Assembly: GCF_022458985.1 (NCBI RefSeq) | Contig: NC_061789.1 | Location: 20,750,357 to 20,814,356, forward strand | Origin: Mugil cephalus | Lineage: Eukaryota; Chordata; Actinopteri; Mugiliformes; Mugilidae | Reading direction: 5' to 3' | Length of the DNA stretch: 64,000 bases | Shown: piece after piece, positions 1-64,000 of the stretch | How the letters are laid out: the number at the start of each line of letters is the position of its first letter | Position numbering within the stretch: the stretch's first letter is position 1 | Program-made: the position numbers and the translations under genes | Notes under the pieces: generated by a model | Told to the model about the DNA's origin: nothing | Databases searched by the model: none | What the model saw: the letters and a program-made list of their open reading frames with translations, nothing else

Positions 1-279
1 TTAAGCTTGAGCTGCAGTTTTACATTTCCTTTATAAAGGTCATTACAGCACAAATGAGTCAATGGAGAGTTGTTAAGATGATGAACCACAAAATTTAGCG
101 CTCTCGCTTATCGTAAACAGGATGTGAAGTAAGCCACTCTGACTTCCTTTGATGCGTGCAGTAGAGGTTTGGGGATGCTGTTGTTACATCATTTTTTGTG
201 TAGTTGCATAACATGGCCACAACTTTTTACTTGTCCAACTGTAGCGAAGTTTATGTTCAAGTGTTTCATCTCTTAACAG

Positions 280-978
280 GTGGATACCCTGCACCGTGCT
301 ACACACCTGACGGGCGGCTATGAGGAGTTGTCAGGTAGTGGCCTCTACACCCCTCATCACCTGGATGTGAGTTCATGTAGTATTCAGTTAGGCAAGACAC
401 CTGTGCTTAATATCATCTACTCTGCAGAGGTTTAATATTTCAATTGCTGGAACTGTGAATTTTCTCGGTGTCTGGGCAAAATTCCAGCAGGACAATTTAA
501 ACAAGTTACAGTTGTTGTCAATGAATCCTAACCTCACATTTTAACTCAGTTAATTAAAATTTACTAAAAAACAGACAAAAAAAATAATAATCAAATATTT
601 AACAAAAAATACAAAAGATAGCCTAGCCTTTTTGAGGGAATGACTTGAGGTGAAATTGAAGATATAATGGGGCATATAAAGACATTTTACAATAATTGCC
701 CTGAAAATCATTCAGGAAGCTGATATCGTGTTTGAACACAGTTCTTAGATGACTAGCGCTTTGTCTGCAAAACGTAGTCATTTATGGTTGGGTCATTTTA
801 CCAGTAAGCACAAATACAGCTGATTCAGAGTGCTAACTCTAAAGCTCCGTCTTCATGCAGAATTCTCTTTTCCCTGACTGTGTTGCAGGCTAACAGCTGG
901 CAGGACACCACCAACCCCCCCTCGGTTACCTCCCCTTCCGGTCCTCCTGGCAGTGTCCACTCGGACACCTCCAATTGA
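280..978 (+). CDS. pbx4: pbx4-like TALE homeodomain protein, last two coding exons (3' partial)
   Basis: Two exons are visible: 280-366 (87 nt, acceptor ttaacag, donor gtgagt) and 889-978 (90 nt, ending in TGA). They join in phase 0. The product ends with the PBX family C-terminus: VDTL near the start, a TGGY segment, and a tail reading SVTSP, then PGSVHSDTSN, then stop. This tail is shared by vertebrate PBX1 and PBX3. The homeodomain and PBC domains lie upstream of the window, so DNA binding cannot be assessed here. PBX proteins are nuclear cofactors of HOX and MEIS factors. The pbx4 name rests on the neighbouring lpar2, since PBX4 and LPAR2 are also adjacent on human chromosome 19. By sequence alone another pbx paralogue is possible. 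Confidence 0.88.
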
Positions 979-3900
979 TTCGGTGCCTCTTCGGTGCCAT
1001 CACTTCATTCCCACGACAGCCTGCTCTGACTACCATCCCCTGTCCACATTTTTCAGTACCCCCATGTCTCTCAATAGGTGGCCACACAAGGCTTGCATTT
1101 CATAAACACACACTGTGCTGGAACACAGGACAGCCAAACAATAACAAGGAGGAATTCCCTCTCCAGCTCCACTCCAGTGCTCAGATCTCTGTTACTCATA
1201 ATGAAAAGGGGAATGGAGCTTACTGATGGTGAGAAAACATATTTACTTTCAAGGACTTTTTGAAAACCACTGACCCAGCTGTGTAGATGATCATGATGTC
1301 TGTACATTATGTGTATATGCACGTTAACTTCACACAGTACTCACACAGCTTGTCCATGTGCCGTTGACCTCTGCACTCAACCCTTTGCTTTGGAAAACTG
1401 TGTGTGATTGCCTGTATCTCTTGAAGCCTTGGCATTTTACAGCCAAACTCTTGATACAGATCACCAGGGAGCTCTGCTCACCTTGCTCGTACCAAAGTGC
1501 TGCCCCAGTAGTTGTCAACACATCTGTTCCTCCAAGATCACCCTCTGCCAATTCAAGACACTGTCGTCCTACTAGCTTGATGTTTCATTCTGTTTGAGAT
1601 TATATAGTGAATAACAGAAATATGCACAGTGGTGCATGCAAAAACCCTTCCATAAAATACACCACACAACTTTTCAGTCGTTTTAATAGAGTGAGCTGAC
1701 ATAAAAGATGTGTCAAGCACAAAAGTTAGCATCCTTGTTAATGGGTGTCTCTACCTTTTTAAAGGGGTAGTTAAGGGGATCACTGTTCTAAACCCGGCAG
1801 GACAAGTGATAATAGGGCTGATGAGACGTGGAGGGAAGAGCAGAGAGAGGAGAATATCTTGGGTTGAGTGGATGTAACTAATAGCCCTTTTTGTTGCTAA
1901 CCAATAGAGGGTGTTGGTAGATGGCTTGTAGACTTTACTTCTTGCTTTCTGTCCACTAGTTTATTTGATTGTAGGCTATTTTCTAATGCTGTTTCACCAA
2001 GAATGCACCAGCCACCACCAAAAATGTGCTCAATAAAGCATCTAAATGACGATGAAAGATGGGTGGAAAGATTGTGGGGCATTGATGTGTTATTGGGACA
2101 AACGTGACATGAATTTAGAAACGTGACTGTCTTCCATGCATGTAGGACTTCTAGGCGTGATATTGTTTTCATTTAACCTTCCACTTTTTGAGCTTCATTT
2201 TTATTAACAAAAAATAAAGGGTATAATTATTACAGTCAGACCAAAAAGGAAAAAGTGCATCATATATTGCTATGATGTGTGTGTGTCTCTTGGAGGGCCT
2301 GTGTACAGCGTTTTTGGGACGTTTTAGTCGAACTGGCTATTGCCCTCTTTGTCAGCATCATAGAGACCGGGTGCTTCCACCAGCCAATGACATGTCAGGT
2401 GGGGTTCATCTGAGATCTCCTCCCCATCTTGAACATTTAAGCTTGTGAGCCCGAGGCAACACACTACAACCCTGTTGTACCAAAACCAAAAATACCAAGT
2501 TCAGCAATGTAATAATGCTACTCTGTGTCTCTCGAAAGTTGGTGCACAGCCACCTTTTCAGTTTGAGGAGAGGAGGGAAATATATTTGTATGTGTCTCTC
2601 TATGTGGTGTTGTCATGCCTCAAGTTGGTTTGATTTTTGGGTTGTTGTTTTTCTTTTTTTTTTTTGTTGTTGTTGTTGTGGGGCTTCATGGGCGGGTGGG
2701 TCGAGTAAGGACTGTCATATCACACTTGTAATTTGATTGTGAGCATACAAGGCATGCTCTCCCTTTACCTATTCTTTTCATACTTCCTCTAGTACTCTGG
2801 TAAAACCACAATTTAGTTTGGAGTTCTGTGGCCAATTGGGTAAGGGCTTCTCTCTCTCCTCTGTTACCAAAAAGAAGAGACGGCAGCACTGGGTGTAGTA
2901 AAACTCTTGATTCGAGTTTTAAGACAAACCTGCAAAGTTTTGGGGGATTTTCATTCTTTGAAACTGTTTTCTACGTTATCCGTTAACAAAGCATTTTGAT
3001 AGTAAGGTAAAGCCTTATGCCGATTTAGTGTCAGTCGAGACTTTGTTGAACCATGTTACAGAACAAAACCTGAGTTTGAAAGCTGGTCACATGATATCCC
3101 GCATTAATGACTTGTTTTGTTACTCATTGCAGTTCACATGACTGTATCTTATAAATAATGTTATCGCCACACCAAATTATCATGCTCCCCCTTTTCTACC
3201 TGTTGTAATGGATGTCGCTGTACAGTTTGTGTAACGTTTCAGTATTTTTTTTTTCTTTTATAAATGTTTGGTTGAGATGCCAGTTTTATTTTGGCTTTTG
3301 TGTCACAGGATTCACAATAACTATCAGTTTTGAATATTATTTAGGTCTTTTGTTACATAACCGGGTTGAAATGTAGGGTTTGCTGAACCATTCGGTGCTG
3401 TGGAAAGAACAGAATTAACAGAGGTTCTCCTATGGACATGATTTGGTTGGTTTCTGGATCCCCTTCCTCAGCTGATTCTCCTTACATTTCCACGCTCTTC
3501 AGTCTCTTCCCAATATTCAGCCACTTCTGTACTTAAGCCTTGAGAATTTCCATTTTGAGAGTGGCTCGATGAATTTTGAAACCATTTAACAGTTCTTTTG
3601 ATGCGCTCTGTTTTGTGGAAAGTGGATCACACAATCCCAAAGTTATTCATGTTAGTTACACTAAAATAATTTTAATACATTTAAGTAGTGTGAGTATATG
3701 CAGACAGTATCTTTGCTTCTGAAAATAGAAGATTTGAACATCATGTTTCAAGATGAAACTTGATGACATTAAATGTATCATTTTGACCCGGAGCTGCATT
3801 TCTATTTTCTGTCAATCATGTTTAAATATTATTTGGAGTCTGGGAGTGACTGAATGACTTCCACAGCACCAAATGGCTTCTAAAACCTATTTGATTTCTT

Positions 3901-4222
3901 TGTTTTTATTAGTATATTTGTATCTCCCCTCTTTCCCTTGTATTTACCCCTCTCTCTACCTCTGTCTTTCCATTTCTCTTGTATATAACCCCCACTGTTT
4001 TCAGACTTGTCAGTCTGTATAAACTCCTTTTATACCTCAACTTTAGAATTGTTCTAGAAAGAGTAAAACAAAAGAAAGAATATGACAAATTGTAGTGTTC
4101 TTATTAGAAAATTAATAAAAAATGATTTAGTGTGATTTTTTTCAGTATTTGATTTCAGATTTTAGGAGTGTTTCATTTTATAATTTGTCACAAATGCTCT
4201 TGTGATAGTCAAATGTAATAAA
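979..4222 (+). other. pbx4: 3' UTR and downstream region of pbx4
   Basis: No convincing coding exon is present between the pbx stop codon and the lpar2 stop codon. Candidate polyadenylation signals on the plus strand are AATAAA at 2213-2218, 4114-4119 and 4217-4222. The last lies about 200 nt from the end of the converging lpar2 coding region, so the two 3' UTRs may abut or overlap. The true 3' end cannot be decided from sequence. A T-rich run with TTG repeats lies at about 2650-2680. Confidence 0.5.
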
Positions 4223-4419
4223 AGGAGAGATTGCACCATCTCATGATTATATGTGAATGTGTCATGGAACCTGAGGAAAACACCCAAGGACTCAAAGATT
4301 TTCTCTAATGAAAATACTTAAGAACCTTTTTAATGCAAATTCAAAAAACAAACATGAAAGAGAGAGCGTCACAGAAATTGAATGCATCCTGTGCAGATGA
4401 CGGTATTTTTGAACTGCCA

Positions 4420-7009
4420 TCACACCTCGGGCACTGACCAGCTGTCATCTTTACTGTTGGTGTCCCGAGGCTTGAACAAAGCTTGATCCTCTGATTTCCC
4501 GACACAGCCAGCAGTTTCCTGTAGACAAGAAAATAATGAGCGCAGTGCAGCAAAGAAATAAGATAGATTTTGAATTCTGAAGATAAACCGCATCCATGTC
4601 AGATGAGTGAGCATAAAATGCTTTGTGGTGGAAAATGTGTACATGCACTAACAGGTCAGAAGTAAAATGTAACAGCATACGTCTGGCAGTGGAGAGTCAA
4701 TCTGGAAGTGTGTAGAAGGCTCCTGCTGATCAACACCTCTCTGACACAAACAGCACAGGATCCGCTTGAACGTCTTCCGCATCTCATTGTCCCGCAGAGA
4801 ATAGATGATAGGATTGACCAGAGAGTTGCACTCGGCTATAAACAGACAGAACTTCTCGTAGCGGTTGGCGTGGCTTTCTTTACCCAACAGTCCGTCCAAC
4901 AAGAGAGTCACGAGGCCGGGCGTCCAGCACAACACAAAGGCTCCTGCACAGATGTAGATTGTTGACAAGGACAGAAGAGTTCAACTGAACTTTGTCCATT
5001 AAAGCACTAATGTAAAGTGATACCAGATTACAGCTACCTCTAACCACACCTTGCATAAAATGACGATGAACTTGTTTGGAACATGTTTACTTCTAGTCGA
5101 TGAGTCAGGGGAGCAATAAAAGGTAAACTGAGGTGATAAGGGGTTTCAGTTTCAGCCTGACAGTGGAAAGGTACCTCAGAGCCGTGCGAAGCTCTCAGCT
5201 TCATGGATGATGGATCATGTCAGACTTATTTATATTCAATAATGCATCCGCCGTTCACAGAAAGACCAATAAAAGCTGCAAAACTGGTTTGTGGATGACG
5301 CAATCCAGACAGTTCCTCTTCGGTTAAAATGGCGGTATGAAATCAGGGAAATGCTTTTAAGTCTTCCTGACAAAAATACAAACATGGCTGCAGATAAACA
5401 ACAGGGTCTGTTCCAGAAAGAAGGCGTAACCAACAACAAACGGAGCCTGAACACCAAGTTGATGAACTCTGTGATGGGAAAAGTGAGTTTGTTGACTGGA
5501 AGAAAGATATTATCAGTAGAGATGAGTGCGCACACTATGGTGACGGGTAAACAAAGAAAAAAAATCTAGAAATACTGTATGAATGCAGAACATGACATCT
5601 TTAAAGACATTATTGTTCTCATCTGCCTGACCTTAACTTCCCATGCATCACATTAAACCTATTTGTATGTTCCAGGTATACTGCTTTGGATACAATTTAG
5701 ATGGCAGCAAGAGAAGATGGAACTGTGGATCCAACAGATGTTTACTAAAGGATCTGTGATTATAAAGTAATAATAACTTAAGGGATTTGAAGTAGAAAAA
5801 GTAGCTTGGTTTAAACTCAATATGTTTTAAAATATTTCAGTTTGGAATTCTTTCAAAACACTTGAAGCCTGTTTTCAAAAGTCACATTTAAATTATGTTT
5901 GGCCCCTTTATAGACTAAATGTAGTTTAAAAGTGCACCTCAGTCATCCATGTTCAGACACATTGTAAAAAAAAATAAATAAAATAAATCACAATACCACA
6001 AATGACTGATCACTGGCTGATATATGGGGGGGAACCTGACAGCGGTCTCAATGTATACATTTTATTCTGAGCTAAAGACACCTCTTTAATATCAGGTTGA
6101 TCATACCATTGTCCCTGTTAAAAAAAAAAAGGTCCTCAAACCTATTCCTGCACATATGTTCGATGTTCACTTAGAAATAGGAAATGAAACGAGACCGAGA
6201 AAGTTTTCTGTCAGAAATAAAAATAAAGAACGGAAAATGAGACTCTAGCTCACAAACAACTTCTCACCGAGGACCATGGAGATCGTCTTCATCAGGTTGA
6301 CGATAGTCTGGTTGTGTCGCATTTCTGAGGTGTGTTGAGACGTGTAGCGGCTCTGGTATTTCACATAGATGAAGATACGAGTGTACATGGCAACCATGAT
6401 GAAGAAAATGAGCAGGTTGAAAACTGCCCAGAATATGAGGAAGCGGCGGCTGTACAGGGGAGCGACAGTGGAGCAGTCGTCAAAATCACACTCACAGTTC
6501 CAAAATGTCGACGGCACCAGGCCCATGATGATACCCGAGGCCCAGATACAGATTATCAGCAGCACCACACGACGCTTTGTCATAGTGCTGTGCAGCTGCA
6601 TAGTCATGATGGTCTGGTGCCGTTCCACGGCAACTGCTAGGAGGTTTGCCACAGAGGCCGTTAGGCTGATGTCAATCAAAGCACCACGGATGTACCACTG
6701 CGTCTTGGTAAGCGTTCTAGTCCAGGGGCCTGTGTTCAACATCAAGTTGGTGTAAGCGATGCCTGCAAAAAGGTCTGCTGCAGCCATATTTGCCAGGAGA
6801 TAGTAGATGGGGAAGTGGAAGCGGTGGTTAATGAAGATGGCTATCATCACCATCAAGTTGGCCAAGACCACAATTAGACATACTGTCAAGCCCACTCCGA
6901 TGACCACAAAGTCCCGCATATTCCAGTCCACGCTGACATTCTTCCCCACCAGGTCATAGAAGAAGATGACACTGTGGCTGTAGTTGCACGCACTGCTGTC
7001 TGTGGCCAT
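4420..7009 (-). CDS. lpar2: lysophosphatidic acid receptor 2 (class A GPCR)
   Basis: Three coding exons, read from high to low coordinates: 7009-6268, 4943-4681 and 4518-4420, giving 367 aa. Human LPAR2 has 351 aa. ATG at 7009 is chosen because an acceptor (tctgtag) ends at 7012, and the in-frame alternative upstream is only GTG. The protein has seven hydrophobic segments, N-glycosylation sequons at N9 and N24, N51 (1.50), D79 (2.50), an E129-R130-H131 motif typical of LPA1-3 in place of DRY, NPIIY in TM7, and a CC.C cluster (likely palmitoylation) after TM7. The intron inside TM6 (before AFVLCWTPG) is the known conserved LPA1-3 intron. R108 (3.28) is kept but residue 109 (3.29) is Gly where LPA receptors normally have Gln. 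The last exon encodes a short tail ending SVPEV, unlike the human DSTL PDZ ligand. It is a plasma-membrane receptor expected to couple to Gi, Gq and G12/13. Confidence 0.92.
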
Positions 7010-7258
7010 AACTACAGACACAAAGCAGAAAGCTGAAGATATTTACAACAGCAAGCAACATCCAATAATTAATATGATATTCACAGGGATTCATATACTT
7101 TCACAAACTGAACAATAAAAAGCCAAAAAAAAAATATTATTTGTGATACTGTATTATAGTACTGAACTGTGACCTGTTTATAATGTAACCCAGTGTGGCT
7201 TGACGTGACCAGGAAGTTGTATGGATAACGATCAGAATGAAAGAAATAGGTCACTTAC

Positions 7259-7700
7259 GTTTCAAGGATGTTCTTGGAGGACGTGATTAACTTTTTATTT
7301 TAATGCCTTGTCAATCTTTTAATCTTTTAATACACATTTGCCCTGAACTTAACAGTCAGAAAGCGACCAGTTTTCGGGGACGTTAAATCCGCGCCAGTTT
7401 ACATCGAAATACCGATACTGATATTTTAGGTCAAAGTCCTACCCGAAAGTTAAGTATTCTGAAACCTACTGCCCGTTTTAGAATCTTCTCCATCCAGAAG
7501 GACCCGGCGTGAAAGTGGGGACCATAACTGCCACTTGAAAGTACAAACTGGTCTCACTTTTGTTTCTCCATGTGGTGTCACGTCCAAAGGTCGACGCCTC
7601 CTTGAATCATCATCACTCGAATCAGCTGGAACCAGCGGACAGGTGGCAGTGGTGCATCCACGCGCACCCTGAAAAATCGGACGGAACACACACACAGTCG
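7259..7700 (-). other. lpar2: candidate 5' UTR exon and promoter area of lpar2
   Basis: On the minus strand a good splice donor (gtaagt) occupies 7258-7253, with exon sequence at higher coordinates. A matching acceptor ends just upstream of the lpar2 ATG at 7012. The stretch to about 7700 has several CpGs, unlike its AT-rich surroundings, and no clear coding sequence. The upstream boundary is a guess. Confidence 0.4.
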
Positions 7701-8374
7701 CTTGTCAAATCTGAACAAAACCCAAGGTAGCTTACTGCGCACCCAGCCTCAGCCCAAATTGGAAGTGAATCATAGTCACTCTTTGGCTCAAACAATAATG
7801 ATCATTTCAAATAGGGAATAGAAACTCTAAAAAGCCAAAATGCAAAGCCACTTTGTTTTTTGTTTTTTTGATTTCCTTTTTTTCTTTTGCACATTTTAGG
7901 CTAAATTAACTCAACTTGTAACACATCAAAATGCAAAACAACGATGCCTTAAACGTTTTAAGTCCAGTACTAACGTAGTCCAGTTTGGTCAGGTGCATTT
8001 TTAAGCTAACGTGAATTAACACTCGCAAAAAAAATTGCGTAATGCTAAAATATGGTCAGTTGTGCGGATGTTGTGCGTTTGCGAGGGAAAATAAAACTGC
8101 TCACACAATTCTTCCAACCGAGCACACTTTCATACAGGAACTGCTGAGTATTACACACATGCGGTTAAAGTGTAGTGACTGCACTCGGTCGTGGTTACTT
8201 CGTGTTTGGAATGCTTCGAAATTTCGACAATATTTCCGCGGCAGTGTAATTATTTTAATCAATAGTTGTTTTTTGAGATTTTTTAAAATATTGGACTTAG
8301 CAGTGGGAGTTCCAAGAACAGATCGTAGGACCGAAATGCTAGTTTTGTGGCTCATTATCAAGTGATAGTTACAT

Positions 8375-8765
8375 TCGCATCGCTTTATTTTGAAAAACTA
8401 CCAGAAGTGTTGGTATGTTTTAAAAGCTACATTGGCGTTACTTTGACGATGCTTGAGTTATATGTGTATTTCGACCATCAGGGGGGCGTAAAGATTCATG
8501 AACGTGTAGCCTTTAATAAACAGAAGGAACACTAGTTTACCTTCCTTACAGTCCCGCACAGGGCCAGCTGAAGTCTGGGGGCAGATCATTATTACTGCAG
8601 TTGGAAATAAATAAATAAATGTATGATTTTTTAAATCATAAAATAAAACGTTTTATTTACGAATTAAGCTTATTGCGAGAAGTAGAAATTAATTTTTAAT
8701 TGATTAATTTTGTGTGTAATTCTCCACTACGGCCACAAGAGGGCGTAAAAAAGCTGTTGTAACAC
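8375..8765 (+). repeat. diverged direct repeat, copy 1
   Basis: This segment resembles 9935-10375 along most of its length. Both start with CACTTTATTTTGAA or a near match, share a run around GATTCATGAA and a CTGGGGGCAG block, and end in a gccacaagaggg block. The copies are about 1.57 kb apart and diverged by substitutions and small indels. It is probably a dispersed repeat or a local duplication. No coding capacity is evident. Confidence 0.7.
8733..8746 (+). promoter_or_regulatory. CTCF-like core motif in repeat copy 1
   Basis: CCACAAGAGGGCGT resembles the CTCF core CCASYAGRKGGCRS with mismatches. It lies inside the direct repeat. This is motif similarity only. Confidence 0.2.
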
Positions 8766-8803
8766 TACAGCCGTATATTAAAGACAGTCTAGCCAACACA
8801 AAT

Positions 8804-9562
8804 CATGGGCGCCATGTTAGATACATCGCCCACCTCTGTCAATATGTAAAAGGCCCTCACTTAAATATCCCAGGGTCTACTTACTTTAAATATCTTAAAT
8901 GAGCCTGTAAATTGCTTTGTAACTCAATCACCTCATCAGTCACACAGCTGTGTTTACATTCTCCTCCTCAGTCTCCCTGTTTATCCGTCTCCGTTAAAAG
9001 TTTGAAATTACTCAAGTTACTCATAGTTAAAATTAAAGGTAAAGTTATGTGTCAATTAAATTTGTCTATCTACATGGACATTAATTACATGCACACATGA
9101 GTTTCACAGTATATATGACGGCAGCTGCTATTTTTCTACGCCTTTAGTCTAGATAACTAGCTAGCATAAGGCTAGCATGAGGCTTGGTTAACTTCAAACT
9201 TCATTCATCTGTAAAGCGGTGTTGAGCATTTTTCAAATCAAGGTTCACATTAATCATGGTATGACTTTATTTTTCCTGTATGAAATCTGAACAAACATCA
9301 AATAGAGACATTGACATTTACCTCACATAATAGGGAGAAATCAGTTGGCATCCACTTCTTCCTTTTAATCTTCTGCTCCCATAACTCTCTCCGTTTTTGT
9401 TCACTGAGGAAACGATGGAGTTTCCCCGTGTATTCCTGATCCTGTGCTGGAGCCATAAGCTGAACACTGTGACATATTTTAACCAAAAATCCAATTTTAT
9501 TCTGTTATTGCTGCTTTTCTATGAGTGAATATTGGTAAGGCGTATCTAACATGGCGCCCATG
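8804..9562. repeat. 21-bp perfect inverted repeat flanking a THAP-like exon
   Basis: The 21 bases at 8804-8824 are exactly the reverse complement of 9542-9562. Both contain GGGCGCCATGTTAGATAC in one orientation. The arms are about 0.72 kb apart and enclose the broken THAP-domain exon. They could be remnants of transposon ends or two inverted copies of one 5' region. Confidence 0.6.
9322..9475 (-). pseudogene. broken THAP-domain exon
   Basis: Read from 9475 on the minus strand, the frame starts MSQCSAYG, the usual opening of a THAP (C2CH zinc-binding) domain, but the second zinc-ligand cysteine position reads Ser. That frame stops after about 24 codons. An overlapping frame continues the domain: LHRF, then a basic stretch with ELWEQKIKRKKW, then LLCE, ending at a good donor (gtaaat at 9321). 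The domain therefore appears split by a frameshift. No following exon with the final Cys/His ligands was found. A decayed THAP transposase (P-element or Kolobok type) or a THAP gene fragment would both fit. Confidence 0.6.
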
Positions 9563-9894
9563 CAACATATGACCAGCTCAGAACCAATGAGCACAGCGGG
9601 ATAGCTCAGACAGTCCATTCCCTGGTTGGCCAGACTCTGGTAAATACTCCGATGACCTATTATCAAAACGTTAATACTTTTAAAATAAGACAGCTTGAAG
9701 AGAAGCTCAGAGAATTTCAAACACATCTGAATGATTGATAACACTAGTGCAAATGTAACATGTAACATAACCATTCTCCGGCAGACGGATTCAGCTCCGC
9801 TGCTATAGTGATTGCTACAGAACTTCCTTTATTCCTTATTCTGTCCAGCTGTACAACAGCTCATCTTTTTTGTGTCAGTTAAGCTACTATGATC

Positions 9895-9934
9895 AATAAC
9901 TTTCCCCCGTGGATCATTAAAGTCTGCCGTATCA
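9895..9934 (+). repeat. LINE-like 3' tail fragment
   Basis: The sequence TTTCCCCCGTGGATCATTAAAG matches the general form of teleost LINE 3' ends (a CCCC.GGGATNAATAAAG type of end). It directly precedes repeat copy 2. Confidence 0.35.
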
Positions 9935-10375
9935 CTTTATTTTGAAGAACTACGGGAAGTGTTGGTGCTTTAAAAACCACATTGACGTCAATTTGACGAT
10001 GCTTCAATTATATATGTACTTTGACCACCAGGGGGCTGTAAAGATTCATGAATGCGACCAGTGTAGCCTTTAGTAAGCAGAAAGAACAGACGTTTACCGT
10101 TACAGTCTCACACTGGGACAGTCCAAGTCTGGGGGCAGGTCATTATTACTGGAATTGAATAAATAAATAAAAATAATAATAATAAAATTAGTAAAGAATA
10201 TGTTAATCAATAAAGAAAGTGCTTTATTTACTAATGAGGTTTATTGCAAGAATAATAATTAATTAATTGATTATATTTACTTGTCGTTCATGGCAAATCA
10301 GCTGTGCACTAGCCACCAATTTTGTATGTAATTCGCCACTATGGCCACAAGAGGGTGTACGAAAGCTGTCAACAC
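9935..10375 (+). repeat. diverged direct repeat, copy 2
   Basis: Second copy of the 8375-8765 segment. A further short duplication links 9651-9760 to 10378-10475: both carry GACCTATTATCAA, a GAAGAGAAGCTCA block and CTAGTGCAAATGTAAC. The locus therefore holds nested repeated blocks, suggesting repeated insertion or tandem duplication of the same element. Confidence 0.65.
10025..10038 (+). promoter_or_regulatory. CTCF-like core motif in repeat copy 2
   Basis: CCACCAGGGGGCTG matches the CTCF core CCASYAGRKGGCRS at all but one position. The equivalent place in copy 1 has diverged. Motif evidence only. Confidence 0.3.
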
Positions 10376-10989
10376 TCCAGTGACCTATTATCAACACGTT
10401 AATACTTTCTAAGTTAAGACAGCCTGAAGAGAAGCTCACAGTATTTCAAACACATCTGACCCTAGTGCAAATGTAACCGACAATCACAAGAAACAAACTA
10501 TGGTCAGTCGATTCATGCTATTTTGTTTTCCTACTGAAGAATGTGGTGTTGTACTTTTTGTGACAAAATTATCTAATTTAAACAGTAGCTATTTCTGCCT
10601 CTTCTGTACCTGCAAACCATAACCATAATATTTTCTGCTGAATACTGTTGCTGAAAAACATTTTTTGGGATGCAGATGCAAAATGAAAATCGGAAATGTA
10701 CTGGGTATGTGTCTAATGCCCAACATGTACATATTTAGCATACACTCAGTAAATTAATTACTATAACATTAGCAATACCACACACGTGATGTGCTGTTCT
10801 TTTTTTTTATCCAATTGCTAACATATGCATGGATGATACTGATAATACATTATCATCATCCATACCAGTTTTTACTAGGAGTACTATTCTGTTGCCTTTT
10901 CTTCTGCCCTGCTGAGAACTGGATTGAAAATGACTCCAAGAGGTAGTTCAACCAAAACAAGACTGAAAAAGAGAGAATTTAGTTTATTT

Positions 10990-13359
10990 TTTTATTTTCT
11001 ATAAAAGAGATGAGTTTATTCAATGATCATAACAGACTTAATCAGAGACCTCGATAGACCACTCACATACCAAACGATAATCGAGGAAAATGTTTGAACA
11101 ACCCCCCCGCCCCTCCAACAGAACAAATGTAACACAATAAAATACCTGAATAAATCAAACTCTGGGCTGAGCTGTGGGTCAGCACATTCTCTGCAGAACT
11201 CATGGCACATTATGTCCAACAGTTATTGTGAGAAGGAGCAAAGACTAAAAAAAAAAAAGCAATTAAGGATTTCTGTTACCCTTTCAATACCAGTCTAATA
11301 ATAAAATTATATATTCATATATGGTGGACTTCATAGAAATGAAAAGGTGACTTAAGCACAGAAACAAGTTCTCCTAAAGTACTGCTCATCTTTTTAGTCT
11401 CCTCATTAATAGAATGCTTATCTACATCGGGAACATGCCTCCCTGCACCACACACAAAAACACACAGTCACACAGCCGTCCAAATTTACAGTCACACTCA
11501 CAGACTCAAACGCTAGTGTGGCAACGCTGAAACATATCTACCTAAAATCTGTCGACTGAACAAAATGAGAAAGTAGTTGTCATGTGTGTACACTCATAGA
11601 AGTCCAGCTAAAACTAAATTTAAAACCCGAATATTGACAACGGGTAAAATATAAAATGCTGTCTTTTCCTTTTTTTTAATTACCTTTTTTTTTCTTTTTC
11701 TATTTTTTTTCTTTTTTAAACACAAACTCTTTCAAAAGTCTCCCACCCCGTTCAAATATTACACCTCCCATTCCTCACTTTGCCCTTTCTAAACCCCTCA
11801 AAGTGTAATAGAAGCCAACGAGATTTGCAATACAATACAGGCACTGGAGAAAAAACACCGTAAGAGACAAGTAGAGAGGACAGGACGGGTTCAGATTTCA
11901 GCCCATCCAACAATGTCTCCAAGGACAGAATCGGAACTCACATCCACTATTATCAAACAAGAACGAAGATAGAAAGCAAAACTGTTTTTTCCCCCCACCA
12001 TTTTCCATTTCCAGACTTTTGTAATGGTTTTGTTTTGTACTGTCAACAGCGTGCTCTTACTGAATTAGGAGACGATTTGATACAAAAAAAAAACCTTCAT
12101 GATAGAGCTACAGAAAGATGTTAAACGTTTGTCTTATTCCCCTGATTGTCCCGTTTGTTCTTAAGCACTCGGTCTACATTTGATCAAATCCTTTAGATAA
12201 GACCAGAGCATCAACAGCGAGGGGCTTAACTGGTCCGGTAGTGTGACCATTGACGGGTCAATGATACAACCTTATCCAATATGATCTTAAAAACATATAA
12301 TACAAACAATGGTGTGACACTTGTAGTGAAATTATATTAACTAAAGCTCAGAAACGGCTAGATCTTCCCCCTCTTGTGAATTTAAATGAAAAATACAAGG
12401 CAAGATGAAAATGTTAACTGATCTGTCTGTCTTAGATAAATACTTGCTGGAACTATGGTGATGCATATATTCAGTTATTTTTTCCCCCACTAGCTTTCTA
12501 CGATGTTTTAGGACAAGTAATTTAGCATAAAAGATATTGGGTTGTTTGGCATAGATGTAGCTGGCGGAGTGTGTCAGTGTGAAGATTCAAAGAGAAAGGA
12601 AAAAAAATAAGACCCAAAATAAACAGTTATTGTAGTATAAGAAAATACTTCTTTACAGTAGATACTAGATGATGAAAAAGGTCTCCACTGCTCCTAGTCC
12701 TGTTTGTAAATGTTATTGGTTTGTCCATGTGCGCAGGCCATAGATCATGATGTTTAGGAAAGAGGTGTAAGGCAAACTGTACCTTCTCTGCTGAGAAATA
12801 TACATGATTTACAGTATTGAAGTCCCCGCCCCACGCCTCCCACGACTATTTCATGTGTTCACTTACAACAAACAAAACAAAACAGAACATAAAAGACCAG
12901 TCTTCTGCACCATCTCAGACATGTGGCAGTTTGAAAAAACTTCTGCACAGTCTGTCAGTACATTATCAGAGCATTTGTCTCATCCCTGGGAAGTCTTTAC
13001 TGTGGATGCTGTCACCGCCCTGACGCACACCGGAAGAGTCAAGTGTAACAAAGGCAACTGTCCCAACAAGGGGTCCACTTTCTCCTGTTCTGAGACGTCA
13101 GGCAGGCGATGCTAAATTCCCAGGTAATGACATCTGAAACAACGAGACCGTCCCCCGTGTGTCTCGTGTGTTCAGTCCACAAGAGCAAAGCGAGCTGGGA
13201 CCACCGTCCAGCGCTTGCACTCAGTCTCGACAGGGCCCGTCACATAAACATGCAGTCCACGTCCCTCTGTGGTGCACGGTCTCCACATCTCGCTTCAGAG
13301 GACGTCATCCTATTTTTTTTTTTTTCTTTTTTGCAGTTACGTTTCACTTGCTTCTCTCC
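10990..13359 (-). other. brd4: 3' UTR of brd4
   Basis: No exon is seen between the brd4 stop codon and the intergenic DNA below 11 kb. On the minus strand there is an AATAAA signal at 11020-11015, with further AATAAA-like sites near 10983-10995. A UTR of about 2.3 kb is inferred. Reading frames here are short and unconserved. Confidence 0.5.
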
Positions 13360-22044
<8,685 letters not shown>

Positions 22045-22204
22045 TCTGACAGGGTAGGGCGTGGGCTCGGGCCCCGGAGCGGGAGCTGGAGCTGGAGCAG
22101 GGGCAGGGGTAGTGGTGTTGGCAGGACACCAGTTTAGTCTTGGCCCCGGCACAGACTCCACTGACAGAGCACCGCTGATCCCATTGCACTCCTCACTGGA
22201 CTCT
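22045..22204 (-). other. brd4: 5' part of brd4 first coding exon, upstream of the chosen ATG
   Basis: The exon begins at an acceptor (ctgtgtgcag) ending at 22205. The brd4 frame stays open from here to the ATG at 22044 but contains no ATG. It includes [10 protein letters not shown], matching human BRD4 residues 2-11 (SAESGPGTRL), and then an Ala-Pro repeat. An out-of-frame upstream ORF of 16 codons runs 22184-22134. The segment is either 5' UTR or, if an upstream exon supplies an ATG or the CTG at 22167 is used, coding. Confidence 0.6.
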
Positions 22205-24984
22205 CTGCACACAGAAAAGAGAACGTCGGTATTACGAGGACTATAAACACAGTCTTCAGTTAAATTTATCTTTGTTTCAATATTAATTCATTCTAATTTT
22301 ATTTTAATACATAAGATTAGCACAAGATTACACGTAGAAAATTTACAATTTATGCCATGGAAAACATTGTGATAGCCCGTCAAGAAAAACTTGAAGATAT
22401 TCAGCGTGCAACGTGTGATAGACTGCAGTCAGCCGCAGTATCGTTGCCTCTGCTTTGTTCTGTATTACTAACACTCATGAGTGCTCACAGCTGCAGAAAC
22501 AATCATTAAAATAACAAATAATATATTTTTATAATATTAATTTGAGCAAAGCATCTGGTATGAAGGCACTGTTATACTCAAACCCAAGTAATTGGTCAAC
22601 TTCTGAAACCCTCTCAACCCACTCTACATTCTTAAACACTTCATACAGCGCAGTGAACGGATGTAAGAAAATACATGAGGGTTGGACATCTCTCTCAAGC
22701 TCTTTTACTGTTGTAAAGCTACTTATAGCTGGTTTACAACAGAGTGCAACACTGAACTATCCTTTCAAGAATTCTATGTGCTAAATATGAAAGAGCAGAT
22801 AAATCAGGTTTACACATCTTTAAAATATACAATGCCATCTAAAAATAACTACTTCACATAACAATGTTTATTAAATCCTGTTGTGCAATTATTGAACAAC
22901 TGTATAGAGGATTTGAGATTGTTCTTCCTCTCTTTCACATATACTCACTGCAGGGGAACTGTGGAAATATCATGACATCTTGACTGAACTAGATGTGGCC
23001 TCCGATAGTTCCAGTTTATTTGTTATGCACGTGTCTTTCATTAATTAGACACCATATCTAAGGAGTGCACTGCCCACACTCGCTGATAAAGCAACACAAT
23101 AAAACAAAAAATGTTTCACCATGATTAATCTGCCTCTCTTTCTACACAAGTTTGTCAATGAATCAATGACTGTATTCCTAGAGATGGTTCCTTCTTGAAT
23201 GCAACTATGACATTACAGCATTATTTATTACATAATTTAATCAAGAACTGCATTTTTACTATTGAGGAACCCAATGACTATTTTCCCTCATTGGATCTAC
23301 AAAGTGTCCTATGCTACAAGTATTGTAACAAAAATGACATGTTCATTTCTTTTTACTAGATCCTTTGTCTCCTCACTCATGACCTGGGAGTGTTTAGGGA
23401 TGTGGGCGGACAGGGATGGGGGGGGGGGTTGGCGTCATCTGGCAGCTGAGGAACTGTGTGTGTTCCACTACGCACTCAGGCCTACATTATGTCCTCTCCC
23501 AGGAAGTCACGGACATTACATTCGAAATACAAAAGTTGTTGAGACAACAAAAAGGCCAAATAATAATCTACGAATAATAGACTATAAATAATCTAACAAC
23601 AAAAGCACTCTTTATAAAGTTGTACATTTGAGCCTCTATTAGAAACTTAGTCTTCCAGTCTCCCATCTTGAAATCTACCCCCACAACTGGGCCTTGAAAG
23701 ATAAACACACACCACTGTGTAGATCTGTGACTAATCTCATTCTTGATGAGTCACTTTCTGCGAAGAGGGAAGCAGTTTGCACACCACATGATCGCTGCTT
23801 TGGCCTCCCTGAGGCACTCAGACGCAGTTGAGAATCTGTGCGACTTGCCAATATGTTGAATTACCACACGTGAAAAGAAACAGTACCTCTCAGGACGGCA
23901 GTGAATGCATGCCTCAAATCTGTGACTGAGTCCTGAAATACTGCTGAAAGAAATCATGTAATATTTCAAAGTTTTACTGAACTGACTTTTTAAAGAAATC
24001 TACAGACAATGACAAATTAACCAAATCAGCCTAAGTCAGAGTCACCAACTTAAGTCTACTGACTCTACCCAGCCTTTCCTCGTGTATGGGAGAACTACTG
24101 GCACCATGCACATATCACAAGATCTAAAAGGCAATGGAAAAGTTAGAAATGCAAAGGGGTGTCGCACTCAAATGGGTTTTGGATATTGCGTCTTTCCATT
24201 TGTTTCAGAACCTGCAATAACTTACATATTCTTTATGAAGATATTTCCAGTTTTGTGTTTCCGGCACACAAATCTACAGCATCACTGGTTGTCAGATACA
24301 TAAAGGGTTTCAGAGAAAGCTACCCAGAATGTTTAGCTGTCTTCCATGGATCTCGTATGCAGAAACATTTTTTTAAGTAGGGAAGTAAATCATCAAGTGA
24401 TGTAGGGAACAAAGTAGTGTCACCTATAATCATATAGACTGCGCTGAGCTAGAAAATAAGTTATTCTTTGTTGAGAGCGGGTTATAGAACTTTTTAAAAT
24501 GTAGTCATAATAGAGTTTTTGTTTAGTGCATGGCAACACAAAAATAGATTTTCTGGCCAAACTAGAACGACAACATCTGAGTAAGGGAGCAGGAAGTCTG
24601 GGTAGACTGACAGGGATAAGAGCTTAGGTAACCCTTAACAAGCTCGCAACTGAAACACTAAAAAGGAGAGTGGAGTGTATTTGCCAATCAGTTTGATTTT
24701 GTCATTGTTTTATAAAATATGTACAAGAAAATCAAGTAATTCAGTGAGGGTATCTTAATACCTTCAGTGAATTATATCTAACACTTCACTAAGGTAGTGT
24801 ACAGGTATAAATACCCGTCTGTCCATCCTAAGAGAAAGCACATAAGCACTTTCCCAGGACCTTTGATAAAACTGAGCAGTGGTAGTACATGATTGTTGAT
24901 GATGATGACATGGACATAATAAACTTCACTCTCAATAATTTGTCAGGATACCATAGTCTGCCATATTTTCAGTGGGTCTATTGA

Positions 24985-25260
24985 ATATACTCCTTGGCAC
25001 GTTATCCCCGATAGGGTCTCCCAAGGTAGAGTGGTTCTAGACGAAAGGTCAGACAACGAACAGTTCAGAAACTCTGAATGGAGAAAGACAACAACTGTGT
25101 ACCCAGCCCAGATGGGCTCGTGGGCAAGTGCCCGAACTGGATACAAGGGTTTGCCTCCCTGTGGGTCCACCCCAGCAGGAGGACCACGAAGGGTCTAGTG
25201 CAAATCTGGATCAGGCAGAAGACCGTGGCAGGGGGCCTTGACGGCTGGCTCTTAAATGTA
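24985..25260 (+). repeat. teleost interspersed repeat fragment
   Basis: Contains GATAGGGTCTCCCAAGG followed by TGGT.CTAG.CGAAAGGTCAGAC, a motif order that recurs in teleost dispersed repeats. The family was not determined. Local GC is higher than in the flanks. Confidence 0.35.
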
Positions 25261-28200
25261 CAAAAAAAGTCTATCAACTTGAATTGTTAACATTTATGAA
25301 AATTTAAGGGGGTACTGTTAGTAGTCGGGGTGATGTTACTTAAAATCCAGATGATTATTATTATTAATTGATGCAATTACCAAAGAATGTAACAACTACT
25401 TTTAAATTATACATGCGTAGTCCACCTTCAAAGTAGATCGTTTTAAATGTGAAATGACCTACTTCTCACAGTGTCAACAACAAACGCAAAAATGACATCA
25501 TAGATTGTGCTACATGATGTAACATGCTAGTGGATCAAGGACATTATAAACCTGAATCCTAGTCTTTTTGAGTCAGCCAACCGTCTAATAAACTCAACGT
25601 TTCAGGCTTTAAATAAGAGCAGAGGCCAGTTTATTCATTCCTCACCTGACCACACATAGTTCTGTGTACTACACAATATGTCAGAATAAAACACCAGAAA
25701 AACATAAAATGCGAATAAGTAGTATAAAACAGACCAAAGTCTGAACTTCAGGCAAAGACAAACACTGAGTACCACAATCCAATCTCTGGATTTTGTTTTC
25801 CAATGATGACGAGGAATTTCTCCTCCCTGTGTTCCTCCTTAACAGCTTAGTAAGAGAAGCCAGCACTTGGTTTGATATCAAGTATAAAATAAAACCCTGA
25901 TTAAAAAAAGATTAATTATACCGCTGTACCTGAACAGCTCAGTGATACCCATCAGCCCTATAACAATGACAAGTGGAAACACAAAGACACGCAATAACGA
26001 GAACCAGAACATCTCTCACAGGATTCAGGAATCTGCAGTACATTCAATGTGGAAACATTTCCTAGTTACTCTATCCTGTAGTCCCACCAGCAGAAGTTGG
26101 TTCTGTGAGTGTTCCCCAATATTCTCTTTAACACACAAGAAAGCTTGGGTTTTGTAATTAGTCACCTATATCTGTCTTACATGAACATTTGTGAGACAAA
26201 TTAGAGTACAACAATGCTATGCTGCCTATCTCTGGAAAGGGAGACATGGATGCTCCCTTGAGTCAGCTTGCAACATGTTAAATTCATCGAGATCATGTGT
26301 TACTACATTAATAAATTCTTAATGACTGTACTCAGCTTACCTGCTAGCTTCAGTGGACATTCACTTGTCACCAGTTTTGTGAGATACTCTTAAGGACAAA
26401 GCCATCTATGATGTCTTAAGAAATATGACAGTATTATAATTATAACAGACAATTTTCTATACTAATTCATAAATATTACTTAATGTAAATGTATTTTATG
26501 GTAATTACACATAATTACTTGCTGTCACATATAACACAGGATTTCTTCCCTGTGTTTTACTAAAACTTACTATCCATTATATGCTACTTTCTGCTTCACT
26601 TGGATATAATATCATACATTTCATACGTCTACACCTTCGACAACTTTATTTACTTTGCAAAGTTGGATTAATAATAAAAAGTATATTTTAAAAATAAAAA
26701 TACAATGTGATGACACTGTATTGATCCCAGAAGAGAATTTACGAACTCGCTGCCAGTATTTAAATAAAGTCAAACTAAGCCTGCTTTTTTCTGTGAATAG
26801 GTCAGTGACATCTCTACTTTGCACCCTAACAGCTGTCCAAACTCACAGATACCAATTTGCACTGGACTAGTATCATGACAGGACCTCTGCGTCAGAAGAA
26901 ATAGGGAAGTTAATTTGCCTCGTCATTTTTACTTGACAAATCACGGACATTCGTATGGGAATAAGATCACAGATGACTTCCGCAATTATTTTACTAGAGT
27001 TCCCCAGGTAAAACTATTCCTGTGTAGCCAGTCGGGGGAATTTCTGTTTGTACTACATGTTTCACTTTCAACAATGGCGACATAAACGTTCGCCGAAATT
27101 TTGCCGAAGACAAGTCATACAATGTATCTCTGAACCTCCTCCGTTAACCTTTCTTCGAAAACAATCAATTTGAGGAGCAGCCAGAAAAACTTCAGGAGAA
27201 ACATGCTACTACCAAGCAGACCAATCACAGCTCTTGATGTCTGCAGGGTTTCTGTTAACTATGATTAACTTAACATGCAGTTTGAAATTACATTAAATTG
27301 CCCCTCACCCTAAGATTTCTTATACAAATAAGGATAGAAGTGCCATTTAAATTATGCGTTGGCATATATGGGCACAGCATGTTAATTATGTTTTCAAATA
27401 ATTTGGTTAATTCTCGGACTATAACTTAAAACCTAAAAAAACACAGGCATTACTTCAATTTAAATTTGTTCAACAAATAATCAGTCAATTCAAGGCAGAA
27501 ATTTAGCAAACACATATCGAGCAAGAAAGTCTAATTTCAGGACAAACATTTGGGTGTAGCAACTACGATAGTGGTGGGAACATAAAAATAATAGAAAAAG
27601 TTAAATGCTGTCACATTTAAGACAATCAAACAAATATGTTGCTATAATTCCTTTGAAATTACAATGCAACGCAAGTATTATTGTGTTTGGAAGTATTACC
27701 TTGATTTTGTTTTGATCATGGCAGTAGTGTCATAATAAAACTCCACCAGTCTTTATGATAAATTAGAATTACCATGTCTCTACGCCCGCTGCCCAGGTGT
27801 AATAGCAATTTTACGTAGCGGGCTGCTACATGGGTCAGTCACAACAGTCAGTTCCTGCTGCTACATGGCCTACACTGCTCTCAGCTCTGGAATAACAGTT
27901 GACCTTTGACCTGTACATACATCACTGCAGACTGCTGTGGAATGTTTTCTGGCTAGGAAGTGGTTCTGGTTACTGGGGTGGGGGTGCATGTCTCACACAA
28001 GGACATTTGGTCCTGTCTGTAGTCTCACAATGACTGTCCTAATGAAAGGGGGAGAAAAACATAATAGCAAGATGTCTGCGTCCCCCTGTTAAAGTAAACT
28101 ATTAATCATTTAGTCATGGGGTGGGGGTGATCTCAAGCAAAGACAGGCCTGAGGATTCACTGTGAGGCCCTCACTAAGTATCAGAGTGAAGACCTGTTTT

Positions 28201-28329
28201 GCCTGAAAGCAAAGAAATAAATAATTAATTGCCCTACAGTGACAAGACCAAGAGCACCACTCCCGGTTTATTCACACTTTCATAAAACCAATTCAGCCCC
28301 TTTACAGGGAGAAGTCTGAATATTTCTGG

Positions 28330-28440
28330 GAAGGTACTCAGTCATCCAGGTCATGGTAATCCAAAAGGAGTTCAAAAGAGGCAACTGGGCTTGTAGAGTT
28401 TCTTGAAGACGTTTCACCGCTCAACTGAGTTTGAATATTG
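28330..28440 (+). repeat. teleost interspersed repeat fragment
   Basis: Carries GTCATCCAGGTCATGGTAA and, further on, CTTGAAGACGTTTCACC. These two phrases recur together in fish genomes as a dispersed repeat. It is short and of uncertain class. Confidence 0.4.
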
Positions 28441-30836
28441 CTCCTATGCCAGCCAATCTTGATTCCAATGATGCTCGTATCCATCTGTCTCTTTCAGTTT
28501 TTCTCTTCAGATTGACTACCAAATGAAGAATGAGAGTACTTGTATTTTGGGTGATTTAAAAATGGGTCTGAATGGTTAAACATTAAATAAAGAATGTTAA
28601 TTTTTCCTGTGGCACAAAAATTTCATAAATTGTCACTTTCCTACCCTATAGTAAAAGAGTAATGCAATATTAACCGATCATAAACAAGTAAATGTGTGAA
28701 AGTGAAAATTTCAACAAGCCCTGAGATAAGGTTAAATAACTGTATTAGTCATCATTCAGAATTATAGCGATATATTACGGAAATGTATGGATGTAAACTG
28801 CACACAGTAAATATGCTTACTATACCCGAGGGACCAAAACACCAAAACCGCCGGGATATGGTCAGCAACAGACCATTACCTATGACCTACTGGCATGTGA
28901 AGGCCAACAGTCAGCTGTCTGTGTTGAAGTTCAGTATGTACTTATCTTCAAAGAAATTAGTAAGCTATTAAAGAGACCGAATCAATTCAGCAATTTTAAA
29001 TGTTACAGTATTACTGGAATAACGTAATAAACTGTGTGAATTATATTCATGAATTTAATGTGTGTTTACCTTTGCTGCTGGAAACCAAGCAGCTGTGTCA
29101 ATAAAATTCTGTGAGGGAAATACATGTATTTTATAAGACTTTTAATCATTTATTATTTATTTATAGTATTCATAAATGGTCTTTTCTAAGAAGTTTGACC
29201 TTAAATGTGTTCCCCCATTTAATGATGTGCCAATGCAACTTCTTTGCCAGATACATTAAATATGTAGCAGCAGAAGCTCATCATTCCTTACCTTGTAGCA
29301 TGTGACACTCGTCTACTGGCATCTTATTTTAGTGCCTCTGAAACACGGCTTGGAGGGAAACATGTTTCCAATGTTTCTATGGTAGCACTGCAACAGTTTT
29401 TGGCCGCTGCACTGTATTTTTATTCTCGATGGTTCCAAATCCCAGTTTTGGATGCCAACCAATTCAACAGTAACCACCAACAACCTGCACTGCTTATGGA
29501 TCAACTCAAGGGAAGTACAACTAGGTCTATGTTTACATTCCTTATATGTGTATCGAAAGCAGAAATGATTCAGTCTAATGACATGTGTAGTTTCCAATAA
29601 TTCTCTTAAAAGGGCACACAATTAAATAAAGTTCCCGTAGTGTTGATAACTATGCCTTGCTGTATGATTCACTGAATGAACACACAACTTGACTCAAATA
29701 GACTAAACATGAGTCAGGCACGTAACAGGAAAGGGCAATAACCGCATTGTCTCTTTCAAGTTAAAGTAGCAGCTGCTTAGTATGACCAAGCCTAAGTCTG
29801 CCAGGAATCTGGAGAAATTTCTACTACCACCACACACACATACACACACAGCCGCTCTGTTCATCCATAGTCCCCCTTCCCCCAACCCCTCTCTCACCAG
29901 GAGGTAGGTTCATGGCTTCTGGCTGAAATCTGGATAACAATACTATTTCCAACACAACCTGAAGACATACTTCTAAACTTAAGTGTTGTCCTGCGCAAAC
30001 TATAGATGGCTCTAACCACACGATGGTACCACAAACCATGTCCCCCAGCTGATCTTAATTTTAATCTCTTTTAGACCACACATTCAAATTGATAATATTT
30101 TGTAGGAACACAATAAAAACATATCATCTTAAAAGTTTAGAGAAGAATATACATCCCCAGATAATATTACCTCTTCACAGAGACTGAATGTGCAATCTTT
30201 TCCAGAAGGGCATCCAGTTTTTGAAAATCCAGCAAATCATTTGACTTGGCATGCATCTTGTAATCCATTTATGAGCTCCACTAAACAGAAACAGAAACCA
30301 AAAACTAGAAAGCAGCAAGAAAAAATTATACAGAAGTTTGTTTTTCCCTTTTTGCCATCCAAAACACAAAAGAGACTTATTCTTCAGGCTCCAGTATGTA
30401 TCCTAAAATCCCACAGAGAGCGGTCAGTAATCCTTAGTGTAGTCCAAGCGGAGTTTGAGGCTGGCTCTTCCAGGAAAAATGGCCCAGCCTGGAAACAGTG
30501 GGTCCAAGCAGGGAGGAGAGGCTGTTGGAAACCTACAGCCGGTAGGCTGTGTTAGCTGTGTGAACCGGTCCTCTCTCTACCCCATCCCCCTCTCAGCAGT
30601 ACAACGGCCCAGTTGCCACAGGCTCTTCGCTCCATTGTGTGTCCTCTCCAGGGCCTCCCCAACTTAAATGGACACAAGCAGCTAGCGAGATGTGTACAAC
30701 GAAGAGAGGGGAAGGCGAGAGAGGGGAGAGGGCTCCGATAAGATCCTGGCGGAGCACTTTATTCCTCTCTCACCCTCTCTCCAGCGCAGGCAGACCAGCA
30801 TGCAGTTACTCAACAGTAAAAATGGCTCTGCTGCTT

Positions 30837-31061
30837 CCTCATTCAGGAAGCCTCAGCCCACACACCCCTCCCCTCTCTCTCTCTCTCCTACGCGCTTGCT
30901 CATTCCACCCCTCCCCTCTTTCCCCATCAATAGCTTGAGGTCCTTGCTCTCTCTCCTCTCCCTCTCTCATTCTGTTACACCTTTAACACCCCACCCCCTT
31001 CCTGTCTTTCTCTTCCATCCATTTCATCATGCCCCACCCCCACTCACTCTCTTCCCTTAGA
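30837..31061 (+). repeat. C/T-rich low-complexity tract
   Basis: About 225 nt strongly biased to pyrimidines on the plus strand, including a (CT)n run near 30870-30888. The frames through it are low-complexity and not credible proteins. Confidence 0.6.
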
Positions 31062-33390
31062 GTAATCTTGTGTATGCCTTCTACCAATTTATGGGCCGCC
31101 TTATCGACACTCCATCCTATCCTAATCTACCATTCACATTCATTCTGAGGTTGTACTACCACAATACAAAAAAACTTTGTATTTTTCAGAGGGCTAGGGT
31201 AGCTACAACTATATCTATAAAACGTCATTAAAGAAATATGGGTGCACTAGTTTTAATCATTATGAAAAAAACTTTTCGTTAATGGAGGGTTAAAACAATG
31301 CAAAGGGTACAGGAACAGGGTAAAACAAGGAATTACCTTATAGACACATAGAAATATTTAACTCGTACAGGGTCATCAACAACTTCAATGGCAGTAACTG
31401 TACGGTATACACTTAAAGATTTGTATACTAAGAACTTGTGATTAAACTTAACACAAGCAGTATATTACAGTATATTATAGGCCGGTATAACAGTTTGCAG
31501 GTGGGGATGTGATGGAAGAGTAAACTGATCACCATATAAACCCAGAATGTGAAAACAAGCAGACCACCCACCATGACTTTTTCTAGTAGCAACTTCCAAT
31601 AATTATGTTCATGACAGTACAGTGACATACTGCATTAATGTCAGGATGTACAAAACAAGTTGTATCATTTAGATCACTTCAGGTTATATCTTGAGAAATC
31701 TATAACAAAAGTTGGTATTAAGGCAGATAAATAACGAGGAAGAATCATGAATCATTTCACCAAAATATGAACGTGCAAGAAAACAGTGCCTTATTTAATA
31801 TGCCTTGTGTTTTTAAAAAACACCAAAGGGAAAAGTGGGAGGGAACCAGGCAACATTTGTTAGCATAGCTGCCAGGCAGGAATCACAACTGAAGATAATG
31901 AATCTTGAATCTCATTAGACAGACATATTGACACCCTATTTACCCTACACCAATCATCCAACCTGCTTGACAACGTTGCCCCTTTAACTCTGGTAATGTA
32001 ACACCAGACTTTTAACCTCTTATCCACCACTCCCCAGATAACATGAGCAAATCTTGAGTGAGGAAACCGCATAACAATTATCCACGCAAGGGGATAAGAC
32101 ACAAGTATTACTACGGTGTGAGTCTCCATCACAAGGTATTCAACCTCATATCTATACCTAATTTACACTATTCAGACTGAGGCAAGATGACTGATGACCT
32201 CACTTTCAAATCAATCATAAGGCTCATGTGCAAACACATGCCTACACACTTTCACAATTGATCAAATGTCAAAACCCGCTGAGATGAGGCAACTAAAGGG
32301 CCTGCCCATGCAATATGAGATCATTGGTGATTGTAATGCATGTTGTCTGTTTTCATAAATAAAAACAGTAGCAGCATTTCGGTGCAGTAGCCAGACACTG
32401 ATGGCGTCCTCACAGACCCATTTCCCTGTCCACGTGCCATATGCACCACTCCCAGAGACAATACAGCAGCTGCCAGAGTGACAAAGCTCCAACCTACAGC
32501 AATTCAGAGAAGGCCAAACCGATGGCCCTGTCACTGGAGGAGGGGGAGGAGGGGGGGTCGTATTCAGACACAGGGAAGAAGGGAGGGAGGAATGATGGCA
32601 AGAGGAAGGGGCCTAGCAAGTGGAGGATTGTATTTAGACTGGGGGTTGGGTCAGAGGAAGAGGCAGCAGCGCACCGACAGACTGCAAGAAAGTCTGAGAG
32701 CCCTTCCATTAATCATCAGAGTACTGGAGCAGCTGAAATCTACAGGGACCAACAGTGGAGAAAACATGGAACTGGCAATTTGCCAACTTGATAAGGTGTA
32801 GCAAGGACTTGTGTACATATCGCTTTGTCAAGATAAAAGCAAGAGAAAAGGCAAGAAATTTAGTAATTTATAAATTACTAACCTAACAAAGAATGTCTTT
32901 CTAGGAAAATGTTGCTTTAATACTCGGAAAATCTCTAAACATTCAACAACTTGGCAATTACACAAATATACACTTGCTTACAGCCGTAGTTGTTGTTTAC
33001 AACGTTTTGTTTTTTTCATAGTAGACTAAACACTTGCCGACTCAGGGTTAAACTTGAATGACATGCTCCAATGTGGGATAAATTAAAAGATCATCTTATT
33101 AATATCAATCCTGGGGAATTTTAAGTGGCTAGCATAAAGTACAGGTGTGAACATACCTAGGAAGCGTTGGGTCAACATTTAAGTCACTCAAGCTCAGACC
33201 AAATTTACAGGCATTCTGGGACATATTTGACCACATTCATTTGGTACATAGGTACAATGAGTCATGGGTCACATTAAAGACCACCCACTCAGTGGGTGTG
33301 CTCTTGCGTCAGCTGAGTTTTTCCCCAATCATTCACAAAAAAACAAAAAACAAAATGCTATTGTAAATGTTGAACTAGCGTACTCATGTA

Positions 33391-33912
33391 CAGTGGCTTG
33401 TAAAAGTATTCATATCCCTTGAACTCTTCCATATTTTGTCATGTTACAACCGTAAACATAAATATATTTTATTTGAATTTTATGTGAAAGGCCAACACAC
33501 AGTGGTACACAATTGTGAAGTAGAAAAAAAAATAATCATGACACAAAAATAGTAAAAAAGTGCAGTGTACAAAAGTATTCAGGCCCTCTTTCTCTGAGTG
33601 CAACCAATTGCCTTTAGCAGCCTGATTGATTAATACAATGTTGACCTAATGACTAAATAGATTTCACCTGTGTGTAATCTAATCTCAATACAAATACAGC
33701 TGTTCTGTGATGCTCTCAGAGGTAGGTTAAGAGAATATTGGGGAGCAACAGCATCATGAAGCCCAAGGTACACACCAGACAGGTCAGGGATAAAGTTAAG
33801 TTTAAAGCAGGGTGAGGCTATAAAAAGCATATTCCCAAGCTTTGAACATCTCACAGAGCACTCTTCAATTCATCACCCGGAAATGGAAAGAGTACAGCAT
33901 AACTGCACAGAG
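33391..33912 (+). mobile_element. truncated Tc1/mariner element
   Basis: Starts CAGTGGCTTGTAAAAGTATT preceded by TA, the target dinucleotide, as in fish Tc1-like elements. Downstream sequence at about 33757-33912 can be read, with frame breaks, as the N-terminal helix-turn-helix part of a Tc1 transposase (MKPK, QVRDKV and NGKS-type pieces). The rest of the transposase and the right terminus were not found, so it is an inactive fragment. Confidence 0.7.
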
Positions 33913-34249
33913 AAGACATCTGACTAGATGGTGTGTAGGAGGCAGAAGAAGGGAACATTCTCTGTGTTTGTCCAGCTGTTGAGTGATGTGACTGAGGAAA
34001 TGCATTTTGGACCACAGCTGTTGTGGTCTTGTGTTGCTGTAATGCTGAGTTACATTTCTGGGGAGGTCCAAGTTAGGGTACATGGTAGGCTACAGCATAG
34101 GGACTATAATGAAGATTTGTGAATAGAGGAACAAAATTACCCAATAAAAACTAACAACCAAAAGCAGTTAATTCCTTCAGGAGACACCGGAGATCAAACC
34201 ATGAGCTAAAAAAAAAGTTTATATTGGACTAGGTGAATAGAGACACAGG

Positions 34250-34760
34250 GACTGTTCAGACCTGAAGATCTAATCTGGAAAATCTGACCAGCTTCAGGTA
34301 CGTATGTTCAGACCTGACATTAACATGCGTCTCCAAATTTGTCTCTAGATCTGATCTCAGTTTTGTACTGCGTATGCAAATAAACCCCAACATCATCTTG
34401 GGCGCAGTAGAATATTTGAACAGCTGCCGTCTCTAATGGATCACTATCGCTGCTCCAGAACCGAGCACTGCGCTGTTTTATGTGTGTAGGTCATGACTTT
34501 GGCACACACACACTAAGTTATTATTTATTGATCTCCATCCTGACGTTAGTTAGACCTACAAAAAATTAAGATTATAACTCTGTGAACTGCATTGCGTTCA
34601 TGCTACCAAAGGAATGTGGACACATGTGACCCAGACCACCTCCAAATATGGTCAGAGGTCGGATCTCTCAAATGAGATCTCAATACATCCAGGGAGTATT
34701 CATACCTGTCATTTAGGTGATATTGCCCAGATCGGATCTTAATGCAGAGACACATCTTAG
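34250..34760 (+). repeat. dispersed MITE-like repeat, copy 1
   Basis: Contains GTTCAGACCTGACATTAACA at about 34308 and CGGATCTTAATGCA at about 34733. Related blocks occur at 40615-40775 and, in the opposite orientation, at 46925-47075. It is probably a non-autonomous DNA transposon family. Confidence 0.5.
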
Positions 34761-35677
34761 TGATGTCTTTGACAATTTTGAAAATAAGGGTATGAAATAG
34801 CAGCAACTGAAAAATTAAAGTTGCAACAACTGCTTCCAATGAAAGAGACCATTACTTTGGTGAGGTTATGTCTCACATATTATTATGACATGCATATAGG
34901 TTTGTGGACAGTTAAAATGTCACAGTGGTGTGATTTGTGTAGACAACAACTGAACTTTATCAATGTCCATGGCAAAGTAAGTTCGACTGGTGAAGAAAAA
35001 GCCTTTTAGCCCTTTTTGGTGTGTTCAAAATGCAATAACTGAGGAGCAATTGTAGTTCTAGAACTTTATTTTTGGAGTCTTATTTAGTTCGTAGACCAGG
35101 ATAGGTGCATTCCCAACACAAGAGAAACCTTTAATGACATGAGCACACACTGACAGATCGACAGCAACCGCAGCCTAACATACGACAAAACATAAGCCTT
35201 TGTGAAATTCTAGCGTACAGTTCTTATAGTTTTTCTTAAAAACAAAATGTAGACAAATGGATCGACAATGAAGTTCAAGCTTTATCGAACCTTAGGGCAA
35301 CACTGCTGGACATTGTTGCATGTTGCTATAGCAACTGCCAGCTGGCTATTACATCACATCAGTATTCCTATAGGCAGCTGAAATACAACAAGAAAAATGC
35401 CATGGAAGGTATGTGGTTCAGGGGACCTCAGCGGGCACTGACCACAATCGGTTGGTCTGAAAGCACACAGTGATCACACCCATCTTTGAACTCACCCTTC
35501 ATTTTGATTTCAGCTACACACCTGCTAAGTTTCGTGACTACATTTTGTCTACATTAGTGGTGTATGTCAACACCATTGTGATGACATAAAAAGAAAAACA
35601 CAAGCTGAATACAATTTATGCCACACTACTACGGCAGGTAAATTGTCATTTTGCCTGTTACATCCTAACATGGGACA

Positions 35678-35860
35678 GTAATTCAATTCAATTTTATTTA
35701 CAATAATAACAAGAGCAAGCATGAAGGCAACAGTGGCAAGGAACAACTCCGTATTAACAGGAAGAAACCTTGAGCAGAACTCAGCTCATATGGATCTGCC
35801 TAAGGCTGGCCAGGCTGAGACAGAAAAGAGCGAGCAGCAGGAGTAAGAGAAACACACCAC
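35678..35860 (+). repeat. teleost interspersed repeat fragment
   Basis: Starts AATTCAATTCAATTTTATTT and includes AACAGGAAGAAACCTTGAGC, two phrases characteristic of a very common fish dispersed repeat. The copy is internally deleted. Confidence 0.55.
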
Positions 35861-37530
35861 CTGACCGAAGAGAATCTAAAAACCAATATGGTTTTAGGGA
35901 GCCTGACACTGTGCCAATGTGTTTATCACAAGTGACAAATGAGGCACACACATTCACACATTGTATAATACATTTCATCTATTCGTCCATTTGTTCTCAG
36001 ACCACACTCGCCTTTCCATTCAGGGGTCATTCACAAGTAGGCCAAGGATGGTGTTACCATAGCAACTGAGCAGAGAGAACAGCACAAATTTAAGGGAAAG
36101 GGGAAGAAGAAGAAATAACAAGAAAGAAAAAACATATCCATGAATATGGTGGATATACTCCCTACCAAGCAATTTGACCTGAATTTTATTTATAAACCTA
36201 TGGTGCAGTTGATCAGTTTCCTCTTGGACAATAAAGGTGAGCGTTGTCATATAGATCAGCTTCTTATATTTAGTGACTGCATGGCCTTTGACCACACTCC
36301 TCTATTTTATGTACACACCCACCAATGTATAGATAGTGAGAACACCTTTTACTCTTATCCAGTGATAAGTTAATCAGAACTCACCCATGACTATTCCAAT
36401 AGATATAGGTCTGGGTAACAGACTAATAAAATATTGCTTTAGGAATATGGGAAATAAAAGACACAGGTAACAAGCAAGTGGCAGAGGGTAAATAATAAGA
36501 CTAACTTACTTCAGTCTGCAACATTATTTGGGAAACCAAAGACTCTCCATATAAGCATGCAGCTACTGGTAAGCTAGTGTCTATCATACATACACCTGTA
36601 TGTTGTTAAACAAATATGTTTCCAAATACTATGGCGAAGGTAATGGAATAAACCAATACATCAAGTTTTACGTCTATGAAGTCGGGGATGGAAAACAGCA
36701 GGGACAGAATGCTAAATAACGGGCCTCAACATGAATACTTGGATAAAGACACTAGACGGATGGACACCACTGCTTTTTGTCTACAACACACACTCATATC
36801 AGTACCATAAGGACTACAAGTACATAGACATCTGTCGGGGAGTAGGACGTTTACCAGACGCGGTGAACAAAACGATAAACTGCAAAATAATGCTGCTGGG
36901 TAGCGACCATCGTCGAGGAGCCAAAATCCTAACGTTAGGCCACAGGGCATAGATTATTGCCTTGGTTTCGCAATGGACGTCAGTGCCGTATAACAAAACA
37001 GAAAGCAAACAAAAATGAAGGCATTTTGTTGCCAAATCACGGTAGAAATCTGAGGGAAATGAACGCCAGACTTCTGTTATCTGCACAAGTGAGTGCATTC
37101 TTAGCAAATCGCCTCAATCTGAGTGTGCGCCATCATCACCGTGACGGCGTCACCGTCTCACACAACAGAAGACAGTCGACGAGCGCACTAGCAGTAGATG
37201 CTCAACGCGGTGGTCCCACAAATCATTTATTGGACTATATGTAGCATAGTTGTGGCCCACAGTGGATGAAAGAGACAAGGGGCGTCAGACAGATACACAA
37301 TGTAGGTGCGGTTATTGTGTCTTTTGATAGACAACTGCCAACTAGCTTTAGCTAGCATGCTAGCCGCTCAGAACAGGCCGCCGTGCAGGAGAACGGTGTC
37401 AGTGTGCGCCGGGCATCAGTGCTACCTCTTAAGCCTTTACGCCGATGTTACCGTGTCTCTTGCCGTCTACTCATTCAGCTTACTGTGGCAACATGAGTGG
37501 CAGAATAATGTCTGAAACAACGGCGTTTAC

Positions 37531-37650
37531 CTGGGTTTATCAGGTTGCCAGGGCGCGCGGGATCTTTCTCTCCGAGGATCCTGAACACCTCTCGTTGTCG
37601 ATTACGTCACGCGTAAGTCTTCAGTTGAGGACGTAAAAAGTGTGTCACGG
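37531..37650 (-). promoter_or_regulatory. brd4: candidate brd4 promoter and non-coding exon 1
   Basis: On the minus strand a strong donor (CCCAG then gtaaac) lies at 37531/37530 and is preceded by CpG-containing sequence. A CRE-like TGACGTAA is present near 37603. Nothing coding is visible, consistent with a non-coding first exon as in human BRD4. The start site and the link to the 22204 acceptor are inferred. Confidence 0.35.
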
Positions 37651-38333
37651 TCGGCGGTCGGGAAATTGCATGACATTCTACTGGACTGTGTTAAAAAAAA
37701 AAAAAAATCACAAAAAATTGATTACCTATTATTTTAAAATCAGATATAACTACATAAACTACACACAGAAACAGAACATGACTTTTATTTTTTGCTATTT
37801 TACCAATACAAAAATAGAACTGCTGGATTTGTTCACAAAAGTGCCAATGCTCAACTTTAGACTTCGTTTGCTTTTAAATATTGAGTTGCAATATACAACC
37901 TAAAGTGACTCAAATAACTACCCTAACACACAATGCTTATCTATCGGATGTATTTAATATTATATGTGAAATAATAATAAGAGACCGGCTAGAAAATCAG
38001 GATTGAGAGTCGTTGTAGAGATTGTTGTTTTGTTTTGTGGTAGTATTAATGTTTGATCAACTAACATTCACTGTGGTAGATTGTGCTCATAATTACAGCA
38101 AATATTGGCTAAAATGCAGACATTACATCTGGACAAAAGCAATGATTTGGAGCCCCTCAGTGGACAACCGCGGTTCAAAATGTATTTACTAAACCAACGT
38201 TTGATTCAAAGTGACATTCAAATTTTGAAACAATTGTTTATTTTATCAAGATGCGTTGTGTATATGAACAAAACTGCCATATAGTTGTCGATTTTCTACC
38301 GTCTAAAAAAAGTAGTTATTTACAGCACGATTG

Positions 38334-38366
38334 ACGCATGCGCCCCGACGGTAGAAACCCGGAAGT
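38334..38366 (+). promoter_or_regulatory. pet100: pet100 promoter: NRF1-like and ETS-like sites
   Basis: ACGCATGCGC at 38334-38343 is close to the NRF1 palindrome, and CCGGAAGT at 38359-38366 matches an ETS/GABP site. They lie 70-100 bp upstream of the pet100 ATG. Paired NRF1 and GABP sites are common in promoters of nuclear genes for respiratory-chain biogenesis. Confidence 0.6.
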
Positions 38367-38436
38367 AGTCTGAAGGTCTTGCTATGGTTGAACTTTAGGT
38401 AACGTTTTACTACTGCATGTGCGTAATCGATGTAAA

Positions 38437-39195
38437 ATGGGTGTTAAAATAGAGGTATTTAGGGTAAGTACAGCATATTTTAAATACTTTTCACACACAT
38501 TCGATATATATTTATCGTTGTCATGGTTTAAAATTGCTGTAATCTTTTCGTTTTCGATCTAGCTAGTCAGTATCATTAGGCTAACACGATAGTTTAGTTT
38601 AGTGAAGTGACTGGTTGGTGTATTTATTTTTGTTTTGAGCAGATGGTGTTATATCTGTCCTTCCCTGTGACCATGTTTTGGATATCAAACCAAGCGGAGT
38701 ACTTTGAAGAATACATAGTTAAGAGGAAGGTCAGCAAAACTTAACTCGTTTTCAATCGTACACATTACTCTACTCAGTGTGGCATAGTTTGCTAACAAAT
38801 GCTTTTTTTCTCGGTTCCATGATGTCCATGTATACGATATTCAGAGGGAAATCTTCCCTCCTGACGAGGGATTGCAGGTAAGTGTAATACACAGAAATCA
38901 CACTGTCCATTACTGTATCATTCTGAAATAAACGGAAGAATAGCACAATTAAACCGCATGCAAGTTAACAGAGTTTTTCTGTGTAATACTGTTCTCCCCT
39001 CTATTAACAAATGCGTGTTTTAATGGAATGGAATGTGTTCAGTACTATTGCCGTACAGGACCATTTTGTGATGATAATATTGGTATCTACTGGGTTTACT
39101 TTCAGAGGAAAGAGCTGGAGGACTTCAAAGAGCGAATGCGGGCTCGAAAGGAGCAGCGGATGTTAAAAAATTTGTCTGCCCAATCTGAGAATTGA
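38437..39195 (+). CDS. pet100: PET100 cytochrome c oxidase chaperone
   Basis: Four exons: 38437-38463, 38643-38729, 38845-38877 and 39106-39195, all joining in phase 0. They give 78 aa plus stop; human PET100 has 73. The protein starts MGVKIEVFR, then has a hydrophobic segment (about residues 10-25, MVLYLSFPVTMFWISN) serving as a membrane anchor. The rest is a highly charged tail with FEEY, FPPDEG and KERMRARKEQRM. This matches the PET100 layout: an inner-membrane-anchored factor needed for complex IV assembly. The exons are too short for simple ORF scans. Polyadenylation signals follow at 39602-39607 and 39719-39724. In human, PET100 neighbours PCP2 and STXBP2, as here. Confidence 0.93.
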
Positions 39196-41965
39196 GGATT
39201 ATGTTTTGAAGAAACGCATGCATCCTCTCCATCACTAATGTAGGATTATCTGGCAAGATTATTGTTTTCATTTGTTGGCAGAAGAAAACTTGTTGGACTT
39301 GAGTAAGAGCACATCACTTCAGAACTCTGCCTAATCTTATTCCCAATATTTCTTTCTACTCTTGTTTCATTTCCACATTTTTTTCAAATTTTTTTCACCA
39401 CACTTTTATTTGCTGAGTTTCTGGGGTTACACTGTCATGAAATATAGATTTGTGTATTCAGTTGGTGTAATGTAATTTTGATTTATTTTGTATAAGATTT
39501 ATTCGCCTTGAATTTGTTCATGCACATTATATCACGGGGTGAAGCACACTCACCCCAGTGAAAAATAATTTATTAGAAATATTGCATTTAGCCTGTGTTA
39601 AAATAAAGTAACTTTAGCTTTTGGGGTGTCCCATTGAAAAGTACATTTTATATCGGCTGATTTACTTGCTCCAGTAGGCTTCTTTGCAATGTTGGTTGTA
39701 ACCTATATCAATATCTGCAATAAAGTTGGTTTTATATGAAGTCATTCTTCTCATGAGACCCACAGCCTCATTTCATTTAAATGTAATCCTAAAAACTTCA
39801 ATCAAACACCAGTTCCCAGTTGCTTCTTTCTCAAGAATAGAATTAATTACTACATCATGTACGTACCCCCCATATTACTTCAGAAGGAGGTATGGTTCCC
39901 TTGAAAGAGAAAACAATAAGTAATAACATCAGAACAAAGATATGGACTCAAAGTTCTGAGATAAATCGATGAATGAATATTTAAAAGACACAAAATGTAG
40001 CTTTTCAAGGGAGAATTATGCACTGATTATGTTGTGTCTGTCATTAACTAAAATTACATGACATAATTAAATGACACATTCAGCAATTCCATGGCTTATT
40101 TTTCACCTCTGAAGTCTTTTTGGAATACAACTGACCATTTTAAAATAAAGAAATACCTCTCAGACAGACCTATTGTCATGGGTATAATCGTGGGATCTGG
40201 AAAAGTGTGAAAGGTTGATCTTGGGAAAAAAGAGTACATAGGTACTGTGGCACCAAAAGCCTTGAACTCCCTGTATTCAGGCGACAGTGGCAAGGAAAAA
40301 AATCTGTTTAAAATTTTTAACTGATTGCACCTCATAATATGTTTACTTGTCTGATCAAACAAAATGAGGTCTTCATGGCAATTTCAATAAATGAACACAC
40401 ATGTTGTTAGCCTAATAGTATAATTGTCGTTTTTTGACTTACTGCTATATCAATAAAATGTCAATGTGCTTGCTGGAAATTGTGTATTCAGTTAAAATAT
40501 GATTCAGGGAATTATGCTATAAGGCCTGAAAGAAATAAAAGGCAGGTTTATACAAAAGGGGCAATCATTCAAAGCAATGTGATGTGAGATTACTGAGGGC
40601 AGTAGATTTACCTTGGTCCCGTTCAGACCTCGCATTAACATCCGTCCTGGGAAATCCTATCGCAACCAGCACGCATCCTGAATGAAGTACAGGTGTGAGC
40701 ACATGCAGGGTGCATTGAGATTGCATTTAAGAGATCCAGTGTCTGACCACATTTGAAGGTAGTCTATTCTCTTAGTTAGCTGAAGGTATAGAGAGTGTTT
40801 TATTTTGCGATTGTTCGAACAGTGTTTGCAGGAGATTTTAATCTTGCACATCTCAAACATGGAATGATTTTTTTTTATCGACAGAGAAGGAACCTCTCTA
40901 CTTTATTAATACCATGTCTTTCCTATTGCTGCACTGCAGGGAGAGACATATCCCACAATCCCTCCTGCAGACATGGGGTGATTCACAGCAGTTTAACAGG
41001 CAATGAGCTTATGTTGCAATTGCAATTTTCTGTAATGCTTAGGCCTACATTAGCTAGAGACATTCATTTTATTTAATATCCATTCAAGAGCCATTGTTTC
41101 ACTTTAGTGTTATAACATCTATTCAGATATTTGTTGGTGTGGTGTGTTTTCATATAGGACCAGGACACTCCTCATTCGTGTAACATCAACCCCATCGACA
41201 GGAGTGAGATAAACATTTCAATCTCCAAATATCATTATCAAAATAAAATCATACCTGGGGCCACGTAATTAGGACATAAACTATGTTTGTAGTTGAAGGT
41301 ATAAGCACAATATAATTGGCTTGCTACGATACATGAGCATCTGTTCTAATGTATTTATGACAGCTAATCAGGCTTAGCAGAGCTGGGTCATCACATAGTG
41401 TTGTGAGTGTGTATCCAGGGTTTGCCAAGACAGGGGAGCACGCAAGTATTCTGCTATGTTGATCAGCTTTTTTCTTAATAATTTAGCAGGCTTATAGTCT
41501 GAAAATACATTCATGGGATTAATTGGTTCATTGTCCAACATAACCAAAAGGGTAAGTTTTATATTTTATTACAATATATTGTCTGAATTTTTATTATTGT
41601 ATGTTTGTTGTATGCTAAGAACACGGGCGATATAGGCTGATTAGTTTTGTTCAGCCTGTTTAGAATTAAAAAAAAAAAAAAACTTTAAAAGCTGTATTTT
41701 TGTCAAGAGCCAGATAGCCAAGAAGTACTGTTACTAGTTGTCATTAGGGATGTGTGTATTGACCCAGAAATATCAATACTTCCGACCTAGACGTATGTTT
41801 TTAGAATCGATCGTCGCATCAAAATATCGATACCAACTCCACTTTCCTGAGAAATATTAATACTTTTATGATACTGAATCTGTGATCAATTCTAAAAAAG
41901 TAAGAAGCATGGAGAGGGAGCACAGGGAAAAGCCCACACACCTGAGACAGATGTCTATGATGGTT
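39196..41965. other. pet100 3' UTR and intergenic DNA
   Basis: AT-rich sequence with pet100 polyadenylation signals at its start and no credible coding exon on either strand. It contains one copy of the MITE-like repeat (40615-40775). Confidence 0.5.
40615..40775 (+). repeat. dispersed MITE-like repeat, copy 2
   Basis: GTTCAGACCTCGCATTAACA near 40620, then a degenerate interior with GGTGTGAGCACATGC. It is related to the 34250 and 46925 copies but more diverged. Confidence 0.4.
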
Positions 41966-42185
41966 GTGTTGATTCTTTTCTTAAGACAAGGGGAATAGGT
42001 GAGATTTTAAATACCTGACATGGTGGATCCTGGGGGATCTGTCAGATCCATCAGGTCCATCATGCCTACAGGACATGTCACATCTACTAGATGACGCCTC
42101 TGAAGAACACTGCAGGTGACAGTCGAAACATGTCAGGTATTTAAAATCTTACCTATTCCCCTTGTCTTTATAACAGAATCAACAC
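41966..42185. mobile_element. MITE-like element with ~55-bp terminal inverted repeats
   Basis: Left arm 41968-42022 and right arm 42129-42183 are inverted copies agreeing at about 51 of 55 positions, with a few more matching outer bases. The loop is about 106 nt. There is no coding capacity. The structure fits a short non-autonomous DNA transposon and would fold into a long hairpin in RNA. A clear target-site duplication was not found. Confidence 0.65.
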
Positions 42186-42603
42186 TACTATTGAAGACCA
42201 CTTTGTCCGGTCAAACGAATTATATCGAAGTCAGAGGGACTGCTCTTATTTTCATTTTCATTTGATGTTGTTGTTTTGTTTTTTAAAAATGTTATTTGCT
42301 CAGATTTTCAGTTGACTTACTGATTTGCACTGCTTGTCTTTAATTGCTGTGATTCAAGAGAAGTCTGATGTTTGACAGCTTGTTTAATTCTTATACAGAG
42401 GTATAAAACACATTTTTCGTAATTACATTCACAAATGTTCATTGTAAATGCCATCATTTTCAAATGTAGACATCTAAAAGTGTTGATATTAGCCTATTAT
42501 TTGGTATCAGATCGAAAGGAAAGATGGCGGTATTGCACATCTCTAAGTGACATAAACCTTCATAGTATGATAGGCCAATCTTGGGGGGTTCCATCTCTGT
42601 AGG

Positions 42604-45600
42604 ATGATGCCAACCTTCACTCCACACGTACCGGTTCCATCGCCCTCCTATTCCCAAGCCAGAGAGAACCTGGTGAAGGCGATCCCCCCCAAGCTCCTTT
42701 GCCTGCTGGCATGTGGAGGAAAAGATTGTCGCTATGAGGGACCGGAGTGCTGGAAATTAAGTCAACAAGTTATTCGAGGCCTTTTCTCCTCCTGGTGAGA
42801 CTATTTGGCAGGTGTCTCATTAATGTTTTGTTTCTGTGATATGTGTGTGATAACCTTTATTGATTATGAAATGTCTTCCCATCCCAGGGTGACGGATGAT
42901 ATAATTGCCATGGCACGACCATCCAACCATCTAATTGAGAAGTACAACATTATAGATCAGTTTCAAAGGTAACTGCTGCTCAGTACCATTCTCATGTTGG
43001 GTGCAAATATTCACGGTAATTGTGTGATTTCAGCAATTATGTGTGATCACTGTTTCATTTTTCAACCACCTGTATACATAATAAGTGGAAAACAATATTA
43101 AGATCATAAATGGTTAAAACAGCCTTTTAAGTATTAAATTTGTTAAAATTAGAAAAAGACATCTCAAATAATTGGTATTTAATGTCATTGAACCATGTTA
43201 AATGAAGTCTATGTTGTGGACATGTAATTTATTAAATTAGATATTTTACTCATATTACTCATACTTGTGACTTCTCCCAGGTTAAACATCAGAACCATCA
43301 TCAACATGCAGCTCCCAGGAGAGCATGCTCACTGTGGACCTCCTCTAGACCCAGAAAGTGGTTTCACATACTCTCCACAGACCTTCATGGACAATGACAG
43401 TGAGTTCCTGACACACTGCACACAACACAAATTTCATTGCATTTTAAAACTAAATAGTTAAACCAGCAGTTCTTTGTTGAATCTGTACCAAGTCAATGTA
43501 TAAATAAACAGAAAATAGTTAAGGCTGTGAAAAAACATTATGCATTCTCACATGTTCTCACCATGACTACACATTACGCAAAATACATTGGTGTATTCAT
43601 ATATCTACGTGTATTTATTTGCAGTTTACTTTTACAACTTTGGGATGCCAGATTTTGCCGTGTCATCTCTTGTTGGCATAATTGATGGTGTGAAAGTTCT
43701 GGACTTTGCAGTGAAGGAAGGGAGGGTGGCTGTGCACTGCCATGCGGGTCTTGGCAGGACAGGTGAGGTCACCATATATGCGTTACCCACAGTTCAAATA
43801 TTGTGACCATCAGCTTGTGTACACTTAGCATGTTTGCTGTCTCTGCTTTGTTCTTGCTAATCAACAGGTGTCCTGATAGCCTGCTACTTGATCTACACCT
43901 TGCGCATCAGCCCAAGTGAGGCTGTCCATTATGTGCGGATTAAACGGCCTCGTTCTATTCAAACCCGAGCGCAGATAAGCCAGGTGTTTGACTTTGCTCG
44001 TCTGCTTGGCACACAGCTGGTTCAGTACCCAGACCTCAGCCTGCGGCATGGAGCCCATTTCACCCTGCAGCAGTACCTGAACCGACAAGCACTACTGCTG
44101 CATGGCCAGGAGGCACGCAATCTCAGACAAACACCCAAGGTCAGGATTTTGTCATTATATTACGTAAGCAAGTGTTATACCTTACTGTACTGAAGAACAA
44201 TTAACCTTCTCCTCCTTTCTGACCTCCTCTTGCTCATGTGATTAGGTGGTGTACCTCCTGTGTGTCCGTCTCTCCTGCTTAGCCCTGGGTCTCCCGTCTC
44301 CTCCAGAGGTTCATTCTGAGCTTGAGAAGAGGGCAGCAATCAGGGCCCTGGGCAGGACTGTGAAAGAGACCCTCGTGGCCAAGCAGTACCTGCCCTTGCT
44401 GGGGCAAGTCCACAAGGGCTCATGGACAGGCTCAGGGTCAGTATCCTCCTGGGATGAGCCACTGGGATTCTTCGAGAGGAAAAGAGAAGTGTTGCTGGAC
44501 AAACGCAGCTACAGTGACTCTGACCTCAGCAAGCTCACAGTAAATGAAATCTCACATCATACATTCGCAATTATATAGATATTCTGACTGCCCTCTGTAT
44601 TATAAGACTATTATAAGACTGTTTATATCTTATAACTTTTGTTGATTTCTGTCCTGGAGGACCAGGAGCTGAATCCATACAGCACTACACCACTTGGAAA
44701 TGAGAAGAACTGGTGTGTACAGGATCGGATAAGGGCTAATCTGAGACCAGTTAGTCCGGTCTTTGCTACATATTCTTCAGGTCATCACACTACAAACAAG
44801 GAATCTCATACACTTAGTTTCCCAAACATGAGAACAAGCAGCAGCTGTGCTAACAAATCAAAGTGTACAACTAAAAAGGCACTTCCCAAATACAGCTCCA
44901 ATATTGAGGTAATATATGCTTATTAATAAATAATAACAATATAATCTTAAAGTATTGCTATCAATGCCTTAAACTTTCTGTCCCCTGTCACATGAAGTTG
45001 TGCAGGCAACCGCATAATCCAGGCTCCGCCTCAATGGCCCGTCCCGTTGCTAAGGCAATGGCAGAGCAGGGTCCTCCAGGGGAAACCATTCTGCAAAGGT
45101 CGGCTCTAATGCAGGTACTAGTTAAGTGTGGTTTTACATCAGAACACGTCACTTTCACTTTAAAGCCACTGAATTATTACTGCCCTTCACCTTTTCAACA
45201 GGAGGAACTGAACAGCAGTGATTGTGGCTGGGCTCTGCTAGTCACAGAATCAGATCCTCATGTTCTCAGTTGTCTCTTATGGACCTGGTTGGAGAGGTTA
45301 AGGGTCAGTTGCATTGGAATTATTGGAATTTCAGATCAAACTCCCCATGCAGTGGAAAACATGTCTTTCTCAGTCCCATTCTTTTCCGACTTCAACTAGG
45401 AGCCTGTTCTGAGTGCTGAGGATGTAGAAAAGCTGAGTATTGGAGGAAGCAGCAGAAAACCTCTCAATGTGCTCAAGAAGGTAAGGACGAATGTGACAAT
45501 AGCATCTTTGTCTCTTTAATATCCTTAAAAAGTTTGTATTGCTTGGAAAAGGGTAAAATGTAATTTGAAATATTACATCATACAGCCACAGAGACACACC

Positions 45601-45927
45601 ATCTATTGCCTCCTGAGCTGCATGAGTACAGTAGCCAATCTGTGTCCACACAGAGAGGATGCAATGCTCCAACGACTGATGCAGGCACTTACAAGGGTAA
45701 GACAGATTGGAAATATGGTGAGAAAAGCACAAGCACAAGGGCTATAGCCTAAATTGCATGATTGTTTGTTGTTGTTTATTTGTTTTGTTTTTTTAACCCT
45801 ACAGCGCCCTCAAGAGGAGATTGGGAGCCTCGCACCTTTGATGAAAGTATTGAAGGCCAGTATGGGAGAAACCTTCCATAACCACAGATACCTCACAAGA
45901 GCCTGCAGCACCAATGCTCCACTTTGA
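42604..45927 (+). CDS. ptpdc1: PTPDC1-like dual-specificity protein phosphatase
   Basis: Twelve exons: 42604-42794, 42888-42968, 43281-43399, 43625-43762, 43868-44139, 44246-44539, 44666-44908 (start may be 44660), 44998-45114, 45202-45303, 45400-45480, 45586-45696, 45805-45927. They give about 623 aa in continuous phase; human PTPDC1 is longer. ATG 42604 directly follows an acceptor (ctgtag), so an upstream coding exon is possible. The N-terminal part has the ACGG and YEGP motifs of the family, then the phosphatase domain with signature HCHAGLGRTG (Cys169, Arg175) and KRPRSIQTR downstream. The C-terminal part matches PTPDC1 (LSCLLWTWLERL, then HTIYCLLSCM), so this is not just a phosphatase-domain match. 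The middle region is shorter and diverged. Human PTPDC1 has been linked to cilia and centrosome function. Polyadenylation signals lie at 45947-45952 and 46239-46244. Confidence 0.9.
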
Positions 45928-46924
45928 AGAGGAGAGGCCATATCATAATAAAAAGCTAATGGAACATTATTTTTTTCTTAAAGGCCAGCGTTTCATCCTG
46001 GTACTTGTGTGAGAATTATTTGGCAAAATAAGATTTCAATTTCAATTGGGGAAAAACTAAACAAACAAACAACTAAAAATCATTAGAGTGTGTTTCAGTT
46101 TTTGTGAAACTTCAGTCAAGATTATACATCTGAAGTCTCAATCCATGGGTCATTTTTAATGTATCAGAAGTACACATAGACATGGAATCACAGCAGTTAT
46201 CTTTATACTGAGCATGTATTTATTTTCTAGATATAGAAAATAAAGTTCCAAAGACATCGACTGTGAACTTCCATTTGTGATATTTTTGTTCATACACAGC
46301 AAAATCAGCATACCCAAATCAACACCATCAAGTTAATGTCAACACTTTTAAAGTGCCTATATGGGTCCTCATCACAGAGTATTAATTTGCCTCTTGTGCT
46401 GGTATGTTAACACTCCCAGTGTGTTATAATTGACTCTTTTTATAGTTAAAATTTAACACTTCTCACCACTAACTCATAGTGTTAATTGTTAACTACTACA
46501 GGCGTTTACTCCATATTTACACAGTATGGTATAAACATTTATTTTGGTTACCTGTTACATGTAAAATAAATTATGATTAAATAAAGAGGTCATGTTAAGC
46601 TTAAAACATTTACTTTAAAATGCACCACAGTAACAAATACAAAATACATTTAAATCATATAACTATCTGTATAACATACATTAGATGCTACTTTACATTA
46701 AACTTTCCAGATACTTTGTTCCCAAACATCAGGTAAAATGAGAGAGAATGAGTAGCTGCTACAGCAGATGTTAAACTGTCTCCAGCCTCCACGCATGATT
46801 GGCCTCAGGGTCATAGTAGAATTCCTGCTAATAGAAACACAAATTGTTCTTGGTTCTGCAGCAGCAGTAGAGATCCGTTAGACTCAACAGACAATAGATA
46901 AATATTCTACTGGACCCCAGATGA

Positions 46925-47075
46925 TGTCTGGGTTTATTTGCATACAGAGTGCGGAACTGAGATGGAATCAGGGGAAGCATTTGGAGACGCATGTTAATGT
47001 CAGGTCTGACCACACTTAAAGATGGTCACTTGCGAGCCAATAGCCCACATCGGATCTTAATGCAAGAGGCCCTAG
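46925..47075 (-). repeat. dispersed MITE-like repeat, copy 3 (inverted)
   Basis: Read on the minus strand, about 46984-47012 nearly repeats the ACCTGACATTAACATGCGTC block of the 34.3 kb copy. A CGGATCTTAATGCA block lies at about 47053 on the plus strand. Confidence 0.5.
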
Positions 47076-48589
47076 GGAGTGCATGACATTATGGAGGTCA
47101 TGACCGAGTGGGGCTCAAAAACCCAGACAGGCCCAGAGAGAACGTGCCTATTATTATACTATAAAAATACTATCAGGGCAACTAATAGTCTTCCTCCAGC
47201 CAATTCAGTGGAAGGCCATTAGTGGCTCTTATAGCCTTGAAATTTGGCACGGAGTTTGTCCACTGAAGGCAGCAGGTATTTGTTAGGAATCTCAGTCTAA
47301 ACTTATTTAGTGATCTGAGGCTGACGCATGGGTGCAACCCCTGACATTTCTTCAATCTGCCAATCTATCAAGTTGCCATAACTATAGAAATCGGCCACAT
47401 TGGCCACATGCTGTTTATCCAGCAACAGCAGCAGGCAAACCAGTCTAACTCTACCATGTCCCTCTGGAAAGTCACAACAAGGAACACAACAGCTACTTAC
47501 AAGATGCTTGTTTGTCTGCATTTCAAGGGATCAGCCACAAATACAGAAGGGATTCAACATGACTAGTAATTAATTATGGTAGTGTGATGAATCGCCACAA
47601 AATCCAGCTGCCTTGCAAGGTAAGGTGTGTCATGGTGACGTGCAAATTTCCCCTGTGGACCCGTCACCTTGGGGCTGGATGGAGCTGTTCCTATGGTCAG
47701 TATCATTGCCAAGGGAGAAGAAACTGCAAGCTCAACGCAATGTTGGACTGAAACTGACAATTTTCTTTGCCCTGTGTTTTTATATCAGTCCATATTTGCA
47801 CATCCTACAGTACAGGGCCACGTTATACAATTAAATCTAAAGATGCCACCTCATGGCAAAGACATTACTGATTTTAACCAGACATTTTTATGGAAACCAT
47901 AATGTAAAAGTCTAACACTCTTCTCTTACAACATGTAGTTTTGGTGGCCTTAGATAATGCTTGTCACACTGCATCAAAATGATTCTCGTGGGATGAATGT
48001 CGATGTACTGCACATTACCCAGAAATAGTTTTTAAGAGGTGACACATGTTCTCACGTTCTTAAGAACAGAAGTTCGTAAATCATTTGTATGAGCATCTCC
48101 AGAATGGCCTAGTTGTCTATGATCTTTGAAGTATGATCTTAGAGGATTATGTTTGTCTTGGTGGCACTCCTCTCTGGGATGTGTCCCTAGGACAGCCAAC
48201 CAGCTGCTGAACTTTTCATCCATTGTGATGAAGTGTTGACGCGATTTTCCTCATGTCTCATGAGATGATATAAATATAGTTGGCATCAGACAGTGGCCAG
48301 TTGGATTTTTCAGTCCCTCCCCGAGCCACTCATGACAGTGTGTGTATTTCCTTCTTGCAGCTGTTTCCCCTTTCATGCTGTCATTCAGTTTGAATGTCAA
48401 ACTGAAACAAAAGTATGTGTTTTACGACGTGATAAATTGATGAATACTATTCCATGAGACGGAACGTGTGAGATTATGTTTACATATATGTATGCAAATC
48501 TTTATTCTCTCGTGTTAAATATACATACATTCGATCTATTGTTTTTCAACTTATTTAAAAGTTTAATTTTGGATCTCATGTGCGCGTTG

Positions 48590-48650
48590 TCCTGCTGTGC
48601 TGCAACGCTGCAGATTGCCCCACTGCTGGATAAATAAAGAATGATCTTAT
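48590..48650 (+). repeat. LINE-like 3' tail fragment
   Basis: Contains TTGCCCCACTGCTGGATAAA, then TAAAGAATGATCTTATCT. This resembles the 3' ends of fish LINEs, where a CCCC-GGGATAAATAAAG block precedes a short tandem tail. Confidence 0.4.
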
Positions 48651-48915
48651 CTGAAATGATCTCAAATCTACCATAATAAATTAGTGGTTACACTGAATCG
48701 CATCACACTTACATGGTTTAAGACCAAATGAAAAAAAGAATTAATGCAGCTCACTGTATTTGCTACTATCGTATGTTTCCGCAGAGGTTGCAACATGAAC
48801 TTGCGAGGACTGCACGTCATTCTTGCAGTTGTGGTATCCGACAGTAGGGAGCGATATTTTACCGTCAAAAGCCACAAGGAAGTGACCGACTCTCCAGCAG
48901 CAGACTGCTGTCAAG

Positions 48916-51900
48916 ATGGCACCGAGTGGGCTGAAAGCGGTAGTCGGGGAAAGTAAGTGGCACATTTATTGTAACTTAACTGGTTTCAAAAGTTTATTAT
49001 AACTCAAATGTAGGCTATAGATAGTTTGTTTGGCTTTAACACTTACTTTGTTGCCGAATGATGGACTGACGATACTGTTTAACGCAAAACCCCGTTGGGG
49101 ACGTCCGTTCACCAAATGTTTCTTCCTGCTTCACTCTCAGTTAAAATGCTAACATATATCGAAGGAAATCAAGTCGTCGCCCTACAAGGCATGGGTAAAA
49201 AATAATGTTGTTGTAGTCCATGTGTTCGTAGAAAGACTTTGTGGGAGGAAGCTGTGGTTTGTTTCTCTCCGCAGCGATAGAAGTCCTTACAAACCATCGC
49301 GACATTTAGTGTTGGAAAATGTTGTGACAGTCCAAGTTACAGGCTAATGCCAGTTAGCTAAAGTAAAAGGAAGTTCTGTGTCTCTGCCTGTGATGAACCA
49401 AAAAAAGCTGGGACATTTACTCTAAAAGCGATTTAACAACAATTTCAAAGAAGATAATGACTTTCTACAGGTGTATTGTTTCGCGTAACATGTAACAAAT
49501 AACAAATACTGTCCTTTCAGTGACGTTATGGAATAATGTTGCGAGGGTTTTTCTTTCATGCAACTTCATTTGTAGCTGATGATACTTAATTTAGCCAATT
49601 TCACAAGGTTTACTGTGAAGACATATAGACTCATGCAGTGCTAGGGATCCTATACATTCTATGAGATATTTTAGCCTGAATTTATTATTCCTAATAACTT
49701 TAACAAGAGTTGAAGTTTTTCACTATGATTTAGTCCAGGGTAAGGAGATGGCTGAATTTGTACATTCTGTTATTGTGTTCAGTAGGACTATAGTGTGAAC
49801 ACACCTTGGCCATTTATACTGAAAGCATCAAGTTTATACTGGCAGTACAAGTAACTCTGCCCTTGTCTGTTTGAGAGATCAGTCAGCTGTTTGACTGTAC
49901 AAGACCTGTACCCTATTTATTTTGTGACTTTTGGAATGGACTTCTCCGTCTTTCCATTTCTTCACTTTTAAATGTCTACTCGTAAATAAATAAATAAACA
50001 TGTGAGAGATTTGAGTGAAGGGGGGCCACTCCCTTGTTGATGTTGAAAATGTCATCTAAAACTGACTGTCATTATTCATAAACTCAAGATCACATATACC
50101 ATGCGGTCACAAGCGAGACAGGCGTCAACACAAGTTTGCATACAGATATTTTGGTACAGTGCATAGAAACTGGCATGGTGTGGTGGCTGCGCGCTTCATT
50201 GTGGTGTGACCTATTACATTGCAAGCAGTCATCTTTTCCATTTTCCTGTATGGAAAAAAGTTGCAAGGAGACCTCTGTCATCAAAGGATGAAAATGTTAA
50301 AGCGAAAAATGGAAATTATTATTTCAATTATTTTAATTTCTTTCATAAGTGTATACAGTAAAAATAAAAACATTTAGAAAAAAATCAGTACACAGTAATT
50401 ACAAGAATAGTTAACCGGGGTATAAAGAGCGCAGGTGTTGTCTTTATAAAGTGCTGACTTAGCTAACTAGTATAGCAATGAATGTCTTAGGGACACAACT
50501 GTGACTTTGATGTAATCATACAAGGAAGTGGCACGAAGAGCACAATGACATAGTTTCAGAGAAACTGGAAAAATAATTTGGCTGCTGTGGTAAGCCATCT
50601 ATATTCTAATGAAAAAATAAATAAATAAGTAATGGATAGTGAAATAAGTCTTTCACCCTCAATGTAAAAGCATTCAGAGAAAACCTCAGTACCACACCTA
50701 GTTATTGAGTATGCAGACACAACTATGTTTTTGTCTGATCTTCATTTGCTGTAATATCAGCCATGTAACACCAGGAAGTTGCACCAAGCTGAGCTTGTTA
50801 ACACAAGTGCTACGTATGGGGACATTTGAAAAAGTTCCTGGTTTCTGCTTTTAAGAGTGTACTCACATATGTGATTACTACCTTGTCTATCATTGTGTTT
50901 ATTAATGAATTGTCACAACATCTCAGTTTGATTTTTCTCTTTACCCTGCCCATATTGTGGCTACATTTTAACCTACAAGACATCAGTATGGCACACTTCA
51001 TGAGCTGCTTAAATTCTGGCTTCAGGCAATGTAGATTTCTGTGAATCATTGCTATATTGATTTTTGTTTTTTGGACTTTCTTGGACCTAATGCTAAAATT
51101 ACAACACTTATTTACTATATACACTGTGTTTCCTCAGAGGTAACTGATACGGTCTTTATTCATATGTGCATGTTTTTCCATCTCTTCCACAGAAATCCTT
51201 AATGGGGTCATCAAGAGTGTAAAGAAGGATGGAGAATGGAAGGTAACAATCGTCCATTGAGCGTTAAGACATTCCCTAATAATCCCTACTTTGTCACACT
51301 GAAGCTGTATCCTCCGATTATCGTGTATTTTTCTTTAGGTTCTTATTGTGGATCACATGAGCATGCGGATTCTGTCCTCATGCTGCAAGATGTCTGACAT
51401 TTTGGCAGAGGGCGTGACCAGTAAGTAGAAGATAATTAATGGGCTTTTGTACTGTGTAGCACTGTTATAAATGAGAGACCAATTTACATTTTGCAAGGAT
51501 ATTTACAATATATGCTCTCATTTTTTTAAGGCATTAGGTACATTAGTGAAAACAAATGCATTCGAATTTAACAGAACTAAGTCCCCTTTTTCAATGTTAA
51601 CCTCCTTCACCACACCTGATTCAAATGGTCATCTCGTCATCAGGCTCTGCAGTGGCCTGATAAGGAGCCATTCATTTGAATGAGGTGTGTTGGAGGAGGG
51701 AAACATGGAAAACATGCAGGGCAGAATTGAGAAACACTGGGAAAACACAACACAGTTCAATGGCACTACAAACCACAACCTCCAACATGAAAGAGTCCCT
51801 CAGTTATTTTAAACGGTTAAATACAATAATCAACAATCATTTTTTTTTCTGTTGTACATGACATGGGTCAAGTCCGATTGTTGAGGATGAAGTGTCACAC

Positions 51901-54900
51901 ATCTCTTTTCTTTTTTCATTTTCCAGTTGTGGAGGACATCAATAAACGCAGGGAGCCCATCTCCAGTTTGGAGGCCATTTATTTGATTTCACCAGTGCAG
52001 AAGGTTAGCTGTTGCATTGTCCCCTGACTTCCCTCTTTTAATGTTCTGAAACTTGTGTGTTCAATAAGGTTTTGCATATTCTCAACATTTTAAACAGAAA
52101 TATCTTTTCTCTCACAGTCAGTTGAGGCGCTCATTAACGACTTCAAAGACATGGCCTTTACTTACAAAGCGGCACACATCTTCTTCACTGACAGTAAGAT
52201 TGCAATCATTAACCGTTTAATATAGGAAATGTATTTATTTGTTGTCCTCAGATGTACTGTGTGCAATGTTTATGTTTGAAGGTACAGAATATATAAAATA
52301 ATTAAATTAACCAATTCCCGTTACTTTTTTTTGTACTTCTACAGCATGCCCAGACAGTCTCTTCGCAGCGATAGGAAAATCCAGAGTTGCCAAGGTCGTC
52401 AAGACTTTAAAAGAGATCAGCGTTGCTTTCCTGCCATATGAGTCTCAGGTGGGTATTTTTCTTCTGTGAATCTAAATAGATTATTTCATTTACTTTTTTT
52501 TAACAATGTGTTGGTTTCCAACAGTGCCTCAATGAATTATAAGGCTCTAGTTACTAAATATGGCCTAACAACCAGTTGCCAGTGTTGCCTCCGTGGTATT
52601 TGGATTTGGACAAATAACATACAGGGTTTTTATCTGTGAATTTTGCTGTTGTGGGTGGAAACCATAGAAACCATAGTAAATAAAGATGAATGATCAGCTC
52701 CTCAAAAGTGAAACCAAATCAAGTAGAGCTCCGTCTGGTGACTGGCTGCAGTATAGGTCATAACCTCCACCCCTTCCATGTTAGTGTAAGAGACTTGGGA
52801 CTGAAACATGTCAAATCATTTATTTATGTATTTTTCATGGATAGTTTCTCTCATTTTACGTAGTTAATATATTATTGATGCATGTAATGTCATTTTTTTC
52901 TGATAAGTTGGAAGAAGATATTTCTAGAAAATATCTTAAACAGCACAGTTGTGAAACTTATATGACTAAATGGTAACAAATTTCAATCCCTCTCACCTCT
53001 GCAGGTATTCTCCCTGGATGACCCCACCTGCTTATACTCCTTCTACAGCACTAAGCCAAATGAACAAAAGCAAAAAACTATCGAAAATTTGGCAGAGCAG
53101 ATCGCAACCCTGTGTGACACCCTGAAGGAGTACCCTTCCGTTCGTTACCGCAAGTACGAATGCCTTGCTTTTGAATTTAGTTTATTGTGGAATTTACACG
53201 CAGATTCAAAGTTGTGTAACACTGTCTTTTAGGGGACCAGAGGAGAATGCTAAATTAGCTGAAGAGGTCTGCCATCGCCTTACTGCTCACAAAGCTGAAA
53301 ACCCAAGCATGGGAGAGGTTAGGACCAGCATATGTCACCACCCACACCAATTGTTGCTGTTATGTTCCCATATCAACACAGTTCTTTGTAAATGGGGAAA
53401 CTGGTTTTTACACTTAAATTTTCTCTGCTAAATCAACTTTTCCATATAAGATTATGAACTTCCTCTGGGAATCTACAGCTCTTCGCCTTCACACGTTGTG
53501 GACGTTTCTATGGCTTCTGGGTTTTCTGTTGAATTTCCTGTTGATTATCTTTTTCTCATGCCTTGCTGGATCTTTCCTGTTTTTCCATTCCTCTTCTCTG
53601 TCTTTCTTAGCTGGCATTTCCTTGCTCCTGAGTTGGGTTCTTAACAGGCATGTATTGCTATTCTCTTTTCACTTTCTACACACCTGAGGTGCGCATTCTG
53701 TTCAAGCATTCTCTGTATTTTTGCTTGCTGTACTTAACATGACAAGTTTGCTGAGGTGCTACATCAGGCGATGATACTGTAACCCATTTAAAACTTTCTG
53801 CACTGCCTGACAGATCTATAAAACATGCAAGAGCTTTATGATTCATGTGTTCTGTAGACTAGATCCTGATGTTCTGTGAAATAAATCAGTCATTTCAAAT
53901 CATTGAATAATAGCTATCATGTTTTTGTTTTAGGGTCCCGATAAGGCTCGATCTCAACTACTGATAGTTGATCGCGGGTTTGATCCCATCTCGCCTATCC
54001 TACATGAGTTGACCTTCCAAGCAATGGCTTACGATTTGCTTGATATCAAACAGGACATCTACACGTGAGTTGAACATCGTAATATAAATATTGCTGTACA
54101 TTTTGTTTGCTTGGTTCATGTACAGTTTTTGGCTTTATGTTTCTCTTGTCCATTCATGTGCACTCGATTTATATTAAGTTATCAGACAACTGGCATCGGG
54201 AACTCAAAGGAGAGAGAAGTGCTACTGGATGAAGACGATGAGCTCTGGGTTCAGCTCAGACACATGCACATCGCAGATGTCACGAAGTAAGTTTTCCAAG
54301 CTTCTTTTTCAACAAATTCTGATCAACTGCTTTTACCTGGTTAAAAATATATATGTCTTATCAAAAAAGAAATAGTGTGTTACTAATTACTAAATGATTC
54401 TAGTTATAATAAAATAATAATTCACATTAAAATCTATATTTTAAGTATTAAGCAGTTAATATGTGCTGTAGTGAGAAAGTAGTCCCAATAAACTTTAGAT
54501 TATTGCTTCTGTTAAAACATAGATTGTTTGTGAAATATTTTTAAATATGATAAATGTTTATAGTGTATACATTTTGTACATATGTGTAAAAAAATACATA
54601 GTTCATTTAAATTTGCTTGCATGTGGATTATCAGCATGGTATAATCCTGCATATATTTCCTGCACAAGGGAAACTCATTTCCTAAACTATTTTTTACAGG
54701 AAAGTGACCGATCTTCTTCGCACCTTTTGTGAGAGCAAAAGAATGTGCACTGACAATGTGAGTCTTTCCCTGTATTTGTATTACCCACTTGGTTCTTCGG
54801 TCATAACAGATGTCTGTGGTAGAGCATTGCTGTTCTTGCTTTTTTTGTGTCGGATCCAATTTCATAAAAATGTTTTGCATTTTAGGCCAACTTAAAAGAT

Positions 54901-55024
54901 CTTTCTCAGATGTTAAAGAAGATGCCGCAGTATCAGAAGGAGCTGAGCATGGTGAGGAAGATATTTTTGCAATGGAATATGTGTGTGTGTGTGTGTGTCT
55001 GTGTGTGTATATATATATATATCA

Positions 55025-55060
<36 letters not shown>

Positions 55061-58000
55061 ATACAGCTGCATTAATAATAACTCTTTTCACAATTGTCTT
55101 CACAGTACTCAACCCACTTGCACCTGGCTGAAGCCTGTATGAAGAAATTCAAAGCCTCTCTTGATAAACTTTGTGAGGTGGAGCAGGTCAGCAGTATAAA
55201 TAGAGTCATCTATTTTTTTCCTGGCCTGTGAATCAGAGGAAACTCTTAAATGAAGCACTGTTTGCTAATGCATTGTTGGAAAAACAACCTGTCACCCTGT
55301 AGCTTTTATATTTCAGGAGATCTTATGTTACATTGACACTAAATATCACAGAAAGAATGTCTGACATGGAATTATACCACTCATATTGCACACTAAGTGA
55401 CCTTAATGTCTTCATTTAGAGCTTCTCTGGGGTATGTCTCTGACATGGTCTGGTGTTATTTAATAGAGAATAATCGTAACATTGCATAAGAAGCTTGATA
55501 CCGGACATCAGCTGTCTACGGAAAAGCTGAAAAAGTTGATTACGGTGAACGTAAATGCCTTTAATAACACACATGTACGCTCTTAGTGCTGTGGAAATCC
55601 ATCCACCAGCCCCATCAATCCAAAGACCAGAATAGTGCCAAATCCCTGTGTTGTTTGTGTATGCCATTCATGCTTTGTCCCCCTGAGGGGATGTATTCTG
55701 CCACATTTAGTCCCACATGAAATGAGTCCCAAGCACGCCGGAAATGATAAGCTATGCATAGTCGTAGCATTATGTGATGCAAGTGTTAATGGGGCCTTTT
55801 TTATTAGGAAATCACTCGACAGCACTAATGGATTGTCAGCATGTCTGAAAGCTGCCTCTTTAAGCCAGTTGGCATGTTTTGGCTCTAAGGCGAAAAGTCT
55901 CATCCAAAGGGCAATAATTCTGTCAGCTGTCCTGCATTGTTTGGGCAACCCAGCAATGCAAATAGATGTCTGTCATATTGTAAACAAAATAATCTTTCAC
56001 TTGCTCATAAAGAGTTTTGTTGTTGATTGGTATTGACAAGACTTAGCAAGAGTCCTTAGAGAGAGACATCGTGGCCAGGATGGCATTAAAGCTGAAGGCA
56101 AGTGGCCAATATTAGCTGTTAATTGATTACAAATGCAACACTAGAAGTGTACTGTGCACCCTGGGATGGTGGTCTTTTTCTGTTTAAAACACAAATATCC
56201 TCATGCATATAAAGATGAGTCTACACTGCATGAAGCACCAGTGTAGTGTGTGGGTGGTGGTTTCACAGGAGTAACTGTGTCAGCTGGCTGTCACCTGACT
56301 TGAGTTGACGATTGAGATTTCGTAAGCATTTAATTGTTAACCACGAATGTCTTCCACAGGACCTGGCAATGGGAGCAAATGCAGAAGGGGAACCTTTGAA
56401 AGATGCCATGAAGAGCATTGTGCCTGTGCTCCTCAACAACGAGATTGAGATCTACGACAAAATCCGCATCATACTGCTGTACATATTCCACAAGAAAAAT
56501 GGTGTGCTCTTGTCACAGTTCTTTGTCATTTGACTCTTTTAATGTTTGTTTGCAAAAGCATACTTGTGTGTGGTTGTTGAGTAGATGAAGAAATTTGTTA
56601 TGGACTAAATAGAACAGCGTCAAATGTTATTGTAGCCTTCACATGTTTTACTTAAAGAACTGTACTGTTATCCATTAGGCATCGGAGAGGAGAACCTCAA
56701 TAAGCTCATCCAGCATGCGAACATACAGAACGACAGCAGCATTATCACCAACATGCAGAACTTGGGCTGTAATATTATATCTGGGGTAAATAACTTGAAA
56801 ACATTTTAGTTCCACTTACAGTGTTGTGGATGTCAGTGTTTCTTACATACATTACCCTGTTTGTTAGGGCCGCAACGCTGGGAAAACCCTGTTAGAGCGT
56901 AAGGAGCGCACAGAGAGCACGTACCAGCTGTCTAGATGGACACCCATCATCAAGGACATCATGGAGGTATTACTCGAGTGAAATTTCCAGTGTAGCTGGC
57001 TCATCTGTTAAGTTTTGCTTTTAGCTTTTCACGCTGTGTTTCTGTATCACAGAATGCCATAGATGACAAACTGGACAGAAAGCAGTGGCCTTTCATTACT
57101 GATCCTGTTCCCATCAACACGACTCAGACCACAGTCAGGTGGGTGCTAGAAACAGAAAATAATTATTTTCAAATAGAAGTGAATAACATTGAGCATCAGG
57201 CACCCCCACCATATAGCAATGACACTTCTTGATGGCAGCAGCCATCCCTGACAGGTTGCAACCCGACACAGACACATACACAAATGCTTTAGGAACAACT
57301 AAAAAAACATGAAGAACTGATTAAGTATCTGTGGGATCTCCACAGAGCCCAACCCTACCCCCGCCCTCCAAAAAGCAATGGAACTGGAAGGCCCCCACTA
57401 AAAACACACTGTTACCAGACACCACAGGACCCCCTCAGAATACCCATGTCCATTCTCTGATGAGTCACAACTGTTTTGGAGGCACAAGGGAGACCTACAC
57501 AGTGTTAGGCAGGTGGTTATGCCTAATATTAAAGCTTTTATCCCTGTAAATAAGCAGGAGCCAAGCTTTTGACAAAGTGAGTTGGAGCTGGAGTTCCCAG
57601 AATAATGATGGTGTTTACAACTACTAACCTGGGATCACTCATAATCTGCACAATGCACAATGTTTTTCTGCTTTTAAGTAAAGTGCACGATGAAGGATGA
57701 GTAGTCATGAATAGTAACACTAAAATATAAAATAGGCCATGACAGAGTTTAATGTGAGCTGTTGTGAAACAAAAATAACAAAAATCCAACTGAGTGCAAC
57801 CACAGTAGACAAATGTCTGACATGCTACCACTAGAATTAATCATATATAGGATTTTCACTTTCACATTTATTCATCTGTGTCAATTTTTTGACAGTAATT
57901 TTGGAAAAAGGAGAGCGTTGTTTTCAGTTGCGGTGTTTAGTGTCGTCTGAAATGTATATGTGACTGCTAACCAGCAGGTGTTGGTTTTAATAGTAGTTAC

Positions 58001-58376
58001 TTCTTGCTCAATCATTGTTTTTTAATTCTTTAACAGCAGTGCACGGTTTGGACACTGGCACAAAAATAAATCTCCGACAGAGTATCGCTCTGGCCCCCGG
58101 CTCATTATTTTTGTGATTGGCGGCATGTCACACTCAGAGATGCGTTCTGCTTATGAAGTCACTCGAGCCACTGATGGGAAATGGGAAGTCCTGATTGGTA
58201 AGCAATTGCTGTTGTAGAGATCAGCCGAGTTTCTTCCAAAAAAAGTTTCCTCTGTGTTAAGTGGAGCTATCATATTCTGCTTGACAGGGTCATCTCACAT
58301 CCTAACTCCAACCAGCTTCCTCAACGACCTGAAGAGTCTGGACCAAGTACCCAATCCCGATCTGTTAAATAAATAG
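48916..58376 (+). CDS. stxbp2: syntaxin-binding protein 2 (Munc18-2)
   Basis: Nineteen exons: 48916-48952, 51193-51242, 51339-51420, 51927-52003, 52118-52193, 52345-52448, 53005-53153, 53233-53317, 53934-54064, 54179-54286, 54700-54757, 54886-54951, 55106-55186, 56360-56501, 56679-56785, 56868-56966, 57053-57138, 58037-58197, 58288-58376. All phases agree and give 595 aa; human STXBP2 has 593. The protein starts [12 protein letters not shown] and keeps Sec1/Munc18 hallmarks: [68 protein letters not shown] and [20 protein letters not shown]2-type residues favour it over stxbp1. SM proteins bind syntaxins and template SNARE assembly; Munc18-2 acts in regulated secretion outside neurons. Long introns are 1 (2.2 kb), 13 (1.2 kb) and 17 (0.9 kb). 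A polyadenylation signal is at 58485-58490. Confidence 0.97.
54980..55060 (+). repeat. (TG)n/(TA)n microsatellite in stxbp2 intron 12
   Basis: Two TG runs separated by a TA run and a short ATCATT interruption. It lies 29 nt after the exon ending at 54951 and 45 nt before the next acceptor, so it fills most of this short intron. Confidence 0.9.
55187..56359 (+). other. stxbp2: stxbp2 intron 13
   Basis: Intron of 1.17 kb between the exons ending VEQ and starting DLAMG. It contains an open frame (55635-56036) but no similarity to a known protein, and no splice structure supports an extra exon. Confidence 0.6.
57330..57545 (+). repeat. teleost interspersed repeat in stxbp2 intron 17
   Basis: Contains TGATGAGTCACAACTGTTTT and, a little later, GTTAGGCAGGTGGTTATGCC, phrases found together in a common fish dispersed repeat. 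The copy is degenerate and its class is unknown. Confidence 0.45.
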
Positions 58377-60322
58377 ACCTTCAGCAGGGAAGATCCCACT
58401 GGAAGGATTTAGTCTTTCTTTTGAGATGGTTGTTTGCTGTATAGCATCTTCCAACATCTGAAGTGTGACGTGAAGAGAAACTTAAATAAACTGTAGCCAT
58501 TTGTGATTAATTATTTTATTTAGAATGGTCTTTTTATTGTGAATCGGGTTCTGTATACTGCTGTGATTGACATATTTAATTAGACATTGATAATATATTG
58601 ATTATTATGCTATTGTGATTCTACTGTTCTGGTTCAGATTGTATTTTTGTTGCTATTGTTTGCTTTTGTTCTCAGAAATTCCTGCAAAACTAGACTCATC
58701 TCACATCGAAGGCTGTATTTAAGAATAGAATGGAAGGTTGGAAGAAGCTCTGTAGAAGTATATATTGCATATTCAGTGACAGTAAAGCAGATAACATTTC
58801 TCTGTTGGTACCTTTTTTTCTGTCATCTGGGAAATTTCATCTCGGACAAAATGTCTAAACTGCTGTGTTATTAACTCTTGCTCATTTATCATGTACTTGA
58901 ATGTATTGCTGCAAGCAAGTGTGGTGGTTGTTTATTTTTCTTAAAAATGAGTAATAAAAGAAACATAATATTCACTTTAAATTGAGTTTTGTGCTTGTCT
59001 TTCAGTCCGTGTAAATGATTTATTATTTAAATGTGTTGAAATAGTTCAACTCGCATGCTTCTGTGTTTCACAGTTTTCATAACAAAGTCATGAAAAAATG
59101 AGTCCAACCAAAGGCTCCAGAGATCTTTTCTGAAAGCTAGCTCAACCACATTTGATATCCCAACATTATTCTCCTCCTGAACTCTAAGGTAGTTACAATA
59201 ACTTAAATTTACTATTTGTGCAATATCACTCAAGTGCAATATGTTCTATATTACAATGTCACTCTTAATTTAATTGATGCTTCACAATGGTTATTGCCGT
59301 ACCAATTCTGCTATTTTACTTTTTTCTTTTTTACATTTTTTACATATTGTTTTTTTATTATTATTATTTCATATTTACCACCATTCGTCTCACTCTTCTG
59401 TTACTGGCAGCAGGCCATTGCACACAATATGCTGCTTTTGCCCACCCACTGTGATTGTGATTTTATTCTCTTGCTTTTTATTTTTATGTGCCGCTCTTTG
59501 ACCTCCTAATTGCCCCTCAGGGATAAATACATTTTTTTCTGATTCTGATGGTCAAATATTTTTGTCTTTGAGAAACAACTCAAATTAATTCAGATTAATC
59601 TGTTGGCTAGCTTGGTTATCCTCTGTGCTTTCTATTTACAAACCAATTTATAGTTATATTTAGAAGTATATCATTGAAAACTTGAGTTTTTTTATCTTCA
59701 CAGTTCACAGCTCAGTTTTTACTCCATATTGTAATACAAAGATGATTTCATCAATTTTTTTTTCAGTGTGCATCCTTCCTCATTTTGTGGTTTTCTTCCT
59801 CACAGGCAAATGTTCAGTACCGATTTAAAAAACATATTTATCATACTGATAGGTTCATCACATTAGTGACAGTTTTGCTGATCCCACAACCTGAGCATAT
59901 GCATTTTCACCATATAATGACAATGTGGTGGCATCTAAATGCAAACATGAACTTTAAGTAAAGTGTGAGGTCAAAAGGGAGAGCATTACACCCGCTACTG
60001 AAAAAGATCATCCCTCTCCATGCTGAGGATTATGTTTTCATCTGGGATTACAGATGGTAATATCGAGAACGGGGCTCTGGTCTTAATGGCTATGGGTTAA
60101 TACACGGGACTTAACTCTATTTAAAAGCCTTCTACCCAGCCATATCCAGACTTTATTTCGCATACCATTTATCAGTATCATCAGTTCCATTATATACAGT
60201 TATGTCGAAGAAGTACTGAATATATTCTTCTCCAATAACAAGAGCTGTAACACTGCTTTACAGTTTATTTATTTTGCAGTCTGAGGATTTTTACTTATTT
60301 TTATTTTTTGTATCATTTTTCA
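58377..60322. other. stxbp2 3' UTR and intergenic DNA before the GoLoco gene
   Basis: AT-rich, with polyadenylation signals at 58485-58490 and near 58952. It holds a LINE-like 3' end at about 59195-59560 and no credible coding exon. The promoter of the downstream gene must lie in the last part but shows no diagnostic motif. Confidence 0.45.
59195..59560 (+). repeat. LINE-like 3' end fragment
   Basis: T-rich sequence followed by GGCAGCAGGCCATTGCACA and an ending with CCTAATTGCCCCTCAGGGAT, then AAATACA. This closing phrase is typical of teleost non-LTR retrotransposon 3' UTRs. Confidence 0.5.
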
Positions 60323-62072
60323 ATGGCAGCTACCGGAGAAGACTCAAAACTTGAAGCAACTGACATTGTACTGGTAAGATTGTCATATTGATTTTTAGTT
60401 AAAAATATTTAGTTGGAAATGTATAATGGTAAAATGGGTATTTATTAATTTTTAAAGATTTCATACAGAATTGTATCTTAATTCTCCAAAGTATGATGTA
60501 AACATGTTTGAGGCTCTATTCAAAATCCCAGACAAGTTTGAAATTGTTGCACAGTTTGAGTTTGACACATTTTTAGGTCTCAAAAAGAAGACATGACATC
60601 TGGTCACCCTACATATTGTTTATGCTTGTCCATAGTAGGTAAATTGTCGATGTTGTTGATGCCATTTTATTTTGATATTATATTACATCACATACATATT
60701 TTACATTGTGCCCACCACTTTTTCCGAGCCTGAGATATGGAGACCTGCAGTTAGGAATAATCATTTTTTAAACTAAGATTTACATTTGTTCAGGAACAAT
60801 GAGACTGTGTATAATTTGCGATACATCAGGCTGCTTGCTTCTTACATCCAATTCTCAACAGGAATCTCCAGAACAGGAGCAGATTCTAAACATACTGAGT
60901 CGCTCACAGCGTGGACGAATGGATGAACAGTGCTGCACTTTGAGTCCTGCTAAGACCGCACAAATAAAAACTACACCTACGGGTTGGGGCAGCACAAATA
61001 CAACATGTCATTTGTTTTATTTGTTATTTGGCAAGGTGATGATTGATGATTTCCCTCCTGCTCCACACAGACTCAAGCAAGGAGAAATCATCCCATAATT
61101 CTGACAGAAAAAATGGACAACACCTAGACCCACGGGTGTCATTGCCTGGATTTAACTACCAGGTACTAGACTATAGATAACAAATGTTGAGTCCATGCAT
61201 GCACCTGTAGAGGGGCATAATGAATTAATAAACAACATCTACTCGAAGGTATGACTTGTTTTCTCAGGAACCTGGAAGTAATAACCACCACGGCTCTGCA
61301 CCTCAGATCTCTTTGACTGAGAGTACTCCAGAGAGAAACAGGAGGCTTCTGGGGGTGCCAGGACACGAATTACCTGTTCCCTCTGACCGTGCCCGCTCCA
61401 ATTCCATAAAGGTCAGTTTGGTTCCGCTTGGTCATTGTCATGGCTGTGTTATGACAGATTTCTTCTACAGACAGGTTTGATATATTAATCATTTTAACCA
61501 CAAACAGGAAGAAACACATGAGGAACAGCAAAGGTTTCTGAATATGATCACCCAAGGGCAGCGTGGACGTATGGACGATCAGAGCTGCTCCTTGGATCCT
61601 AGCAGGAGTGCTCCTTGCACACCCAAACACACCGATAGAAAGTCTGCTTCACTGAACACAGGTAAATATACTGAATGGGTACGATAAATGGATAGATCGA
61701 TCGATTGATTGATCCGACTTTCTTAACAGGGAGGAAAGGATTTTATATTTAGCATTTCTTTCTGACAGAGCCAGGTTTAGACGCTGTGTTATTTAATGTT
61801 GTCAATGTGTCTTACCAGATTCTGAAATGCTCTTCAACCTACTGGCCAGCACTCAGAGTCAGCGGCTAGATGACCAGCGAGTCTCTCTTCCATCATTACC
61901 TGGATTACAGAAGGAAAAAAACACTTCTGATGGAGATTCGAGCTTCTTGTATAACATGGTCTCCCAAGCCCAGGTTGGTACTTTCCTTTTTCAAAGAACA
62001 AAAAAATAGTTGTTTAAATATAAAGTGCTAAAAATACTGTTGTGATGTTGCATAAACATTAGCCTAGAAATA

Positions 62073-62103
<31 letters not shown>

Positions 62104-63939
62104 AATACTTTGTATGTATTAGTATCAGTCATATATTTACTTGAAGCACTTTGAGTGTTTCATTTTTTTTATTTTTAGATGGTCAGCCCTTTAAGCTTGT
62201 GTTCATGTCAAAACAGTTCACATGAGCCAGTTTTCACATATTTTGATCTTCTAACCAAACGTTTGTGCAGTGTATATGATGGTGAAAATTGCTGTGCTAA
62301 TGTATTTTCAGGGTTCAAGAATGGAGGACCAAAGGTGTTCGCTACCTCCAACCCCTTCACGGTCAACCTCCTTAAGTCCCAGCTCAGACACAGAACGACC
62401 AAAGAGTAAAGATAAAACATCAGAAAAACAGGCATGTTAAGTTATTTTTCTCCAGGTTAAAATCAAATAACAAATCCTCATTTGAATCACTGAAAATTTA
62501 TAGACGGCCCAATAATGTAAGAATGTCATTTATATTGGTAATTATAATGAACTAAATAGGTACTTTTTCTGATCTAGGTCGTGACTGCGAGTGAACAGGA
62601 AGATTTTTTTAACTTAATGAGTCATTCACAGCGTGGCCGCATGGATGAACAACGATGCGTCTTAAGTGTTACTCCCCAGTCAACACCCAAACATCAGCTC
62701 AGTCAGAACACACAGCCTCAAGGTAAGAACGCAAGCAGAATGTATGCCTCCTGATTTTTACATTGAAGGTTTGCTCCTGCATGTAGAAATATTAAAATAA
62801 ATAAATAAATAAAAATGTATATTTAAAGCTAATATTTTATTTTTACCCAACCCACGGCCAGATTCTGAAAATTTCTTCAGTTTGCTGGCCAACTCACAGG
62901 GCCGACGCATTGACGACCAAAGAGTGACTCTTCCTTCATTACCAGGCATTCAGAATGGAGGGACCACATCATCGTCAACGTCAGCTGCTGCTGAGATGGA
63001 TGCAAGATACTTGTGTTACATGGTTTCCAAAGTCCAGGTGAACGCATACATTCAGTTATACAGTCTATCCACTTAAAAAAATTTCTTATTTTGATCTTCA
63101 ATGTGCAGACTATGTTCCACAACAGTTCCAAATGATGATTTGAATCAATAGTACAACAATGAATCATGTTTTCCTCCCACAGGGCTCTAGGATGGATGAA
63201 CAGAGATGTTCTGCACCACAAATATCCCAGAATCTCGGTACCCCATCCCCCCAGAGGAAAGACCATCTCAATTCAGACACATCTCTCCGGAGGTCTGCCT
63301 CCTTAAACCGTAGTAAAACTGATGACCACCGGCAGGTCAGATGTCATGCTGCACATTACTCAGCTTACAGTTTTACCAGTACTTTTCCCGTTCCGTAATC
63401 CTATATTTTTCAGTAAGCCATTAAAATGACGTTAGTGACGGGTAGGAAGGCTCAACCTCCACAGTTTTTCAAAAATAAAAAACTGTGGTTGTTTTATTCT
63501 GTCTCAAGTTGTTTGTTACTTCTCAATTCTTTTATTTCTTCAAACATTTTCAGGAGACGTCTGAAGCGGAGCAGGAGCAGTTCCTTCAAATGATCAGTCA
63601 TGCACAAAGTGGCCGTATGGACGAGCAGCGTTGCTCTTTACAACCCAGCAGAAGCACATCTGCGACCCCCACACACAATGGAAGTGCTTTAAATAATGTA
63701 CCCACAGGTCAGAAAGACACAGAAGGCACAGTGTTAAATATGCTTTCCGTCTTCGAGATGTCAAAAATAGCTGTTGATTCTCTGTAACAGGTGCAGAAGC
63801 TAATGCGTTCTTCAACACGATTGCCTCCAGTCAAGGAGGACGGCTCGATGATCAGCGCTTTACACTTCCTACGTTGCCGGGGATAGGTGGAAATTCTGAG
63901 GGGAAAAAAAATGCTCGAAGTACAATGGCTAAAATCCCA
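60323..63939 (+). CDS. pcp2: pcp2-like multi-GoLoco protein (3' end beyond window)
   Basis: Twelve exons in continuous phase, 538 aa so far: 60323-60373 (start MAATGEDSK), A1 60862-60982, B1 61071-61162, C1 61268-61411, A2 61508-61661, B2 61819-61973, C2 62312-62431, A3 62578-62722, B3 62862-63037, C3 63183-63335, A4 63554-63707, B4 63791-63939. Each A exon carries a GoLoco such as [19 protein letters not shown] exons carry [17 protein letters not shown], ending in LPSLPG, and B2 and B3 also hold the helix of the next motif, completed in C (GSRMEDQRC). GoLoco motifs bind GDP-loaded Galpha-i/o and block nucleotide release. No TPR repeats precede them, which argues against gpsm1/gpsm2, and the position beside stxbp2 matches human PCP2. 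The ATG at 60323 is inferred. The C2 exon uses a GC donor. Motifs in the first cassette are degenerate. Confidence 0.85.
62070..62091 (+). repeat. (TA)n microsatellite
   Basis: An uninterrupted TA run followed by poly-T in the intron between B2 and C2 of the GoLoco gene. Confidence 0.85.
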
Positions 63940-64000
63940 GTATGTAACAGAGCAACATATCTAAATTGTTGGTGGTGTGAACCTAAACAGTTAATACAGT

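Follow-up and report, generated by a model that had tools for sequence, protein, structure and literature searches.

A tandemly repeated three-exon GoLoco cassette beside STXBP2 in Mugil cephalus

PCP2 (Purkinje cell protein 2, or L7) has two GoLoco motifs. It works in mouse Purkinje cells and in rod bipolar cells (PMC6585000, PMC11269129), and the size of its gene is given as nearly constant in vertebrates, at 2137 bp in human, 2174 bp in mouse and 2821 bp in anole (PMC6792250). Longer arrays are found in AGS3 and LGN, which combine an N-terminal TPR domain with four GoLoco motifs and whose four-motif domains are described as binding Galpha-i3-GDP in a 1:4 ratio (PMC12151148). Gpsm2 has similarly been described as loading several Galpha-t-GDP (PMC9581579). 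The GoLoco content of such proteins is reported to shift in evolution, as in sea urchin AGS (PMC11666239).

The window considered here is a stretch of 64,000 nucleotides from Mugil cephalus (contig NC_061789.1, positions 20,750,357 to 20,814,356 of the forward strand). On its plus strand, between 60323 and 63939, we modelled 12 coding exons, namely a putative first exon, E0, followed by A1 B1 C1 A2 B2 C2 A3 B3 C3 A4 B4. Joined by phase-compatible splicing, they give a reading frame without a stop over 538 codons; E0 to B4 spans 3617 bp, and no stop is reached by the window end (64000), where the gene is cut. An earlier note on this DNA had proposed eleven exons in this order between 60862 and 63939, with A running from phase 0 to 1, B from 1 to 0 and C from 0 to 0, and had taken the array to be truncated by the window end. 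The joined frame, which runs open past B4, bears out all of these points. The GoLoco motifs of C2 and C3 are indeed split, as had also been proposed, with the helix half closing the B exon and the Arg-finger half opening the C exon. An in-frame stop lies 75 nt upstream of the ATG in E0, which is probably the first coding exon and the one that holds the start codon. The features are as follows.

51144-58379, plus strand: stxbp2, hand-joined pieces, last exon ending at 58379; best match STXBP2 chain 4cca (human-type)
60323..60373, plus strand: E0, putative first coding exon; phase 0 to 0; ATG; donor ctg/GTAAGA
60862..60982, plus strand: exon A1, GoLoco with Cys at the arginine finger; Pfam 21.0 bits, E 0.00023; phase 0 to 1
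61071..61162, plus strand: exon B1, decayed B, GoLoco not recognisable; no Pfam match; best unit match B2
61268..61411, plus strand: exon C1, decayed C, GoLoco core gone; no Pfam match; best unit match C3
61508..61661, plus strand: exon A2, GoLoco with Ser at the arginine finger; Pfam 20.0 bits, E 0.00046
61819..61973, plus strand: exon B2, complete GoLoco and first half of the C2 GoLoco; Pfam 35.6 bits
62312..62431, plus strand: exon C2, second half of the C2 GoLoco; GC donor; Pfam 37.5 bits across the B2/C2 junction
62578..62722, plus strand: exon A3, complete GoLoco; Pfam 34.7 bits
62862..63037, plus strand: exon B3, complete GoLoco and first half of the C3 GoLoco; Pfam 43.0 bits
63183..63335, plus strand: exon C3, second half of the C3 GoLoco; Pfam 32.2 bits across the B3/C3 junction
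63554..63707, plus strand: exon A4, complete GoLoco; Pfam 35.9 bits
63791..63939, plus strand: exon B4, complete GoLoco; gene continues beyond the window; Pfam 26.6 bits

The GoLoco array is real. Searched with the whole 538-residue protein, the Pfam GoLoco family (PF02188) is matched over nine stretches with 199 bits (E 4.6e-60) and is the only Pfam family above chance, the next being DRY_EERY at 0.12. When the units were scanned singly against the curated cut-off of 25.1 bits, seven of the eleven exceeded it (B2, C2, A3, B3, C3, A4 and B4), A1 and A2 fell below it, and B1 and C1 gave no match. Across the nine recognisable units three motif columns, Q13, R16 and Q20, do not vary. The Asp/Glu-Gln-Arg end, which carries the GDP-contacting arginine, keeps that residue in seven of the nine, the exceptions being A1 (Cys) and A2 (Ser). 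The eleven GoLoco-derived units of the earlier note thus come down to nine that are recognisable, of which seven are canonical. For the remaining two there are weak traces, DPRVSLP in B1 against DQRVSLP in B2 (24 of 1000 shuffles as good) and SAPQIS common to C1 and C3, equally far into the exon in both (10 of 1000 shuffles), both values being uncorrected for the ten comparisons per unit.

The decay is clustered at the 5' end, at 60862-61661 (A1, B1, C1 and A2), and the seven units from B2 onwards are canonical.

That units of the same letter group together, a point on which the earlier note had staked its case in advance, is what both the labelings and the tree give, the latter on weak branches. 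In local alignments the observed same-letter difference was matched by 9 of 20000 permutations for the eleven units, and 18 of 20000 were as good for nine units. Full enumeration found 4 of 11550 labelings as good for the eleven units, a figure in which every partition appears twice, A and B being equal in size at four members; for the nine units that remain without B1 and C1 it found 1 of 1260. A tree of these nine units with three reference motifs, two from GPSM2 and one from sea urchin, requires two letter changes, the minimum possible, and none of 200 shuffles was as low. Support in the tree is weak: no branch is starred, and the values are 58/61 for A and 82/80 for C. The two GPSM2 motifs both join the B side, so that B then forms no clade; B alone was not rejected (p-AU 0.465).

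Together with the ordered letters and the constant phases, this grouping supports tandem duplication of a three-exon block, which would have taken place several times. The earlier note had left the block as A-B-C or B-C-A, and here its claim goes no further; the closest pairs by local alignment differ by letter (A2-A4, B2-B3 and C2-C3), so neither the order of the duplications nor the choice between the two blocks can be read from them.

The duplications look old. Introns compared between cassettes share only short plus-strand matches of 9-36 bases, which suggests considerable age, and the best match by E-value is 13 bases (E 0.007) between the B2-C2 and B3-C3 introns, at unlike positions. Intron homology between cassettes, with short matches at most, was dropped as a candidate. 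The four A copies have 67-75% identity to A1 across 75 bases, and in 220 same-letter codon comparisons among the nine units the differences at codon positions 1, 2 and 3 number 70, 37 and 122. This preference for the third position makes the copies look as if they have been kept as protein.

We favour, with a probability of about three in four, the reading that this is a GoLoco protein from the PCP2/GPSM group, lacking a TPR domain, in which the A-B-C block was duplicated so long ago that the introns no longer match, and which may buffer or scaffold inactive Gi/o subunits in a multivalent manner. If the exons are joined in a single mRNA, the product would be a chain, probably disordered, that carries at least seven canonical GoLoco motifs. 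The seven motifs are 39-69 residues apart; the two motifs of the GPSM2 chain 4jhr are closer, with 34 residues between them. The linkers amount to 340 residues, 54% of them S/T/P/N/Q/G and 12% I/L/V/F/M/W/Y. Candidate phosphorylation sites in the linkers were dropped, there being no excess over shuffles ([RK][RK]x[ST], 0 against a shuffle mean of 1.64; Rxx[ST], 8 against 8.99).

Given this spacing and the 1:4 binding of AGS3 and LGN, there could be room on the chain for seven or more Galpha-i/o-GDP subunits. The earlier note had envisaged a protein able to bind many Galpha-i/o subunits, and this is plausible for seven units but not for eleven, since the arginine is gone in A1 and A2 and the motif is lost in B1 and C1. 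Such a protein would probably act as a multivalent scaffold or inhibitor for Galpha-i/o-GDP. Against simple GDI action, in which bound Galpha-i/o would release its GDP more slowly, stands the contrary effect reported for Pcp2, a stimulation of GDP release from Galpha-o (PMC6585000). A retina-specific PCP2 has been credited with faster responses of rod bipolar cells (PMC11269129), which suggests where expression of the present gene might be sought.

The earlier note had also called the locus stxbp2-adjacent, and the upstream neighbour is STXBP2, its pieces scoring 787.3 bits against the STXBP2 chain 4cca compared with 702.8 bits for the best STXBP1 chain. The array gene adjoins STXBP2 and no TPR was found where one was sought, but it is far longer than PCP2. 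In human, PCP2 lies on the opposite strand and flanks STXBP2 at its other end, for which reason the synteny is suggestive only. Motif 2 of PCP2 scores best against the B units (mean 81.0, compared with 35.8 for A and 46.5 for C) and motif 1 singles out no letter (A 52.8, B 57.3, C 52.5); the likeness is a lead and not a test. We infer kinship to PCP2. A figure legend on the resistin neighbourhood includes Pcp2 and Stxbp2 among its genes, and the same paper reports that this neighbourhood was not found to be conserved in fish (PMC4467842).

Two other genes were noted in the window, both on the minus strand. At 4648-7042 there is a lysophosphatidic acid receptor gene of at least two exons (7tm_1), whose best solved matches are LPAR1 and, over a shorter chain, LPAR2. 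A BET-family bromodomain gene, presumably brd4, lies at 13360-20718; Pfam finds two bromodomain pieces and a BET domain, and there are long glutamine-rich stretches at 13360-16432.

The degraded units A1, B1, C1 and A2 would suit a decaying pseudogene or an assembly artefact, which we nevertheless regard as the most improbable account of the locus. The 12-exon frame is open with matching phases, codon differences concentrate at position 3, and A copies that are only 67-75% identical to A1 over those 75 bases are not assembly duplicates. It is also very unlikely that the gene is a GPSM1 or GPSM2 paralogue with its N-terminal TPR domain encoded in upstream exons. In favour of that idea, motifs of GPSM2 are the sole convincing matches among solved structures: GPSM2 accounts for all four distinct sequences among the solved chains matched, for three of three with a B2+C2 query and for four of five in a further search, in which the fifth, centrin-2 (E 3.5), is at chance level. 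Against it, a TPR was found neither by profile in the 538 residues nor in any of ten stretches without stop codons, chosen by eye, from the interval between stxbp2 and E0, stxbp2 is directly upstream, and the stop ahead of the ATG is in frame. As a refinement of the preferred reading, the cassette could be an old triple duplicated as a block, its classes A, B and C going back to motifs 1, 2 and 3 in a GPSM-like GoLoco domain of an ancestor; we hold this tentatively, the balance being somewhat against it. Motif 1 of sea urchin AGS (letters from PMC11666239) is nearest to A (mean 53.5, compared with 43.3 for B and 46.5 for C), and when B2+C2 was the query, the GPSM2 motif that matched better of the two did so over the C2 part. 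Human GPSM2 motif 2 is nearest to B (75.3, compared with 42.2 for A and 31.5 for C), likewise as a lead. The third GPSM2 motif, by contrast, has no preference for C (ungapped, B 53.7 and C 53.0), the tree places both GPSM2 motifs with B, and the motif numbering of the GPSM2 chains is provisional.

Also compatible with the preferred reading, though doubtful, is an exon menu, in which alternative splicing would vary the number of blocks and so set the Galpha valency of each isoform. By phase the A-B pair, C alone and the whole A-B-C block are all frame-neutral, and the donors of A1 (-1.5), B1 (-0.4) and B4 (0.2) have the lowest scores among the twelve, on a scale built on approximate base frequencies, a dependence that weakens the argument. 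At A1 there is an alternative in-phase GC site at 61030 (3.8 compared with -1.5), which would leave an intron of 40 bases only. The C2 exon ends in our model at a GC donor (62432-62433, score 5.8) that otherwise fits the consensus and is the sole in-phase GT or GC above -3 ahead of the stop at 62438; another candidate for the exon end, a GT site, was rejected as out of phase. The low-scoring A1 and B1 donors, the decayed first cassette and the need for this GC donor speak against the preferred reading. Against the exon menu, skipping C alone would waste a half-motif, since the C motif is split over B and C. A bolder extension makes the gene the PCP2 of this lineage and a modular Galpha sponge, its graded Gi/o-GDP valency produced by duplication of the A-B-C block and block splicing, with the two-motif mammalian PCP2 a reduced form of a longer ancestor. 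We think this unlikely.

Whatever the fate of these extensions, the GoLoco family itself is known, and what is new here is the block-repeated arrangement of its exons with at least seven canonical motifs, compared with four in the best-known relatives. We found no description of a many-GoLoco or PCP2 gene in fish in the literature searched, whose accessible part leaves most subscription journals outside its coverage. Among viral contigs, 13 stretches fitted a search pattern and none was confirmed as a relative. Valency is free to vary among GoLoco proteins; LGN and AGS3 are described as holding four Galpha-i3-GDP at once (PMC12151148). A block-repeated gene in which some motifs have decayed and others have been kept would allow the effect of the number of sites to be asked about in PCP2 neurons, and the array would also hint at the origin of the short mammalian PCP2. 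If every fish has the array, the gene belongs to the ordinary members of the family and has simply been overlooked. It may already be present in automatic genome annotation.

Compared with known systems, the two motifs of PCP2 stand against at least seven canonical ones in the array gene, and the order and strand relative to STXBP2 are unlike the arrangement of human PCP2. PCP2 resembles the array gene in being a GoLoco protein (PMC6792250) and in being named in the STXBP2/resistin neighbourhood (PMC4467842). Its gene occupies 2137-2821 bp (PMC6792250), whereas the array gene already covers 3617 bp from E0 to B4. Sea urchin AGS shares a motif 1 that is nearest to the A units; it is a TPR-containing protein with four motifs, and the available text on it mentions no three-exon repeat (PMC11666239). 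GPSM2/LGN and GPSM1/AGS3 carry tandem GoLoco motifs of the same kind, but as a TPR domain with four motifs (PMC12151148), whereas the array gene combines the absence of a TPR where tested with a three-exon repeat and a larger number of motifs.
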